Position numbers and translations under genes: made by a program | The notes under the pieces: model-generated | Databases searched by the model: none | Seen by the model: only the letters and a program-made list of their open reading frames with translations | Told to the model about the DNA's origin: nothing | From: Natronococcus sp. A-GB7 | GTDB lineage: Archaea; Halobacteriota; Halobacteria; Halobacteriales; Natrialbaceae | Assembly: GCF_029688865.1 (NCBI RefSeq) | Contig: NZ_JARUKV010000021.1 | Span: 1 to 64,000 of the forward strand | Length of the DNA stretch: 64,000 bases | Reading direction: 5' to 3' | In this document: piece after piece, positions 1 through 64,000 of the stretch | How positions within the stretch are numbered: position 1 is the stretch's first letter | Layout of the letters: each line of letters starts with the position of its first letter

Positions 1-458
1 GCCGGAACTCGTATCCGGAACGGGGTCGATCGTAGCCGTCGAAGTCAACTACCGCCCCCGTATGGGAGCGGTCGGGACGGGATGGAGCGCCTGCCTCCGC
101 GCCGGGATTCGGCCGGAGGGAACGCGGCGGGTGCGCCACGTCGTTCGCATTAGTGACGAGTGCCCGGTGTATATATAAGGCCGTCGTCTCGGCCGGCGAG
201 TGAGCCACGTTGGTCGTTCCCGAGCGGGCAAGTCACAGGGGAGGGTCGGATCTTCCTGCGCTCGAGCGAGCGTGTGGTTCGATCGCGCTTCGGAAGGGAA
301 GTCAGCGAAACGCGCACGGGACGGTAAGACGGATTCGAGACTGGCCCGATCCCGAAATCCGATCTCGAGCTGGGCACCCTCCAGAGGTGCGGTCGTCTAT
401 TTCGTCCTCCTCAACCGTGATCGGTACGATTTAGCGGTAACGGGCTGTAGGGTCGCGC
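1..458. other. Non-coding lead region with a TATA-like box
   Basis: No convincing protein gene is present before the small membrane protein at 459. The open frames here are rich in Arg and Ser rather than Asp/Glu, unlike real genes in this window. A strong TATA-like box (gtatatataagg, about 169-180) points rightward, and no start codon of a credible gene lies within 40 nt of it, so the roughly 250 nt after it may be an untranslated leader or a small RNA. I compared it by eye with the conserved cores of SRP RNA, RNase P RNA and tRNA and could not match it to any of them. Confidence 0.4.
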
Positions 459-680
459 ATGGATCGTTCGGGGTTCGTCAGACTCGCCCTCGTCGCGCTT
501 GGACTCGTCGTCCTGAGTTTCTTCGTTCGCGGGTTCAGCCAACTGCTGTTCGGTCGTGGCGTCGCGGAGGTGCTCCAGGCACCGTTCGCCGTGGTCGGGT
601 TCGCGTTGCTGGTCTATCTCTTCGTCAGGGCGACTCTCGACGCGACCGGGATCTGGCCGATCGAACGCTCGGAGTCGTGA
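459..680 (+). CDS. Small two-helix membrane protein
   Basis: This is a 73-residue protein with two hydrophobic segments, at about residues 7-24 and 38-58, separated by a short loop (around FSQLLFGRG). It ends in a polar tail. It is probably an integral membrane protein of unknown function. It sits 38 bp upstream of hisD on the same strand and may be co-transcribed with it. I do not recognise the family. The membrane topology and the position directly ahead of a conserved gene make it more likely to be real than the overlapping open frames. Confidence 0.65.
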   Translation: MDRSGFVRLALVALGLVVLSFFVRGFSQLLFGRGVAEVLQAPFAVVGFALLVYLFVRATLDATGIWPIERSES

Positions 681-718
681 TGGAAACGGTTTTTCGAACG
701 CCGCGCAAAGGGCGGGAT

Positions 719-2011
719 ATGACAGTCGAGATGCGGGAGATCGCCGATCTCGGACCGGACGACCGGGTCGCGTTCTTCGAACGCGACGCCGGTATCGAGG
801 CCGTCAGAGGAGACGTCCGGGAGATCGTCGACAGAGTTCGGGAGGAAGGTGACGTCGCCGTTCGGGAGTTCACGAGCGAGTTCGACGGCGTCGAGGTCGG
901 CAACCTCGAGATCACCGACGACTGCGAGCGCGCCCTCGAGGCGGTCGACGACGAGCTGCTCGAGGCCATCGAGACGGCCGCGGCGAACGTCCGGGAGTTC
1001 CACGAGGCCCAGCTACCCGAGGACTGGCGCGAGGAGTTCGCCGACGGGCGTGAGCTCGGACGGCGATTCCGCCCGCTCGAACGGGTCGGCGTCTACGTCC
1101 CCGGCGGCTCGGCGGCCTACCCCTCGAGTGCGATCATGGGCGTCGTTCCGGCGGTCGTCGCGGGCGTCGACCACGTCGTCGTCGTCACCCCGCCCGCGGA
1201 GGAACTCAGTCCGGCGACCCTGGCGGCGATCCACGTCGCGGGCGCGGACGAAGTGTTCAGCGTCGGCGGCGCGCAAGCTGTCGCGGGACTGGCGTACGGA
1301 ACCGAGACGATCACGAACGTCCAGAAGATCGTCGGACCCGGAAACAAGTGGGTCACGGCGGCCAAAGCCGAGGTTCGAGGCGACGTCGAGATCGACTTCC
1401 TCGCGGGGCCGAGCGAGGTCGTCGTCGTCGCCGACGAGACGGCCAACCCGGAACTGGTCGCGAGCGAGCTGGTCGCCCAGGCCGAACACGACCCGAACGC
1501 GGCGGTCGTGGCCGTCACCGACGACGAGGCGACCGCGGCGGCCGTCGCCGACGCCGTCGACGAGCAGGCGGGCGCACGCGAGCGCGAGGACGTGATCAGA
1601 GACGCGCTTTCGAACGACGCCAGCGGCGTCCTGCGTGCCCGCTCGATGAGCGAGGCGATCCTCTTTACCGAATCGTACGCGCCAGAGCACCTGTCGATCA
1701 TCGCAGCGGACGACGAGTCGATCCTCGAGCGGATCGACAGCGCGGGTAGCGTCTTCCTGGGTCCGGAGACGCCAGTTGCGGCAGGCGACTACGCGAGCGG
1801 AACGAATCACGTGTTGCCGACGAACGGTTCCGCGCGGCTCACCGGGGGCCTCTCGGTCGAGACGTTCCTGCGATCGACGACCGTTCAGCGCCTTTCCTCG
1901 GAGGGGCTGTCCGATCTCGGCGAGACGGTGACGACCCTTGCCGACGCGGAGGGACTCGAGGCCCACGCCGAGAGCGTTCGACTTCGACTCGACCGGGAGC
2001 GGGACGCGTAG
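719..2011 (+). CDS. hisD: Histidinol dehydrogenase
   Basis: This enzyme catalyses the last two steps of histidine synthesis, the four-electron NAD-dependent oxidation of L-histidinol to L-histidine, and binds zinc in the cytoplasm. The 430-residue length matches the family. Visible family motifs are VGVYVPGG near residue 125, GPGNKWVTAAK near 205, GPSEVVV near 227, QAEHDP near 254 with catalytic/zinc-ligand residues, and PEHLSI near 322 with its histidine. The open frame extends far upstream, but the ATG at 719 gives the standard N-terminus; the upstream extension is Arg-rich and overlaps the small membrane protein. No other his biosynthesis gene of the classical operon is adjacent, which is common in haloarchaea. 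Confidence 0.95.
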   Translation: MTVEMREIADLGPDDRVAFFERDAGIEAVRGDVREIVDRVREEGDVAVREFTSEFDGVEVGNLEITDDCERALEAVDDELLEAIETAAANVREFHEAQLPEDWREEFADGRELGRRFRPLERVGVYVPGGSAAYPSSAIMGVVPAVVAGVDHVVVVTPPAEELSPATLAAIHVAGADEVFSVGGAQAVAGLAYGTETITNVQKIVGPGNKWVTAAKAEVRGDVEIDFLAGPSEVVVVADETANPELVASELVAQAEHDPNAAVVAVTDDEATAAAVADAVDEQAGAREREDVIRDALSNDASGVLRARSMSEAILFTESYAPEHLSIIAADDESILERIDSAGSVFLGPETPVAAGDYASGTNHVLPTNGSARLTGGLSVETFLRSTTVQRLSSEGLSDLGETVTTLADAEGLEAHAESVRLRLDRERDA

Positions 2012-2099
2012 TCCGACCCTACGTGCAGTAGGCACCGTCGATACACGTCACCAATCTGTGATTGGTTTTACGTAGTTGCGGGTCACAGTACCAGAGGAG

Positions 2100-2315
2100 A
2101 TGGAGCCGTGTCAGGTCGATCCGACCGATGCACGCGTCCTCGAACGAAACTACGATTACGCACAGAAGAACGTTCGACTGCTCTCGATGTGGTACGAGTG
2201 CGAGCTTGAACGGATGATCAAGCTGCTCGCCGAGAACGACGTCGAGCTCTCGGCGAACGACGAACGGCTGTTCGGGACGTACTATCGGTCGGTTCAGCAG
2301 CGCTCGCGCGTATAG
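2100..2315 (+). CDS. Small conserved-looking hypothetical protein
   Basis: The protein is 71 residues from the ATG at 2100, or 79 from an in-frame start at 2076. It is acidic and mostly helical, with a central segment rich in Tyr, Leu and Glu (around YDYAQKNVRLLSMWYECELERM). A T-rich TATA-like stretch (ttggttttacg, about 2060) lies 35-40 nt upstream of 2100, which favours the shorter form. No catalytic motif is visible and I do not recognise the function. It lies in an independent position between hisD and the Fe-S carrier gene. Confidence 0.6.
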   Translation: MEPCQVDPTDARVLERNYDYAQKNVRLLSMWYECELERMIKLLAENDVELSANDERLFGTYYRSVQQRSRV

Positions 2316-2425
2316 AGCGAAACGGGGTATCGTGACTGCCGATGGGACCGAGAGCCGTGCTGATCCGTTCCGCCAACGTCAGTTTCGGCGTCAAGGTTAA
2401 CACCGTTGCGCGGGAATGGTCCTAC

Positions 2426-2800
2426 ATGAGCACCGATAGCGCTGACGGCGCGAGCGCGGACACGCGTCCCGAGATTGAGGTAACGGAGTCGGCAGCCGAG
2501 CAGGCGCTGTCCCTGCTCGAGAGTGAGGGGCTCGATGCTGGGGTAGCTGGCCTTCGGCTGTTCGTTCAGCAGGGCGGCTGTGCGGGCCTGTCCTACGGGA
2601 TGCGGTTCGACGACGCGCCCGACGACGACGATACGATCTACAAACACCACGAGCTACGAGTGTTCGTCGATCCGGCGAGTCTCAAGTACATCGAGGGAAG
2701 CATCCTCGACTACGAGAGCGGACTGCAGGCCGAAGGGTTCCACGTCGAGAACCCGAACGTCGTCAGCGAGTGTGGCTGTGGCGAATCGTTCCGAACGTAG
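2426..2800 (+). CDS. IscA/ErpA-type iron-sulfur cluster carrier
   Basis: This is an A-type carrier (HesB/IscA fold) that passes Fe-S clusters to apoproteins in the cytoplasm. The three cluster-binding cysteines are visible: one in QGGCAGLSY and two in the C-terminal CGCGESF. The protein is 124 residues, with an acidic N-terminal extension of about 20 residues (MSTDSADGAS) typical of haloarchaeal members. I chose the ATG at 2426 because translation from 2342 adds a basic, unrelated leader. Its stop codon abuts the dodecin stop on the other strand with no spacer, so the two transcripts converge directly. Confidence 0.92.
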   Translation: MSTDSADGASADTRPEIEVTESAAEQALSLLESEGLDAGVAGLRLFVQQGGCAGLSYGMRFDDAPDDDDTIYKHHELRVFVDPASLKYIEGSILDYESGLQAEGFHVENPNVVSECGCGESFRT

Positions 2801-3001
2801 CTACTCCTCGAGTTCGAACGCGACTGTTACTTCCGCCTGGTACTCCCGGTTCTCGGCGCTTGCGATCTCGACGCCGAGTTCGTCGACCTCGACCCAGTAG
2901 ACGTTCTGGAGGGTGTTCTCCGCGCGGTCGATCGCGTCGTCCGCGGCGTCGTCGAAGCTCTCCGTACTCGTGCCGATCAGCGTGATCTTCTTGAATACCA
3001 T
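2801..3001 (-). CDS. Dodecin
   Basis: This is a 66-residue protein that matches the dodecin family, dodecameric flavin-storage proteins known structurally from Halobacterium. The family start [12 protein letters not shown] is present, followed by a helix ([16 protein letters not shown]) and the conserved aromatic flavin-stacking region VYWVEV, and then two strands. The ATG at 3001 gives the standard N-terminus; an upstream in-frame start at 3034 would add 11 basic residues. A TATA-like stretch (attgaatac on the minus strand, near 3030) fits a leaderless transcript from 3001. The gene ends tail-to-tail with the Fe-S carrier gene. Confidence 0.92.
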
Positions 3002-3134
3002 CGCTCGTAATCGTACACCGCTGCGGGTATTCAATGTATGGTCGGTGATAGCAAGACGGCGGCGTCCGAGACAGTCTCAACCACCCCGCGGACGGTTCGT
3101 CAACGCTTTTGAGATCCCCGTCGCAGTACGAGAC

Positions 3135-4340
3135 ATGAACGGCTTCGACGATTCGATCGACGTCAGCGAAATCGGCGAACTGACGCCGCCGAACCGGACG
3201 CTGATGGGGCCGGGCCCCAGCGACGTCCACCCCCGTGTGCTGCGAGCGATGAGTACGCCGCTCGTCGGCCACCTCGATCCTTCCTTTGTCGAGATCATGA
3301 ATGAGGTACAGGAGCTGCTCCGGTACGCGTTCCGGACCGACAACCAGTGGACGATCCCGGTCTCGGGCACCGGCTCGGCAGCGATGGAAGCGGCGATCGG
3401 TAACGTCGTCGAGCCCGGCGACACGATGCTGGTACCGACGAACGGCTACTTCGGCGGTCGGATGGCCTCGATGGCTCGCCGCGCCGGCGGCGACGTCGTC
3501 GAAGTCGACGCCCCGTGGGGCGAGCCCCTCGAGCCGGCGGCCGTCTCGGACGCGCTTGCCGAACACGACCCCGACGTCTTCGGGTTCGTCCACGCCGAGA
3601 CGAGCACGGGCGTGCTCCAGCCCGACGTCGCCGAACTCACGGCGGCCGCTCACGACCACGACGCGCTGGTGATCGCCGACACCGTCACCTCGCTGGGCGG
3701 GGTCGAACTCCGCGTCGACGAGTGGGACGTCGACGTCGCCTACTCCGGCCCACAGAAGTGTCTCTCCTGTCCGCCGGGCGCGAGTCCGCTGACGCTGTCC
3801 GAGACGGCGATGGAGAAGGTTCTCTCCCGGGAGGAGGAGCCCCGGTCGTGGTACCTCGACCTCTCACTGCTCGAGGGGTACTGGGGCGACGAGCGCGCGT
3901 ACCACCACACCGCACCCGTCACGAACGTCTACGCGCTGCGGGAGGCGCTGCGGCTGGTCGCCGAGGAGGGGATCGAACAGCGCTGGGAGCGCCACGAGCG
4001 CCTGGCCGGCGCGCTGAAAGCCGGCGTCGAGGGGATGGGGTTGGAGATGAACGCCCCCGAGGAGTACTGGCTGCCGAGCCTGAACGCCGTCCGAGTTCCC
4101 GACGGGATCGACGACGGCGAGGTCTGTACGGAACTGCTCGAGCGCTACGATCTCGAGGTCGCGAGCGGGCTCGGCGATCTGGAGGGGGAGATCTTCCGCG
4201 TCGGCTGTATGGGCTACTCCGCGCGACCGAAGAACGTCGTCTACACGGTGACGGCGCTCGGGGACGTCCTCGAATCGATGGGAGCGGACGTCGACCCCGG
4301 CGCCGGCGTGACCGCGACACGCGGGGCGCTGGAGGAGTAG
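3135..4340 (+). CDS. Class V aminotransferase (alanine-glyoxylate / serine-pyruvate type)
   Basis: This is a PLP-dependent aminotransferase of fold type I, class V, 401 residues. It carries the N-terminal MGPGPSDVHPRVL signature of alanine-glyoxylate and serine-glyoxylate aminotransferases, the PLP phosphate-contact region SGTGSAAMEA, the aspartate in IADTVTSLGG that contacts the pyridine nitrogen, and the Schiff-base lysine in GPQKCLSCPPG (about K208). It probably interconverts alanine or serine with glyoxylate or pyruvate; the exact substrate cannot be read from sequence. The ATG at 3135 follows a TATA-like box (cgcttttgaga, about 3103) at a leaderless distance, and longer in-frame starts run over the dodecin gene. 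Confidence 0.9.
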   Translation: MNGFDDSIDVSEIGELTPPNRTLMGPGPSDVHPRVLRAMSTPLVGHLDPSFVEIMNEVQELLRYAFRTDNQWTIPVSGTGSAAMEAAIGNVVEPGDTMLVPTNGYFGGRMASMARRAGGDVVEVDAPWGEPLEPAAVSDALAEHDPDVFGFVHAETSTGVLQPDVAELTAAAHDHDALVIADTVTSLGGVELRVDEWDVDVAYSGPQKCLSCPPGASPLTLSETAMEKVLSREEEPRSWYLDLSLLEGYWGDERAYHHTAPVTNVYALREALRLVAEEGIEQRWERHERLAGALKAGVEGMGLEMNAPEEYWLPSLNAVRVPDGIDDGEVCTELLERYDLEVASGLGDLEGEIFRVGCMGYSARPKNVVYTVTALGDVLESMGADVDPGAGVTATRGALEE

Positions 4341-4369
4341 CGTCGCTCAAAAACGTGGGCGCGCGGGGA

Positions 4370-4675
4370 TCAGGCGGAGATGCGTGGTCCCGGCGGGACG
4401 CGTTCGACCTGATAGTCGTCGCCGTCGACGACGATGATCGCCCACTCGTAGTTCGGGTTCGTGCGCTCGAGTTCGCGCTCGAGCGCGTCGGCGTCCTCCG
4501 GTCGGGCGACGAAACAGTGGAACTGTCCGGTCGCGGACGGAAGCTTTCCGGGCTCGAGGACGGGGTTGACGTGGACGACCTTCCACTTTCGTTCGGCGCG
4601 GAACACGGGGCCAGTACCTTCGACGGTGTAACCCAGGTCGGCGAAAATCGACTTGGCCTGTTCGACGAGACGCAT
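4370..4675 (-). CDS. Conserved haloarchaeal protein of unknown function
   Basis: The protein is about 101 residues from MRLVEQAKSIF (ATG at 4675); a start at 4690 adds five residues. It is acidic, with mixed alpha/beta character: an N-terminal helix, then strands around GYTVEGTGPVF, WKVVHVNPV and QFHCFVARPEDADAL, and a final strand YEWAIIVVDGDDYQVERV. The pattern resembles a small single-domain protein without membrane segments. I do not recognise a catalytic motif. It is convergent with the aminotransferase gene, 29 bp away. Confidence 0.7.
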   Translation of the reverse strand: MRLVEQAKSIFADLGYTVEGTGPVFRAERKWKVVHVNPVLEPGKLPSATGQFHCFVARPEDADALERELERTNPNYEWAIIVVDGDDYQVERVPPGPRISA

Positions 4676-4884
4676 GTTAACAGGTCCCATTCAGTACAGA
4701 GTATGTGACCCACCCTCATAAATCTAGGTCTGGCACATGCATTCGGCTCGGGAGCAAAAAACCGCGAACTAATCCCGACGATCGAACAACGAGTGCAAAC
4801 CGACTGTCGGGTCGAACGACAGTAAGCCGCGATTGTCGTCGGTAGTCGCCGAGCGTGGCACGTCGTCGCTCGAGTCAATCGCGG

Positions 4885-5124
4885 TTACTCGTGGGCGGCG
4901 TCCCACTCGGTCGGCTTTCGGAAGTTCCCACATTTGTTGCACTGGATACGGCCCATCGAGTCCATCGCGTTGTCGAAGCTCTCGCAGTTGGTACAGAACC
5001 AGCCGTACCGTCGCCGTGCCTCGGGCGACTCGTAGGCGACGAGAAACGGTCCCTTGGATCCTCTGTCGCCGTCCGTTTCCGAGACGTAGACGGTGTCGCC
5101 GTCGGCGGTCGACCTCGTTTCCAT
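4885..5124 (-). CDS. Small zinc-ribbon protein (DUF5816-like)
   Basis: This 79-residue acidic protein has two CxxC knuckles, CTNC and CNKC, about 18 residues apart, which would bind one zinc ion. Conserved-looking flanks are FLVAYESPEARRRYGWFCTNCESFDNAMDSMGRI and the C-terminal KPTEWDAAHE. From memory it matches a haloarchaea-restricted family named DUF5816; the function is unknown. It stands alone, between the minus-strand hypothetical and the divergent universal stress protein. The short region 4691-4884 holds no other gene. Confidence 0.8.
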   Translation of the reverse strand: METRSTADGDTVYVSETDGDRGSKGPFLVAYESPEARRRYGWFCTNCESFDNAMDSMGRIQCNKCGNFRKPTEWDAAHE

Positions 5125-5261
5125 ACCGGTCGATAGTGGCGCTCGGAGTAAAGGACTGTCTCTCCGGGACCGTGCGAGTTAGTCCCTTCCGTGTGAAAAA
5201 TTGGCGTGTAGAACTGTCCCAACTGAAAGGTTTACCCGGGCGGATACCGTTCGAATGTGTG

Positions 5262-5675
5262 ATGACGCTGGTCGTGGTCCCCGTCCGATACCCCCTGTCG
5301 AAACACTCCAGACGAACCCTCGAGCGCGCGATCGAGGTTGCTCGCGAGCGCGAGGCGGAGCTGACGATCCTGCACGTCGATCTCTACCAGAACGGCAAGA
5401 AGGTAAGCCGCATCGACCTCAAAGAGGCCGTCGAGTCGACGTTCGGTCGGATCGAGAACGCCCGGTACGTCGTTCGAACCGGCTTTCTCGTCGAGGAGAG
5501 CATTCTCGACGAGGTCGCCGCCGAGGAGGCCGACGCCGTCGTGATCGGAACCAAACAGGCGAGCCGGCTGCGCCGCCTCTTCCGTCGGTTTACCGACAAT
5601 CCTGACATCGACGGCTACCTGCGAAGACATCTCGACTGTGAGGTCATCACCGTCGAGGGAGCTCGCGCGAGGTAA
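5262..5675 (+). CDS. Universal stress protein (UspA family)
   Basis: This is a 137-residue single-domain protein of the UspA fold. The N-terminal strand TLVVVPVRYPL, the helix RRTLERAIEVARE, the strand AELTILHVDLYQNG and the late EEADAVVIGTKQASRLRRLFRRF stretch are typical. The usual ATP-binding G-2x-G-9x-G(S/T) glycine motif is degraded here to IGTKQASRLRRL, so nucleotide binding is uncertain. I used the ATG at 5262; upstream in-frame codons give an atypical leader. It ends 3 bp from the convergent MscS stop codon. Confidence 0.85.
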   Translation: MTLVVVPVRYPLSKHSRRTLERAIEVAREREAELTILHVDLYQNGKKVSRIDLKEAVESTFGRIENARYVVRTGFLVEESILDEVAAEEADAVVIGTKQASRLRRLFRRFTDNPDIDGYLRRHLDCEVITVEGARAR

Positions 5676-5678
5676 CGA

Positions 5679-6668
5679 CTACCTGTCGGGGTTGGCTGTG
5701 TCGCCGTCGGCGTCAACTGAAGGACCGACGTCCGGACGGACCGACCGGGGATCGTCGACGACCACTCTTGCGGTTCCGCTGTCAGCATCGAAGACGTGGT
5801 GACGGTGGGGGTAGGCGAACTCGATATCGGCGTCGGCGAAGCGTTCGCGGACCGCCGTCCGCACCGCCGACCGGGCGACCGCCTGCTTGTAGGGGTGTTG
5901 AACCCAGAAGAACAGCTCCAGCACGATGCCGTTGTCGGCGTACTCGCGGACGTTACAGATCGGGGCGGCGGCGTAGCGTGCGCTTCCGATCCGGATATCG
6001 GGCCCACCGGTGATGACGACGTCGACCGACCGCGCCGCCCGCTTGGCGTGGCTGCGGGCGGCCTCGAGGTCGCTCTCGTAGGTGATCTCGAACTCGAGGG
6101 AGAGCCGCGTTCGTTCGTCCTCCGCCGAGTAGTTGATCACGTCCCGCTGCTGGATCTCGGAGTTCGGAATGACGATGAAGGTGTTCTGGACGGTGAAGAT
6201 CTTCGTGTACCTGATCGTGATGTCCTCGACGAACCCGGTGTGGCCCTCGTCGACGATCTCGATCATGTCGCCGATCTCGTAGGGTCTGTCGGCGAGAACG
6301 AACAGGCCGTTGACGAAGCTCCCGACGAGCGGCGCGAGGACGACCGCGACCACCGCCGAGATGACGGTCACCGACAGCAGGATCTGCGTGTCGCCGACGC
6401 CGAGAATGCTGGCGACGACGATGAGGGTCACGAACAGGACCGAGAACCTGACCGCTCGCAGGACCGTTCGCGTCACGCTCGGGCGCTCGATGCGGCGCGC
6501 GACGGTCCGACCGGTCAGCCGAACGACGAGCTTCGAGAGGTACCAGCCGACGACGACCACGACGGCCGCGAGGAGAAGCTGGCCGACGATTCCGGGAATC
6601 GCCTCGGGAAGTATCTCGTTGGTGCGCTCGAGGGCTTCCTCCTCCGGAACCTGTGCGACCTCCAGCAT
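5679..6668 (-). CDS. Small-conductance mechanosensitive channel (MscS family)
   Basis: This is a 329-residue membrane channel that releases solutes on hypo-osmotic shock. It has an N-terminal transmembrane helix around residues 17-36, two more helices across residues 65-125 (the third carrying the pore-lining Ala/Gly/Val-rich segment APLVGSFVNGLFVLAD), then the MscS beta domain (YEIGDMIEIVDEGHTGFVEDITIRYTKI, and the family motif IPNSEI) and an alpha/beta C-terminal domain ending in an acidic tail. The ATG at 6668 starts the family-like sequence; a start at 6713 or 6806 is possible. It is divergent from the TrmB gene, with about 130 bp between them. Confidence 0.92.
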   Translation of the reverse strand: MLEVAQVPEEEALERTNEILPEAIPGIVGQLLLAAVVVVVGWYLSKLVVRLTGRTVARRIERPSVTRTVLRAVRFSVLFVTLIVVASILGVGDTQILLSVTVISAVVAVVLAPLVGSFVNGLFVLADRPYEIGDMIEIVDEGHTGFVEDITIRYTKIFTVQNTFIVIPNSEIQQRDVINYSAEDERTRLSLEFEITYESDLEAARSHAKRAARSVDVVITGGPDIRIGSARYAAAPICNVREYADNGIVLELFFWVQHPYKQAVARSAVRTAVRERFADADIEFAYPHRHHVFDADSGTARVVVDDPRSVRPDVGPSVDADGDTANPDR

Positions 6669-6763
6669 GGCAGCACACTCATGGCCGGCGTGGTTAAGGG
6701 TTCTGACCGTCATCGACGCCGAACGGTGACTCGGTTTTCGAACGCGGTAGTACTCGCGTTGTA

Positions 6764-6779
6764 ATAAATCATTTATCCG
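6764..6779 (+). promoter_or_regulatory. Predicted promoter of the TrmB gene
   Basis: The AT-rich stretch aataaatcatttatcc lies 25-35 nt ahead of the ATG at 6800, the usual spacing for a leaderless haloarchaeal transcript. It sits in the mscS-trmB divergent region. I looked for the TACT-N7/8-GAGTA site described for Halobacterium TrmB and found only a half-match (tactc at 6748), so self-regulation is not shown by sequence. Confidence 0.5.
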
Positions 6780-6799
6780 TCCGAATCCTGCCATCGGGT

Positions 6800-7864
6800 A
6801 TGGCACCAGACGAACTTCGCTCGACCGTCGAGCGAGTCGGGGATCGGTTCAACCTCGGCGAGTACGAGATCGACGCCTACCTGACCGTCCTCGAGCAGGG
6901 ACAGCTGACCGCAAGCGAGATCGCGGATCGGACCGAGATTCCCCAGCCCCGCGTCTACGACACCGTCCGCAGCCTGAGCGATCGGGGGCTGGTCGAGCTG
7001 CGCGAGTCCCGACCGATGAAGGTCGTCGCGATCGATCCGGCCGACGCCTTCGACGAGGTCCAACACTCCCTCGAGCAGATGATCGACGAGCTCGAGGCCC
7101 GGTACACGGCGCCCGCGCGGGACACGGAGGCGGTGTCGCTCGTCAAGTCCCGCTCGACGATCCTGCGATATCTCGAGGAAATCATCGCGGACGCCGAGTA
7201 CGAGCTCTCACTGTCGCTGACGCCCGATCTGCTCACTCGATTCGAAGACGAGCTCTCGGGGGCACTCGACCGGGGCGTGAGCATCGATCTGATCGTGACG
7301 CCGGCCGCCGAGGCTCCGAGTCCGGACGACTTCGACTACACCGCTATCGCGACGACGACGCGTGCCCGACGCGGGATCACAACGCCGGTGCTTGCCGTCG
7401 CCGACGGCAACTACTCCATCTACGCGACCCAGGACGCGCTTCGGGACGACAAGGACCGCTACGGCGTCATCTTCAACCGCTCGGCGCTCGGGTTTCTGGT
7501 GTCGGGCTTCTTCGGCACCGTGCTCTGGACGACCGCCGAGGAGACGCTCGGCGAGGACGCGGATCCTCGAAGCTATCCGCGGAAGTACGCCTCGATCCGG
7601 CGCTGCGTGAAGGACGTCATCGAGGAGGGAGGAGAGTTCTACGCGACGATCGTCGGCCAGGACGTCGCCGTCGGCGGTCAGCGAGTCGTCCGCGGCCAGA
7701 TCATCGACGTCTCCTTCGAGGTCAGCGAGGAGGTCGCCGCGATCACCCTCGAGAACGAGGACGGCTCGGAGGTGACGGTCGGCGGCCGGGTCGCCGCCCT
7801 CGAGGACGTCGAGGCTCACGAGATCCACATCGGTCGACACCGACCGCCCGAACTCGAGGAGTAG
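6800..7864 (+). CDS. TrmB-family sugar-sensing transcriptional regulator
   Basis: This 354-residue regulator has an N-terminal winged helix-turn-helix (residues 18-75; the recognition helix lies around [19 protein letters not shown]), a coiled-coil linker (residues 85-105), and the large TrmB C-terminal effector domain with phospholipase-D-like and beta-barrel parts (to residue 350). In Thermococcus and Halobacterium, TrmB proteins bind sugars and control sugar transport and central metabolism. The gene directly precedes a complete sugar ABC importer on the same strand, so it most likely controls that operon. A short hairpin (around 7863-7881) follows the stop codon. Confidence 0.93.
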
Positions 7865-7897
7865 CCACTCGAGTGGGGCTACCTCGGAGCGATCGAA

Positions 7898-7925
7898 TCG
7901 CCGATTGTAACGGTATTCGCCGATT
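7898..7925 (+). promoter_or_regulatory. Direct repeat, candidate operator of the sugar importer operon
   Basis: The nonamer tcgccgatt occurs twice, at 7898-7906 and 7917-7925, exactly 19 bp apart (nearly two helical turns). The pair lies about 35-60 bp upstream of the TATA-like box ctttata (about 7963-7969) that serves the binding-protein gene at 8010. The position suits binding by a dimeric activator or repressor such as the neighbouring TrmB. Assignment to TrmB is inference only. Confidence 0.4.
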
Positions 7926-8009
7926 ACGCGGTCCGTTCGTGGAGATTTTCACCGCATTGTGACCTTTATACGCCAACGATTAAGGTTCTGAGAGTGGTCC
8001 CGAACAGGG

Positions 8010-9470
8010 ATGGTGCAAGACAGGTGTGAACACACAGCACCCACCAGCGTCTCTCGTCGATCGTTCGTCGCGGCGGCCTCGGTAGCCGGCGCCGGATCGG
8101 TCGGGATAGCGGGATGTCTCGGGCGCGGCGCGGAGGAGGGAGCTGTCGTCGTCTACGGCGACACCGACTTTCAGGACATCATGGATCCGGATGGGGAGCT
8201 ACATCAGGCGCTCTGGGATGCGGGTCTCGACGAGGCTATCACCGTCGCGGTCCGCACCGGACCGGACGAGACCGAACAGCGAAGATCAGCCGCACAATCT
8301 GCGCTCCAGGCGAGCCGGTCCGAACCGGACATCTTCATGATGGACAGCGGGTGGACGATCCCGTTTATTCTGCGCGAACAGACGGTCGCTCTCGAGGATC
8401 AACTCTCGGGTGACACCGTCGACCTGATCGAGAACGACTACCTCGACGCCGCAGTCGAGACCGCTCGCCATCCTGAGACCGGCGAACTCCACGCGCTGCC
8501 GCTGTTTCCCGACTTCGGGACGATGCAGTTTCGACGGGATCTCGCCGAGGATGCCGGCTACGACACCGACGACTGGGGGACCGAGCCGATGTCCTGGCAG
8601 GAGTTCTCAGAGGTCGCGGCCGACGTCCGCGACGACTCCGGCGTCGACTTCGGGTTCACCACGCAAGCGGCTGCCTACGAGGGACTCGCCTGCTGTACGT
8701 TCAACGAGGTGATGAGCACCTGGGGCGGCGCGTACTTCGGCGGCCTCGACGAGCTGTTCGAAGCGGGCGACCGCAACGTTACGGTTACGGAGGAACCCGT
8801 CATCGAGGCGATCCGGATGATGCGGACGTTCATCCGCGGCCAGGAGGACGAGTACGCCCTCGAAGGCTACGAGCAGATCGCTCCGAACGCGATCGTCCAG
8901 TACACCGAGGAGGACGCTCGCGGTCCCTTCGCGGCCGGCAACGTCGTGATGCACCGCAACTGGCCGTACTCGATCGCGATCGCCCACGAGGAGGGGATGG
9001 GCGACGACGTCGGGATGATGCCGATGCCCACCGGCGTCGAGGAGGGGCAAGCCGAGTACGACGGGGTCGGCGGCACCAGCGCGGCGCTCGGCGGCTGGCA
9101 CCTGACGCTGAATCCCGCGAGCGAGAACCAGGATGAGGCGCTCCAAGTAATGAACGCGTTCGCGACCGAGGAGGTGATGCTCACGGTCTTTGCGGTCCAG
9201 GGCTGGATCCCCCCGATCGTCGAACTGCTCGAGGAGGTCGATCCCGAGGAGACCGGTCCCGTCGCGGAGTACGCCGAGACCATTCGGATCGCCGGTGAGA
9301 ACGCCGTTCCGCGACCCGTGACCGATATCTGGCCGGAGCAGTCGGCCCACATCTATCAGGAGGTCAACGGGGCCTACCGAGGCGTGAAATCGCCCGAGGA
9401 GGCGATGAGCGATCTGGCGGATCGACTCGAGGCCAGCGAGGCCGACATAGGTGAACAAGATGACCAGTGA
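8010..9470 (+). CDS. Sugar ABC transporter substrate-binding lipoprotein
   Basis: This 486-residue extracellular binding protein belongs to family 1 (maltose/multiple-sugar type). It has a twin-arginine signal (SRRSFVAAAS, R16-R17) followed by a lipobox ending at C36 (GIAGC), so it is exported folded and lipid-anchored outside the membrane. Features of the fold are VVVYGDTDFQ at the mature start, DIFMMDSGW, the substrate-region PLFPDFGTMQFRRDL, and GGWHLTLNPASEN near the end. Its stop overlaps the first permease start by 20 nt, indicating translational coupling. The actual sugar cannot be read from sequence. Confidence 0.92.
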   Translation: MVQDRCEHTAPTSVSRRSFVAAASVAGAGSVGIAGCLGRGAEEGAVVVYGDTDFQDIMDPDGELHQALWDAGLDEAITVAVRTGPDETEQRRSAAQSALQASRSEPDIFMMDSGWTIPFILREQTVALEDQLSGDTVDLIENDYLDAAVETARHPETGELHALPLFPDFGTMQFRRDLAEDAGYDTDDWGTEPMSWQEFSEVAADVRDDSGVDFGFTTQAAAYEGLACCTFNEVMSTWGGAYFGGLDELFEAGDRNVTVTEEPVIEAIRMMRTFIRGQEDEYALEGYEQIAPNAIVQYTEEDARGPFAAGNVVMHRNWPYSIAIAHEEGMGDDVGMMPMPTGVEEGQAEYDGVGGTSAALGGWHLTLNPASENQDEALQVMNAFATEEVMLTVFAVQGWIPPIVELLEEVDPEETGPVAEYAETIRIAGENAVPRPVTDIWPEQSAHIYQEVNGAYRGVKSPEEAMSDLADRLEASEADIGEQDDQ

Positions 9471-10488
9471 TACCGATACGGGGATCGGCAGCGAAACCCC
9501 CGAACGCGAACGAACGGGCAACGCCGTCGTCAACTGGATGGAGGGGCTGAGCGAGGCGGCCTACGCCTACCTCCTGTTGATCCCCTCGTTCCTGTTGCTC
9601 GCCTTCATCGCCTTCTACCCGCTGCTCATGACGTTCGTCATGTCGCTGCGGGAGGACCGAACCCGGGGTGCGGAGACCCTTGGCGGCTTCGTCGGGATCG
9701 AGAACTACGTCGACGTGCTCACGGGCGACGTCAGGCTGGCCCAGCAGTTTCTGGACGTGTCGCTGTCGGCGTCGTTTCCCTTCGTCGACTTCGGCGTGCC
9801 ACTCCTCCAGCAGGCGCTGTTCGTCACTCTCGGCTTCGCCGTCATCAGCGTCTTCTTCGAGACGGTGTTCGGCTTCGGGCAGGCGCTGATCCTCGACCAG
9901 GAGTTCCGCGGTCGGCGCTGGGTTCGGGTCGCGATCATCCTCCCGTGGGCCGTCCCGATCGTTATCCAGGGGATGATCTTCTTTTTGCTGTTCCAGCCGG
10001 AGGTCGGCTTCGGGACCGACCTGATGCAGTGGCTCGGCCTGTTCGGACCGAACCCGCTCGCCGACAGTGGGGACGCGTTCGTCATCGTCCTCGTCGCCGA
10101 CATCTGGAAGTCGACGGCGTTCATGGCACTGCTGATCCTCGCGGGGCTCCAGAGCGTCGACCGGAGCCTCTACGACGTCGCGCGCGTCGCGGGCGCCTCA
10201 CCCTGGCAGCGGTTCAAACTGATCACGCTGCCGCTGATCCTGCCCGCCCTGCTGGTCGCGATGCTGTTCCGGACGATGGACGCGATGCGCGTGTACGGGT
10301 TGATCGAGTCGAGCGTCGGCTGTACGACGGTGCCGTCGCTGACCTGCATGGTCGTCGAGGCGATGTTCGGCGGCACGCGCATCTTCGGCACCGCGGCGGC
10401 CGTGGCGTTCATGACGGCGCTGGTGATCGGGCTGTTCATCTCGGTGTACATCGCCCTGTTCCGGGACACGGAGGCGGGATTCTACTGA
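9451..10488 (+). CDS. Sugar ABC transporter permease (MalF/UgpA type)
   Basis: This 345-residue inner-membrane protein has a polar N-terminal tail, six predicted membrane helices and the conserved cytoplasmic EAA loop (YDVARVAGASPWQRFKLI followed by LPLILP, residues about 238-263) that docks on the ATPase. It pairs with the following permease to form the importer channel. The start at 9451 overlaps the binding-protein gene; the ATG at 9460 is an equally possible start. The gene overlaps the next permease by one base (TGATG), a typical coupled arrangement. Confidence 0.92.
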   Translation: MNKMTSDTDTGIGSETPERERTGNAVVNWMEGLSEAAYAYLLLIPSFLLLAFIAFYPLLMTFVMSLREDRTRGAETLGGFVGIENYVDVLTGDVRLAQQFLDVSLSASFPFVDFGVPLLQQALFVTLGFAVISVFFETVFGFGQALILDQEFRGRRWVRVAIILPWAVPIVIQGMIFFLLFQPEVGFGTDLMQWLGLFGPNPLADSGDAFVIVLVADIWKSTAFMALLILAGLQSVDRSLYDVARVAGASPWQRFKLITLPLILPALLVAMLFRTMDAMRVYGLIESSVGCTTVPSLTCMVVEAMFGGTRIFGTAAAVAFMTALVIGLFISVYIALFRDTEAGFY

Positions 10489-11573
10489 TGAGACCGAACG
10501 ACCACGACGCGACGCGAGACGACGGAACCGGTTCCGGAGCGAGCGACGGCGGCGGCGGCTCCGCCGGGAACCGACGGGATCCGCACCACCGCCTCCCCGA
10601 CGGCGGCCGGGCGCCGAGTCGGCTCGCCGACGGTGGCGCGACGCTCGGGGCCGGCGGCGACGCCGAACTCGATCGCGGTCCGTTCTCGCGGTGGGTCGAC
10701 CGATCGATCCAGAACCCCCAGCGCGTCTACCGGGCCATGTTCTACGTCGTGGCGATCTTCTTCCTCTTTACGACGCTGTTCCCCTTCTACTGGCTGCTGA
10801 TGGTCGCGCTCACCCCCGAAGGCCAGCTTCAGGACATCGTCTTTACGCCGAACGGGTTCAACCCCGGCGCGTTCGTCGAGGTGTTCCAGACCCTGCCGTT
10901 CCACTGGTACATGTTCAATAGCTTCGTCATCGCGACGGCCTCGACGGTGTTGGTACTGGTCGTCGCCAGCCTGGCTGGCTACGCCTTCGGTCGGCTCGAG
11001 TTCCCGGGGAAGACGCCGCTCATGCTGCTCGTGTTAGTCGTGTCGTTCTTCCCGCCGGCGGCGTTTTTCATCCCGCTGAACGACCTGTTCAACACGCCGG
11101 TTTCGGTCCTCGAGCCGGTGATGAGCGACGGGACGCTGTACAACACCCCGGGAGCGATGGTGATGCCGATCTCGGCGATCTTCATGCCGCTGGCGATCTT
11201 CATCCTCACGACGTTCTACGCCCAGATCCCCGACGGGCTCGAGGACGCCGCTCGGGTCGAGGGGACGACCCGGCTGGGCGCGCTGTTTCGGGTCATCATC
11301 CCGCTGTCGGCACCCGGCGTCGCGACCGCGGGCGTGTTGACGTTCATTGCGGTGTACAACGAGTTCTTTTTCTCGTATCTGATGACCGACGGCGAGCCGG
11401 CGAACTGGGCGCCGATCCTCGAGGGCATTCTGGGTTACCAGGGCCAGTACGAGATCCTGTTCAATCTGATGGCTGCCGCGAGCATCATCGGCGTGCTCCC
11501 GGTCGCGATCCTCGTGATCGTGGCCCAGGAGAAGATCGTCAGCGGGCTCACCGCGGGCGCACTCAAGGAGTAA
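10488..11573 (+). CDS. Sugar ABC transporter permease (MalG/UgpE type)
   Basis: This 361-residue second permease begins with an unusual long Gly/Asp/Arg-rich cytoplasmic tail (residues 1-72, with runs such as DGGGGSAG) before the first membrane helix at about residue 82. It has six predicted helices in total and the EAA loop LEDAARVEGTTRLGALFRVIIPL near residue 247. It forms the channel heterodimer with the upstream permease. The start at 10488 sits in the TGATG overlap; the repetitive hydrophilic N-tail is a lineage-specific extension of unknown role. Confidence 0.92.
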   Translation: MRPNDHDATRDDGTGSGASDGGGGSAGNRRDPHHRLPDGGRAPSRLADGGATLGAGGDAELDRGPFSRWVDRSIQNPQRVYRAMFYVVAIFFLFTTLFPFYWLLMVALTPEGQLQDIVFTPNGFNPGAFVEVFQTLPFHWYMFNSFVIATASTVLVLVVASLAGYAFGRLEFPGKTPLMLLVLVVSFFPPAAFFIPLNDLFNTPVSVLEPVMSDGTLYNTPGAMVMPISAIFMPLAIFILTTFYAQIPDGLEDAARVEGTTRLGALFRVIIPLSAPGVATAGVLTFIAVYNEFFFSYLMTDGEPANWAPILEGILGYQGQYEILFNLMAAASIIGVLPVAILVIVAQEKIVSGLTAGALKE

Positions 11574-11579
11574 GACACT

Positions 11580-12767
11580 ATGGCACGAGTACGACTCGAA
11601 CACGTTACGAAACGGTACGACGACGTCGTTGCGGTCGACGACATGAACGTCGAGATCGAGGACGGGGAGTTCGTCTGCCTCGTGGGTCCCTCCGGCTGTG
11701 GGAAATCGACCACGATGGAAACCATCGCCGGACTGACCCGCCCCTCGGAGGGGACGGTGTACATCGGCGACACCGACGTCACGAACCTCGCTCCCAAGGA
11801 TCGGGGCGTCGCGATGGTTTTTCAGAACATCGCGCTGTTTCCCCACATGGACGTCTTCGACAACGTCTCCTTCGGCCTTCGCTTGCGGACGTTCGACGAC
11901 GAGGAGGTCGAACGGCGCGTCGAACAGGCCGCAGACATCGTCCAGCTCGAGGGGATGCTCGATCGGATGCCCGACGAGATGTCCGGCGGCCAGCGCCAGC
12001 GGGTCGCGATCGCCCGCGCGATCGTCCGCAACCCGGACGTCTTCCTGATGGACGAGCCCCTGGCGAACCTGGACGCCAAACTCCGGGTTCACATGCGAAC
12101 CGAGCTCCAGCGACTCCACCGCGAACTGGAGACGACGATCATCTACGTCACCCACGACCAGGCCGAGGCGATGACGATGTCCGATCGGATCGCCGTCATC
12201 AACGCGGGCGAACTCCAGCAGATCGATCCGCCGCTGGTCTGTTACAACGAGCCCGCGAACCTCTTTGTCGCCGGCTTTATCGGCTCGCCGTCGATGAACT
12301 TCGTCCAGGGCGAGGTCGTCGCCGACGGCCTCGAGACGAAGAACTTCGATCTCGAGTTCGACCCCGCGGGAGTGGCCGGCGTCGGCGTCGGCGACGACGT
12401 CACGCTCGGGGTTCGACCCGAGGACGTCCACCTCTCGAGGGACGCCGACGATCTCTCCCAACCGACCAGGGAGATCGAGGTGACGACCGACGTGCTCGAG
12501 CCGATGGGCGACGAGATCTTCGTCTACCTCGTGCTCGACGAAGGGGCCGAGCGGACGATGGAGGAGGATCCGCTGGACTCCCCGGACCAGCTCCTGATGA
12601 GCGTCTCGCCGGACACCGACATCAGCGAGGACGAGACCCTCGAGGTCGTTCTGGACGGGTCGAAGATCCACCTGTTCGACACCGCGAGCGGCGAGGCGCT
12701 CGTTCACGGGATCGCCGATCGCTCCGGGTCGGAGCCCGGAACGGCGCCGACCGAAGCCGAAGACTGA
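11580..12767 (+). CDS. Sugar ABC transporter ATP-binding protein (MalK/UgpC type)
   Basis: This 395-residue ATPase energises the importer. Walker A is GPSGCGKST (about residues 35-43), the Q-loop lies in VFQNIALFPHM, the signature is MSGGQRQRVAIARA (about 134), Walker B is FLMDEPLANLDAKL (about 154), and the switch histidine is in VTHDQAEAM. Residues about 240-395 form the TOBE/OB regulatory domain of the MalK class. It begins 6 bp after the permease stop, the fourth gene of the operon. ATPases of this class can serve more than one importer. Confidence 0.95.
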   Translation: MARVRLEHVTKRYDDVVAVDDMNVEIEDGEFVCLVGPSGCGKSTTMETIAGLTRPSEGTVYIGDTDVTNLAPKDRGVAMVFQNIALFPHMDVFDNVSFGLRLRTFDDEEVERRVEQAADIVQLEGMLDRMPDEMSGGQRQRVAIARAIVRNPDVFLMDEPLANLDAKLRVHMRTELQRLHRELETTIIYVTHDQAEAMTMSDRIAVINAGELQQIDPPLVCYNEPANLFVAGFIGSPSMNFVQGEVVADGLETKNFDLEFDPAGVAGVGVGDDVTLGVRPEDVHLSRDADDLSQPTREIEVTTDVLEPMGDEIFVYLVLDEGAERTMEEDPLDSPDQLLMSVSPDTDISEDETLEVVLDGSKIHLFDTASGEALVHGIADRSGSEPGTAPTEAED

Positions 12768-12998
12768 GTTTCGTCCCGTTACCGAGTCGACGGTTTCGAC
12801 CGCAACCGGACGGCAGCGGCGGGCCGATAGACTCACTTACACAGAGGATAGCTATCAGTAGACACAGCGAAACGCGTTCGTGTCACGGGAGGCGTCAGTG
12901 AACGAACGACGGAACAAAGGAAATCGAATACCAAGCCCCGCACGACTCCTCGGATTCGAACCGCCGATCGAACCACCACACCCACAACGTATGACCAC

Positions 12999-14072
12999 AT
13001 GACAACAGCACGAGGCGACATCAGAACCGGTATCGTCGGACTCGGGAACATCGGTCGCTACCACGCCGAACGCCTCCTCGAGCTCGACGTTCCGCTGGTC
13101 GGCGGGATGGACGTCGCGGCCGACGCGCGAACCCGTTTCGCGCGCCAGTACGACGTCGACGTCTACGACGATCACCACGAACTGTACGACGCCGTCGACG
13201 CCATCATCATCACGACGCCGAACAAGTACCACGAAGAGTACGCTGTCGACGCCTTCGACCGGGGCCTCCACGTCCTCCTCGAGAAACCGCTCGCTCACTC
13301 CCTCGAGAGCGCCGAGCGGATCGCGAGCGCTGCGACCGGCAGCGACGGCTACTGCATGGTCGGCTTCAACAACCGGTTCGCGAACACGGTTCGGATCGTC
13401 AAAAACCGGATCGACCGCGGTGAACTCGGGGACGTCTCCCACGTCGAGGCGAACTACGTCCGCCGACGGGGGATTCCGGGGCGCGGATCGTGGTTCACCC
13501 GACGCCAGATCGCGGGCGGCGGTGCGCTGATCGATCTCGGCGTCCACGCCATCGACCTCTCGCTGTACCTGCTCGGCGATCCTCCCATCGCGGAGGTAAC
13601 CGGCGTCACCCGCGGCGAGTTCGGTTCTCGAGAGGAGTACGCCTACCTGGACATGTGGGGCGACGACGCGGGGCCCGCCGGCTTCGACGTCGACGACTCC
13701 GCCAGCGCGTTCATCCGGACCGCCGACGATCGAACGATCTCGCTCGAGGTCGCCTGGGCGACCAACCGTCCGGAGAACAACGAGTTCGTCGTCCGCGGAA
13801 CCGAGTCCGCGGCGGTGTTTGACCTCCTCGACGGCGATCTCTCCGTTCACTCCGCGAGCACCGCCGGCCCGGACCACCTCGAGGATACCTCGATCGAGAC
13901 CCGACAGAACGACACTCACACCGAGGAACAGCGGACGTTCTTCGATTCGATCGCGGCCGGCGAGGTCGGCGACGAGAGCATCCAGCAGGCCCTGACCGTC
14001 CAGCGAGTGATCGACGGGATCTACCGCTCGAGCGAAACGGGTCGAACGATCGCGATCGGCGAGCAGGAGTAG
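12999..14072 (+). CDS. Gfo/Idh/MocA family sugar oxidoreductase
   Basis: This is a 357-residue NAD(P)-dependent oxidoreductase. The N-terminal Rossmann domain has the dinucleotide motif GIVGLGNIGRYH (residues 11-22), and the catalytic-region motif is EKPLAHS (E95-K96-P97) with the aspartate/histidine pair in GGGALIDLGVHAIDLSLY. Members oxidise or reduce sugars such as glucose, inositol or xylose. It follows the importer ATPase on the same strand after about 230 bp, so it may act on the imported sugar, possibly from its own promoter. Substrate and cofactor preference are unknown. Confidence 0.9.
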   Translation: MTTARGDIRTGIVGLGNIGRYHAERLLELDVPLVGGMDVAADARTRFARQYDVDVYDDHHELYDAVDAIIITTPNKYHEEYAVDAFDRGLHVLLEKPLAHSLESAERIASAATGSDGYCMVGFNNRFANTVRIVKNRIDRGELGDVSHVEANYVRRRGIPGRGSWFTRRQIAGGGALIDLGVHAIDLSLYLLGDPPIAEVTGVTRGEFGSREEYAYLDMWGDDAGPAGFDVDDSASAFIRTADDRTISLEVAWATNRPENNEFVVRGTESAAVFDLLDGDLSVHSASTAGPDHLEDTSIETRQNDTHTEEQRTFFDSIAAGEVGDESIQQALTVQRVIDGIYRSSETGRTIAIGEQE

Positions 14073-14075
14073 GGC

Positions 14076-14378
14076 TCACTCGCGAAAGCAGCCGACGACC
14101 GTCTCTCCGGTCGACGGATCGGTCACGTCGACCCTGCCATCGCCGGAGACGGTAATGTCGTAGTCGGCGTACTCGAAGGAGAGCGACGCACCGCCCGAGG
14201 AGTCGCCCCGAAACAGCGCGTCGAGTGCCTCGGGATCGACAACGGTGTACAGCGGCTCGTAGGCCGGCGGCTCGACCGCCGTTACGTCGATCCCCTCGTG
14301 TCTGGCGATCGCCTCGATGGTCGCCCGCGTCGGACGGTCCGCTCCGTCGGCCGCTGACGGATCGCTCGGAGCGGTCAT
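14076..14378 (-). CDS. HalOD1 output-domain protein
   Basis: This 100-residue acidic protein matches the small HalOD1 domain found in haloarchaeal signalling proteins, either alone or at the end of sensor proteins. Visible features are the helix ATIEAIARHEGIDVTAVEPPAYEPL, YTVVDPEALDALF, and the strands LSFEYADYDITVSGDGRVDV. I chose ATG 14378 because the extension to 14435 is basic and unlike the rest. It ends 3 bp from the Gfo/Idh/MocA gene (convergent). Its biochemical role is not established. Confidence 0.85.
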   Translation of the reverse strand: MTAPSDPSAADGADRPTRATIEAIARHEGIDVTAVEPPAYEPLYTVVDPEALDALFRGDSSGGASLSFEYADYDITVSGDGRVDVTDPSTGETVVGCFRE

Positions 14379-14453
14379 ACGAGCAGTACCAGACAGCTGC
14401 CGATAAGGGTAGTGGTCCGTGTACGTTTCTGACAACCGTTCAGTACGGTCCGT

Positions 14454-15872
14454 CTACCCCTCGTCGCGAGCCCGTTCGAACGCTGCGATCGCTTCCTCCC
14501 GCCTGCTCGCGTGGTCGACGATCGGATCGGGGTAGTCGGGGGCGAGTTCGGTTCGCTCCTCGGATGCGAGCTCCGGCCACTCGTGGATCCGATCGGCCGG
14601 GACGTCCTCGAGTTCCGGGACGTGCTCCCGGATGTAGGCGGCGTCGGGGTCGTACTCCCGGCCCTGTTTCGTCGGGTTGAACACTCGAAAGTACGGCTGG
14701 GAGTCCGCTCCGGTCGAAGCCGACCACTGCCAGCCGGCGACGTCACTCGAGGTCTCGTGATCCGCGAGGTGGCGCCGGTACCAGTCGTACCCCTCGCGCC
14801 AGTCGACCAGCAGATCCTTCGTCAGGAACGAGGCGACGAGCATCCGAACCCGGTTGTGGACCCAGCCCTCGGAGCGAAGCTGGCGCATCCCGGCGTCGAC
14901 GATAGGGTAGCCGGTCTCGCCCGATCGCCAGGCCGCCAGCTCGTCCCGGTCGTTTCGCCACTCGATATCGTTCTCGTAACCGCTGAAGTCCTTCGTGACG
15001 GTCTCGGGGTTGAACGCCAGCACGTGAACGTAGAACTCTCGAAACGCCAGCTGACGGCGAAACGCGACGACGCTCTCGCGGGCGTCCTCGTCGGGCGCGT
15101 CCTCGAGTGCCCGTTCGGTTTCGACGTACACCTCTCGGGGGCCGATCGTCCCCCACTTGAGATGCGTCGAGAGCCGGGACGTCGACCCCGCAGCGGGGAC
15201 GTCCCGCTCGTCCGCGTAGCGGTAGATCGCCTCCGAACAGAACGTCTCGAGGCGCTCCCGTGCCGCGTCGCGACTCACCGTCGGGGGATCGGCGTCGGGT
15301 TCGTCGAACCCGAGTTCCGAAAGTGACGGGATCGGGTCGACCTCGCTCTCGCTTTCGTCGGCGAGGTCGGCGAGATCGGCGGCTGTCGGCTCGGGCTCGG
15401 GATCAGCTTTCTCCCGGTCGCGCCACTTCTTCCAGAAGTAGGAAAACACCGAGTAGTGTTCGCCTTCGTTCGGCGAGATCGATCCCGGCCCGTGGTGGAG
15501 TCCGTCCGTGACCGACTCGTGATCGATCCCCTCGTCCTCGAGGGCCGTCCGGACGGCCTCGTCGCGCTCGCCGGCGAGTCCGCTGTAGTCTTCGTTCCAG
15601 ACTACCCGGGCCGCATCGCGTTCGGCTGCGAGGGCGGGAACCACTTCCCTCGCGTCGCCGCGAACGACGAGGAGCTCGGAGCCGCGGTCGCGGTACCACG
15701 CCCGGAGATCGGCGAGCGCCTCGAGGAGACAGGCGACCCGGATCGGCGACGCGTACTCGAGAACCGTCGGATCGAGGACGAACAGGGGAACGACCCGGTC
15801 AGCCCGGGCCGCTCGAGCGAGGCCACGGTTGTCGGTGCCCCGCAGGTCCTTGCGGTGCCAGTAGACGATCAT
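14454..15872 (-). CDS. phr: Deoxyribodipyrimidine photolyase
   Basis: This 472-residue light-driven DNA repair flavoprotein splits pyrimidine dimers. The N-terminal antenna domain starts at IVYWHRKDLRGTDNRGL, and the FAD-binding C-terminal domain shows TSRLSTHLKWGTIGPREVY, RRQLAFREFY, the helix WRSGETGYPIVDAGMRQLRSEGWVHNRVRMLVASFLTKDLLVDWREG, and GWQWSASTGADSQPYFRVFNP. These are class I CPD-photolyase/cryptochrome signatures. The ATG at 15872 fits the family N-terminus. An acidic linker around residues 160-195 (with EPEPTAADLADLADESESE) is typical of halophilic versions. Confidence 0.95.
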   Translation of the reverse strand: MIVYWHRKDLRGTDNRGLARAARADRVVPLFVLDPTVLEYASPIRVACLLEALADLRAWYRDRGSELLVVRGDAREVVPALAAERDAARVVWNEDYSGLAGERDEAVRTALEDEGIDHESVTDGLHHGPGSISPNEGEHYSVFSYFWKKWRDREKADPEPEPTAADLADLADESESEVDPIPSLSELGFDEPDADPPTVSRDAARERLETFCSEAIYRYADERDVPAAGSTSRLSTHLKWGTIGPREVYVETERALEDAPDEDARESVVAFRRQLAFREFYVHVLAFNPETVTKDFSGYENDIEWRNDRDELAAWRSGETGYPIVDAGMRQLRSEGWVHNRVRMLVASFLTKDLLVDWREGYDWYRRHLADHETSSDVAGWQWSASTGADSQPYFRVFNPTKQGREYDPDAAYIREHVPELEDVPADRIHEWPELASEERTELAPDYPDPIVDHASRREEAIAAFERARDEG

Positions 15873-15926
15873 AGCGGGTGTGACGCACCCGGGGGGCAAA
15901 GTCTGGGACCCTTACTCGATTGGGAG

Positions 15927-16802
15927 TCACTCGCTCCCTGGTCTCCCGACCCGATCGAGCCGCTTAGCGAGGTATCGGCGACCGGTGGAGACGATCCCGT
16001 CGACGGTGTAGTTGACGCCGATGTAGACGCTGACCAGGGCGAGGACGGTCCCCGCGACGACATCCAGGAACCAGTGGATGCCCAGGTACATCGTCGAGAT
16101 CGCGACACTGACGGCGAGAAAGCCGGACAGCGGAACCCACAGCGGGTAGCGGTCGCGAGTCAGCCAGGCGAGAAAGAACACCGTCATCGATAGCGACGTG
16201 TGCAGCGACGGGAAGACGTTCGTGTTCTGGTTGACCTGGTTCGTGAGCGTTCGCGACTGCGGGAAGGCGTCGTACAACAGCGGCTCGAACAGCAGCGGAT
16301 CGAAGTTACGGGGCCCGTAGGCGATAAAGAGGATGTAACAGAGCAGCCCGATCCCGTAGTTGGCGGTAAACGCGAGCAGCAGCGTCGACAGCTCCTCCAT
16401 CTCGTCGAGCGCGAAGTAGGCGACGATCGGGAACAGCAACAGGAAGGCGTAGCCGTAGATATAGATGAAGACGAAGAACTCGGTCAGTGCCTCGGTCTGG
16501 ATCGACTGGAGGAGAACGACCGGCGTCTCGCCGAGCAGTCGCTGCTCCAGTGCGAACAGCGTATGGGTGATGTTGTGGCCGATCACCCGACGCTCGAGAC
16601 GCAGGACGACGTCCCGGGTGGACCACCGCAACGCGAGCACGACCCCGAGCGCGGCGATCGGCAGCAGGCACGCCTCCAGGCGCCACCGGTAACCCCGAAC
16701 TGCGTCCACGAGGCGTCGGGGCCCGACGAACACGAGCGTCGCCGTGACGAGCATCGTCGTCACGACGAGCGCGAGTTCGAGGACGACCTGGGCGAGGGTC
16801 AT
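15927..16802 (-). CDS. PAP2-superfamily membrane phosphatase
   Basis: This 291-residue polytopic protein has about six to eight membrane helices. The catalytic PAP2 motifs are PSLHTS (near residue 200) and GIHWFLDVVAG (near residue 246), giving the two active-site histidines and the aspartate. The layout, with a long N-terminal membrane part before the motifs, resembles the inositolphosphotransferase (Aur1-like) branch more than the short phosphatidic acid phosphatases. The substrate is unknown, perhaps a phospholipid or isoprenoid diphosphate. The start is either 16802 or 16829. Confidence 0.85.
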   Translation of the reverse strand: MTLAQVVLELALVVTTMLVTATLVFVGPRRLVDAVRGYRWRLEACLLPIAALGVVLALRWSTRDVVLRLERRVIGHNITHTLFALEQRLLGETPVVLLQSIQTEALTEFFVFIYIYGYAFLLLFPIVAYFALDEMEELSTLLLAFTANYGIGLLCYILFIAYGPRNFDPLLFEPLLYDAFPQSRTLTNQVNQNTNVFPSLHTSLSMTVFFLAWLTRDRYPLWVPLSGFLAVSVAISTMYLGIHWFLDVVAGTVLALVSVYIGVNYTVDGIVSTGRRYLAKRLDRVGRPGSE

Positions 16803-16944
16803 ACGGGATACGTACGTCACGGGAGACATTAATACGGCCCGGTCGGATCGTCGACCGCGTCTCACACCGACGACTGGACGCCGTTTTCGGAGCGACCACG
16901 GGCCCCGTGGCGGTCGATCCGGGTACTCGGTACGACACCCCGTC

Positions 16945-18690
16945 TCACTCGAGCAGGGCGCCGTCCTCGTACCGGTAGTTCTCGGCCTCGAAGAGCGACC
17001 GCGCCTGGTCGGCGTCGACCTCGCCGTCCGAGCCCGGGAACGTGGTGAGTTCGGTCTCCTCGTCGGCCAACTCGCTCTCGTGAACGCCGAACAGAGAACC
17101 CAGCGATCGGGCCGGCTCCGCGAATCCGTCGAACAGTTCGGCGGCGGCGTGCTCGCGGTCGAGCAGCCGCGAGAGGAGCCGGCGGAAGTGGGGATTGCCG
17201 AGCTGCTCGTGATGGCTGTTGTAGCCGACCATGTAGAACGCCTCGGTCTGTGTGGTCAGTACGGACCGGCCCGACAGCTCGCTGACCCTTCCGGTTTCGT
17301 CGGCCGGGAGCGGGGTCCCCGTGAGGTCGATCTCCTCTTCCTCGAGCAGGTCGACGACCGCCCCCGAGTTCGGCGCGATAGCGAACGTGATCCCGTCGAA
17401 CTGAGGAAACTCCTCGACGATCGAGGGCCCGTCCTCGGCGTCGTAGAGGACGTGGTCGGTGAACGGAACGAGCTCCACCTCGGCGTCGTCGGTGACCGCT
17501 TCGAGTTCGAACAGTCCCGAACCGACCGGTTCCTCGTTGTCGTGGACGAGCGCCTCGGTCTGGCGTTCGCCGACGACGGTCGATCGGGGTTCCCAGACGT
17601 GAGCGGGTAACACCGGAATCTGAAACGCCCGGGGTGCCGTCTCTCGGTTCGCGGTTCGAAACGAGAACTCGGCCGTCCGGGAGTCGACCGCCTCCACGCT
17701 CTCGACGAGACTCTGCTGGCCCCGGTACTGGGGTGCGGGAACGCCGCTCTCGGTGTCGCCGAGCGACGTGTCCCGGAGGAACCGGTGGGTGAACGCGACG
17801 TCCTCGGCGTCGAGAGACTCCCCGTCGTGCCAGCGCTGGTCGTCCCGCAGGGTGACTCTCGCCTCGAGCAGCGAGCCGTCCCCCCACTCGACGTCCTCGG
17901 CCAGCCAGGGGATCGCCCCGTCGTCGGTCCGATACACGAGCGGATCGTAGAGCAGCGCCAGCAGCGCGGGAATCTGGTTGGAGTCGACGACGATCGGGTT
18001 CAGTCGGCTGGTGAGCGCCTCGCCGAAGACGCCGACCTCGAGCGGACGGTCCCACGGTCCCTCGTCGGACGGCTCCGAGAGGATCTCGAGGTAGTCGATC
18101 GGTCGGTACGGCGGGCCCGAAACGGTCTCCGACAGCGTCGCTCCGACGGCACCGATTCGAGACGGAAAGGCGACGACCGTGTACGGAACCGTTTCGGTAA
18201 GGTGTTCGAACAGCTCCGAGAGCACCCCGTCGCGGTCCCCTCCTGTGGTGGTAAGCTGAGCCTCGAGCAGATCGTCGGCGGTGACGTCCGAGAACTGAAA
18301 CGGGTTCTGCCAGCCCGCTTCGGTGGCGTACCGGGAGTGTAACAGACCGCGAAGCGCGTCGTACTCGTCGATTCCGTCGTGTCTGGCGACGAAGACGTCG
18401 TAGTCCCCCTCCAGCAGAACGTCACGGTACAGCTCCGCCTTGGCGATCGGCTCGAACGTCGCGTCGATCCCGGCGGTCTCGAAGTTCTCTCGGAGCCGGC
18501 TCGCGATCTTCGCGGCGACGATGTCGTCGTCCGCGGGGACCGCCTTGATCGTCAGCGAGACCTGCTCCGGACCGGGGCTCTCGGCGCGGGACCAGAGCCT
18601 CTCCGTACAGCCGGCGAGCGAGCCGGCGATACCGGTGGCGGCCCCTGAAAGTACTCTCCGACGCGTCGTCGGAGAACCGACGTCCTCCAT
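16945..18690 (-). CDS. Orphan peptide-type ABC substrate-binding lipoprotein (family 5)
   Basis: This 581-residue extracellular binding protein is of the oligopeptide/nickel class (SBP_bac_5). It has a twin-arginine signal (TTRRRVLSG, R10-R12) and a lipobox ending at C28 (LAGC). Family features are LAEDVEWGDGS followed by the conserved LRDDQRWHDGESLDAEDVAFTHRF, and FYMVGYNSHHEQLGNPHFRRLLSRLLDRE near the C-terminus. No permease or ATPase genes adjoin it, so it must work with a transporter encoded elsewhere or act independently. The ATG at 18690 gives a proper signal; the open frame upstream to 19620 lies opposite the oxidoreductase gene and is not coding. Confidence 0.9.
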   Translation of the reverse strand: MEDVGSPTTRRRVLSGAATGIAGSLAGCTERLWSRAESPGPEQVSLTIKAVPADDDIVAAKIASRLRENFETAGIDATFEPIAKAELYRDVLLEGDYDVFVARHDGIDEYDALRGLLHSRYATEAGWQNPFQFSDVTADDLLEAQLTTTGGDRDGVLSELFEHLTETVPYTVVAFPSRIGAVGATLSETVSGPPYRPIDYLEILSEPSDEGPWDRPLEVGVFGEALTSRLNPIVVDSNQIPALLALLYDPLVYRTDDGAIPWLAEDVEWGDGSLLEARVTLRDDQRWHDGESLDAEDVAFTHRFLRDTSLGDTESGVPAPQYRGQQSLVESVEAVDSRTAEFSFRTANRETAPRAFQIPVLPAHVWEPRSTVVGERQTEALVHDNEEPVGSGLFELEAVTDDAEVELVPFTDHVLYDAEDGPSIVEEFPQFDGITFAIAPNSGAVVDLLEEEEIDLTGTPLPADETGRVSELSGRSVLTTQTEAFYMVGYNSHHEQLGNPHFRRLLSRLLDREHAAAELFDGFAEPARSLGSLFGVHESELADEETELTTFPGSDGEVDADQARSLFEAENYRYEDGALLE

Positions 18691-18921
18691 ATACGGAACG
18701 GTATGGTACCGTCGTGTATAGGACTTACTCCCGAATCGACAACTCGAATATCGACCGTACGAGGGATTTACCGCGCCATATCCCGACCTGAACTGTTCCC
18801 GGCGGGCGGAGGAAACGTTAAGAGAGTTGATTGTGTACATCAGATCCGTCTCCCGTCGCGACTCCCGGTCGGGTTCGATCGCGGATCGATCGAACTCGTG
18901 GGAGCCGACAGCGTGATCCCG

Positions 18922-19926
18922 ATGACAGACAGAAGCCTTCACCTTCCGGTCGCAGCACAGCCCTCGGTCGACTCGCTCGTCGAACTCGCGGCGCTCGGCG
19001 AGTCCCGCGGTTACGAGTACGCCTGGCTCCCCGAGACCTGGGGTCGAGACGCGGTCACCGTCCTGACGGCGATGGCTCGCGAGACCGACGAGATCGGGCT
19101 CGGCCCGAGCATCGTCAACGTCTACTCCCGGTCGCCGGCGTTGCTCGGCCAGACGATGACGACCCTCCAGGAGGTCGCCGACGGACGGCTCCGGGCCGGA
19201 ATCGCGCCGAGCGGCCCCGCCGTCATCGAGGGCTGGCACGGCGTCGAGTTCGATCGCCCTCTCCGGCGGACCCGCGAGTACCTCGATATCATGCGCGCGG
19301 TGATGAGCGGGGAGACGGTCAACTACGACGGCGACATCTTCTCGCTGGCGGGGTTTCGGCTGCGCTGTGATCCCCCGTCCGAACCCGTCCCGATCGACGC
19401 CGCGGGAATGGGACCGAAGTCGGTCGAGCTCGCCGGTCGGTTCGCCGACGGCTGGCACGCGATCGTCTTCACCCCCGACGGGCTCGAGGACCGCCTCGAG
19501 GATCTCCGGCGCGGGATGGAGCTCGGCGACCGCGATCCCGAGGACGTCCGCGTCACGCTCTCGGTAACGGCCTGTGCGCTCGAGGACGGCGATCGAGCCC
19601 GCGACCTCGCCCGCCAGCACCTGGCGTTCTACGTCGGTGCGATGGGAACGTACTACCGGGAGTCACTCGCCCGTCAGGGGTACGAGGAAGCGGCCAACGA
19701 GATCGCCGCCGCGTGGGCCAGCGGCGAACAGGACCGAGCCGTCGATCGGATCCCCGACGCGCTGCTCGACGACCTCGGTGCCGCGGGAACGCCGGAGCGC
19801 GCCCGCGAGGAACTCGAGAAGTTCGCGGCTATCGACGGCGTTGACGATCTCGCGATCGGGTTTCCCCGCGGCGCCGATCGTGACGAGATCGAGGCGACGA
19901 TCGAGGCGGTCGCGCCGGATCGGTGA
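18922..19926 (+). CDS. F420-dependent LLM-class oxidoreductase
   Basis: This 334-residue TIM-barrel protein belongs to the luciferase-like monooxygenase superfamily and its archaeal F420-using branch. Features are LPVAAQPSVDSLVELAALGESRGYEYAWLPE, GLGPSIVNVYSRSPALLGQ, GRLRAGIAPSGPAVIEGWHG, and PIDAAGMGPKSVELAGRFADGWHA. It closely resembles a haloarchaeal subgroup and would use deazaflavin F420 to reduce or oxidise an unknown substrate. The ATG at 18922 gives the family start. Divergent from the binding-lipoprotein gene. Confidence 0.88.
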   Translation: MTDRSLHLPVAAQPSVDSLVELAALGESRGYEYAWLPETWGRDAVTVLTAMARETDEIGLGPSIVNVYSRSPALLGQTMTTLQEVADGRLRAGIAPSGPAVIEGWHGVEFDRPLRRTREYLDIMRAVMSGETVNYDGDIFSLAGFRLRCDPPSEPVPIDAAGMGPKSVELAGRFADGWHAIVFTPDGLEDRLEDLRRGMELGDRDPEDVRVTLSVTACALEDGDRARDLARQHLAFYVGAMGTYYRESLARQGYEEAANEIAAAWASGEQDRAVDRIPDALLDDLGAAGTPERAREELEKFAAIDGVDDLAIGFPRGADRDEIEATIEAVAPDR

Positions 19927-20045
19927 GTCCGGTGTCCTCACTGCGACTACCGCGGACGAACGAGTTCCCCGCCGACAATAGCTGAAACGCGAACCGGAGA
20001 ACCCCTCGATGCAGAGGTAGGTGGCTACGGGCGCCGGCCGTTGCG

Positions 20046-20375
20046 CTACCGGGGCGCGATCCCGTAATCGACGTGTACCTCCGGGGTACTCGCCGAGTCG
20101 GACATCTCGACGCCGTTCCAGTCGACGACGTAAACGTTGGCCATCTGGCCCGAAAAGCGAAACCGTTGGACGCCGACCTCGATCGTTCCCTCCGCGACTC
20201 CGCCGGAGACGACCGTCCCTTCTGCGACCGGATCCTCCGCGAGCATCTCGATCTCGCCGTTGACCGCGATCTCGAAGTTCGACGGCACCCCGCGGCCGAC
20301 GATCGTAACTAGGTTCGGAAGCCGATCGTCCCGGCTCCCGGAAGCATCGTTCTGCACCGAAGTGTCGGATGACAT
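20046..20375 (-). CDS. Hypothetical beta-rich protein
   Basis: This 109-residue acidic protein is predicted to be mostly strands: PNLVTIVGRGVPSNFEIAVNGEIEML, GTVVSGGVAEGTIEVGVQRFRFSGQMANVYVVDWNGVEM and PEVHVDYGI. It has no signal, no cysteine and no catalytic motif. The start at 20375 is supported by a TATA-like element, agcttat on the minus strand at about 20401-20407, at leaderless distance. I do not recognise the family. Confidence 0.6.
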   Translation of the reverse strand: MSSDTSVQNDASGSRDDRLPNLVTIVGRGVPSNFEIAVNGEIEMLAEDPVAEGTVVSGGVAEGTIEVGVQRFRFSGQMANVYVVDWNGVEMSDSASTPEVHVDYGIAPR

Positions 20376-20399
20376 AATTCCATAAGTTGAGCATCTCGG

Positions 20400-20411
20400 C
20401 ATAAGCTTTCT
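20400..20411 (-). promoter_or_regulatory. Promoter element (12-mer shared with 21593-21604)
   Basis: On the minus strand this reads AGAAAGCTTATG. Its TATA-like core lies 25-32 nt upstream of the ATG at 20375. The identical 12-mer recurs at 21593-21604, also on the minus strand, ahead of the mptE-like gene, supporting the reading of both as promoter elements. Confidence 0.5.
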
Positions 20412-20644
20412 TGTCGACTAAAAAGTAGCTCAAAATGAAAGACAACGTTTCGAACGAAACCTATCCTGGAGACAGCCAGTTTCGGTTATCGCCGCCTTCT
20501 GAGCTGTCTCGCGGCCACTATACGGAAGAACGTCTATCTTGCATCATAATAAGGATTTCTGATACGGAAGGGCAAGGGGAGGAACTCGCGACGCGGTATC
20601 GACAGCCGATAGCGGAACGTCTCGGGGAGGCCGGCGACGGGTGG

Positions 20645-21337
20645 TTACTCGAACGGGAGCAGTGTCGTCTCGATATCCGCTCGCCGCCCGTCCAGCACGT
20701 CGAACCGATCGCTCCGTCGGCGCTCGAGCCAGTACAGCAGCCGTTCGGCCCACTCGAGTTTGCGGGCCTTCGTCGGGTCGACGGACGGATCGTCGAACGT
20801 CCAGCCGACGAACCGGAGTCGGGCGGCCCCGAGGTGGTCCGCGAGGAAGGCCGCCCGGTCGCCGTCGGTAAAACCGCCGGGATTCCGAACCGAACCGCGG
20901 GGCGCGACCTGCGTCGTCGGCAGGAGCCACTCGCCGCGACAGTCAGGGACGACGGCCCGGAGCTGCGGGACGTTGTCGCCGTGGGCGTGAACCGCGACCG
21001 GTGTTTCCCGCTCGGTCAACCGCCTGACGGTGTCGGGGTTCTTGTCCAGATCGGTGATCATGCAGTCGACGTCGACGCCGGCCTCGAGAAGGATGTCGGC
21101 GGCCGTCGAGGCGGCGAAGACGATGTCGGCCTCGCGAGCGCCGTCGAGTTCGTCCGACAGGCTCGGGCCGGCCCCCGCGATCGCGACGGTCGCCCCGCTG
21201 GCCGCGTCGAGGCGCTCGAGGTCGAACGGCTCCGTGAGCGAGGCCAGGACGTCCCGCGCGCGCTCGTCGTCGCCGCGGTCGTAGCCGAAATCGCGGCGGA
21301 TCGCCTCGTACACCGGTTCCCACTCGTCGAACTCCAT
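20645..21337 (-). CDS. mptE: 6-hydroxymethylpterin diphosphokinase (MptE-like)
   Basis: This 230-residue protein matches the MptE/DUF115 family, archaeal enzymes that transfer diphosphate from ATP to 6-hydroxymethyl-7,8-dihydropterin in methanopterin and folate synthesis. Visible motifs are VAIAGAGPSLSDEL, IVFAASTAADILLEAGVDVDCMITDLDKNPDTV and PVAVHAHGDN, all typical. The adjacent dihydropteroate synthase gene on the same strand would take the next step, so the two probably form a folate/pterin unit. The ATG at 21337 gives the family start. The upstream region carries a 28-bp tandem repeat. Confidence 0.88.
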   Translation of the reverse strand: MEFDEWEPVYEAIRRDFGYDRGDDERARDVLASLTEPFDLERLDAASGATVAIAGAGPSLSDELDGAREADIVFAASTAADILLEAGVDVDCMITDLDKNPDTVRRLTERETPVAVHAHGDNVPQLRAVVPDCRGEWLLPTTQVAPRGSVRNPGGFTDGDRAAFLADHLGAARLRFVGWTFDDPSVDPTKARKLEWAERLLYWLERRRSDRFDVLDGRRADIETTLLPFE

Positions 21338-21357
21338 ACACGTACTCCACGCTGCTG

Positions 21358-21469
21358 GCGTATGTGTCTGTGCGTTCCACTGATGGCGTGTGTATCTGTG
21401 CGTTCCACTGACGACATGTGCGTCCGTGCGTTCCACTGACAGTATCTGTATCCGTGCGTTCGACGGAGA
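21358..21469 (+). repeat. 28-bp tandem repeat, four units
   Basis: Four contiguous 28-bp units start at 21358, 21386, 21414 and 21442. Each contains the core tgcgttccactga at the same offset (21371, 21399, 21427), with the fourth diverged to tgcgttcgacgga at 21455. The preceding part of each unit is a variable gyrtnygyrtcygt-like stretch. There are no spacers, so this is not a CRISPR. It lies immediately upstream of the mptE start, probably within its leader. Since 28 is not a multiple of three, it is not a protein repeat. Confidence 0.9.
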
Positions 21470-21592
21470 TCGGCGTCGTCACTGGTCGACGTAACGCCAC
21501 AATAATTCCGTGTTGTGGGCCGGGCGTCGCCTCCAAAGTACCCCTACCCGGGAGACCGCCCGGCGTCCATCACGTCCTTTCGGAGCCTCCGA

Positions 21593-21604
21593 CATAAGCT
21601 TTCT
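21593..21604 (-). promoter_or_regulatory. Predicted promoter element facing mptE
   Basis: This is an exact second copy of the minus-strand 12-mer AGAAAGCTTATG that precedes the gene ending at 20046. It is about 255 nt from the mptE ATG. A weaker alternative is the AT stretch near 21497. Either would place the tandem repeat in the transcribed leader. Confidence 0.4.
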
Positions 21605-21706
21605 CTTGATTTACCAGTTCGGTTGAACGGATCGGAGCGGATCGATACCGCCTGCTCTCGGCGAGAATCGCGTCGAGACCGCCGAGCGCCGAGCGGTCCG
21701 TGCTCC

Positions 21707-22576
21707 TCAGTCGGTCCGGCCGCCGAACGCGTCGGCGATCACGGCCGCGTCGCGGGTCTCGGCGACATCGTGGGTCCGAACGGCGTCGGCGCCGCGTTCG
21801 ATCGCCATCGCAGTCGCCGCCAGGCTCGCCGGCAGGCGCTCTCCGGTCTCCCGACCGACGAGGTCACCGAGGAAGTTCTTCCGGTTGATCGAAACCAGAA
21901 TCGGCCGCTCGAGGGCCCGAAATTCCGCCAGTCGACGGAACGTCTCCCGGTCGTCGTCGACGGTCTGGGCCTCGCTCCAGCCGCCGAAGGCAGGGTCGAC
22001 GATCGTCTTGTCGGTGAGACCGTTCTGTTTCAGCGCCTCGTACACCTGATCGACGTACTCCGCACGTTCGGCCCACTCCGGGGACTTCCGGGCAGCCCAG
22101 TCGGTTTCCTCGACCGCGCCGGGGCGTTCGAGGTCGGGTGGGCTTGCCATCTTCCCGACGGCGGCGTCGTGGGCCTCACAGACGGCCGGCATCTGCGGAT
22201 CCGCGAACCCGCAGATGTCGTTGACCATGTCGAACCCCCGCTCGAGGGCCGCGTCTGCGACCTCGTGATACCGGGTTTCGATCGAGAAGACGGCCTCGCC
22301 CTCGACGCGGTCGATCGTCTCGCAGGCGACGTGGAGTCGCTCGAGTTCCTCCTCTGCCGACAGCACCTCGAAGCGCTTGTTCGCCGACTCGAGGCCGACG
22401 TCGACGATGTCGGCACCCTCGCCGATCAGTTCCTCGTCTACGTACCGGGCCGCCTCGCCGGGGTCGTCGTAGACGCTCGGATCGTACGGCGACTCCTCGC
22501 TGACGTTCAAGACGCCCATGATCCGGGTCGGGTAGCCGTTGCCGATCCCGACTCCGGCCGCGTCGACGCTGTCCAT
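21707..22576 (-). CDS. folP: Dihydropteroate synthase
   Basis: This 289-residue TIM-barrel enzyme joins 6-hydroxymethyl-dihydropterin diphosphate with p-aminobenzoate. The first signature is RIMGVLNVSEESPYD, here with Glu-Ser in place of the usual Asp-Ser-Phe-Ser; next come GADIVDVGLESAN, FDMVNDICGFADP, TIVDPAFGGWSEAQTVDDD and the end motif ERGADAVRTHDVAETRDA. In archaea the aminated ring can instead be a ribofuranosyl derivative, so the exact acceptor is open. It is on the same strand as mptE, upstream of it. ATG 22576 was chosen; the frame to 22609 adds a non-family leader. Confidence 0.9.
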   Translation of the reverse strand: MDSVDAAGVGIGNGYPTRIMGVLNVSEESPYDPSVYDDPGEAARYVDEELIGEGADIVDVGLESANKRFEVLSAEEELERLHVACETIDRVEGEAVFSIETRYHEVADAALERGFDMVNDICGFADPQMPAVCEAHDAAVGKMASPPDLERPGAVEETDWAARKSPEWAERAEYVDQVYEALKQNGLTDKTIVDPAFGGWSEAQTVDDDRETFRRLAEFRALERPILVSINRKNFLGDLVGRETGERLPASLAATAMAIERGADAVRTHDVAETRDAAVIADAFGGRTD

Positions 22577-22716
22577 ACCCGGCCCTGAGGAAGCGAAGTA
22601 AAAAGGCATCGCGGTCCCGGCGAACGACGCGGTCGGGGCGTTCCGGTCTCGAGAGTGGAACGGACAACGAACGCGGTCCCGACGAGAGCAACGGGCTGCC
22701 GACGCCGATCGGTCGC

Positions 22717-23946
22717 CTACGAATCGTCCTCGAGCGGGGCGAGCCGCGAGTCCCGGAGCAACACCTTCTTGACGATGACGGGGTTCTCGAGCAGGCGGTG
22801 TTTCGCGTGGGCGCCACGGCCGCGTCCCCGTCCCTCGCGCTCGGACTGGATGACGTTCAGGAAGTTTTGCTCCTGCAGGATCTCCTGAACCCGCCGCTCC
22901 GAGAGCACGTCGAAGTCGAGCCGGCGGGCGACCTCCTTGTACTGGTTGTAGATGATCTTCGTCGGGAACTCCTTCTCGGAGCTGTTCTCGGTCAACAGCG
23001 TCAGCGAGTAGAGGATCGCCTTCGCCTGCTGGGGCGAGCCCTCGATGAGTTCGTTGAACCGATCGGCCTCAGTCTTCTCCTTGGCGTCGCGGACGTGATC
23101 GGCGGTGACGCGGTCGGCGTTCTGTTTCTTCGCGATGCGGCCCGCGTTCCGGAGGATGTCGATCGCCTTGCGGGCGTCGCCGTGCTCCTGGGCCGCGAGG
23201 GCAGCCGTCAGCGGGATGACGTCCCCTGAGAGCACCTCGTCGTGGAAGGCGTCGCGGCGTTTCTCCAGAATTTCGACGAGCTGATTGGCGTCGTACGGCG
23301 AGAAGACGAGTTCGTCCCGCGAGAGACTCGACTTAACCCGCTCCGAGAGGTGATCGGGGAAGTCGATCTTGTTCGAGATGCCGATGATCCCGATGCTCGA
23401 GTCCGAGATCCGGCGGTTCTCGCCCGCTCGCGAGAGCTTCCGGAGCACCTCGTCGTTCTCGAGCATGTCGATCTCGTCCAGGATGACAATGGTGACGTCC
23501 GTACAGCGATCAACGGCCTGCCAAAGCCGCTTGTAGTAGTCGCCGGTCCCCAGCCCACGGTCGGGAACGGTGATTCCGCTCTGTTCGGGATCGTTGACTA
23601 ACTGGGCGATCGTCTTGACGATCGACGCCTCGGTGTTCTGTTCGCCACAGTCGATGAAGGCGTAGTTGACCGTAACGTCGTCGCGCTTTGCCTCCGATAT
23701 TACCCGCTTGGTCACCGACCTCGAAATCAGGGACTTGCCGGTTCCGGTCTTCCCGAAAATAAAGAGGTGGTTCGGCTCACTGCCGAAGATAGCGGGGTTC
23801 AGGGCGTCCGCAACACGTTGCATCTGCTCGTCGCGACCGACGATCCGGTCCGGGCCGGGCAGATGCGTGATCTCGAGCAGCCGCTCGTCGGCGAAGATCG
23901 GATCGTCGTATCGGAAGAGCGGATCACGGTCGTCGTTCGCGGACAT
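22717..23946 (-). CDS. orc1: Orc1/Cdc6 replication initiator
   Basis: This 409-residue AAA+ initiator binds origin boxes and loads the MCM helicase. Walker A is GKTGTGKS (65-72), Walker B is ILDEIDML (DEID 157-160), sensor-1 lies near GIIGISNKIDF, the arginine-finger/sensor-2 region near EHGDARKAIDILRNAG, and the C-terminal winged helix spans about 310-400 (QYKEVARRLDFDVLSERRVQEIL). It is adjacent to, and divergent from, a region with origin recognition boxes, so it is almost certainly the cognate initiator. A TATA-like ttattttag lies at about 23975-23984 on the minus strand. Confidence 0.96.
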   Translation of the reverse strand: MSANDDRDPLFRYDDPIFADERLLEITHLPGPDRIVGRDEQMQRVADALNPAIFGSEPNHLFIFGKTGTGKSLISRSVTKRVISEAKRDDVTVNYAFIDCGEQNTEASIVKTIAQLVNDPEQSGITVPDRGLGTGDYYKRLWQAVDRCTDVTIVILDEIDMLENDEVLRKLSRAGENRRISDSSIGIIGISNKIDFPDHLSERVKSSLSRDELVFSPYDANQLVEILEKRRDAFHDEVLSGDVIPLTAALAAQEHGDARKAIDILRNAGRIAKKQNADRVTADHVRDAKEKTEADRFNELIEGSPQQAKAILYSLTLLTENSSEKEFPTKIIYNQYKEVARRLDFDVLSERRVQEILQEQNFLNVIQSEREGRGRGRGAHAKHRLLENPVIVKKVLLRDSRLAPLEDDS

Positions 23947-23997
23947 TGCAGTACCCTGTCCCTTCCAACCGGACTAAAATAAAGGTATGGAGATCGG

Positions 23998-24009
23998 TCG
24001 CGGATGTAA
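23998..24009 (+). repeat. Origin box half-site
   Basis: The 12-mer tcgcggatgtaa matches the inner half of the two perfect origin boxes at 24122 and 24298 but lacks the C-string. It lies 50 bp from the orc1 start and could let Orc1 regulate its own gene. Confidence 0.5.
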
Positions 24010-24121
24010 ACCAAGCGCGTGAGTGTCTCTATACCGCATCTAAAGGCCGCCCACTCGATCCGACCGATATCGCCGGCCTCGCGCTTGTGAACGGGGCGGA
24101 GGCGTGGGAACCTCCGACGGG

Positions 24122-24142
24122 CACCCCCCTCGCGGATGTAAC
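24122..24142 (+). repeat. Origin recognition box 1
   Basis: The 21 bp consist of a C-string (cacccccct), cgcgg and a core atgtaac. It is identical to bases 24298-24318. The long C-string is the 'G-string' element of archaeal ORBs seen from the other strand. Confidence 0.8.
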
Positions 24143-24297
24143 GGGTTCCGAGCCCCGCTACCCTGCAGGAACCTCCGGCCGCCTTCTCGGCCCGGAAGGG
24201 AAGAGGGGTCCCGGAAATCAGCATTGGCCGTCTAAGTGGTCGAGGGCAGCGTTATTGCCGGTCTCTGTTTCTGTCAACCGATTCGTGGGAGGACACA

Positions 24298-24336
24298 CAC
24301 CCCCCTCGCGGATGTAACGCCGAACGGGTGGGGGGT
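24298..24336 (+). repeat. Composite origin recognition box 2
   Basis: The left half (24298-24318) is a perfect copy of box 1. The shared gtaac core then continues into a second half on the other strand sense (24314-24336, gtaacgccgaacgggtgggg...), ending in its own G-string. The result is a two-sided site with a C-string on one side and a G-string on the other. It is mirrored by the composite box at 24421-24465. Confidence 0.75.
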
Positions 24337-24385
24337 CTCGAGCTGAGGGCGGAAATTCGACGGTTTCTATCGCTGAGAATACACA

Positions 24386-24409
24386 TTTACAACCGCGACG
24401 GAGGTGTGT
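24386..24409 (-). repeat. Origin recognition box 3 (degenerate)
   Basis: Reads tttacaaccgcgacggaggt followed by gtgt. It matches box 1 in inverse orientation with a few substitutions in the core and the G-string. It lies between the two composite boxes. Confidence 0.6.
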
Positions 24410-24420
24410 AGCCGATCAGA

Positions 24421-24465
24421 ACCCCCCCACACCTGTACGGCGTTACAAACGCGAAGGGGGTGTGT
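24421..24465 (-). repeat. Composite origin recognition box 4
   Basis: The right half (24442-24465, gttacaaacgcgaaggggg then tgtgt) is an inverted near-copy of box 1. The left half (24421-24446) is an inverted near-copy of the right half of box 2. Box 2 and box 4 therefore form a large inverted repeat of about 40 bp around an 84-bp spacer. Confidence 0.75.
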
Positions 24466-24637
24466 CCCCTCGGAACGGAACGCTCGACCCGGGTGAACTG
24501 GCTCGAGACGGTCGCAACCGTCGAAGAAGGAAAGGAGTGAACGGACGGAGGAAGTTCTCTCACGGTCGAGAACGATCACAGACGTCGGTTAGCAGTAGAG
24601 ACGGCAAGTCGAACGACGTTCGGGAGTTGGCCTCGGC

Positions 24638-24838
24638 GTATTACTACTACTAGACTAGTTCTTCTTACTAGACTAGTTATCTCTTCTCCTCCACCCAACA
24701 ACCTATACACCTATTCTACCTATTGTAACCATTCTATCTATTGGACAAGTTCTACAACCTACACCTATCTATACTATCGTAGAAATCCTCCAATCCTCCT
24801 CTATTCACCCCTCCGAACACCTCTATTCGCCCCTCCGA
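24638..24838. other. AT-rich, strand-asymmetric duplex unwinding region
   Basis: About 200 bp very low in G on the plus strand and rich in short ctat/ttct words, in sharp contrast to the GC-rich surroundings. The 12-mer actagactagtt occurs twice, at 24649-24660 and 24667-24678, 18 bp apart. Position next to the origin boxes and composition suit a DNA unwinding element. Confidence 0.75.
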
Positions 24839-25077
24839 TGACGTCGCTCACCGAGAGAAACACCTTCTCGTGACGACGCCGCCAGGCCGACTCGCTCTCG
24901 CTCCCACTCGAGCGCTCCCCCTCGAGTCAGCTTCCGGCTCGAGACGCGTCCGGGATCAGTCGACTTTTGCGAGCGGCCTCGCTACCGACGGTATGAACCG
25001 CCGACTCCAGTCTCGCCCTCGAGTCGACGCTCGCACTCGAGTACGCCGAAACAGCTTCCGCCGTCGACGGCCGAACC

Positions 25078-25860
25078 ATGACTGAACCGATCGAAGCGAC
25101 CACGGACGACCCGAACGCGACCTCCCCTGACCGAACGCCGCCATCGGTCGCCATCGTCGACGCGAAGACGCCGGGCAACGTCGGTACCATCGCCCGCGCA
25201 ATGAAGAACTTCGGATTCGAGGATCTCCTGCTGGTCGATCCCCCGGAGCTCGACCCCGACGGCGAGGCGTACGGGTTCGCGGGACAGGCTCGAGAGGATA
25301 TCCTTCCGAACGCGACCGAGCTCTCGTTCGACGAGCTCGCCGAGAGCCACCATACGATCGGCTGTACCGCGGTCACGAACGAGGACGACCGCAGCCACAT
25401 GCGCTACCCCTACTCGACGCCGGCCGACCTGGCCGAGCGACTGCCGACCGTCGAGGCGCCGACGGCACTGGTCTTCGGCCGCGAGCGGGTCGGCCTCACC
25501 AACGAGGAACTCGCGCGGATCGACGAGATCTGTGCGATCCCCGCGAGCGAGGATTATCCCGTGTTGAACCTCGGTCAGGCCGCGACGGTGACGCTGTACG
25601 AGCTTCGCAACCTCACGCTTCCCGCCGACGGCACGCAGCTGCCTAACCTCGAACGCACCCGAGCGCCGGAGCCCACCCTCGATCGACTCTACGACCAGTG
25701 GGGCGCCCTGCTCGAGGAGCTCAACCATCCCGACGAGAAGCGCGACAAGACGATGCGAATGCTCCGGCGAGTGTTCGGTCGCGCGGATCTGACCGAACGC
25801 GAGGCGAACACGCTGCTCGGGGTTCTCCGCAGAGCGACGGAGCGCCCTGCCGAGGACTGA
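25078..25860 (+). CDS. trmJ: TrmJ-type SPOUT RNA methyltransferase
   Basis: This 260-residue knot-fold methyltransferase of the SpoU/TrmJ class is likely to 2'-O-methylate tRNA (position 32 in characterised TrmJ). Motif 1 is TPGNVGTIARAMKNFG, motif 2 ALVFGRERVGLTNEEL, and motif 3 IPASEDYPVLNLGQAATV, the SAM-binding knot. The C-terminal helical tail (about 205-255) is typical of TrmJ dimers. It lies just right of the origin. Specificity for tRNA rather than rRNA is inferred from the family. Confidence 0.9.
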   Translation: MTEPIEATTDDPNATSPDRTPPSVAIVDAKTPGNVGTIARAMKNFGFEDLLLVDPPELDPDGEAYGFAGQAREDILPNATELSFDELAESHHTIGCTAVTNEDDRSHMRYPYSTPADLAERLPTVEAPTALVFGRERVGLTNEELARIDEICAIPASEDYPVLNLGQAATVTLYELRNLTLPADGTQLPNLERTRAPEPTLDRLYDQWGALLEELNHPDEKRDKTMRMLRRVFGRADLTEREANTLLGVLRRATERPAED

Positions 25861-26010
25861 GATCCGTTCGTTATCCGGAAACGAACCCGTTCTCTATCGG
25901 ACCACGAACCCGTTCCCTATTCGAAGACGGACCACGCTTCTCTCGAAAAACGCATCGTCGAGCGTGAATGATCGACGCTTTGCATTCTACAAATTCGGAG
26001 TTTGGCGGCT

Positions 26011-26709
26011 CTATCGGTCCGGAATCCTCCGGACGGGTTTCCGATCGGAGACGCGTTCTACCGACGTCCGCGTGTAGCCCCCGTCCTCGGTAATCGTCCC
26101 GGTCCACCCACAGTCCGGACAGGTCACAAGCCCCTGTCCGTCGACGAGCCGTCCGTCACAGTCGGGACAGTCCTCCGACCGCGGCGAGGGCGCCGTCTCG
26201 ATGCTGCCGTCATCGCTCTCGAGACCGTCCGTCCCTACGTCGCTACTCTCGCCGACGCCGATCGGCCCCGTCGACACGAGACCCTCACCACACCGGACCC
26301 GGGCGATCACGTCCTCGGCCGTAATCGTCTCCTCGCCCGTCGAGTGTGGGTAGACGGCGACCAGTTCGTCGTCGGCGTAACACTCGAGACACAGCAGCGG
26401 GGTCACGAGGACCTCGCGGCGCTCGTCGGTCACCTGCGAGGTCGTCGTACGGGTTCGGAACGGCGGCTGGATCGAGACGTTCCGCCGGTCGGCCCACTGC
26501 TCGAACCGGTCGTAGGTCTCGAGGACCTCCTGGTAGGGACTGTCGTCGGACAGTCGCACCTCCTTCGGCCAGCTTCGCACCAGCAGTTCGTCGATCGTTC
26601 CTTCCTCCTCGCAGGCGCGCAGGCTCTCGACCTGACTGTCGATGGGCTCGAGCAACAACGGCGCCCGCACGTGGCACACTACGGTCAGTGTTCGTGTTTG
26701 TGCGTTCAT
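26011..26709 (-). CDS. Haloarchaeal protein with C-terminal zinc ribbon
   Basis: This 232-residue acidic protein has an N-terminal alpha/beta domain (TLTVVCHVRAPLLLEPIDSQVESLRACEEEGTIDELLVRSWPKEVRL), a mid-region with CLECYADDELVAVYPHST, and a C-terminal zinc ribbon formed by CPDCDG and CPDCGW at about residues 183-204. The combination suggests a nucleic-acid-binding or regulatory protein, but I do not recognise a characterised relative. It stands alone, between trmJ (convergent) and the EamA gene. Confidence 0.75.
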   Translation of the reverse strand: MNAQTRTLTVVCHVRAPLLLEPIDSQVESLRACEEEGTIDELLVRSWPKEVRLSDDSPYQEVLETYDRFEQWADRRNVSIQPPFRTRTTTSQVTDERREVLVTPLLCLECYADDELVAVYPHSTGEETITAEDVIARVRCGEGLVSTGPIGVGESSDVGTDGLESDDGSIETAPSPRSEDCPDCDGRLVDGQGLVTCPDCGWTGTITEDGGYTRTSVERVSDRKPVRRIPDR

Positions 26710-26831
26710 ACTGGGTCCCCTCTGTCGTGTGAGCTAGCCGACGTTACTTCGTATAAAACTTTGTGAGGGTGCTTCTCGAGGTGTTCGGTACCAATTATCG
26801 TAGGAAGCGCCTCGTTGTCGGTGCCGAGTCC

Positions 26832-27899
26832 TCAGTCGGCGCTCGACTCCGGACTGACCGCTTCGGTATCGCAGGGGACACCGCCGTCGGTTCTGGCCTC
26901 GGGAGGGGACGAGCGTCGAGTCTCGATCGAGTTTCGCAGCGTCCGAATTCCGGTGACCGGACGTCGAAGCGCCTCTGGTCGACGTTCGAGGACGCGAGCG
27001 AGCCGTCGGCGCTTGATAACGGCGAAGCCGGCGAGAATCGTCACCAGCCCCAGTACTGTCAGCGAGTCGACGACGTAGCCCAGCAGCACCCAGCTCACGC
27101 CGATCGCGACGGCGGGCTCGGCGTACCCCACCAGCGCGACCTGGGTCGGCCCGGCCCGGTCGAGCAGCTGGAAGTACAGCAGGAAGGCGAACACGCTCGA
27201 GACGAGCGTCAGGTAACCAAACGAGAGCACCGCGGTCGGCGTCACGTCGATCGCTGCGACCGACTCGCCCCGAAGGGGCGCGCCGACCAGCAACACCGCC
27301 GCGCCGACGAGCATCGCCCAGGCCTGCAGCGTCTCGAGGGGGAGGCCGGCGTCGAGCGGACGCGCCAGGACGGTCCCGACCGCGAACGCGATCGCGGCGC
27401 CGAAGACGAGTCCCGCACCCAGCAGGAGCTCGGTGTCGAGTCCCGTCGGCGAGGGACGAACGACGGCGACGACCCCGATCAGGCCGAGCACGAGGCCGAC
27501 GACACCCGCGGACGAGAGTCGCTCGCGCGGCAGGATCGCCCCGGCGAACGCCGCAGTGAGGATCGGCGCGGTGCTCGCGACCGTCGCCGCGATTGCACCC
27601 GGAACGTACAGTTCGCCGACGTACAACAGCGCGTGGTAGAACGCGATGAGGAAGATCCCCGCGACGCCGACCGAGAGCCACTCGGCTCGGTCGGCGGGCC
27701 GGAGTCGATCGGTCACGAGGGCAGCGTAGCCGAAGACGATCAGTCCCGCGACGCCGTAGCGGAGCCCGGCGAACAGCAGCGGAGGGACGTACTCGAGGCC
27801 GATCTCGATCGCGACGAAGGAAGTTCCCCAGCAGATCGCGAGGATCGAGAACAATACCAGATCTCCGTATCCAGACCGAAAGAGCGCGTGTCGAATCAT
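26832..27899 (-). CDS. EamA/DMT-family metabolite exporter
   Basis: This 355-residue membrane protein has ten predicted helices arranged as two EamA repeats (residues about 12-145 and 158-295), starting with ILAICWGTSFVAIEIGLEYVPP, typical of drug/metabolite transporters. The C-terminal tail of about 55 residues is hydrophilic. The substrate is likely an amino acid or related metabolite, a guess from the divergent Lrp-type regulator gene 187 bp away. It has no adjacent operon partner. Confidence 0.88.
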   Translation of the reverse strand: MIRHALFRSGYGDLVLFSILAICWGTSFVAIEIGLEYVPPLLFAGLRYGVAGLIVFGYAALVTDRLRPADRAEWLSVGVAGIFLIAFYHALLYVGELYVPGAIAATVASTAPILTAAFAGAILPRERLSSAGVVGLVLGLIGVVAVVRPSPTGLDTELLLGAGLVFGAAIAFAVGTVLARPLDAGLPLETLQAWAMLVGAAVLLVGAPLRGESVAAIDVTPTAVLSFGYLTLVSSVFAFLLYFQLLDRAGPTQVALVGYAEPAVAIGVSWVLLGYVVDSLTVLGLVTILAGFAVIKRRRLARVLERRPEALRRPVTGIRTLRNSIETRRSSPPEARTDGGVPCDTEAVSPESSAD

Positions 27900-28085
27900 G
27901 AAACGTTCGAAATCCGTCGTCGTACTTAGACCCTTCTACAACGACCCTCTCGAAACCGGATGCAGAATCACACATATGAATTCGATACGAATCGAACCCC
28001 GAAAGGAAGGGAATCTATTAGAGGAATATACAACATCGGGGCTGCGAGTCGAAACACCGATCACGCTCTCGGCCGAACTCGAGGT

Positions 28086-28565
28086 ATGGACGAACGCGAC
28101 GTGCGCCTGCTGAAAGCGATCTCCGAGCGCGAGACGGGCAGCCCCGAGGCGCTCCACGAGGCGACAGGGATCCCGGTGTCGACGATCCACTACCGGCTCA
28201 ACAACCTCCGCGAGGAGGGGATCATCGCCAACGACCGCTACGAGATCGATCTCGAGGAGCTCGGCCTCGACGTGACGGTCATCGTCGAGATCCACGCCGA
28301 CTACAAGGGCTCCTACGAGGAGTTCGCGGACCGCCTGCTGACCGTCGAGGGAGTGACGAACGTCTACTTCACGATGGGTGAGACCGACTTCATCGTCGTC
28401 GCCCGCCTCAGCGAGAGCGGGATGGTCGAGCGACTGATCGCCGAGTTCGAACAGCTCGAGGGGGTCGACCGCACCGACTCGACGTTCGTGATCTCGGCGA
28501 TCGAGGAACGGGAGGCGTTACAGAGCTACGAGCTGGAAACGCTGCTCGAGGAACTTACCGAGTAG
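28086..28565 (+). CDS. Lrp/AsnC-family transcriptional regulator
   Basis: This 159-residue regulator has an N-terminal helix-turn-helix (DERDVRLLKAISERETGSPEALHEATGIPVSTIHYRLNNLREEGII) and a C-terminal RAM/AsnC effector domain (VTVIVEIHADYKGSYEEFADRLLTVEGVTNVYFTMGETDFIVVAR). Such proteins sense amino acids and regulate transport and metabolism. Divergent from the EamA exporter, which is its most likely target. The ATG at 28086 fits the family; the open frame from 27960 adds an unrelated leader. Confidence 0.92.
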   Translation: MDERDVRLLKAISERETGSPEALHEATGIPVSTIHYRLNNLREEGIIANDRYEIDLEELGLDVTVIVEIHADYKGSYEEFADRLLTVEGVTNVYFTMGETDFIVVARLSESGMVERLIAEFEQLEGVDRTDSTFVISAIEEREALQSYELETLLEELTE

Positions 28566-28750
28566 CACCGGCTGGTGACGCCCGTCCGTCGAGTCGGAAC
28601 CGTTCGACAGTCGGGTCGAAGCCCGGCATCGTCCGGGGCGCCGCGGAACTGTTCGACTGTTTCTCCCCATCGCAAACTCGGCGATGTCTATATCTGCTTT
28701 AATTATAAAGGAAAATTATTATCATTGGATCGTTTCTTGGTTCCGAGAGC

Positions 28751-29965
28751 ATGGTAGATAATATCAACCGGCGAACGATCCTGTCGGGAGTCTCGATGGG
28801 GATCGGACTGGTGACGATCGGAACGGCGAGCGCGGACGAAACCCAGGCCCAGTACGTCGTCGCGAGCGGGAACCCCGGCCAGCTCGAGCGATCCGGGTTT
28901 ACGGTCGTCCACGAGATCACGGGCGCAAACGTCTACCTCGTACGGGGTCCCGAGGACGAGGACCCGACGACCGTAAACGGCGTCGAGGCCGCCTTCGAGG
29001 ACTTCGCCTACGGGTTCGATCGGCCCGCGGAGCCGACCGCGGCCGAAACCGAGGGCGATCTCGCGGACGAGCAGTGGGACAAGCATCTGATCAACGCGTT
29101 CGACGCCCACGAGTACGCGACCGGCGAAGGGACCAGAATCGGGATCATCGACACCGGCGTCGCTGACACCCATCCCGATCTGGGGAACGTCGACACGGAC
29201 GCCAGCCGAGCGTTCGTCGGCTGGGAGGAGGGCGACCACACCGGCGACGTCCAGTACCACGGCACCCACGTCGCCGGGATCGCGGGGGCGACCGGCGAAA
29301 CGGGCGTGACCGGCGTGGCCCCGGACGCCGAGATCGTCTCGCTTCGAACCTTCCCGTCGGAGGGGCCGCTCCTCGCGAGCGTAGGTGACACCTTCCTCGC
29401 GCTCGATCACGCGGCGGAGCAGGGGCTCGACGTCGTCAACATGAGCATCGGGAGTCCGCCCCAGCCGCCCCGGGAGAATCAGGAGGGGTACCGCATCGCC
29501 CGCCAGCGGGTCGTTCGCAGCGTCGCCCAGCGGGGCACGGCGGTCGTGGCGAGTGCGGGCAACGACAGCCAGAACCTCCAACAGGGCGGCTGGATCAGCC
29601 TGTGGGGGACGCTCCCGCGGGCGTCTTCGATCAGCGCGACCACCGCGGACGACGAACTCGCGGAGTTTTCGAACTACGGAGCCAACGAGATCTCGGTCGG
29701 TGCGCCGGGCGCCGACATCCTCTCGACGTTCGATCCCGACAACGAGGCGCTTCCCGGGGAACTGTACGCGAGCATCTCCGGCACCTCGATGTCCGCACCC
29801 CAGGTCGCGGGACTCAGCGCCCTCGTGCGCGAACTCGAACCGGACGCGAACGCCAATCAGGTCGAGAACGCGATCGAGCGCGGCGCGACGGACAACGGAC
29901 GGGGCGGTCCCGAAACCGGCGCCGGACGGATCGACGCCCTCGAGACGGTTCGCTTGCTGCGCTGA
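28751..29965 (+). CDS. Secreted subtilisin-like serine protease (S8, halolysin type)
   Basis: This 404-residue exported protease has a twin-arginine signal (NRRTILSG, R7-R8), a propeptide region (about 30-100), and a subtilase domain with the full catalytic set: D134 (IIDTGVADTHPD), H173 (HGTHVAGIAG), oxyanion N271 (SAGND) and S346 (GTSMSAPQVAG). No C-terminal extension is present beyond the catalytic domain, unlike halolysins with an added domain. A TATA-like attataaag (about 28703-28711) lies 40-50 nt upstream. It ends with a strong terminator hairpin at 30035. Confidence 0.95.
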   Translation: MVDNINRRTILSGVSMGIGLVTIGTASADETQAQYVVASGNPGQLERSGFTVVHEITGANVYLVRGPEDEDPTTVNGVEAAFEDFAYGFDRPAEPTAAETEGDLADEQWDKHLINAFDAHEYATGEGTRIGIIDTGVADTHPDLGNVDTDASRAFVGWEEGDHTGDVQYHGTHVAGIAGATGETGVTGVAPDAEIVSLRTFPSEGPLLASVGDTFLALDHAAEQGLDVVNMSIGSPPQPPRENQEGYRIARQRVVRSVAQRGTAVVASAGNDSQNLQQGGWISLWGTLPRASSISATTADDELAEFSNYGANEISVGAPGADILSTFDPDNEALPGELYASISGTSMSAPQVAGLSALVRELEPDANANQVENAIERGATDNGRGGPETGAGRIDALETVRLLR

Positions 29966-30034
29966 GCGACCGCGTTCGGCTAAGGACCCATCGCCGACGC
30001 CGTTCCGCCAATCGACTGACGGCAGCAACGCTCC

Positions 30035-30057
30035 TCCCCCCGCCCGGGGGGATTTTT
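30035..30057 (+). terminator. Hairpin plus T-run after the protease gene
   Basis: Seven base pairs (tcccccc with gggggga), a 4-nt loop, then ttttt at 30053-30057. It would end the protease transcript. The same T-rich stretch (gatttttaca) sits about 30 nt ahead of the MFS start at 30084 and could double as its TATA box. Confidence 0.65.
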
Positions 30058-30083
30058 ACACCGGGGCTGACTGAACTTCTACC

Positions 30084-31418
30084 ATGGCACAACAGCAGGC
30101 CGAAGTCTCCGGCCCGCTCGACGCGTTTCGGCAGTTCTTCTCGCTCCAGCGGGACGTCCTGGTGCTCTCGCTTGCGATGTTCGCGTTCAGTCTGGGCTTT
30201 CAGATGACCAATCGCTTTCTCCCGGACTACCTGGTGTACCTCGGAGCCGGAGGATTCGTCGTCGGGCTGTTCGCCACTCTGGGCAACGTCATCGGCGCCG
30301 TCTACCCCTACTACGGCGGGGTCGTCTCCGATCGCGTCGGCTCGAGGTACGCCCTGACCGTCTTCGGTTTTCTCTCGACGTTCGGCTTCGCGATCTGGCT
30401 GGGCTCCGCCTACGTACCCGCGATCGATCTCGGTGTCATCGTCTTCGAGCCGTGGGTGTGGGTGTTCGTCGGTCTACTATTAGCGCAGTGCTGGAAGTCG
30501 TTCGGGATCGGCGGCCACTACGCGATCGTCAAGCAGGCGACCGAACCCAGTCGACTGGCCCGCGGGTTCGCCAGCACGGAGACGTTCCGGCGGACCGCCT
30601 TCCTGATCGCCCCGCTGATCGTCGCGGCGCTGGTCGCCGACCAGCTCATGCCCGGCTTCCTCTGGGTGCTCGTAATCGCGATCGTCTTCGCCGTCCTCGG
30701 GACGATCGTCCAGCATCTGCTGTACGAGGCCGACGCCGACTCCGTCGGCAAGGAGTTCGAGGGCGTCGGCCAGATCGTCGACGACCTGCAGGCGCTTCCG
30801 GACCCGCTGCGACCGCTGCTGGTCGCCGACACGTTCGTCCGCTTCGCCAACGGGATGGTGTACGCCTTCTTTATCCTCGTGATCACCCAGCTGCTCGAGA
30901 TCGGACTGACCCTCTCTCTTCCCGTCGTCGGCACCATCGACCTCTCGCCCGCTGCCTTCTTCGGCGTGTTGCTGGGAGTCGAAATGCTGGTCGCGCTGTT
31001 GACGATGGCCCCGACGGCCAAGGTCGCAGAGTACGTCGGTCTCAAACCGGTCGTCGGACTGGGCTTTTTCGTCTACGCGATCTTCCCGGTACTGCTGATC
31101 TTCGGTCCCCAGTACGTCGGCGGAATCGACGAAACGTGGCTCCTGATCGCGCTGTTTGCCTTCTCGGGACTGCGTTTTGCCGGCCTGCCCGCTCACAAGG
31201 CACTCGTGGTCGGCCCGGCCGAACAGGGAGCCGGCGGCCGCGTAACGGGATCGTACTACCTGATCCGCGGCGCGATCGTGATTCCCAGCGGCGCGCTGGG
31301 CGGGTTCCTCTGGCAGTTCGTCGACCCCGAACTCTCCTTTACGATCGCCACCGTCATTGGCATGATCGGCGTCGTCTACTTCGCGATCTTCGGTCAGGAG
31401 TTCGAGGCCTACCAGTAG
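30084..31418 (+). CDS. MFS transporter
   Basis: This 444-residue major facilitator protein has about twelve membrane helices. Visible in the first half is the loop 2-3 signature region YPYYGGVVSDRVGSRYALTV (the GxxSDRxGxR motif). The cytoplasmic loop between helices 6 and 7 is acidic (DADSVGKEFEGVGQIVDDL). The substrate is unknown. It has its own promoter-like T-rich element behind the protease terminator and no operon partner. Confidence 0.9.
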   Translation: MAQQQAEVSGPLDAFRQFFSLQRDVLVLSLAMFAFSLGFQMTNRFLPDYLVYLGAGGFVVGLFATLGNVIGAVYPYYGGVVSDRVGSRYALTVFGFLSTFGFAIWLGSAYVPAIDLGVIVFEPWVWVFVGLLLAQCWKSFGIGGHYAIVKQATEPSRLARGFASTETFRRTAFLIAPLIVAALVADQLMPGFLWVLVIAIVFAVLGTIVQHLLYEADADSVGKEFEGVGQIVDDLQALPDPLRPLLVADTFVRFANGMVYAFFILVITQLLEIGLTLSLPVVGTIDLSPAAFFGVLLGVEMLVALLTMAPTAKVAEYVGLKPVVGLGFFVYAIFPVLLIFGPQYVGGIDETWLLIALFAFSGLRFAGLPAHKALVVGPAEQGAGGRVTGSYYLIRGAIVIPSGALGGFLWQFVDPELSFTIATVIGMIGVVYFAIFGQEFEAYQ

Positions 31419-31489
31419 TTCGCCAGTTTTTCGCTCGATCCCGTTCTCTCGCTCGGTGAACGCGAACCGATGATCCCAGCTGTTCGGCT

Positions 31490-31996
31490 CTACACGCCAA
31501 GCGCACGGACGGTCCGTCCGAGGATATCCGGCCGATCGGCCAGCCGATGATCGAGCGACCACTCACCGGGGCCGACGATCAGGACGAACACCGACGTGAC
31601 GAACATCGTGAAGTCGAGTCGCCACGCGTACAGGAAGCCCCACAGGCCGGTGAACTCCTGGCTCACGCCGACAAACGGCCCGATCGGCGTCCCGAGCAAT
31701 ACCGGGATCTTGGTGAGCAGTATCGCGTGCAACGCGGCGATCGCGAGCAGGAGCGCCGCGAGCCGACTCAGCAATCCGAGCAGGAGCAACGCGCCGCCGA
31801 CGATCTCGAGTACGGCGACCGATCCCGCGACGAGTTCGGGCGCGGGAAAGCCAAGATCCGCGAATCGGCCCGCACCGCGTTCGCCCGGATTGACGAACTT
31901 GTTGAGCCCTTCGGTGAGAAAGACGAACCCGACGGCCAGTCGAACGAGCACGAACCACGGCGAGTTCTCCGACTCGACGAGATCTGCGATGCGCAC
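31490..31996 (-). CDS. DoxX-family membrane protein
   Basis: This protein has four predicted membrane helices of the DoxX type: VLVRLAVGFVFLTEGLNKFVNPGERG, VAGSVAVLEIVGGALLLLGLLSRLAALLLAIAALHAILL and VTSVFVLIVGPGEWSLD. The family is linked to thiosulfate:quinone oxidoreductase subunits and to redox stress. There is no in-frame ATG near the family start; the GTG at 31996 gives 168 residues (MRIADLVESENSP...), while the frame stays open to 32182 with a basic, unlikely leader. The start is therefore uncertain. Confidence 0.8.
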   Translation of the reverse strand: MRIADLVESENSPWFVLVRLAVGFVFLTEGLNKFVNPGERGAGRFADLGFPAPELVAGSVAVLEIVGGALLLLGLLSRLAALLLAIAALHAILLTKIPVLLGTPIGPFVGVSQEFTGLWGFLYAWRLDFTMFVTSVFVLIVGPGEWSLDHRLADRPDILGRTVRALGV

Positions 31997-32246
31997 GTAT
32001 TTTGCGTGACGATACAGACTGATAGTAGTCGTCTCCTGTTCCCGGAACGTAGGAACTCGAGCGGAACGTATCCGCGGTCGGGAAGGTTGCGGTCGCCGTT
32101 CCTCCCACCGGTTTCGACCCGCCAGCGTGTCGGTCGCTCGGCTCGAGAGAGGAGCCCGGAACGGGTGGCCAGTCCGCTGCAAACGCTCTCGTTCTCAGTC
32201 GTTCAGTCGGTTCGGAACCGGGACACGAGCGCCCGGACCGTCCGGC

Positions 32247-34115
32247 TCAGGCCCGCTGCTGGATCTCCTCGCGCAGCAGCCGACTGACGAGGTCGCCGTC
32301 TGCCTTCCCGCGAAGCGCACCCATGCACTCGCCCATGAGTCCGGAGAACGCCTGCATCCCCTCCGCTTCGACCTGGTCTTCGTTTCGCTCGACGACCTCG
32401 ACGACGGCCTCGCGAACCTCGCCCTCGTCGGCACCGCCGAGTCCTTCCGCCTCGGCGGCCTCCTCGGCCGTGCGATCGGGCTCCTCGGCCAGCGCCGCGA
32501 GCAGGTCGCCCACGCCCTCGTTGGGGAGGTCGCCGTCCTCGACCATTCCGAGGACCTCCTCGAGGTGCTCGTCGGTCAGGTTCTCGACAGGGACGTCGTC
32601 CCGTCGCAGCTCGGTCAGCGTCGACTCGAGAGTCGTCGCGGCCAGGGTCGGATCGATCCCCTCCGAGGTGACGTTCTCGAACAGCGGCATCCGGCGGCCG
32701 TAGGCGACCTGCTCGGCCAGCCCCTCGCCGAGGTCGAACTCGTCCTGGTAGCGTTCGACCTTCTCGGTCAGGAGCTCGGGTTCGGGCACCTCGCTCGGAT
32801 CCGGCTCGACGGGCGGGACGTCAGTCTCGGGGTACATCCGCGCCGCGCCGGGCAGCGGGCGCAGGTAGCGGGTCGTCCCGTCGTCGTTCGCGCCGCGGGT
32901 CTCCTCGGGGACACCCTCGAGGGCCGTCCGCGCGCGCTCGGCGACCGCCTCGATCGCCGACTCCGCCGTGCTGGTGTCGTCGGCGACGATGGCGACCGCG
33001 TCCTCCGGGTCCGCACCGACGGCCTCCCGGAGCTCGGCGACCTCCTCGTCGGTGACGCCGTAGGCGGGCAGCTCGTCGGTGTGGAAGATCCCGCCCGCGC
33101 CGTGGCGCTTCGCGTGATCCGAGAACTCCGTCCCCAGACGGCGGTCGGGGGCGATCTCGCGGCCGACGAGGCCGTCGAACCCCTCGAGGAGAACCGCCAT
33201 TACGGACCCACCGGAGCTCAGGGCACCGCCGATGACGCCGCTGTCGGTATCCTCGAAGACGTCGCTCGCGTCCTGGATCGCGCCGACGGACGCCTCCCGC
33301 TCCGCGAGTTCGTCGCGGATCTCGACGAGTTCGACCTGGCGGGCGACCTCGTTGCGGACGATGTCGTCGATGTCGTCGAGGCTCTGGACGCCCTTGATCT
33401 CGACGCGGGCGCCCTCGGCGATCGAGACGTTGACGTCCTGGCGGATCGTCCCCAGACCGCGCTTGACTTTCCCCGTCGAGCGAAGTAACATCCCGATCCG
33501 CTCGGCGGCCTCGAGGGCTTGCTCCGGCGACGAGATGTCCGGACTGGTACCGATCTCGACCAGCGGGATGCCGAGCCGATCGAGACTGTACCGGACGCCG
33601 TCGTCGGTTTCCTCGACGCGCTGGGCGCTCTCCTCCTCGAGCAGCAGATCCTCGATCCCCACCGCTCCCTCGCCCGTCTCGATCTCACCGCCGGTGGCGA
33701 TCAGCGTCGAGCGCTGGAACCCCGACGTGTTCGAGCCGTCGACGACCAGCTTTCGCATGACGTGGGCCTGATCGACCGGGTTCATCTCCATCAGCTGGGC
33801 CACCTCGAGGGTCGTCTCGAGGGCCTCCCGATCGAGTTCGTGGGGCGGCTCGTCGTCCTCCTCGACGAGGCAGGTCGAGTCGTACGCGAGGTACTCGAAC
33901 TCGCGATCGACCTTGCTCTCTTCGAGGGCCGCGTCGTCGATCTCGCCCAGCTCGCTGCGGGTGGGGTGGAGGTAGCGGGTGAACCGCCGCGTCGATTCCT
34001 CGGGTTCGCGCAGTTCGGTCGGACACTGGCAGAACAGCTTCGTCGCCGTGTCGAGTTGCTGGTGGATCTCCAGCCCGGCGACGAGTCCGAGCTCGTCGTA
34101 GTCGTACTCGGTCAT
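32247..34115 (-). CDS. gatE: Glu-tRNA(Gln) amidotransferase subunit E
   Basis: This 622-residue archaeal enzyme works with GatD to convert Glu-tRNA(Gln) to Gln-tRNA(Gln). The family start is LGLVAGLEIHQQLDTATKLFCQCPT, followed by RRFTRYLHPTRSELGEID, SGFQRSTLIATGGEIE, DRLGIPLVEIGTSPDI and IRQDVNVSIAEGARVEIKGVQ, then the GAD insert and the C-terminal helical/YqeY-like domains ending in MGECMGALRGKADGDLVSRLLREEI. gatD is not in this window. Its presence indicates that Gln-tRNA is made by the indirect route. Confidence 0.96.
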   Translation of the reverse strand: MTEYDYDELGLVAGLEIHQQLDTATKLFCQCPTELREPEESTRRFTRYLHPTRSELGEIDDAALEESKVDREFEYLAYDSTCLVEEDDEPPHELDREALETTLEVAQLMEMNPVDQAHVMRKLVVDGSNTSGFQRSTLIATGGEIETGEGAVGIEDLLLEEESAQRVEETDDGVRYSLDRLGIPLVEIGTSPDISSPEQALEAAERIGMLLRSTGKVKRGLGTIRQDVNVSIAEGARVEIKGVQSLDDIDDIVRNEVARQVELVEIRDELAEREASVGAIQDASDVFEDTDSGVIGGALSSGGSVMAVLLEGFDGLVGREIAPDRRLGTEFSDHAKRHGAGGIFHTDELPAYGVTDEEVAELREAVGADPEDAVAIVADDTSTAESAIEAVAERARTALEGVPEETRGANDDGTTRYLRPLPGAARMYPETDVPPVEPDPSEVPEPELLTEKVERYQDEFDLGEGLAEQVAYGRRMPLFENVTSEGIDPTLAATTLESTLTELRRDDVPVENLTDEHLEEVLGMVEDGDLPNEGVGDLLAALAEEPDRTAEEAAEAEGLGGADEGEVREAVVEVVERNEDQVEAEGMQAFSGLMGECMGALRGKADGDLVSRLLREEIQQRA

Positions 34116-34217
34116 TGACGGCCACTCTGGGGCGCGAGGGTAAAAAACCGTTCAGTCCGACCCGGGACGGGAACGGGTCGCCCGCCCGACCCTGTCGGCC
34201 CGTTCGTCCGCACGAAC

Positions 34218-35531
34218 TCAGTCGTCATCGGCCTCGAGCTCCGTCCTCGACGGCTCCGGACGAGCTGCCGCCTCGGCGACCGCCTCGAGGACCTCTGTCG
34301 GCGACGCCACGACCCCCCGCCCCCGGCAGCGCTCGTACAGCGCCCGCGCTCGCTCGCCCGCGTGGTTTCGCTCGGCGAACGGGCGGTCCTCGAGGACGAC
34401 GAGCGACTCCCGGCCGGCGAGTTCCTCGAGCAGCAGCTGGTTCCCGGCGCCGACCTCGAGGTCGGCGACGACCGTCACGTCTGCGGCCTCGAGCGCCTCC
34501 CGGACCGCCGTTCGATCGTCTGCCGAGAGCGGAGCGAACGGCTCGACCGTGATCGTTTCGAACCCTTGCCCGCGGGCGAGCTCGGCGGCCGCGTCGCCGC
34601 TCGCGACCGGGCCGACCGTACACACACAGTCGGCCGCGGCGAGTTCGGCGACGACGCTCGCGGCGGTCGAGCCGCCGCCGACGACGTGAATCCGATCGGG
34701 AACAGTCGTCTCGGCGTTGGTCGCCCGCAGCGCGGTCACCGTCGGTGTTCCCGTCACCGGACTCTCGGTCACGACCGCGTTGGCGTCGAACGCCGCGTCG
34801 AGGACGTCCCGGTTCAACACTGCCTCGGGCGGTCCCGACTCGAGGACTCCTCCTTCCGAGAGGACGACGAGTCGATCACAGTACCGCGCGGCCAGGTTCA
34901 GGTCGTGGATCGCGGCGACGGCGGTTCGACCCTCCGCGACGAGCTCGCGAACCAGCTCGAGGGTCTCGACCTGGTGGTTGACGTCGAGACTCGCCGTCGG
35001 CTCGTCGAGCAGGAGAACTGGCGTTTGCTGGGCGATCGCCCGCGCGAGGACGACCCGCTGGCGCTCCCCGCCGCTGACCTCGTCGATCGGTCGGTCGGCG
35101 AACTGCGCCGTGCGAGTGCGCTCGAGGGCGCGGTCGACCGCCGTCCGATCGCCCTCGCCGGGCGGCGAAAAGCGCGAGCGGTGGGGGTACCGTCCCATCT
35201 CGACGACGGTTCGGACGTCAAACGAGAAGGAAAGACGGGTGTTCTGGGGGACGACTGCGACCAGCCGGCTCGCGGCCTTCGAGGACCGCTCGCACAACGG
35301 TGCGCCGTCGACGTCGACGACCCCACGATCTGGCTCGAGCGAACCGCTCATCGCTCGAAGTAGCGTCGTCTTCCCGGCGCCGTTGGGGCCGACCAGGCCG
35401 ACGAACTCGCCGGGCTCGACCGACAGGGAGACGGCCTCGAGGACGTCGGTGTCGCCGAGCGAGACCGCGACGTCCTCGAGTTCGACCCGCGCGCCGTCGG
35501 TCGCCGCGAGAGACCGCGCGTCGTCGCTCAC
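34218..35531 (-). CDS. btuD: Cobalamin/heme/iron-type ABC ATPase with a C-terminal extension (BtuD-like)
   Basis: This 437-residue ATPase has Walker [10 protein letters not shown] (48-56), signature [14 protein letters not shown] (about 143), Walker [12 protein letters not shown] (about 163) and switch HDL. The ABC domain ends near residue 250. Residues about 265-437 form an extra alpha/beta domain beginning [30 protein letters not shown], not part of the standard ATPase. The GTG at 35531 overlaps the permease stop by four bases (GTGA), so the two are coupled. Family specificity (cobalamin, heme or siderophore) cannot be separated by sequence. Confidence 0.9.
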
Positions 35532-36550
35532 AGCGCGTGCACCTCCCGGCTCGTCAGCAGGTAAAGGAAGAAGGGCGCGCCGACGGTCGCGGTGACGATG
35601 CCGACGGGGACGATCGGCAGCCCGAACGCGCCGACGCGAGCGACGGTGTCGGCGATCACGAGGAAGGAGGCTCCCGCGAGCGCGCTGGTCGGCAGCAGGA
35701 TGCGGTGGTCGGGGCCGACGATCAGGCGCATCATGTGGGGAACGACGAGGCCGACGAACCCGATGACGCCGGCGACGGCGACCCCCGCGGCGGTGACGAG
35801 ACTCGCCAGCGCGAGCAGGAGGAGCTTGGTTCGCTCGACGCTCACGCCGAGGTGCTGGGCGTCCTCCTCGCCGAGCAGGAGGACGTTCATCTCGCGGGTG
35901 TAGGCGCCGAGCACGAGGACGCCGACGAGCGTGACGGGTAACGCGAAGCCGACGTCGCCCCAGCTGCTTCGGTGGAGATGGCCCATCATCCAGATAACGG
36001 CCTCCCGGAGGTTCTCGCCGCTGTGGACGACCATAAACGAGATCACCGCGCCGAGAAACGCCTGGATGGCGACGCCCGCGAGCAGCAACGTTGCGACCGG
36101 GGTCCGCCCGCCCTCGGTCGCGATGGCGTAGACGAGGAAGGCGGTGACCAGGGCGCCGACGAACGCGGGCAGGTGGACGCTCCCGATCGGCACGAGCGCC
36201 GGAAACGCGATGGCGGCGACGGCGCCGACCGCAGCTCCCGAGGAGACGCCGATGATCGACGGATCCGCGAGCGGATTTCTGAAAAAGCCCTGCATGACCG
36301 TCCCCGCGGCCGCGAGCGCGAAGCCGACCGTCGCGGCCAGCAGGATACGGGGTAGACGGACGTCCGCGACGATCGTCTGGTGGGTCGCCGGCACCTCGTG
36401 GACGCCGACGCCGGCGAGGTTGAGGATCGCCCGCGAGACGGTCAGCGGATCGATCCGAACCGGGCCGAGCGCGGCGCTCGCGATGACGACGCCGACTAGT
36501 AGCGCCGAGAGCGCGACCGACCACGAGACGAGACGACCCGGGCGAAACAC
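35528..36550 (-). CDS. btuC: FecCD-family ABC permease (BtuC-like)
   Basis: This 340-residue permease has about ten membrane helices and the family motifs [45 protein letters not shown] and the cytoplasmic coupling region [23 protein letters not shown]. It forms a type II importer with BtuD-like and the divergent binding protein. The frame can be read from TTG 36577, but that codon lies inside the TATA palindrome; the GTG at 36550 ([11 protein letters not shown]...) sits about 30 nt behind the palindrome centre and fits a leaderless start, so I chose it. Confidence 0.9.
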
Positions 36551-36574
36551 GGCTGAAATCTCGCTTGCAGTAGG

Positions 36575-36584
36575 CAAATATTTG
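36575..36584. promoter_or_regulatory. Palindromic shared TATA box between btuC and btuF
   Basis: The 10-bp perfect palindrome caaatatttg lies between two divergent genes. Its centre is about 30 nt from the GTG start of the permease (36550) on one side and about 31 nt from the ATG of the binding protein (36611) on the other, the leaderless spacing in both directions. A single TBP-bound site could therefore fire both ways. No separate second TATA box is visible in the 60-bp gap. Confidence 0.75.
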
Positions 36585-36610
36585 TTGGAGTAGGTGCCAC
36601 GATTCGATCG

Positions 36611-37753
36611 ATGCGCAATTCAGTGATCGTTTTCGTCGCCGTACTCACGGCGCTGGCCGCGTTTGCTCCCGCCGCCGCGGCGGGAGGGGGGGTAGCCGAC
36701 GTCGCACAGGAGGAACCGACCTGCGAATTTCCGTTCGAGGGAGAGGACGCCACCGGGGAGACGGTAACCGTCGATGAGGAGCCCGAGTCGGTCGTCGCCC
36801 TGCAGCCGAGTGACGCCCAGGTAATGCACGAGATCGGAGCTGAGGAGAAGCTCTCGGGCATGCCAGTTGGCGAGTACACCGCCTACCTCGAGGCCGACGA
36901 GGAGCTCGACATCACCGAGGACGACGGTGTCACGCCCGTCACCGAGGAGGTCATCGACCGCGATCCCGACGTCGTCCTCGCGGCGAACGCCCTCGAGGGT
37001 GACGAGCTGATCGACCAGCTCCGCGACGCCGGACTCGACGTCTACGTCTTCCCGACCGAGGAGTCCCTCGACGGCGTCGCCGAGAACGTCCGCCTGACCG
37101 GCGAGATCGTCGGCGAGTGCGACGGCGCCGAGGACGCCCTCGAGGAGTTCGAGGAACGCCTCGAGACCATCGAGGCGACCGTCGAGGACGAGGAGCACCC
37201 GCTCGCCTACTACGAGATGGGCGACGGCTTCACCGCCGGCGAGGGCACCTTCCAGGACGAGATCATCACCACCGCCGGCGTCGAGAACCTCGGCGCGGAG
37301 GCCGGCATCGAGGGCTGGGCGGAGATCAGCGACGAGGTCGTCGTCGAGGAGGATCCCGAGTGGATTATCTACGGCGAATCCTGGGGCGACGAGCCGCCCG
37401 TCAGCGAGGCCGTGATGGGCACGACCGCCTACCAGGACGACCAGTTCGTCGCGGTCAACGACCAGTACATGAGCCAGCCCGGCCCGCTCGTCGTCGAGGC
37501 GATCGAGGAGATCGTCGCCGAGGTCCACCCCGAGGCGTACGCCGAAGCGGCCGACGAGACCGAGGACGACGCCGCGGACGAGACCGACGATGCGGACGAC
37601 GAGGCGGACGCTGACGACGCGGACGCCGACGACGCGGTCGACGAACCCGCAGACGACGCGGCCGAGGACGACGACTCGATCCCCGGCTTCGGCGTTCCCG
37701 CGGTCGTCGCCGCGCTGATCGCCGTCCTCGCCGTCCTCGCTCACCGTCGGTAA
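36611..37753 (+). CDS. btuF: PGF-CTERM-anchored ABC substrate-binding protein (BtuF-like)
   Basis: This 380-residue exported protein captures the ligand for the divergent BtuCD-type importer. It has a Sec signal (residues 1-25), a periplasmic-binding-protein fold of type III ([29 protein letters not shown] is the start region; [29 protein letters not shown] is the hinge side), a very acidic low-complexity linker (about 310-355, Ala/Asp/Glu), and a C-terminal [20 protein letters not shown]-type helix followed by HRR. This last part is the PGF-CTERM signal for archaeosortase processing and lipid attachment, an alternative to the usual lipobox. Confidence 0.92.
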
Positions 37754-37883
37754 CGTCGATCCGCTCGTTGCCGACGACCGAACCACCCGCGCTCGAGGAC
37801 GCTCGTCCGCTCGAGTCGATCCCCCGAGCGCGGACCCGACGCTTTTGAAAAGTGTTTACCCGGAGGCCTCCCGAGTCGGGAGT

Positions 37884-38162
37884 ATGGTCGAGAACGTCAT
37901 CTGGCCCGCCTATCTCGATGCCGACCTCTCCCGGGCCGAGGGACGACGCGTCGCCGAGGAGCTGGCCGTCGAGGAGCCGACGGTCGACGAGATCGCGAAG
38001 GCCGTCCAGCAGATCGGCTACGACGCCACGATCGAGCGGGAGAAGTCCTACTCCCGGGAGCACTGGGCCGACCGGGGCCGGGTCGTCGTTCGCGGTTCCG
38101 ACGACTCGAAGAACGACCTCGTCCAGGCCGTCGCGGCGTACGTCGTCGCGATGCGGGACTGA
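37884..38162 (+). CDS. srp19: Signal recognition particle 19-kDa protein
   Basis: This 92-residue RNA-binding protein shows the SRP19 features: N-terminal [20 protein letters not shown] and the middle region [30 protein letters not shown], ending [24 protein letters not shown]. It binds SRP RNA and helps SRP54 assemble, for targeting of membrane proteins. ATG 37884 lies about 25-40 nt behind a TATA-like gcttttgaaaag (37840-37851). Its stop overlaps the gar1 start (TGATG), so the two are one unit. Confidence 0.93.
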
Positions 38163-38404
38163 TGCGCCGAGTCGGCCAGGTCGTCCGTACCGCCCAGGGA
38201 CTCGCAATCTTGCGGGCGAACCCGGACGCCGACGACGACCGCCTCCGCGAGGAGATCGGAACGATGGTGCTCGACGACTCGCTGGAGTCGGTCGGCCGGG
38301 TCGTCGACGTCTTCGGTCCCGTCGATCGCCCCTACCTGGCGGTGACGCCCGACGACGACGTCCACCTTCCGGCGCTGATCGGGTCGGCGCTGTACGCGCG
38401 CTGA
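38162..38404 (+). CDS. gar1: H/ACA ribonucleoprotein component Gar1
   Basis: This 80-residue beta-barrel protein is a core part of the H/ACA guide-RNA complex with Cbf5, Nop10 and L7Ae, which makes pseudouridine in rRNA. Family motifs are [37 protein letters not shown] and the C-terminal LIGSALYA. It overlaps srp19 by one base and is followed, 65 bp on, by the presenilin-like gene. The grouping of SRP19 and Gar1 is typical of haloarchaea. Confidence 0.92.
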   Translation: MRRVGQVVRTAQGLAILRANPDADDDRLREEIGTMVLDDSLESVGRVVDVFGPVDRPYLAVTPDDDVHLPALIGSALYAR

Positions 38405-38468
38405 CCCGAGACGATCGACCGAGAGGGTAACGAAAAGCACCAAGAGGAGCGGGTGCGAACGCCGCGGC

Positions 38469-39563
38469 ATGGACCATCGGACCCGGGTGCTCGCGGCCGT
38501 CGGCGCGACCGTGGCGCTGTTTCTGGCCGTACAGCTCGGCGCACTGGCGCTGGTCGAGCCGTTCCACGACGCCGACCGACAGGCCGTCGAGGATCCGGAG
38601 AACCCGACCAACAGTCTCGTCTACTTCGCGGTGATCCTCGTCGCGACTGGCTTTATGCTCGCGACCTTCCGGTACGACCTCGAGTGGGTCATCAGGGGGC
38701 TGGTCATCGGCGTGAGCGTCTTCCTCGCCTGGTTCGTGCTCACCGAACTCGTTCCACCAGTGGTCACGGCGGGGCCGATCAACGTCGTCGCCGTCGGCGC
38801 AGCCCTCGGCGTCGGTGTTGCGCTTCTGTTGTACCCGGAGTGGTACGTCATCGATCTCACCGGCGTCCTGATGGGCGCCGGCGCCGCGGCGCTGTTCGGG
38901 ATCAGCTTCGGCCTTCTGCCCGCCATCTTGCTGCTCTCGGCGCTGGCGATCTACGACGCCATCAGCGTCTACCGGACCGAACACATGCTCGATCTCGCCG
39001 AGGGCGTGATGGATCTCAAGATCCCCGTCGTGCTAGTCGTTCCGACGACGCTATCGTACTCCTACCTTGCCGACGGCTCCGAGGCGACCGTCGAGGACGA
39101 CCAGGGGGACGAGGAGCAGACTCCCGAGGGGCCGGACTCGAGTCGGGCCGACGAGGGACCGACCGACGGGATGCCGACCGCGGGAAGCGAACCCGACTCG
39201 CCGACGTCGTCAGAAGCCGACTCTCAACCCGGACCCGACTCCGCCGACGCCGAGAAGCCGGCCGACGCCGGCCGCGACGCCCTGTTCATCGGGTTAGGCG
39301 ACGCCATCATCCCGACGATCCTGGTCGCCAGCGCGGCGTACTTCCTCGAGGCGGGCGCGCTCGACGTGCCGGGAATCGCGCTGAACGTGCCGGCACTGGG
39401 GGCGATCCTCGGAACGCTCGCCGGGCTGCTCGTGCTCATGGGAATGGTTCTGAAGGGACGACCCCACGCCGGGCTCCCCCTGCTCAACGGCGGCGCGATC
39501 GGGGGGTACCTGCTAGGTGCGCTCGCGAGCGGCGTCTCGATCGCGACCGCACTCGGCCTCTAG
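38469..39563 (+). CDS. psh: Presenilin-like intramembrane aspartyl protease (PSH)
   Basis: This 364-residue protein is a presenilin/signal-peptide-peptidase homologue (A22). The catalytic aspartates are D163 in AIYDAISVY (helix 6) and D278 in FIGLGDAII (the GxGD motif, helix 7), and the downstream PAL-type motif appears as GLPLLNGG (about 336). Nine membrane helices are predicted, with a long acidic loop between helices 6 and 7 (residues about 200-265, full of Glu/Asp/Pro) where eukaryotic presenilin is cleaved. Known archaeal PSH acts on membrane substrates; the substrate here is unknown. It overlaps the convergent lipoprotein gene by 4 bp. Confidence 0.93.
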   Translation: MDHRTRVLAAVGATVALFLAVQLGALALVEPFHDADRQAVEDPENPTNSLVYFAVILVATGFMLATFRYDLEWVIRGLVIGVSVFLAWFVLTELVPPVVTAGPINVVAVGAALGVGVALLLYPEWYVIDLTGVLMGAGAAALFGISFGLLPAILLLSALAIYDAISVYRTEHMLDLAEGVMDLKIPVVLVVPTTLSYSYLADGSEATVEDDQGDEEQTPEGPDSSRADEGPTDGMPTAGSEPDSPTSSEADSQPGPDSADAEKPADAGRDALFIGLGDAIIPTILVASAAYFLEAGALDVPGIALNVPALGAILGTLAGLLVLMGMVLKGRPHAGLPLLNGGAIGGYLLGALASGVSIATALGL

Positions 39564-40267
39564 CCGGAGAGGGGCTCCTCTTCCTCGCTGGTCTCGACGA
39601 TCTCCACGTCGACATCGTCGCCGTGTTCGAGCCCCTGGACCATCACGTCGATTCGATCGCGCTCGGAGTCGATCGGCAGATCCTCGAGATCTGGGTAGAC
39701 GCCAACGATCACGAGGTGGTCGTCCTCGTGTTCCAGCTGGGCGATGTCGAGCAGGACGTCGATCCCGTGTTCGCCGTGCAGTACCGCCTCGCCCGCGTAG
39801 GTCTCGAGCAGGATCGTCTCCCCGAGCGCGCTGACCGACCGCTCGCCGACCGACTCCTCGACCGTCAGCTCCTCGTACTGGTCCTGAATTTCCTGAACGA
39901 TCTCCTCGTTGTCCATCTCGCCGACCGGGTTGAACTCCTCGCCGGCGACGCTGACCTGTGGCGTCGAGATGACGGCGAACACGCCGGCCTCGACCTCGCC
40001 GCCGAAGATGTCTAGCGGGAGGTCGATCGTTCGAGTGTACTCGGAGCCGTAGCTGGTCACCTCGATCTCCTGGCCGGCGACGGACTCGGTGGAAATGATC
40101 TCCTCGGTTCCCTGGTACTCGTAGCTGGCGTCGTCGGTCGCGCTCTCGGCGACGACCGCCGGCGCGGCCGAAAACGTCGTCGCGTCCTCGAGGAACTCGT
40201 CCAGACACCCGGCCGAGAGACCGACGCCGCCGACTGCTGCCGCAGCGACGAACTGTCGTCGATTCAT
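39560..40267 (-). CDS. DUF6517-type haloarchaeal lipoprotein
   Basis: This 235-residue secreted protein has a twin-arginine signal (NRRQFVAAA, R3-R4) and a lipobox ending at C21 (LSAGC), followed by an acidic domain with several predicted strands. It matches, from memory, a haloarchaea-restricted DUF6517 family of unknown function. A TATA-like ggctataag (about 40293-40300) lies about 30 nt ahead of its start, so it has its own promoter despite lying behind cysS. Confidence 0.8.
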   Translation of the reverse strand: MNRRQFVAAAAVGGVGLSAGCLDEFLEDATTFSAAPAVVAESATDDASYEYQGTEEIISTESVAGQEIEVTSYGSEYTRTIDLPLDIFGGEVEAGVFAVISTPQVSVAGEEFNPVGEMDNEEIVQEIQDQYEELTVEESVGERSVSALGETILLETYAGEAVLHGEHGIDVLLDIAQLEHEDDHLVIVGVYPDLEDLPIDSERDRIDVMVQGLEHGDDVDVEIVETSEEEEPLSG

Positions 40268-40998
40268 CTACCCTGAAAGAACCGTTTGCTGGCTATAAGT
40301 GGCGCGGCCGACTCGAGGCGTCCGTTTCGTGATCAGCAGTTTGGCCGAAGAGTTTCGACGATCCCCCAACCAGTGATGGTTCTATCTCTCGACATGAGTG
40401 GTATGGACCGTCCGGCGTTGTGTCTGCAGTGCCGACCAACCACTTCGGGATGGAACTGAAAGGACTAGGGTCTTTCGCGGTGATACCGACAGAAGCAGTT
40501 CTGCTCGCACGAACACAGGGAATCGCCACGCCCTCCCCACCCGATTTCTGCTCACGGGCACTTCGTGCCCGTTTGCATGGTCCGTGGAACCTGCGGTTCC
40601 GCGCTACGCTCGGTGCGCTCGCTCATCCACTGTCAGAGCGCGCTCTGACAAGCCTTCGTTTACGCTGTTCACGAAGACCTCGCACAGTGTCGTCGACCGT
40701 CCTCACTGACGCTTGGACGGTCGACAGCGCGCGCCACCGCAGAGGGACGGTCGGACCGAGCTGATACGTAGTCTTCCTGTATGGAACGCAATGTCTACGG
40801 ATCAATCGGCAGACCACGTTTCGCTTGTCAATCGACATCTGCCGACGTTCTGCGGAACGATCGATTTTCGATATAACAGGATGTGGTTTACGTGACGCAG
40901 GGCGGACGGTCCGAGGACGATCGCCGATCGCACCGCTCGAGAAATTCGCCGAACGAAACGCGCGAAACCGATCCGGCCTGAGAAGAAGTCGTCGACCG
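40268..40998. other. Non-coding region with hairpin cluster (between DUF6517 and cysS)
   Basis: About 730 bp without a credible gene. Open frames here are short, basic and cross inverted repeats. The stretch 40555-40725 packs short perfect hairpins: 7-bp stem cgggcac/gtgcccg at 40555-40571, 6-bp stem ggaacc/ggttcc at 40586-40600, a 20-bp perfect palindrome with half tgtcagagcg at 40631-40650, and an 11-bp stem gtcgaccgtcc/ggacggtcgac at 40692-40725. It looks like a repeated non-coding element rather than a gene. Confidence 0.7.
40555..40725. repeat. Array of short perfect inverted repeats
   Basis: Four consecutive inverted repeats of 6 to 11 bp stems with 2- to 12-nt loops are listed in the enclosing region. 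The style (very short loops, GC stems, in series) recurs in the gene desert at 50566-50634 with different sequences. Possible nature: MITE-like remnant or structured RNA. Confidence 0.6.
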
Positions 40999-42501
40999 CT
41001 ATTCGCCGGAGGGGAGCCGATAGCTCGCTCCCTCGTCGGTGTCCTGGACTTCGACCCCGAGCCCCTCGAGCTCGTCGCGGAGCTCGTCGGCTCGCTCGTA
41101 GTTGCCCGCCTCGCGCTCGCGCTCGCGCACGTCGAGCACGAGTTCGACGACGTCGCCGGCCAGCTCCGCGCTGCCGTCGGTCTCGCCGACAAAGGAGAGG
41201 CCGAGTACGTCGCCGAGCTCCTCGAGGGTCTCGACGGCCTGTCGCAGTCCCCGGTAGTCGGCCTGCTCGCCCTCGCTGCCCTCGAGGTGGCGGTTGATCG
41301 CCGCCGCGATCTCGAGCAGGGCCGACTGGGCCTCGCGGGTGTTGAAGTCGTCGTTCATCGCGGTGGTAAACGCGCCGCGAGCCTCGACGACCGCCTCGCG
41401 GAGTTCGTCGTCGGCGATCTTCGACCCCGCGTTCGGGGAGTCGATCGCCGCCGTCGCCGCCTCGTGGGCGCGCTCGAGGCGGTCCCACCGTTCCTCGGCC
41501 TCGGCGATCGTCTCGTCGGAGTACAGCTGCTGGCTGTTGTACGACCCCGCGGTTAGGAACGTGCGGACGACGTTGGTTCCCCAGCGGTCGACGGCTTCGT
41601 CGACGGTGACGAAGTTGCCCAGACTCGAGGACATCTTCTCCTCGTCCATCTGGAACAGCTCGCAGTGGAGCCAGTAGTTCGCGAACTGCTGGTCGGTCGC
41701 GGCTTCGGACTGGGCGATCTCGTTTTCGTGGTGGGGAAAGACCAGATCGCGACCGCCGACGTGGATGTCCAGGGTATCGCCGAGATGGGTCGTGCTCATC
41801 GCCGAGCACTCGATGTGCCAGCCGGGTCGTCCCTCGCCCCACGGCGACTCCCAGGTGAGGGCGGTCTCGCAGGCCTCGTCGGCGGGTGCGGCCCCCTCGT
41901 GGCGGTGCTCTTCGATCGCCTCGCTGTCGACGCCGTCGGCCTTCCAGAGCGCAAAGTCCGCGGGGTTTCGTTTCTCGGAGCGCTCGTCGGGGTCGCCCTG
42001 GGATTCGATCTCCTCGAGTTCCTGGTTCGAGAGCTTGCCGTACTCCTCGAAGCTGGTGACGTCGAAGTAGACTGAGCCGTTCGCCTCGTAGGCGTACCCC
42101 TTCTCCAACAGGGTCTCGACGAGTGTGACGATCTCGGGAACGTGCTCGGAGACCCGAGGGTAGACCTCTGCCCGCAGGAGGTTCAGCGAGCGCATGTCCG
42201 CGAGGGTGCGCTCGATGTACGTCTCGGCGACTTCCGCCTCGTCCTCGCCGAGGTCGTCCTCGCCGACGCGGGCGACGATCTTCTCGTTGACGTCGGTGAA
42301 GTTCTCGACGTGGCGCACCCCGTAGCCGAGGTGCTCGAGCCAGCGGTGCATGACGTCGACGTGGACCCACGAGCGGGCGTGGCCCAGGTGGGGCGGATCC
42401 GAAACCGTCAGGCCGCAGTAGTAGAGCAGAACGTCGTCTGGGTCCTGCGGCTCGAACGGCTCCGTCTCGCCCGTCAACGTGTTCGTCACGTTCAGGGTCA
42501 T
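40999..42501 (-). CDS. cysS: Cysteine--tRNA ligase
   Basis: This 500-residue class I synthetase charges tRNA(Cys). The zinc-ligand C29 precedes the HIGH-equivalent HLGH (38-41); the KMSKS loop is EKMSSSLGNF (K289). Other landmarks are GWHIECSAMS and the zinc/cysteine site GGRDLVFPHHENE. The C-terminal helical DALR domain is present to residue 500. It is a single-gene unit with the next gene on the same strand 53 bp upstream. Confidence 0.96.
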   Translation of the reverse strand: MTLNVTNTLTGETEPFEPQDPDDVLLYYCGLTVSDPPHLGHARSWVHVDVMHRWLEHLGYGVRHVENFTDVNEKIVARVGEDDLGEDEAEVAETYIERTLADMRSLNLLRAEVYPRVSEHVPEIVTLVETLLEKGYAYEANGSVYFDVTSFEEYGKLSNQELEEIESQGDPDERSEKRNPADFALWKADGVDSEAIEEHRHEGAAPADEACETALTWESPWGEGRPGWHIECSAMSTTHLGDTLDIHVGGRDLVFPHHENEIAQSEAATDQQFANYWLHCELFQMDEEKMSSSLGNFVTVDEAVDRWGTNVVRTFLTAGSYNSQQLYSDETIAEAEERWDRLERAHEAATAAIDSPNAGSKIADDELREAVVEARGAFTTAMNDDFNTREAQSALLEIAAAINRHLEGSEGEQADYRGLRQAVETLEELGDVLGLSFVGETDGSAELAGDVVELVLDVREREREAGNYERADELRDELEGLGVEVQDTDEGASYRLPSGE

Positions 42502-42554
42502 TACAGGGGTGTATCCGCGGGCTACAGTTAAAACGTGTCTTTGGCCCCGAAGCG

Positions 42555-43058
42555 TTACTCCCGGACGGGAACGGCCTCGAGGGCGTCCTCGACCGTTCGG
42601 AGGGCGTCGGCTCCCGCGAGCCCTTCCACGACGAGCATCATCGCTCCCTCTCCGACGCCGGCTGCGATCGGTTCGATCTCCTCGATCTCGAGTCGTCCCA
42701 GCGTCTTCCCGAGCGCGACCGTGTCGACGTCGCCCGTCGCGACGATCGCCGTCAGATCGCCGCTATCGGATCTGAACGACGTTCCGCCGATCGCGAACAG
42801 TGCCGTCTCGGGCTGGGAGCCGTCGATCGCGGCCGGCGTGATTCCGCGTTCCATCCTGACCCGGACCTCTCGCGCGTCGGTCCCGTAGGCCGGAAGCTCC
42901 TCGGCGTAGCGGCGGATCGCCGTCGCGACCGCGTCGGTCTCGCCGTCGACGTCGAGATACCGGGCTGCCGCGGTGTAGTTGACGACTCCGGCCCGCAGTG
43001 CGGCGACGAGAAACGGCTCCTCGTCGACGGCTCGACGCGTTTCGCTCGCGAGCGACAT
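42555..43058 (-). CDS. Haloarchaeal two-domain protein of unknown function
   Basis: This 167-residue acidic protein has an N-terminal helical segment with a helix-turn-helix-like look (PFLVAALRAGVVNYTAAARYLDVDGETDAVATAIRRYAEEL) and a C-terminal alpha/beta part resembling an ACT-like fold (TALFAIGGTSFRSDSGDLTAIVATGDVDTVALGKTLGRLEIEEIEPIAAGVGEGAMMLVVEG). A small-molecule-responsive regulator is possible; this is inference. ATG 43058 was chosen over 43232, where the extension is Ser-rich and overlaps the divergent bolA. Confidence 0.75.
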   Translation of the reverse strand: MSLASETRRAVDEEPFLVAALRAGVVNYTAAARYLDVDGETDAVATAIRRYAEELPAYGTDAREVRVRMERGITPAAIDGSQPETALFAIGGTSFRSDSGDLTAIVATGDVDTVALGKTLGRLEIEEIEPIAAGVGEGAMMLVVEGLAGADALRTVEDALEAVPVRE

Positions 43059-43152
43059 AGGTGTACAGCTGTGACACGCCACCCTGAAGGGATAAGCGTC
43101 GTGGTCGACGGCGACCGCGGCGTTTTTGCCGCGAGCGCTCCATCGATCGGGT

Positions 43153-43404
43153 ATGAAACTCGACGACGTCGAAGCCGTGATCGAGTCCGAACTCGAGGGT
43201 GCCGAGGCAACCGTCACGCACGCGCGTGACAAACACGACGACGACCACCTCGCCGCGACGGTCGTTTCGCCGACCTTCGAGGGCGAGTCGCTGGTCGGTC
43301 AACACCAGCAGGTGTACGACGCCCTCGAGGACCACATGACGACTGACATCCACGCCCTCGAGCTGTCGACGTACACGCCCGAGGAGTACGACGACCTCGA
43401 GTAG
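43153..43404 (+). CDS. BolA-family protein
   Basis: This 83-residue protein has the BolA alpha/beta fold: MKLDDVEAVIESELEGAEATVTHARDKHDDDHLAATVVSPTFEGESLVGQHQQVYDALEDHM. The characteristic loop before FEGKSLVKQHQLVY-like sequence is clear. BolA proteins partner with monothiol glutaredoxins in Fe-S handling; the usual partner gene is not adjacent, though an A-type Fe-S carrier lies at 2426. Start 43153 was chosen by family fit. Confidence 0.88.
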   Translation: MKLDDVEAVIESELEGAEATVTHARDKHDDDHLAATVVSPTFEGESLVGQHQQVYDALEDHMTTDIHALELSTYTPEEYDDLE

Positions 43405-43503
43405 TCGGCGTCAGCTGGCTTCGTGGCCCGCGTTCCCATCCGTCTCCGCCCGAGCGACGGTTCGAACCGTAGGATACTCGTGTTCGCTCGCGAGAACGTT
43501 CGT

Positions 43504-43965
43504 ATGGAGTCGCTTCACCCGCGGATCAGGCTGCTGTGGATCGCACAGACGGCGATCCTGGCGGCCGTGCTCGGTGCCGTCCTCGTCGCCGTCGACCGGT
43601 GGCTCGTTCCCGTACCGACGGCCGGACTGGTCGGGATCGTCGCCGTCGCGGCGGTTCTGGGTATCGCCTACGCCGTCCGGCTCTACCAGATCTGGCAGTT
43701 CGAACTGCAGGGCGACGCCCTCTATCTCGAGCGCGGCGTCATCACGTTCGTCGAGACGGCCGTCCCGTTCGTCCGGGTCCAACACGTCGACACGCAGTTC
43801 GGCCCGATCGAACGCACCCTCGGGCTCTCGAGCGTCGTCGTCTACACGGCCGGCTCGCGCAACGCCGACGTCCGGATCCCCGGACTGACGCCGGATCGCG
43901 CCCGAAAGCTACAGGACACGCTCCGGGAACTCGCCGTCGAGAGCGAGGCCGACGACGCCGTATGA
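43504..43965 (+). CDS. YdbS-type membrane protein with bacterial PH domain (copy 1)
   Basis: This 153-residue protein has two N-terminal membrane helices (about 10-30 and 38-60) and a bPH2 domain (formerly DUF304): VRLYQIWQFELQGDALYLERGVITFVETAVPFVRVQHVDTQFGPIERTLGLSSVVVYTAGS. It matches the small partner (YdbS) of bacterial YdbS/YdbT pairs. It overlaps the large partner by four bases (ATGA). Its paralogue is at 47665. The function in archaea is unknown. Confidence 0.88.
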   Translation: MESLHPRIRLLWIAQTAILAAVLGAVLVAVDRWLVPVPTAGLVGIVAVAAVLGIAYAVRLYQIWQFELQGDALYLERGVITFVETAVPFVRVQHVDTQFGPIERTLGLSSVVVYTAGSRNADVRIPGLTPDRARKLQDTLRELAVESEADDAV

Positions 43966-45602
43966 ACCGCCTCCACCCCTTCAGTGCGGTCGTCTACGCG
44001 CTCCGCTACGGTTTGCTGTGGCTGTGGGTCCCGTTTTTCCTCGTCACCGCCCTCGCGGGGACTGTCGCGGCCGTCAGCATCGCCTGGCTGCCGGTGGTCA
44101 CGGCGCTTGGCTTCCTCTTCGGCGCCGCGTACGGCGTCGTCTACTACTACCGCTTCGAGTACGGAATCACGCCGGACACGTTCGACGTCGCCTCCGGGGT
44201 CGTCGCGCGTCGCTCCCGCGAGATTCCCTACCGGCGGATCCAGAACGTCGACGTCCGCCAGGGCGTGTTACAGCGCGTCCTCGGGCTCGCGGTCGTCACC
44301 ATCGAAACCGCCGGTGGCGGAAACAGCGAGGCCGCGCTCCGGCTCGTGAGCAAGTCGGAGGCCGACCGCCTCCAGCACCAGATCCGCCGGCGAACCGCCG
44401 GCGTCGACGCCGACGACTCCGACCGATCCACCACCGAGGCATCCGAAGACGGTCGACCGGTCGGCGATGAACCGCTCGACGAGCAGCCGTCTCGAGTCGA
44501 TGGGACCGCCGAGGCGCCGCCAGTTTCCGAGACGCGACCCCGGCGCGAGCCGACCGAACCGAGCCGAAAACGGCTGTTCGCCCTCGATTCTCGAGAACTC
44601 CTCCTCTACTCGCTGACGACGCTACGACCAGCTGCCCTCGCCGCCGTAGGGTTCCTGTTTTTCTTCGCGACCGATACGGTTCTCGACTTCCTCGTGACCC
44701 TCTCGCAGCCGTTCGGCGGCCCGCAGGACCTCCAGACGGGCGATACGCAGAGCTACGGCGTCCTGACCGTCGTCTCGATGGTTAACGGGATCGTCATCAC
44801 CTACCTCGTCAGCGTCGCCTACACGTTCGCGACGTACTACGACTTCCGGCTCGGTCGAGTCGACGAGGACTTCGTCTACGAGCGGGGGCTGCTCCAGCGC
44901 TACAGCGGTTCGATCCCGGCAGAGAAGGTCCAGTCGGTCACGATCACCGACAACCCGCTCCAGCGGCTGATCGACTACGCCGGGCTGTGGGTCGAAACGG
45001 CCGGCTACGGCCCCGACAGCAGCGGCGGCAGCCAGTCTGCCGTGCCAATGGCTCGCGCCGCTCACGTCCACCGGTTCGCGGAGAACCTCACGCACGTCGA
45101 GACGCCCGCGTTCGCGAGTCCGTCGCCGATCGCCCGCCGTCGATACCTCGTTCGGTACTCCCTGATCGCCGCCGTCGTCGTCGCCGCCGCCCTCGCGCTC
45201 GCGCAGGTGACGCCCCTCGAGCGCTGGTATCTCGCCGCGGTCGTCTTCGCGGCGGTCCCGCCCGCGGCCCACCTGCGGTACGTCCACCTCGGCTACTACG
45301 TCGGCGAGGACCACCTGGTGATCCGGCGCGGGTTCTGGCGCCGCCGGACGACCGTGATCCCCTACTTCCGGATCCAGACGGTCTCCACCCGACGATCGAT
45401 CTTCCAGCGTCGGCTGGGGATCGCCTCGCTGGTCGTCGACACCGCCAGTTCCCGGACGCTGTTCTGGGACACCCCGACGATCTACGACGTCGATCTCGAG
45501 GACGCCCGCGGCGTCCACCGGACCGGCCGGAAGCGCCTGCAGTCGGCCCTGCGGGAGCGGGCTCGCGCCGACGACGCCGGCTTTTCGGTGGATTTTACCT
45601 AA
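43962..45602 (+). CDS. YdbT-type membrane protein with three bPH2 domains (copy 1)
   Basis: This 546-residue large partner has three bPH2 domains, with key motifs FDVASGVVARRSREIPYRRIQNVDVRQGVLQRVLG (domain 1), EDFVYERGLLQRYSGSIPAEKVQSVTITDNPLQRLIDYAGL (domain 2) and HLVIRRGFWRRRTTVIPYFRIQTVSTRRSIFQRRLGIASL (domain 3), each preceded by paired membrane helices. An acidic linker (about 145-200) separates domains 1 and 2. It is coupled to the small partner by ATGA. Its paralogue is at 48150. Confidence 0.9.
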   Translation: MNRLHPFSAVVYALRYGLLWLWVPFFLVTALAGTVAAVSIAWLPVVTALGFLFGAAYGVVYYYRFEYGITPDTFDVASGVVARRSREIPYRRIQNVDVRQGVLQRVLGLAVVTIETAGGGNSEAALRLVSKSEADRLQHQIRRRTAGVDADDSDRSTTEASEDGRPVGDEPLDEQPSRVDGTAEAPPVSETRPRREPTEPSRKRLFALDSRELLLYSLTTLRPAALAAVGFLFFFATDTVLDFLVTLSQPFGGPQDLQTGDTQSYGVLTVVSMVNGIVITYLVSVAYTFATYYDFRLGRVDEDFVYERGLLQRYSGSIPAEKVQSVTITDNPLQRLIDYAGLWVETAGYGPDSSGGSQSAVPMARAAHVHRFAENLTHVETPAFASPSPIARRRYLVRYSLIAAVVVAAALALAQVTPLERWYLAAVVFAAVPPAAHLRYVHLGYYVGEDHLVIRRGFWRRRTTVIPYFRIQTVSTRRSIFQRRLGIASLVVDTASSRTLFWDTPTIYDVDLEDARGVHRTGRKRLQSALRERARADDAGFSVDFT

Positions 45603-45622
45603 CCGCTCTCGAGGTGTCGGGT

Positions 45623-47038
45623 ATGACACGCGACGACGAGTTCCGTACCGAGGAGGACAGTCTCGGGGAGATGCAGGTGCCGGCCGACGCCTACTGGGGC
45701 GCCCAGACCCAGCGCGCGATCCAGAACTTCCCGATTTCCGGGATCTCGTTTAGCCGACGATTCGTCCGCGGGCTCGGCGTCGTCAAGAAGGCCGCCGCAC
45801 AGGCCAACCGCGACCTCGGGCTGGTCGAAGAAGACGTCGCCGAGGCGATCGTCGAGGCCGCAGACGAGGTCATCGCCGGCGAACACGACGACCAGTTCCC
45901 GGTCGACGTCTTCCAGACCGGCTCCGGGACCTCCTCGAACATGAACGCCAACGAGGTCATCGCCAACCGCGCCGCCGAGATCATGGGCGCCGAAATCGGC
46001 GACCGTGTCGTCCATCCCAACGACCACGTCAACTACGGCCAGTCGAGCAACGACGTGATCCCGACCGCGATGCACGTCGCTTCCCTCGAGGCCGTCGAGA
46101 AAGACGTCATCCCCGCGCTGGACACCCTGCGCGAATCGCTCGAGCACAAAGCGGAGGAGTTCGACGATGTCGTCAAAACCGGCCGCACGCACCTCCAGGA
46201 CGCCACACCCGTCACGCTCGGTCAGGAGTTCGGCGGCTACCGAACGCAGGTCGAGAAGGGTCTCGACCGCGTCGACAAGGTTCGGAACCACCTCGCCGAA
46301 CTCGCGCTGGGCGGGACCGCCGTCGGAACGGGCCTGAACACCCACGAGGAGTTCCCTGGCCGTGCAGCGGAGTACATCACGAAGGAGACGGGTGTTCAGT
46401 TCCGCGAGGCCGACAACCACTTCGAGGCCCAGGCCGCTCACGACGCGATGTCCGAGGCCCACGGTGCGCTCCGCGTCGTCGCGGGCTCGCTGAACAAGAT
46501 CGCCAACGATCTTCGGCTGCTGGCCTCCGGCCCGCGTAACGGCCTCGGCGAGATCGAACAGCCCGAGAACCAGCCCGGCTCCTCGATCATGCCCGGCAAG
46601 ATCAACCCCGTCGTCGCCGAGGCGGTCAACCAGGTTCACAAGCAGGTCGTCGGCAACGACGCCGCCGTCTCCGCGGGCGCCGCCGAGGGCCAGATCGACC
46701 TCAACCTCTACAAGCCCGTGCTGGCCCACAACTTCCTCGAGTCCGCGGAACTGATCGCGAACTCGAGCCAGATCTTCGCCGAGCGGTTCGTCGACCCGCT
46801 CGAGGCGAATCGCGAACACTGCGAGGAGCGTGTCGAACAGTCGATGGCGATGGCCACCTCGCTGAACGTCCATATCGGCTACGACAAGGCCAGCGAGGTC
46901 GCCAAAACCGCGCTCAAGGAAGACAAGACGGTCCGGGAGGTCGTCCTCGAGAAGGGCTACCTCGACGAGGAGGAAGCCGACGAGGTGCTCGACCCCGAGA
47001 AGATGACCCAGCGCGGTATCCTGGGTCGCGAGGAGTAA
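45623..47038 (+). CDS. fumC: Class II fumarate hydratase
   Basis: This 471-residue TCA-cycle enzyme interconverts fumarate and malate. Landmarks are YWGAQTQRAIQNFPISG near the start, TGSGTSSNMNANEVIANRA, the active-site KTGRTHLQDATPVTLGQE, and the GSSIMPGKINPVVAEAVNQV signature near residue 330. ATG 45623 fits the family. It lies 20 bp behind the first PH-domain pair, on the same strand, and may be co-transcribed with it. The downstream flank is a second PH pair. Confidence 0.95.
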   Translation: MTRDDEFRTEEDSLGEMQVPADAYWGAQTQRAIQNFPISGISFSRRFVRGLGVVKKAAAQANRDLGLVEEDVAEAIVEAADEVIAGEHDDQFPVDVFQTGSGTSSNMNANEVIANRAAEIMGAEIGDRVVHPNDHVNYGQSSNDVIPTAMHVASLEAVEKDVIPALDTLRESLEHKAEEFDDVVKTGRTHLQDATPVTLGQEFGGYRTQVEKGLDRVDKVRNHLAELALGGTAVGTGLNTHEEFPGRAAEYITKETGVQFREADNHFEAQAAHDAMSEAHGALRVVAGSLNKIANDLRLLASGPRNGLGEIEQPENQPGSSIMPGKINPVVAEAVNQVHKQVVGNDAAVSAGAAEGQIDLNLYKPVLAHNFLESAELIANSSQIFAERFVDPLEANREHCEERVEQSMAMATSLNVHIGYDKASEVAKTALKEDKTVREVVLEKGYLDEEEADEVLDPEKMTQRGILGREE

Positions 47039-47110
47039 CCCCGGCGTTCCGAGCGCGCGTTTCGTAGCTCACCCCCGGATCGACTCGAGTATCGACCCAT
47101 CCATCACAAT

Positions 47111-47129
47111 CCTGTCATAGCGTGACAGG
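47111..47129. promoter_or_regulatory. Inverted repeat downstream of fumC
   Basis: Seven-base-pair stem cctgtca/tgacagg with a 5-nt loop, 72 bp past the fumC stop and without a T-run. It may be part of the fumC 3' end or an operator for the small zinc-finger gene. No clear partner repeat was found nearby. Confidence 0.35.
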
Positions 47130-47324
47130 GCCGACCGCTCGAGGGTGAGTTGTCGGGAACGTCTCGTGAAACGAAGCACACGGACTCGAGTACTATCGGC
47201 CACTGATCGTTCTTTCTTGTCTGTCGGTCGAACCCAAACCGACCGAATGAGGCCGAATCAAGCGCGATCCGGGCGCAAGAAAAGAACCCAAGCAGTTTTT
47301 ACGGATGCTCGCGTCAGACGAAAT

Positions 47325-47558
47325 ATGCACACCTGTCGTAACTGCAACCAGTCGTTCCAGACCGAGCTCGCCCTCGAACTCCACCGGGATACCTGCGAGA
47401 AAGCCCAACTGTTCTGTCAGGTATGCGGCGACCGATTCCGCGAGCGGGACGCGACCGAGGACGGGTGGCACTACGAGTGTCCCACCGAGGACTGCGACGG
47501 AGAGGGACTCCGAGAGGACCTCTATCAGGTCGACGACGTCCGAACGGCGACACACTGA
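47325..47558 (+). CDS. Small double zinc-finger protein
   Basis: This 77-residue protein has a C2H2-like finger at the start (CRNCNQSFQTELALELHRDTC, residues about 4-24) and a second cluster CQVCGDRFRERDATEDGWHYECPTEDC. Such small zinc-finger proteins are common and mostly uncharacterised in haloarchaea. The ATG at 47325 follows an AT-rich element (cagtttttacgg, about 47292-47303) at leaderless distance. It lies between fumC and the second PH pair, all on one strand. Confidence 0.85.
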   Translation: MHTCRNCNQSFQTELALELHRDTCEKAQLFCQVCGDRFRERDATEDGWHYECPTEDCDGEGLREDLYQVDDVRTATH

Positions 47559-47664
47559 CCGTCCCGATTCTCGGCTCCGTTCCGGTCCGCGTTCTCTCTG
47601 CTCCTGGCTCCCGCCCGATTCCGAGATCCGACTTTTTATTCGCGCCCCTTCCCTTCGGTTCCTC

Positions 47665-48153
47665 ATGGAGCGACTCAATCCCCGGGTCCGCGTCGTCTGG
47701 CTGTTCTTGGCGGTGTTCCGGGCCGGAATCGTCGGCGGATTTCTCGTCGGCGCCGCGCTGGTACTCTCAGAGACGGGACTGTGGGCGAACTCGCCGGACC
47801 TGCTCGTTCCGGGCGCGATCGGTCTCGCGGTCGCCCTCGGACTCGTCCGCATCGTCGTCGCCTGGCGCCGCTATGCCGTCTGGCGCTTCGAGGTTCAGGA
47901 CGACGGCCTCTACATCGAACGGGGCGTCTTCACCCGGATCAAGACGGTCGTCCCCTACGTCCGCGTCCAGCACGTCGACTCGAGGCGGTCGCCGATCGAG
48001 CGGACGACCGGGCTGGCGACCGTCGTCGTCTACACGGCGGGCTCGCGAAGCGCCGACGTCGCGATCCCCGGCCTGACGCCAGAGCGAGCCGAACGGCTCC
48101 GCGAGGACCTGCGCCGGCTCGCGATCGAGAGCGAGGGTGAGGACGCGGTATGA
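47665..48153 (+). CDS. YdbS-type membrane protein with bacterial PH domain (copy 2)
   Basis: This 162-residue paralogue of 43504-43965 has the same layout: two N-terminal membrane helices, then the bPH2 domain AVWRFEVQDDGLYIERGVFTRIKTVVPYVRVQHVDSRRSPIERTTGLATVVVYTAGS. Strong identity over the domain shows common origin. It overlaps the large partner by four bases (ATGA at 48150). A T-rich ctttttattcg (about 47632) gives a promoter at near-leaderless distance. Confidence 0.88.
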   Translation: MERLNPRVRVVWLFLAVFRAGIVGGFLVGAALVLSETGLWANSPDLLVPGAIGLAVALGLVRIVVAWRRYAVWRFEVQDDGLYIERGVFTRIKTVVPYVRVQHVDSRRSPIERTTGLATVVVYTAGSRSADVAIPGLTPERAERLREDLRRLAIESEGEDAV

Positions 48154-49712
48154 GGAAACTCCACCCGCTCTCGATCGCGGTCCGATCGATCTCGCGCAGC
48201 GTCAACGTCGGGCTCCTCTTTTTCATCGCGGGCGTCTTCGCCTCGCCCGGCGGTGCCGGGGGGACGCTCGTCTCCGTCGGCGGGATGGTGTTGCTCGGGA
48301 TCGTCGTCGCGGTCGTCTACGAGGTCGCCTACTACGAGCGGTTCCGGTACGAACTCACGGGCGACACGTTCGACGTCGCCTCCGGCGTCCTCGCCAGACG
48401 CGACCGGGAGGTTCCCCTGCGACGGATCCAGAACGTCGACGTCCGCCAGCCGGTTCTCAGCCGGCTGTTCGGGCTCGCGGCGGTCCACATCGAGACCGCC
48501 GGCGGCGGTCAGACCGAGGTCTCCCTGCAGTACGTCGACGAGGAGGAAGCTCGACGACTCAGGCGCCAGCTCCGGCGTGGTGCGCGAGCCGAAGGTGACG
48601 AGGACGACGAGTCTGTGGCGTCGGAGACTGATGACCCGAGCGACGAGGACGAGGAGGAGCTCCTGTTCGAGATTCAGCCCCGCGAGCTGGCGATCCTCAG
48701 CGTGTTCACGATCGACCCCGGGGCCAGCCTGCTGGGCGGGATCGCGCTGTCCTTTCTCAGCGGGTTCGACCCGACGACGCTGATCCCGGCCGACCTGGTC
48801 GACGGCCTGCCCGGCGCAGAAGGCGGACTCGTCGCGCTCGCCTGGCTCGTCGTCCTGTTCTTGCTCGCGGCCTGGGTCGTCAGCGCCGTCCTCACGTTCA
48901 ACCGCTACTACGGGTTTCGACTCACCCGCGTCGGCGACGAACTCTACTACGAGCGCGGGCTCGTCCAGCGCTACAGCGGCACGATCCCCCTCGAGAAGGT
49001 CCAGACGCTGACGATCACCGAACGGGTGCCGTTCCGGTGGTTCGGCTACGGCGCACTGGCCGTCGAAACCGCCGGCTACGCGCCCGGCCAGGGCTCTCGA
49101 GGAACGGAGTCGGCGATCCCGCTTGCGGGCTACGACCGCGTCGTCGGCCTGGCCCGCTCGATCGAACCGTTCGGCGAGGTCGACCTCGAGGCGCCACCCA
49201 AGCGTGCACGGGAACGGTACGGCGTCCGGTACCTGCTGGTCGTCGGTGCGTTAGTCGGCGCCGGCTACCTGCTCGCGACCGCGACGGCGCTCGAGCGGTG
49301 GTACCTCCCCGCTGCGCTGGTCGTCCTCGTTCCCGTCGCGGCCCACCTGAAGTGGCGCAATCGGGGCCACCAGCTCGGCGACCGCTACGTCTTCACCCGA
49401 ACCGGGTTCTGGAACCGGACGACCAAGGTCGTCCCCTACTACCGCGTGCAGGCCGTCGTCCACACCCAGTCGATCTTCCAGCGTCGACGCCGCCTGGCGA
49501 GCGTCACCGCCGACACCGCCAGCTCGGCCTCGCTGCTCGGCCGTGCAGCGACCGCCTACGACGTCGACGCCGAGCGCGGGCTCGAGATGCAACTCGAGAT
49601 CGAGGAGCGACTGCAGGAACGGCTTCGCGCCCGAAAACGAGAGCGGACCGTCGGGCAGTGGTTTCAACACGACCTCTCGAGCGACGAACCGACCGGTGAC
49701 GATTCGGTGTAG
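48150..49712 (+). CDS. YdbT-type membrane protein with three bPH2 domains (copy 2)
   Basis: This 520-residue paralogue of 43962-45602 has the same order of membrane-helix pairs and three bPH2 domains (GDTFDVASGVLARRDREVPLRRIQNVDVRQPVLSRLFG; DELYYERGLVQRYSGTIPLEKVQTLTITERVPFRWFGYGAL; RYVFTRTGFWNRTTKVVPYYRVQAVVHTQSIFQRRRRLASV). The linker after domain 1 is acidic. The two copies differ most in linkers and tails. Function unknown; bacterial relatives are associated with envelope stress and bacteriocin resistance. Confidence 0.9.
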   Translation: MRKLHPLSIAVRSISRSVNVGLLFFIAGVFASPGGAGGTLVSVGGMVLLGIVVAVVYEVAYYERFRYELTGDTFDVASGVLARRDREVPLRRIQNVDVRQPVLSRLFGLAAVHIETAGGGQTEVSLQYVDEEEARRLRRQLRRGARAEGDEDDESVASETDDPSDEDEEELLFEIQPRELAILSVFTIDPGASLLGGIALSFLSGFDPTTLIPADLVDGLPGAEGGLVALAWLVVLFLLAAWVVSAVLTFNRYYGFRLTRVGDELYYERGLVQRYSGTIPLEKVQTLTITERVPFRWFGYGALAVETAGYAPGQGSRGTESAIPLAGYDRVVGLARSIEPFGEVDLEAPPKRARERYGVRYLLVVGALVGAGYLLATATALERWYLPAALVVLVPVAAHLKWRNRGHQLGDRYVFTRTGFWNRTTKVVPYYRVQAVVHTQSIFQRRRRLASVTADTASSASLLGRAATAYDVDAERGLEMQLEIEERLQERLRARKRERTVGQWFQHDLSSDEPTGDDSV

Positions 49713-50204
49713 CCACACCTGCCGTCCGCCGAACTCGTGCGCAACGGTTCCGGGTACGAACCGAAGATCTGCCCCGATTGGATATATCGAAATAGAGTTT
49801 AGATGTTGGTATTCCACCATCCGATGCGCGAAAACATCGACGAGGCGGGCGTAATACCGGAACCTCCGTCGGCGTGAGCCGTCGAGTCAGACGAGGTGAC
49901 GAGCGGATGGCGGCGAGACGTCTCGATCGGTCCGAGCGGGAACGGCTTGAATCGGGCTTAGGGACCGAACGAGAACGAGCGTGTGAACTGCGGTTCGTCC
50001 AGATGCCTCGAGGTCCCCACCCCCTTGCTATCGCAGTTGGCGAAACCATCGATTCGTCTCTCGTCGCATGCTGTTACTTCTGTCGTCCCGCCTCGGAACC
50101 AACACCGCTACTCCGCCGAAGTTCGGGACCGGCTTCGCAATGCAGCCGTCCCGTAACCGGGCTCCAGTGACCTTACGCGGCTACTACGGAGTCGTTGCAG
50201 AGAA

Positions 50205-50997
<793 letters not shown>

Positions 50998-51721
50998 GAA
51001 CCTCTGTGAAACCGCTCCCAAGCTTTCGACGGTACGTCGAATACGCGGTCGGACGAACGTCCGCACGAAATCGCTTATCGACCGTTTCGAGCGGTACGTA
51101 CCGTCCGATCAGCGCGCAAAACCTCTCTTCGTTCCGAGGGCGGCGATCTTCTGACCGCCGCGGGACGACGAAACGGAACGGGTCGGCAATCTTCGACCCG
51201 TCGACGGTGGCTGAGAGCACCTCGTATCGCGCTAGAGACTAAAACGACGAGGAGCCTCTCGTCCGACGAAAAAGGGACCGGAAGCGATTCGGTATCGAGA
51301 CTCCGTACGTAGGGTTTGTCGATCTCTCAATAGGACGGGTAGTCCAGTGGAACGCCTCGAGTTCCTCTCGAGCATCGTCGTTCGTAGGACCCTTCGATCA
51401 CGTTCGGACGGTAACCCAGTGGCTCATTGGCGAACTCGAGCGTTCGACCTGCATCGCAGCGCTGAGGAACGAAGTTCGACTACCGAACAGTTGCGTAGCT
51501 GACCGACGCTCGACCGATCGTCCCCTCGCCCTAAGCCGTTGATCGAAGCGACTACCGTCCACAGAAGTACCGCGATTCGCTCACCCCTTCCTCGAGGTCC
51601 AGCTATATCTTGATCTTTGGACCCATCGACCAGCGAATTATATCCGGAACTGCGTACCTACTACTATCTAAATACGAATTCGTGGCCGGTATACACCTCT
51701 ATAACTAAGTCATGAACTCAG

Positions 51722-51737
51722 GATAAGATACCTTATC
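51722..51737. promoter_or_regulatory. Inverted repeat ahead of the DUF5805-type gene
   Basis: gataag, 4-nt loop, cttatc, about 47 nt upstream of the ATG at 51784 in an AT-rich stretch. It may overlap the promoter or be an operator for this two-gene unit. Confidence 0.4.
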
Positions 51738-51783
51738 TCGAAGTACAACAAGATTGAAGGTCCGCGCGTCTGAGTAGTCGTGT

Positions 51784-52173
51784 ATGGCTGACTCGAGGGA
51801 TACGTCCAAATCATCCGTCAGAACGTACGTTCCAACCTACCAGAAAGAGGAGTGGCAGTCCCACGCCGACGACCTCGGAATGAGCCAGAGCGAGTTCCTC
51901 CGAACGATGGTCCAGGCCGGACGGCGAGGCTTTCAGGGCGACCGCGAGGAACCCGGTTCTCCGGACGCAGACCCTGGGGGTAACGCCCTCGAAACACGTC
52001 TCCTCGAGTTACTGTCTACTGACACCTACACGTGGGACGAACTCCTCGAAGCGGTCAGCGACGACATCGAGTCCCGCCTCGACGAGACGCTCGAGGAGCT
52101 CCAGGCCGAGAACCGGGTTCGCTACAGCGGCCGCCACGGTGGATACACGATCGTGGGTGACGATGGCGAGTAG
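51784..52173 (+). CDS. DUF5805-type protein, partner of a recombinase
   Basis: This 129-residue acidic protein has an N-terminal ribbon-helix-helix-like start (VRTYVPTYQKEEWQSHADDLGMSQSEFLRTMVQAGRRGF) and a C-terminal winged-helix-like part (LETRLLELLSTDTYTWDELLEAVSDDIESRLDETLEELQAENRVRYSGRHGGYTIV). This layout suits a DNA-binding accessory protein. From memory it matches DUF5805, often found before a tyrosine recombinase in haloarchaea. It overlaps the recombinase gene by 11 bp. Confidence 0.82.
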   Translation: MADSRDTSKSSVRTYVPTYQKEEWQSHADDLGMSQSEFLRTMVQAGRRGFQGDREEPGSPDADPGGNALETRLLELLSTDTYTWDELLEAVSDDIESRLDETLEELQAENRVRYSGRHGGYTIVGDDGE

Positions 52174-53200
52174 CGCCGACCCCCCCGACGCGATCGAGGA
52201 TCCGATCGCGTACTTCCTGGACGACCAGCGATACCACGGCAAGAGCGAGCGCACCCTCGAGGCCTACCAGCGAGTGCTCCGGCAGTTCGAGGCGTTCGTT
52301 TGCGAGCGCTTCGACGCCGACGCGGTGTCGGCGGCCGGTCGGCGCGAGTGTATGGCCTGGGTTCACTCGCTTCGGGAACGCTTCGAGTCGAGTACGATCG
52401 CGACCTACGCCTCCTACCTCAACCGCTTCTACGAGTACATGAATCGGGTCGGCGCGTTCGAGGCGAATCCGATGGTGCTCGTGATGGATGAGCTGTCCGA
52501 ATCGATCGATACGAACCCGACCCGACGGGATATCTCCGTCCCAGAGATGCGTGAGTTCGTCGGCTCGATCGCCCACCCCCTCGAGCGCGCCGCGGTCGTC
52601 ACCCTCCTGAAGACGGGGATGCGGGTGGGCGAACTCTGTAACCTCGATCTACGGGACTGCCACCTCGCGGTTCCGGAACTCGATCTCGAGTGGACGCCGC
52701 GGGTCGAACTCGAGCAACGTCCGGCCTCGCTGTTCGTCGACTCCGAGCCGACACGGGGCCGGACGGTAAACGGCGAGGAGCGGACGGCCTCGAACAAACG
52801 AAAGCGGGAGACGGTAATTCCCGTCGACGACGAACTTCGCCGAGCGCTGCTCGAGTGGCTGGCGATCCGACCGGATCCGGTTTCGCCGGCCGATCCCCTC
52901 TTTCTCGACACCCGTGATAGCTGGGGTGAGCGACTCGAGCCCGCCGACGTCCGATACGTCGTCGAGAAACACGCCCGGGATAGGGGCTGGTACCGAACGG
53001 GTGGCGGCGCGACCGAGAACGTGACGCCCCACTACTTCCGACATTTCTTCACGACTCACCTGCGCGATCGGACGGGGGATCGGGGGATCGTCAAGTACCT
53101 CCGCGGGGACGTCGCCAGCGATATCATCGATACCTACACCCACAACTGGGGCGATCAGGTTCGGACGGTCTACGAGCGGAATATCTACTCGCTGTGCTGA
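52163..53200 (+). CDS. Tyrosine recombinase (XerC/D-like)
   Basis: This 345-residue recombinase has an N-terminal SAM-like core-binding domain (residues about 10-105: YFLDDQRYHGKSERTLEAYQRVLRQF...) and a catalytic domain with R154 (TGMRVGEL), H290 and R293 (HYFRHFF) and nucleophile Y325 (DTYTHNW). It may resolve chromosome dimers or be the integrase of a lost element. No att-like duplicate was recognised nearby. ATG 52163 overlaps the upstream gene; a start at 52139 would overlap more. Confidence 0.92.
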   Translation: MASSADPPDAIEDPIAYFLDDQRYHGKSERTLEAYQRVLRQFEAFVCERFDADAVSAAGRRECMAWVHSLRERFESSTIATYASYLNRFYEYMNRVGAFEANPMVLVMDELSESIDTNPTRRDISVPEMREFVGSIAHPLERAAVVTLLKTGMRVGELCNLDLRDCHLAVPELDLEWTPRVELEQRPASLFVDSEPTRGRTVNGEERTASNKRKRETVIPVDDELRRALLEWLAIRPDPVSPADPLFLDTRDSWGERLEPADVRYVVEKHARDRGWYRTGGGATENVTPHYFRHFFTTHLRDRTGDRGIVKYLRGDVASDIIDTYTHNWGDQVRTVYERNIYSLC

Positions 53201-53863
53201 GCATCCGACGGTCGGATCCGGGCTGACGCTCGAGCAAGGGAGTCGGAGAACTTCGGTAGACGGCTCGAGAGTGGTCGCCGTCGACCGATCTCGCCGGCGT
53301 ACGCACACCCGACCGCTATTTCGCTTCGGTCGCCGTCGACCCTCCGGAAGGCGAGGTAGCGGACGTCCTGCGGGGGTCATCGGGTTACCGCGGATCGGCC
53401 ACTACGCTCGGGTCGAGTTGCATCCTCGAGGGGGGTCGGCGAACCGTTCGGATCGACGAGCACTGGAAGGGGTCCCGCCCGAGAGATCCTCGGACCGAGG
53501 CGTCCCGGTCGCGGACGGTCTCGGCTCTCGGAAACCACGAGTCGGCTGGTTGCTTCTCGTTAGATCGATGGTGCGTCTGAGTGGGTCGACGCCGAAGGTC
53601 GACGGGTCGCCGTCACCTCGGGGGCCGTCGGCCGGGAGCTCGAAGGCTCGAGAGACGCCCGTCACGTCGAACTCCGTGGGGCGTTTTCGCGTTCGATCGG
53701 GACTCGGCCGACCAGTTTCTCGGAAGCCGGGCGACTGCTCTCGAACAAATAAACCATATGCCGATATACGAAATTCCGGGGTCGATTTCAGCGGTCGAGA
53801 TCGGAGATTCGGCCAGAGCAGACGCTCTCGAGCCGAGTATCGATCGCTTCGAGAACGAGAGAG
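53201..53863. other. Non-coding gap downstream of the recombinase
   Basis: About 660 bp without a credible gene. The open frames are basic and Arg/Ser-rich. The last 120 bp contain an AT-rich patch (aacaaataaaccatatgccgat, near 53745) with a short acidic frame (MPIYEIPGSISAVEIGDSARAD, from 53758) that runs into the HisG-like gene on the other strand and is more likely chance. Confidence 0.5.
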
Positions 53864-54775
53864 TCAGTTCGGGACCGCGAGTTCGGTCTCGAGGGTGCCG
53901 TTCGCGAGCGCCGACCGCACCGTGGCGACGGCGTCGGTCACTTCCGACCCGTTCTCGAGCAACACCGTCTCGCTCGGGAACAGCTGCTCGCCCAGCACCA
54001 GTCCGTGCTCGCGGGCGGTGGAGCCGGTGACCGTCAGGTAGACCCCCAGCCCCGCGTCGGCGATTGCGGCCTCCTCCTCGCGGCCCTCCGTGGGGTAGCG
54101 AAAGTCGACGCCGTCGAGCGTTTTCGTTCCTAGCACGGCCTGTACCAGCCGTTCGTACCGGGGCTCGATACAGAGCGGTCCCTCGTAGCCCTCGAGGAAC
54201 TCCCGGTCGATCGGCGCCTGCTGGGGTGCCGTCTCCGGGGTCGCCATCAGCGTGTGGTAGACGGTGTCGCCGAGGCCCGTGACGACGCGGACGTCGGTGT
54301 CGACGGGGTTGATCCGGGCGTTGACGTCGGCGATCCGATTCAGCGGCTCGGGCCGGAGTTCGACGACCTCCTCGAGGACCAGGTCGGCGCTGTCGAACCC
54401 GAGCGCGAACTCGTGGGTTCGTAGCGCGCGGAACGGCTCCTCGCGGCCGACGAGCTGGATCTCGGTGCCGCTCCCGTCTCCAAGCGGGATCGTGACGCTG
54501 TCGAAGACGATTCGGCGGGGTTTCCCGGCTCGGTCGTCCCGCAGAAGGGTGTACTCGGGCTCGGTCGGGTCGTCGACGGCGCTGTAGGTGGCGAGACGAT
54601 GGTAGACGTCCTCCTCGGCGTCGAGGCGTCCCTTGGTGAGGGCCTTTTCGTGGCGGAGCGTCGAGGTGACGTCGTCCGCGAGGGTCGGCACGTCGAGGCG
54701 CGTTGCGATGCGGTCGAGCACGCACTCGAGCGGGCGACCTTTTCGCGGAACGGCAATCGGAATCGTCTCGCCCAT
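53864..54775 (-). CDS. HisG-like protein of unknown function
   Basis: This 303-residue acidic protein starts with IPIAVPRKGRPLECVLDRIATRLDVP, resembling the N-terminus of ATP phosphoribosyltransferase (HisG), and its second half has PRYERLVQAVLG, YPTEGREEEAAIADAGLGVYLTVTGSTAREHGLVLGEQLFPSETVLLENG, which is patterned like the HisG PRPP-binding end (IVDLVETGTTLxxNGL) but with clear changes. It is therefore a HisG paralogue or a relative with a different job. The true hisG is not in this window. Start 54775 was chosen by family fit. Confidence 0.6.
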   Translation of the reverse strand: MGETIPIAVPRKGRPLECVLDRIATRLDVPTLADDVTSTLRHEKALTKGRLDAEEDVYHRLATYSAVDDPTEPEYTLLRDDRAGKPRRIVFDSVTIPLGDGSGTEIQLVGREEPFRALRTHEFALGFDSADLVLEEVVELRPEPLNRIADVNARINPVDTDVRVVTGLGDTVYHTLMATPETAPQQAPIDREFLEGYEGPLCIEPRYERLVQAVLGTKTLDGVDFRYPTEGREEEAAIADAGLGVYLTVTGSTAREHGLVLGEQLFPSETVLLENGSEVTDAVATVRSALANGTLETELAVPN

Positions 54776-54828
54776 CGACCGGTTCTCGGCCGTCGAGCGG
54801 TAAACGAGTTGCGTTTCAGGAAGGAATG

Positions 54829-55662
54829 CTAGAGGTTCACGCGGTCGCCGATCTCGACGAGCTCGAGCCGCCGCGGATAGTCGAAGCTCTTGGCGTGGTG
54901 GTGGAGCACCTTCGGATCGGACGTGAGTCCGCGCCACATATCCCAGTGGCTGGGCAACAGCGCCTCGAGCTCGAGGTCGGCGGCAGCCTCGACGATCTGG
55001 TTCTCGTCGTTGTACCACCGCGTTCGCTTGGGTTCTCGCGTCTCCTTGTCGGGGATCCGTCCGACGGTGCCGAAGGCGAGCGCGCCGAGGTCGATGTCGT
55101 ACTCCGAGCCGAGCCGCTCGAACTCGTCGGACGGTTTGGTGTCGCCGCCGTGGAAGAAGGTGCCGGCCTCGTGTTCGACGACGTAGCTGACGGGGTGGGT
55201 CGCGTCGGGGTCGTTCGCCTCCTCGACGTGGACCGTGAATTCGCCGATCTCGATCGTCTCGCCCTCCTCGACCTCGACGAGCTGGTCGCCGTCGACGTCG
55301 TACTCCTCGGTCCAGGATTCGTCCTCGCGGGCGACGGTCAGGCTGTCGTCGGGTGCGTAGAACGTGGCTCCCGTGTTCTCGAGGATCGGCGCCTGACTCG
55401 GCCCGTGGACGTGGTCGGTGTGTTCGTGAGTCGCGAGGACGGCGTCGGTCTCGGCGATGTCCTCGGGATCGAACGGAACCGGGATCATCCGCACCGTTCG
55501 GGGCGGATCGCCCAGCCCGACGTACGGATCGATGAAGACGGTCGTCCCGTCGCTACCCTTGAGCACGAATCCGTTACAGCCGAGGTACCAGACGGCGACG
55601 CCGTCGGGTGCGGCGTCCTCGATCTCGCGGACGAGCCAGTCGTCCCAGTCGCTGGTTGTCAT
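54829..55662 (-). CDS. Metallo-beta-lactamase fold hydrolase (UlaG-like)
   Basis: This 277-residue protein has the MBL fold with metal motif THEHTDHVHG (near residue 77), the HGGDTKPSDEF aspartate site and a C-terminal histidine in LLPSHWDMWRG. It resembles the UlaG-type L-ascorbate-6-phosphate lactonase branch, though that function is not implied. It lies 53 bp upstream of the HisG-like gene on the same strand. ATG 55662 gives the family start. Confidence 0.85.
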   Translation of the reverse strand: MTTSDWDDWLVREIEDAAPDGVAVWYLGCNGFVLKGSDGTTVFIDPYVGLGDPPRTVRMIPVPFDPEDIAETDAVLATHEHTDHVHGPSQAPILENTGATFYAPDDSLTVAREDESWTEEYDVDGDQLVEVEEGETIEIGEFTVHVEEANDPDATHPVSYVVEHEAGTFFHGGDTKPSDEFERLGSEYDIDLGALAFGTVGRIPDKETREPKRTRWYNDENQIVEAAADLELEALLPSHWDMWRGLTSDPKVLHHHAKSFDYPRRLELVEIGDRVNL

Positions 55663-55840
55663 ACTCGAGGATGTGCGAACCGACTGGGTAAGTGTTGTGT
55701 CTCTCGGCTCGGTATCGGTCGACCCGCCGGCTCTCGAGACTCTCTGACCGGCAGCTGTCTTTATGCTCACCTGTTATTAATCACGCACCTTCTATTGCCA
55801 GGCGAGAGTTAATGAAGGAATCCGTTCGTGTGGTGCTCGT

Positions 55841-56650
55841 ATGTCGAACGACTCGATCCTCCCGACCGGACAGCGACGCGACGTGCTCCAGACCATCGGC
55901 GGGCTCACCGGGCTCGCGCTGATCGGTTCGACGTCGGCGGCCGGCGCTGGCGACGACGCCGACGGCGCAGAACACGGCGCGGTCGAGAACGGTCGGTACG
56001 CGCTTCCCGAACTCCCCTACGAGTACGACGCCCTCGAGCCCCACATCGACGAACGGATCATGGAACTCCACCACAGCGTCCACCACCAGGGGTACGTCGA
56101 CGGCGCCAACGCCGCCCTCGATACGTTCGAGGAGATGCGAGCGGAAAGCGACTACGAGGACGTCAAGGCCGCAAAGCGGGACTACTCGTTTAACCTCTCG
56201 GGCCACATCAACCACACCATCTTCTGGCAGAACATGAGCCCCGACGGCGGCGGCGAGCCGGACGGCGAACTCGGGGCCGCGATCGACGAGCAGTTCGGGT
56301 CGTTCGAGGCGTTCCGCGAGGAGTTCACCGCCGCGGCCGAGAACGTCGAGAGCAACGGGTGGGCCATGCTGTTCTACGAACCGGTCGCCGACCTGCTGGT
56401 GATCGGCCAGGTCGAATCGCAAAACGGGCTGGCCCACCAGGGATCGATCCCGATCCTGACGCTCGACGTCTGGGAGCACGCCTACTACCTCCAGTACGAG
56501 AACGAGCGCGGGAGCTACGTCGAGGAGTGGTGGAACGTCGTCGACTGGGACGACGTCTGCGATCGCTACGAGTTCCTGACCCAGACTCGAGCCGACGAGG
56601 TGTCGGAGGGGAAGGCCCACGAGGACAAGGACACGGATTACGAGGAGTAG
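55841..56650 (+). CDS. sod: Iron/manganese superoxide dismutase with export-type N-terminus
   Basis: This 269-residue enzyme has the SOD fold: LPELPYEYDALEPHIDERIMELHHSVHHQGYVDG (metal ligand His), NLSGHINHTIFWQNMSP (His), and ILTLDVWEHAYYLQYENERGSYVEEWW (Asp, His). Unusually, about 50 residues precede it, including GQRRDVLQTIGGLTGLALIGSTSAAGA, a twin-arginine-like signal. The enzyme may therefore act outside the cell, or be cell-surface located, unlike the usual cytoplasmic SOD. The metal (Fe or Mn) cannot be told by eye. Confidence 0.92.
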   Translation: MSNDSILPTGQRRDVLQTIGGLTGLALIGSTSAAGAGDDADGAEHGAVENGRYALPELPYEYDALEPHIDERIMELHHSVHHQGYVDGANAALDTFEEMRAESDYEDVKAAKRDYSFNLSGHINHTIFWQNMSPDGGGEPDGELGAAIDEQFGSFEAFREEFTAAAENVESNGWAMLFYEPVADLLVIGQVESQNGLAHQGSIPILTLDVWEHAYYLQYENERGSYVEEWWNVVDWDDVCDRYEFLTQTRADEVSEGKAHEDKDTDYEE

Positions 56651-56744
56651 CCGACTTCGGGAGTCGCCGTCACGAATAGGGAAGTGGATACCGCGGCCGA
56701 CTGCGAGTTCGATCGGTCGGTTCTCGAGATCCCGGACGTCGGCC

Positions 56745-57794
56745 CTACCAGGTGCCGTGGAACGTGTCGAAAGAGAGGTCCTCGAGCGGTTTGTTGCCGA
56801 CGGCGATCTCGTACTCGCCGGGCGTGAGCATCGGCTTGTGGAACTGCGGGCCGTCGTCGGTCGTGATGCGGGGACAGCCGGTGTTGACGAACGCGTCCAT
56901 ATCGAAGTTCCGCAGGCGGTCGGGCGTGACCTCGTCCATCGTGATGAGGTAGGCGTCGTCGTTGTCTGCGAGGATCTCCTGGGCCTGATCCCAGCGACCC
57001 TGTCCGATCTTCGTACAGAAGATGACGCCCCACTTCTGGGCGTCCATCGCCTTGTGGACCGACGCGTAGCGCTGTTTCAGGAACTTTTCGGTATCGGCGA
57101 CGGTGACGACGTTGTTGACGGGGTCGGCGATGACGACGTGTTTCTCTGGGTGTTCCATCGCCAGCCCGAGCGGGTGGAACTTCCCGCCGCCGACGTACAG
57201 CACCTGGTCGGCGGGGACGTCGGCGCTGGCGTAGTTACAGCCGAGCACTTGGCCCTCGTGGGTGAGTCGCTCGTCGCCGCGACGACTCTGGACCTCGTAG
57301 CCTCGCTCCTCGAGGAACTCGGTCATCTCATCGTAGCGGTTCATGTGTTGGGCGGTCGTGACGAGACCGACGCCCTCCGTCTCGTCGGGATCCTCGAGCG
57401 TGTCGAGGGCCTCCTCCATGATCGGTTGGACCTCGACGTTCGAGAACAGCGGCACGTAGATCACCTTGTCCGTGTTCTTCATCGGCGAGTGGCCGAAGTG
57501 GACGAACACGTCGGTGCGTTTCATCAGGTAGGTGTCGAGGTCGCAGGCGCCGTAACACGGCTGGCCCGAGAGCATGAACGTCACGTCGTCGCCGGCCAGC
57601 TCCCGGAGGTCGTCGGCCACCTTCGGCCCGCGGCGTTTCAGTCCCTCCGGGAACTGCAGGCCGACGGTCTCGGCGTCGCGTTCGTCGATCGCCTCGATGA
57701 TTCGCTCGAGTTCGTAGTCCCACTCCCGGTCGTGCTTGAGGCTCATCCCCACGTTTCTGAGGTCTCCCTCACTGTACTCCGACTCCTGGCTCAT
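56745..57794 (-). CDS. dph2: Diphthamide synthesis radical enzyme Dph2
   Basis: This 349-residue enzyme makes the first step of diphthamide on elongation factor 2, using an unusual [4Fe-4S] cluster and SAM. The three cluster cysteines are in CYGACD (about 80-84), LGCNYAS (about 187) and NTGCPRI (about 315). Other landmarks are GLQFPEGLKRRGPKVADDL and YVGGGKFHPLGLAM. It is on the opposite strand to sod (convergent). It shares a promoter-rich AT region with the divergent membrane protein. Confidence 0.94.
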   Translation of the reverse strand: MSQESEYSEGDLRNVGMSLKHDREWDYELERIIEAIDERDAETVGLQFPEGLKRRGPKVADDLRELAGDDVTFMLSGQPCYGACDLDTYLMKRTDVFVHFGHSPMKNTDKVIYVPLFSNVEVQPIMEEALDTLEDPDETEGVGLVTTAQHMNRYDEMTEFLEERGYEVQSRRGDERLTHEGQVLGCNYASADVPADQVLYVGGGKFHPLGLAMEHPEKHVVIADPVNNVVTVADTEKFLKQRYASVHKAMDAQKWGVIFCTKIGQGRWDQAQEILADNDDAYLITMDEVTPDRLRNFDMDAFVNTGCPRITTDDGPQFHKPMLTPGEYEIAVGNKPLEDLSFDTFHGTW

Positions 57795-57871
57795 TGTCTC
57801 CGGTTACGGCCACGGACGTATAACGGCGGCGCTTCCCGGACGATCGCCGATCACTCCGATTCGGAAACACT

Positions 57872-57888
57872 CTATATTTTATATATTA
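57872..57888 (+). promoter_or_regulatory. TATA-like box ahead of the DUF7139-type gene
   Basis: The stretch ctatattttatatatta is the strongest AT block nearby. It lies about 28 nt before a four-codon mini-frame (57904-57918) and about 50 nt before the ATG at 57932, so the transcript would start at or near the mini-frame. Confidence 0.55.
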
Positions 57889-57903
57889 CTGAACCAAAAA
57901 GTC

Positions 57904-57918
57904 ATGGTGATGGAGTAA
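57904..57918 (+). other. Four-codon leader frame
   Basis: atg gtg atg gag taa, placed about where the TATA box predicts the transcript start, 14 nt ahead of the next ATG at 57932. It might be a leader mini-ORF or simply chance. Confidence 0.3.
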
Positions 57919-57931
57919 AAATCAGGGAGGC

Positions 57932-58843
57932 ATGACAACGGAACAGTCCCCTGACGGCTACCTCCTCGAGCTCTACCGGCGGTACGTCGGCGAGCCCGAG
58001 GGGTACACCGACGTCTACGTCGGGTTTGGCCTCTTCTTCGGCGGAATCGGGATCGGAGCGACGGCCCTCCTGCTTTTCCTCTGGGGTAGCACCCACGAGG
58101 CACGAACCCTCGAGAGCGCCTACTACGACCTGCTCCAGCCGGCGTACGCGCTGGGGCTGCTGTCGCTGCCGGCGACGATGCTCGGCGTGGTCGTCCTGTT
58201 GCCCTCCGATCGGCGGACGCTGTACGCCGCGGCCGGCGGTGCGACGATTACGGCCCTCGCGGTCGCCGGCTTCCTGTACGCGTACCCGTATCACTGGTAC
58301 TTCGTCGGCGACGTCGACTACACGGTCGAGGTCGTCACCGCGTACGCGGTCGGTCTCACCGGGCTCGTCGCCTCGACCGGCGCGGCGCTGGTCGGCCACT
58401 ACCTCGAGCTGGCGCGCCGGGCGGAGTCGGCCGAAGCCGACGAGGGAGACGACGCCGACGACGGACTCACGATGGCGGACATCCGCGAGGACATCGACGC
58501 GGCGATGGCCAGCGTCGACCTCTCCTGGGGCGGCGTCGAGAAGACCGACCACAAGCGCCTCGAGTTCGACGACGACGGGTTCGACGACGTCTCGATGGAT
58601 CCCGGGCAGGGGACGACGACGACCCGTTCGTCGGGGGTCGACGACGCCGTCGCGGGTCTGAAAGGACTCCAGGGCCGGGAGACGAAGACGACGGCCTCGA
58701 GCTCGACCGTCGACGACCAGACGGCGAAGCTGACCGAACTCCGGGAGCGAAAGCGGGAGGAGCGAAACCAAACCGATGCCGGCTCGAACGGCGTCCTGGG
58801 CGGGGTAGTCGCTCGCGTCCGCGCGCTGCTCGAGCGCTCGTAG
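57932..58843 (+). CDS. Membrane protein adjacent to the actin-like gene
   Basis: This 303-residue protein has four predicted membrane helices in the first half (near residues 29-50, 66-87, 92-118 and 128-152) and a long acidic cytoplasmic tail (about 165-303) with a C-terminal basic/amphipathic segment (TAKLTELRERKREERNQTDAGSNGVLGGVVARVRALLERS). I recall the family as a haloarchaeal DUF, probably DUF7139. It is directly upstream of the actin-like gene on the same strand (82 bp). Its tail could contact cytoplasmic filaments; this is speculation. Confidence 0.75.
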   Translation: MTTEQSPDGYLLELYRRYVGEPEGYTDVYVGFGLFFGGIGIGATALLLFLWGSTHEARTLESAYYDLLQPAYALGLLSLPATMLGVVVLLPSDRRTLYAAAGGATITALAVAGFLYAYPYHWYFVGDVDYTVEVVTAYAVGLTGLVASTGAALVGHYLELARRAESAEADEGDDADDGLTMADIREDIDAAMASVDLSWGGVEKTDHKRLEFDDDGFDDVSMDPGQGTTTTRSSGVDDAVAGLKGLQGRETKTTASSSTVDDQTAKLTELRERKREERNQTDAGSNGVLGGVVARVRALLERS

Positions 58844-58890
58844 TCCGCCGCTTCTTCCCGTACAGTTCATAAATCAATACATTCTCGCCA

Positions 58891-58903
58891 TTAAACTTAT
58901 AAC
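58891..58903 (+). promoter_or_regulatory. Promoter of the actin-like gene
   Basis: ttaaacttataac, centred about 29 nt upstream of the ATG at 58925, the spacing of a leaderless transcript. The actin-like gene can therefore be transcribed independently of the membrane-protein gene. Confidence 0.6.
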
Positions 58904-58924
58904 CTGATAGGTACGTTCCCCGGT

Positions 58925-59968
58925 ATGGCCAAAGGCCTAGACGTCGGCACGATGAACATCCTGTCGGCACAGCAGGACGGAAACGACACGGTGTTCGTAC
59001 AGCAGCGCAACTCCTTCGTGGAGATCGGCTACTCGGATATGGCCGAGCAGATGCTCGCCCGGAGCGAGGTTCTGCATATCCGCAAGGACGACAAGGTGTA
59101 CGTCGTCGGCGACGACGCCCTGAACTTCGCGAACATCTTCAACAAGGAGACCCGCCGCCCGATGAAACACGGGATCCTCTCGAACGACGAGCAGAGCGCG
59201 ATCCCGATGATGAAACTCATCATCCAGCAGGTCGTCGGCGAGCCCGACCGCCCCGGCGAGAAGGTGTACTTCTCGACGCCCGCGGATCCGATCGACTCGG
59301 AGCTCTCGACGCTGTACCACCAGAAGACGATCGAGTCGTTCCTCGACGATATGGGGTACGACGCCGAACCGATCAACGAGGGGATGTCCGTCATCTACAG
59401 CGAGCTCGCGGACAACAACTTCACCGGGCTGGGGATCAGCTTCGGCGCCGGGATGACGAACGTCTGCCTGGCGTACTACGCGGTACCGGTGATGAAGTTC
59501 TCGGTCGCCCGCGGGGGCGACTGGGTCGACGAGCAGGCCGCCCGCGCGACCGGAACGCCCGTCGACAAGGTCACCTCGATCAAGGAGGACGACTTCGAAC
59601 TCGACTTCACGACCGACGTCGGCGGCGTGGAGGGTGCGCTGTCGATCTACTATGAGAACCTGCTCGACTACGTCATCGAGAACATCGTCAGCGAGGTCGA
59701 CGAGGAAGACATCGAGGAAGGACTCGACATCCCCGTCGTCGTCACGGGCGGGACTTCGAGCCCGCGCGGCTTCGAGAAGCTGTTCCGCGACCACCTGCGG
59801 GAGGCGAGCATCCCGTTCTCGATCAGCGGCGTCTCCCACGCCAGCGAACCGCTGTACAGCGTCGCCCGTGGTGGACTGGTCGCCGCCCGATCCGACGAGG
59901 ACGTCGGTCTCGACGAGTCCGATCCCGAACCGGAACCGGAAGCGGAACCGGCCCCGCCGAGCGAGTGA
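58925..59968 (+). CDS. Salactin-like archaeal actin homologue
   Basis: This 347-residue protein of the actin/Hsp70/MreB ATPase superfamily shows phosphate-1 loop [14 protein letters not shown] (residues 3-16), phosphate-2 [20 protein letters not shown] (about 168-187), and adenosine-type motif [17 protein letters not shown] (about 270-286). It looks like the haloarchaeal salactin group, dynamic filament proteins described from Halobacterium, with a proline/glutamate-rich C-terminal tail ([18 protein letters not shown]). Polymerisation is inferred from the family. Its upstream neighbour encodes a membrane protein with a large cytoplasmic tail. Confidence 0.85.
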
Positions 59969-60178
59969 GGCGCTGCGGGCTGTCTTCGCACTGAACGTTT
60001 TCTCGAGCCGGCCCGTTCGTGCTCCGGGCTGGCTCGGTACGCCGTTTTCGACCGAAAAGCGTCCGTTGGCGTCGTTCTCGTCGGTCGATCGCCGTCCCCG
60101 AGGCTCGCCGTTCAGCGTCGCTGTATTACTCTTGGGCATCAGAAATGTTTTTGTATGCAGGCCATGTATGCACTCGCA

Positions 60179-60580
60179 ATGAGCACGACGTCCGGCCCCG
60201 AACTCGAGTCGCCGATCGACCGCTGTCGACCCGCAGACGTCACGCCCGTCACGATCGAGGCGACCGCACTGGAATCGACCGCACCGGAGTACCTCCGGGA
60301 TCTCAAGCGCGACCTGCACGGCGAGGGGCTCTCGCCGACCGAACTCACCCTCGAGGCCTGTTTCGACGAGGACTGCTCGCTCGCCACCCAGGACGAGGTC
60401 GACCGCATCCGGAGCTACGTCCGCGCCGGCGCGTTCCTCGGCGTCGACTCGGTGACGGTGTCGGCCGACGCCGTCGCGAACGCCGAGAAGGTCCGTCCCG
60501 CGATCGCAGCCTGCGCCGAGCGCGCGGACCGAGAGGGAATCGCGCTCGAACTCGACGCACCCATTACGCTCGAGGGCTGA
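60179..60580 (+). CDS. Acidic hypothetical protein
   Basis: This 133-residue acidic protein, alpha/beta in pattern (PVTIEATALESTAPEYLRDLKRDLHGEGLSPTELTLEACFDEDCSLATQDEVDRIRSYVRAGAFLGVDSVTVSADAV), has no catalytic motif I recognise. Start 60179 follows a T-rich atgtttttgta (about 60143-60153) at leaderless distance; a start at 60155 would lie too close to it. It ends 10 bp before the methyltransferase gene and is likely co-transcribed with it. Confidence 0.65.
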   Translation: MSTTSGPELESPIDRCRPADVTPVTIEATALESTAPEYLRDLKRDLHGEGLSPTELTLEACFDEDCSLATQDEVDRIRSYVRAGAFLGVDSVTVSADAVANAEKVRPAIAACAERADREGIALELDAPITLEG

Positions 60581-60590
60581 CGCCGGCGTA

Positions 60591-61214
60591 ATGTCCGGTC
60601 CCTCCCGGCGCACGCTCGCCCGTCGGCTCGAGTCGCTGGCCGACTTCGCCGAGCCGTCGGCCTCGCTCGAACAGTACCTGACGCCGCCGGAGATCGCCGC
60701 CCACATCTGTCACCTCGCCGGACTCCAGAACGACCTCGAGCGGCCCGTCGTCGATCTGGGCACCGGCACCGGAATGCTCGCGATCGGCGCCGCCCTGGCC
60801 GGCGCCGACCGCGTCGTCGGAATGGACGTCGACACTGACGCGCTCGCGCTGGCCCGGGAGAACGCCGGGCGTGTCGGCGTCGCCGACCGTCTCGACTGGC
60901 TCCGTGGCGACGCGACGCGGGTGCCGCTGGTTCCCGCGGAGGCGACCGTCGTCTCGAACCCCCCCTTCGGTGCCCAGCGGGGCAACCGCCACGCCGATCG
61001 AGCCTTCCTCGAGACCGCCCGGGAGATCGGGGCCGTCTCCTATACGATCCACAACGAGGGGAGTCAGTCGTTCGTCGAGTCGTTCGTTGCCGACGCCGGC
61101 GGCGCCGTCACCCACGCGTTTCGCGCCGAGTTCCCGATCGAGAGGCGCTTTGACTTTCACACCGAGAGCGAGCGCACGCTCGAGGCCGAGGTCTTCCGGA
61201 TCGAGTGGGATTAG
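60591..61214 (+). CDS. METTL5-like RNA N6-adenine methyltransferase
   Basis: This 207-residue SAM-dependent methyltransferase has motif I PVVDLGTGTGMLAIGAALAG (about 44-63), the acidic ribose-contact MDVDTDALALARENA and the catalytic NPPFG (about 124-128). Archaeal relatives of METTL5 methylate adenine in 18S/16S-type rRNA; the target here is inferred. It overlaps the convergent rhomboid gene by 4 bp. Confidence 0.88.
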   Translation: MSGPSRRTLARRLESLADFAEPSASLEQYLTPPEIAAHICHLAGLQNDLERPVVDLGTGTGMLAIGAALAGADRVVGMDVDTDALALARENAGRVGVADRLDWLRGDATRVPLVPAEATVVSNPPFGAQRGNRHADRAFLETAREIGAVSYTIHNEGSQSFVESFVADAGGAVTHAFRAEFPIERRFDFHTESERTLEAEVFRIEWD

Positions 61215-62971
61215 TCGTACGTCTCCTCGGCTGCGACCGGAACCTCGGTTCCGTTCGACACCGCGTAGATCGCCCCGTTCTCGCGTTCGAACGCGAGCCC
61301 GTCCGCGGTTGCCGACTCGTTCTCATCGGGTACCGGAACGGTCGTACTCTCGTCTTCGTCCGGTTCCGCCACCTCGAGCAGGAACTCGCCGTCTTCGGTC
61401 GCGACGGTCACGTTTCGGCCGTCGATCCGCGCGTCGGCGGTCGACTCGTTCGACTCGTGGGCGAGCTGGCGGTCCTCGCCGCCGCCCTCGATCCAGACCT
61501 GGTAGACCGTCTCGTTGCCGACGGGCTCCCAGCCGGTTCGCTCGACGGTGACGCCCTCCCGCCAGCCCGGCCCGCCGACGTACACCGTCTCCTCGCCGCT
61601 GAACGCGAGCTGCTGGCTCGTCACTGCGTCGAGCCAGACCTGGTGGCGGTCGTTCGAGACGATCACCCCGCTGGACTCCATCGAAACGGCCTCCTCGAGG
61701 GGACCGACGGCGACGGGCGAGACGAGCTGGTTCTGGGCGCCCTCCTCGTAGCTGACGGTGTAGCCCTCGATCTCGACGGCGGCGTCGGCGGTCGTCTCCC
61801 CGTCGATCACGAGGAGGTTCGTGGGGACGGCGACGCCGGCCAGCGACGCGGTGACGAGCAGGACGGCAAGAAACGCCGCTCGCCTGTGGTGGCGACGCTC
61901 GGTGCTCGCCACTCCGCCGGCGATGGCGGCGACGCGCTCGAGCCGAGCCCCGGTTCGGTCCGCGCTCTGCCGGGCGAGCTCGACGGCCCTGTCGGTCGCT
62001 GTTCGATCCGGTTCGTCCCGTCGGAGACGAGACGGGAGCAGCGGGGTTGCGGAGCCGGTGACGGCGACCGTGACGACGACCGCGAGGATCGCGACGACGA
62101 CGACCCCGGGCCCACGCAGCAGGACGAACGTGTTCTCGCCGCCGAACCAGTAGATCGCCCACAGCGACTTGCCGAACCCGAACAGCAGGACGGCTAGCCA
62201 GAGGTGTAGCGGGTTCGGGCGTCGGTTCCGTCGCTCGAGTACCACCACGCCGAGAACGATTCCGATGAAGAAGCCGAGGCCGTGGCCCTGGATGGCGATC
62301 GTCGCCCACGACGGCGGTCCCGGAGGACTCGCCTCGGCGACGTGGACGCTGATCGGACTCTGTAGGGCTCGCAACACCGTCAGCAGCGCCCCCTGTAATC
62401 CGACCGTTCCGATCAGGGTCGCGATCGGGTAGTGGACGATCGCGAAGCCGGCGAACGCGAAGACGATCCCCGAGAAGCCGATCACCGGGCCGAGCGCGAA
62501 GAGGCTGGTCGCCAGCCCGACCGCGACGACGACGAGCGGGAAGACGACCAGCGCGCGCACTCGAGGGTCGGCCAGCCGCGAGTCCCGTTCGTCGTCTTCG
62601 GGGTAGTGCCCCCAGGCGTACTCGGCGATCGGCGCGACGATCGCGGCCCCGGCCAGATTTCCAAGCAGGTGGCTCGGGCCGGCATGAGAGAACGACGCGG
62701 TGAGCATCCCCAGCGGGGCGAAGTACGACCAGGCGCGGTAGGGGATCGTGACGGGATCGGCGAAGTCGGTGACTCCGTCCTGGACGAACAGGTAGACACA
62801 GCACACCCCGACGAGAACGACGATCGACCCCCAGGGAACGCCCCAGACGAGCCGAGCCCGTGCGGCCTCGCCCCAGGGCCGTTCCGGACGGTACAGTCGC
62901 CTGACGACCGCCACTGAACCCAGCAGCGTCGCCAGCACGACGAGTCCGAAACCGACCGCGATCGGATCCAT
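61211..62971 (-). CDS. Rhomboid intramembrane protease with a large C-terminal domain
   Basis: This 586-residue protein has a rhomboid core in the first 320 residues: HLLGNL (H101, N105), the catalytic serine S167 in GFSGIVFAF, and catalytic H230 in [10 protein letters not shown], with six to seven membrane helices. After a further helix (about 388) it carries a long hydrophilic, acidic, beta-rich domain (about 410-586) of unknown role, likely outside the cell. Such an extension is not part of the minimal rhomboid. ATG 62971 fits the membrane start. Confidence 0.9.
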
Positions 62972-63063
62972 ACCCTGTGGTTCGACCGAACCCGTATAGG
63001 AATTGCTGCCGCGCAGGGGTCGAAAAGGAAAGGTACAAGCGGCCGACGACCCCACGAACGGGT

Positions 63064-63348
63064 ATGGAACTGCGGGTCACCGAGAGCAGCGAGAACGAAC
63101 TCTCGATCGAGATCGCCGGCGAGGACCACACGTTCATGAACGTGCTGAAGGGGACGCTTCTCGAGCGCGAGGACATCAGCGCGGCGACCTACGACGTCAA
63201 CCCCGAGCAGTCGGGTGGCCAGACCGAGCCGATCCTGACCATCAAGACCGAGGGCGGCGTCGACCCCCTCGAGGCGCTCGAGGCGAGCGCGGTCGACGTC
63301 CGCGAGAAGACGACGGCGTTTCGCGACGCGTTCGAGTCGGCCGCGTAG
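63064..63348 (+). CDS. rpoL: RNA polymerase subunit L
   Basis: This 94-residue Rpo11/RpoL subunit forms the assembly platform of archaeal RNA polymerase with subunit D. The family motif [27 protein letters not shown] is clear, with [18 protein letters not shown] after it. Divergent from the rhomboid gene. The ATG at 63064 is the family start; the longer frame from 62977 is basic. Confidence 0.93.
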
Positions 63349-63467
63349 ACCGACTTTCGACTGCTCTCCTTGTCGTTTTGTGGATAGTGCTGTCTGCTCG
63401 AGCCGCCCGCCGTTTCGGGGACACCCGTAGAACGATCGCGGTCACATCCTCACTACGACAGACCGTG

Positions 63468-64000
63468 TCAGCAGGCGGCGTAGACGACGTGGATCGTCCC
63501 GTCGACGACGTGAACGTCGAGCCCCTCGCTCGGCGGTCCGGCCAGGATCGCGTCACCGTCGTCGGTGCCCGCCAGCGCGGCCGCGACGTCGTCGGCGAGT
63601 GCGGCCTCGTCGTCGTAGTCGTCGATCGACGACTCCAGTGCGAACTGGACGCCGACGAACTCCGCCTCGCAGTCGACCCCGAACTCCCCGGGATCGGCGG
63701 GGTTCGGATCCGCGTCGCCGTACTCGCTCGCGACGAACGCCCGATTCTGGTACTCCGCGAACGCCGCGAGGTCGTCGTCGTACGAGCTCGAGCCGTCGGT
63801 TCGTTCGGCCTCGAGTCGCTCGTGGACCGCGAGTTCGGTTTCCTCGAGGTCGATTCCGGCTGCCGCAGTACCCTCGCCGGGTGCGTCGGGCGGCGACGGC
63901 GAGCCGAGTCCCGGCAGCACCGACGGCGAGATGATCCCCGTCGCGAACAGCAGGACGACGACGCCGATCACGGCGAACACCGGCAGGTAGGGTTTCGCCA
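63468..64000 (-). CDS. CAP/SCP-like secreted or membrane protein (5' end cut by window)
   Basis: The frame is open to the window edge, so the start is missing. A single membrane helix (FAVIGVVVLLFATGI) precedes a domain patterned like CAP/SCP proteins: AVHERLEAERTDGSSSYDDDLAAFAEYQNRAFVASEYGD and a C-terminal LDVHVVDGTIHVVYAAC. The match is by eye and moderate. Function unknown; such proteins are usually extracytoplasmic. Confidence 0.6.
   Translation of the reverse strand, partial: AKPYLPVFAVIGVVVLLFATGIISPSVLPGLGSPSPPDAPGEGTAAAGIDLEETELAVHERLEAERTDGSSSYDDDLAAFAEYQNRAFVASEYGDADPNPADPGEFGVDCEAEFVGVQFALESSIDDYDDEAALADDVAAALAGTDDGDAILAGPPSEGLDVHVVDGTIHVVYAAC

Follow-up and report, generated by a model that had tools for sequence, protein, structure and literature searches.

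Four ORBs lie between an orc/cdc6 gene on the minus strand and a TrmJ gene on the plus strand in the window analysed here, a 64-kb stretch of Natronococcus sp. A-GB7 DNA (Table 1). The product of the orc gene scores 410 bits against TIGR02928, and the gene shows 96-100% identity to four named Natronococcus loci. The genes adjoining the origin region encode TrmJ and a dihydropteroate synthase, and an Rfam scan of the window gave no hits. As is typical of an orc/cdc6-linked archaeal origin, an orc/cdc6 gene adjoins inverted ORBs that carry G-strings.

The conservation of these features was followed in 49 loci, comprising the window and 48 relatives from the Natrialbaceae. The 48 relatives were taken from 61 loci, 13 of which (L064-L076), all at no more than 46% identity, were left out. 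The 49 loci are mutually related, and the counts reported below are therefore not counts of independent events.

Table 1. Features of the orc/cdc6-trmJ region, in coordinates of the 64-kb window
Feature	Position	Strand	Remarks
orc1/cdc6-family initiator gene, 409 aa	22717..23946	-	AAA+, lid, winged helix; Pfam Cdc6_lid, Cdc6_C
TATA-like element TTTAT, putative orc promoter	23979..23983	-	26 or 27 bp from mini-ORB start in 49/49 loci
Promoter mini-ORB TTACATCCGCGA without G-string (half-site of the initial annotation)	23998..24009	-	putative operator
Box 1, ORB without G-rich inner arm	24122..24142	-	PWM 36.6
Box 2, ORB of inverted pair, G-string outward	24298..24318	-	PWM 36.6
Inner G-rich arm of box 2, GGGTGGGGGG, gap-facing	24326..24335	+	position matches elements III/IV of PMC3936714
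Gap between inner arms, contains box 3	24336..24421	.	putative helicase-loading interval
Box 3, degenerate ORB	24386..24406	+	PWM 25.7
Inner G-rich arm of box 4, top strand CCCCCCCACACC, gap-facing	24422..24433	-	
Box 4, ORB of inverted pair, G-string outward	24442..24462	+	PWM 36.0
One-sided AT-rich block with CTAG cluster	24640..24840	.	CTAG at 24650, 24655, 24668, 24673
TrmJ-family RNA methyltransferase gene, intergene boundary	25078..25860	+	TIGR00050 176.8 bits, cut-off 167.15

The ORB boxes and the promoter mini-ORB

A gapless weight matrix, for which 99 strict sites of the window and its 48 relatives were used, found four sites scoring above 11 in the 64-kb window, and these are boxes 1 to 4; the next best site, at 53417, reached 10.9. 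On their outer side, boxes 1, 2 and 4 carry TTACANNCGCGA followed by a G-string, while the G-string of box 3 is degenerate. Much of what the initial annotation of this DNA had described at the boxes was borne out. The exact repeat which it reported for box 1 extends over 22 nt (24122-24143 and 24298-24319), and boxes 2 and 4 are indeed inverted near-copies, forming a 47-nt inverted repeat (24289-24335 and 24425-24471) that matches at 39 of its 47 positions, compared with a maximum of 34/47 in 200 dinucleotide shuffles of 23947-25077. The degenerate box that it had placed between them was likewise recovered by the matrix.

The inverted pair of boxes 4 and 2, searched for at 100-140 bp only, was present in all 49 loci, with a core-to-core distance of 115-126 bp: 124 bp in 24 loci, 123 bp in ten, 122 bp in five, 126 bp in four, and 125, 121 and 115 bp in two loci each. 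A box-1-like site was found in 46/49 loci and a box-3 site, for which the search covered 48-62 bp only, in 36/49; its distance from box 4 was 54 bp in 29 of these. The repeats are real and conserved and stand far above chance, and the locus looks like an orc/cdc6-linked origin.

The half-site reported close to the orc start was also found (TCGCGGATGTAA at 23998-24009); it lies 52-63 bp before the start. This promoter mini-ORB is the most constant element of the locus: the exact TTACANNCGCGA occurs in 49/49 loci, in none of which is it accompanied by a G-string, and the TTTAT element starts 26 bp (46/49) or 27 bp (3/49) from the start of the mini-ORB. Upstream of 20 orthologs from other families, found in 19 genomes, the mini-ORB is exact in 12 cases and has at most one mismatch in 15, and it is located 23-28 bp from a TATA-like word. 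In L125 and L127, the ORBs read TTACAGCGGCGA and the promoter site reads TTACAGCGGCGG, as if the promoter site and the initiator had changed together.

Since the mini-ORB is invariant and stands at a fixed distance from a TATA-like word in 49/49 loci, it is probably an autoregulatory operator, and autoregulation of Orc would be the simplest reading of its presence there. Orc bound at this mini-ORB would aim its AAA+ domain at the TATA box. No earlier report of such autoregulation by an archaeal initiator was found among the literature matches listed; Orc1-2 of Sulfolobus, a non-initiator, has been described as binding its own promoter (PMC9738581).

G-rich arms facing the gap

The inner sides of boxes 2 and 4 carry an additional element. 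Read towards the ORB, a C-run of at least four is found on the inner side of box 2 in 44/49 loci and of box 4 in 37/49, as opposed to 7/46 at box 1 and 5/36 at box 3; the thresholds for the C-run, and for the C10 value used below, were chosen after inspecting the arms. Several columns of the arm are well conserved, reaching 1.9 bits at box 2 and 1.8 bits at box 4 (genus-weighted).

These arms had been taken in the initial annotation for recognition halves, one on either side of a shared core. The inner side does possess a G-run, but it is devoid of a second mini-ORB. Indeed, CGCGA, which is invariant in the mini-ORB, occurs within the first 14 nt of only 1/49 box-4 arms and 0/49 box-2 arms, and in-register matches to the mini-ORB amount to 0.59 and 0.47 of 6 in the arms, compared with 1.47 and 1.82 after shuffling. 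The inner arm as an inverted ORB half was rejected. Furthermore, the distance between G-run and core is mostly 7 nt at box 2 (25/49) and 11 nt at box 4 (24/49), while a single frame of the gapless matrix fits the outer G-string. A single ORB with an extra, gap-facing G-rich arm, and not a two-sided box, is the best reading of boxes 2 and 4.

Conservation of the second half, which had been proposed as a test of the two-sided reading, was thus observed, but what is conserved is a G-rich arm and not a recognition half. The suggestion that these boxes differ from the usual single ORB holds only in part, as a G-rich inverted repeat has already been described at oriC1 (PMC3936714). At oriC1 of Haloarcula hispanica, this repeat lies just inside the ORBs and acts as an enhancer, and the outward G-strings are needed (PMC3936714). 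The excerpts of PMC3936714, PMC5333045 and PMC4010727 describe the G-rich repeat for oriC1 only, and no statement on such a repeat at origins beyond oriC1 was found among the literature matches listed.

The association of arms with gap-flanking ORBs extends beyond the window. A 10-nt stretch containing at least seven C counted as an arm if it fell within the 32 nt that adjoin an ORB on its inner side. Across eight origins of this genome, the ORBs of which differ, an arm is present at 13/16 gap-flanking ORBs and at 0/23 others (Fisher p ~7e-8, a descriptive value as the threshold was set post hoc). For the other origins, the ORB patterns were composed manually, and the window pair, since it encloses box 3, was likewise assigned manually. 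Inverted pairs less than 100 bp apart, of which there were two (in L002 and L004), were scored among the others, and the scoring left out L009 (repeats, ORB unclear) and L010-L014 (no ORB recognised). Within this genome, the L007-type origin has no arm and the L004-type origin has one of two.

When the same threshold was applied to oriC1 of 20 other genomes, 13 of which have a recognisable pair, an arm was found at 19/28 gap-flanking ORBs and 4/35 others. L002-type origins elsewhere displayed no arm enrichment, with 3/12 gap-flanking ORBs compared to 13/41 others; this set comprised nine loci, five with a pair and three without an ORB, and the regex counted some ORBs twice. When the six L002-type loci with ORBs were relisted under a single regex, L080, L082 and L096 each had one gap-facing site with a C10 of 8, and L082 had this value at another site as well; no site of L086, L089 or L090 exceeded 7. 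L003-type loci yielded one pair among five, with an arm at 1/2 as opposed to 1/7. In ten window-type orthologs from genus g40 (probably Haloferax), the box-2 equivalent often keeps its C-arm by eye; the box-4 equivalent in the same ten orthologs, also by eye, is without one. The arm rule is common, not universal.

Initiator family, chromosomal position and CTAG cluster

The label oriC1, which the locus had been given in the initial annotation, was not upheld. The oriC1 of this genome is on another contig (C23), beside the universal Orc1. The 548-aa Orc1 paralog encoded there passes the equivalog NF001625 (ORC1-type replication protein) with 653.8 bits, whereas the window Orc, at 318 bits, falls under the cut-off of 501, and this 548-aa protein is present in 59/59 class genomes and 120/121 family genomes. 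Upstream of its gene are inverted CCAGTTGAAACGAAGGGG ORBs with G-rich inner arms. The window ORB, on the other hand, reads GTTACANNCGCGANGGGGG, and the classical oriC1 ORB with GAAACG is absent from the window origin. The C23 neighbourhood contains a P-loop ORF (GTPase-like by eye), OapC and a DNA polymerase B-subunit domain, together with an S26 signal-peptidase hit of 21.7 that is narrowly under the cut-off of 22.9. This agrees with the surroundings of oriC1, for which genes of a GTP-binding protein, a signal peptidase and a DNA polymerase are given (Fig. 2 legend, PMC4010727), a context that does not surround the window origin. The window origin belongs to a different initiator family, its Orc being a paralog and not the universal haloarchaeal Orc1.

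Several other Orc paralogs of this genome were also compared. As universal initiator, L002 (25/59 class genomes), L003 (22/59, most at 56-58% identity), L004 (5/59), L006 (14/59) and L007 (16/59) were each rejected, as was the window Orc itself (86/292 genomes at E 1e-150). L013 is near universal (58/59 class genomes), and no ORB-like repeat was seen by eye in the 1.5 kb upstream of it. These counts include this genome and use a threshold set per search; L005, L009-L012 and L014 lay outside the comparison.

At E 1e-150 or better, which corresponds to an identity of at least 81% within the family and 64-76% outside it, a window-type Orc is found in 58/75 sampled genomes of its own family and in 28/217 other genomes, from three families. 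In a 116-genome sample, the remaining matched genomes have best matches of 47-53% identity. The window contig is only 88.8 kb long, and the separation from oriC1 was consequently measured in relatives and not in this genome. On the 22 contigs of at least 3 Mb, the distance between the window-type orc and the oriC1 orc amounts to 0.28-0.50 of the contig (mean 0.44), and on 20 of these 22 to 0.40-0.50. This set derives from 25 contigs with both orc genes, three of which (G020, G057 and G087) were excluded for being under 3 Mb. On G264, two hits to the oriC1 orc lie close to the contig ends, and use of the other hit (0.391 instead of 0.400) would give 19/22. Such near-opposite placement could be kept by synteny, and it is support rather than proof. 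The GC skew of one chromosome (G028, 20 windows of 20 kb) was noisy and displayed no clear turn at either origin.

Homologs of the window Orc are also borne on plasmids, in Haladaptatus (72%), Haloferax larsenii (70%) and Haloprofundus (64%); inside the family, three of the records that hold one are listed as plasmids too. The top identities outside the family, 75-76%, are located on contigs of 3.0-3.6 Mb and on one of 1.1 Mb. Capture from a plasmid is a published idea for such origins (PMC4010727, PMC4441112), and it is possible for the window origin. The plasmid homologs, the GC skew without a clear turn and the failures of the arm rule (L002-type origins elsewhere, and L007) were counted against the explanation that is preferred below.

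The AT-rich stretch was correctly described as one-sided: AT content is 0.59 at 24640-24840 compared with 0.48 between the boxes. Over the 49 loci, the gap has an AT content of 0.49-0.51 and the boxes one of 0.34-0.36. The 40-bp window of lowest stability, sought between the orc start and a point 400 bp to the outside of box 4, falls on the AT-rich side in 44/49. This position of the most AT-rich DNA outside the ORB pair, unlike the textbook layout, was also counted against the preferred explanation.

CTAG is depleted 11-fold in the window, with 18 occurrences in 64 kb versus 203 expected from base composition; at 200-250 bp to the outside of box 4, however, its density rises to 40 per kb. Between 50 and 400 bp outside box 4, at least two CTAG are present in 45/49 loci, at least four in 39/49 and none in 4/49. 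The total over the 49 loci is 257, whereas 50 dinucleotide shuffles averaged 81 and never exceeded 96, and none of 15 other palindromes tested rose above its own shuffle maximum. Background stretches (20 of 20 kb) hold a maximum of 1-2 CTAG per 200 bp, and one of six other stretches, L143, reaches five. At the oriC1 of this genome, seven CTAG lie between the ORBs; the L004-type origin has its CTAG cluster between the ORBs as well, and 8/20 oriC1 regions of other genomes have at least four CTAG in 200 bp. In the g40 orthologs, at least two CTAG lie outside the box-4 equivalent in 10/10 examined (13 matched), and the pair itself also encloses one or two, at +15 and near +53.

Clusters of CTAG upstream of haloarchaeal orc/cdc6 genes were linked in 2016 to an orphan m4C methyltransferase (PMC4752239); the motif is given as CATG in the body text and as CTAG in the figure legend of that report, and is cited as CTAG by PMC5867850, where the role of the cluster is questioned for H. 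volcanii. In this genome there are three N6_N4_Mtase matches, the best of which, a 352-aa protein at C34, is a candidate only. The novelty of the CTAG cluster is in its position alone, outside the pair here and between the ORBs at oriC1.

Proposed mechanism and competing readings

The combined features make it likely that the locus is a second chromosomal origin with its own Orc paralog, equipped with single ORBs, enhancer arms, an operator, and a CTAG element for control or unwinding. The locus is probably active as an origin. Boxes 2 and 4 would each bind one Orc in a fixed polarity, with the winged helix on GTTACANNCGCGA and the AAA+/ISM on the outward G-string, and MCM would be loaded into the gap between them as in Sulfolobus, where a single Orc1 is described as occupying each ORB with this polarity and MCM as being recruited between inverted ORBs (PMC12141716). 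The gap-facing G-arms may form a separate enhancer that raises efficiency, as at H. hispanica oriC1, and box 1 and the degenerate box 3 may be additional sites. Orc on the promoter mini-ORB would repress its own gene and thereby limit Orc supply. The CTAG block could act as a methylation-dependent gate on re-initiation, or as an unwinding element that opens first. We propose more tentatively, as a possibility and no stronger, that haloarchaeal initiators recognise sites of two grades: that a mini-ORB alone, 26-27 bp ahead of the TATA box, serves as operator to switch off the initiator gene, that a mini-ORB with outward G-string and gap-facing arm distinguishes the single helicase-loading pair of ORBs, and that the arm code is shared across origins whose ORBs and initiators are unrelated. 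If this is true, the arm would tell where loading takes place and the ORB which initiator does it.

Other readings of the same features were weighed. The initial annotation had suggested that Orc1 is fixed in head-to-head pairs; in such composite boxes, two Orc would face each other over a shared GTTAC core, comparable to Orc1-1 and Orc1-3 on Sulfolobus oriC2. A G-run is indeed present on both sides and the inverted repeat spans both, and the Sulfolobus oriC2 element has two sites and binds a heterodimer (PMC5333045, PMC9738581). The inner arm, however, contains no mini-ORB (CGCGA in 1/98 arms, matches below those of shuffled arms), the G-run is placed unequally at the two boxes while the outer G-string stays in one frame, and box 1, with an identical mini-ORB, is mostly armless, all of which renders head-to-head pairs very unlikely. 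It is improbable, too, that the locus is a captured plasmid-type origin which is dormant on the chromosome, and whose ORBs persist by controlling the orc gene. Plasmid-borne homologs inside and outside the family would fit such a history, and dormant origins are documented in Haloferax (PMC4595724), but the highest identities outside the family are found on contigs of megabase size, and a locus nearly opposite oriC1 has retained the inverted pair with its spacing as well as the two arms.

As to the inner arms, G-richness is conserved more than exact sequence or distance, and arms recur at origins that differ in ORBs and initiators. Both observations would be expected if the arms act via DNA structure, be it a G-quadruplex, G-tract rigidity or the exclusion of chromatin proteins, and not through a protein reader; the well-conserved arm columns suggest that there is a reader, and we consider a purely structural role rather doubtful. 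It is similarly doubtful, if conceivable, that the AT-rich CTAG block is the true unwinding element and that the origin opens one-sidedly, like bacterial oriC. That the least stable 40-bp window mostly falls there would agree with this, as would the CTAG outside the box-4 equivalent in all ten g40 orthologs examined. In oriC1 and the L004-type origin, the CTAG cluster lies between the ORBs, and such a cluster may therefore mark where the origin opens. Against it, Sulfolobus recruits MCM between inverted ORBs (PMC12141716) and the gap here is of similar length, the g40 orthologs have CTAG inside the pair also, and the block may instead be a trmJ leader or a methylation-controlled element.

The preferred reading, a second origin with single ORBs and enhancer arms, would turn a presumed oriC1 into a second origin that much of the family keeps almost opposite oriC1, and this label bears on how multi-origin chromosomes are built and balanced. 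It would also extend the G-rich enhancer arm from oriC1 to origins of the same genome with unrelated ORBs, the other ORBs of which serve as internal negative controls. Finally, the mini-ORB would represent a simple, invariant operator that could allow an archaeal initiator to keep its own supply in check.

Among known systems, the closest likeness in layout is to H. hispanica oriC1, with its inverted ORBs, outward G-strings, inner G-rich inverted repeat and an orc/cdc6 gene beside them (PMC3936714); in the window, by contrast, the AT-rich CTAG block lies outside the ORBs and not between them, and the neighbouring genes are others. The window origin also has another initiator paralog, and its mini-ORB is GTTACANNCGCGA and not the GAAACGA type seen on C23. 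It resembles the orc/cdc6-adjacent origin families of haloarchaea in having its own orc paralog, a family-specific ORB and a G-string (PMC3528665, where the criterion for oriCa or oriCb is an Orc at least 80% identical to family members). As in PMC4752239, CTAG is clustered upstream of orc/cdc6 in a genome that otherwise avoids it; here the cluster is placed relative to the ORBs. The ORB3-DUE-ORB2 arrangement of Sulfolobus oriC1 differs in having an AT-rich DUE between the ORBs and an extra ucm motif, and inner G-arms are not described in the excerpt of PMC12141716. It shares with the window origin the inverted, single, polar ORBs, over a similar span (130 bp in Sulfolobus).

CTAG cluster and promoter element at the window origin

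CTAG is scarce genome-wide, yet it is clustered in the AT-rich block of the window, and at least two copies occur in the equivalent block of 45 of the 49 loci (the window and 48 Natrialbaceae relatives carrying the same origin type). This clustering recalls that of GATC at the oriC of E. coli. The N6_N4-type methyltransferase encoded on contig C34 of the source genome is a candidate for the CTAG enzyme. The distance from the orc-promoter mini-ORB to a TATA-like element is fixed in all 49 loci.

Features of the window and of the source genome (G000)
Feature	Location	Details
AT-rich block, CTAG cluster	window 24640-24840	to one side of the ORBs; CTAG at 24650, 24655, 24668, 24673
Mini-ORB without G-string	window 23998-24009	in orc promoter; exact copy in 49/49 loci
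oriC1 candidate	L097 8900-10400 (G000:C23)	classical ORBs and inner G-rich arms
orc-linked origin	L004 844-1300 (G000:C1)	6 CTAG between ORBs; one inner G-rich arm
Orc paralog L013	G000:C4:72477-73496	58/59 class genomes
N6_N4-type DNA methyltransferase	L185 1249-2307 (G000:C34)	352 aa

Other Orc-linked loci of the source genome

The true oriC1 of the source genome is likely the candidate on contig C23, where seven CTAG sites lie inside ~60 bp and an additional ORB immediately precedes the orc1 start codon. With the cut-off applied, 5 of 59 genomes of the class contain the orc of the C1 origin. For the near-universal paralog L013, inspection by eye of the 1.5 kb upstream revealed no ORB-like repeat, and a non-origin role is possible by analogy with Sulfolobus Orc1-2.

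Window-type ORBs in genus g40

The upstream regions compared from genus g40 (L130-L133, L136-L139, L093 and L094), belong to the window-type ORB family and carry more ORBs on the orc side. At their box-4 equivalent, the G-arm is replaced by a similar non-G sequence, which ends in GTAGCC or GTAGCT.
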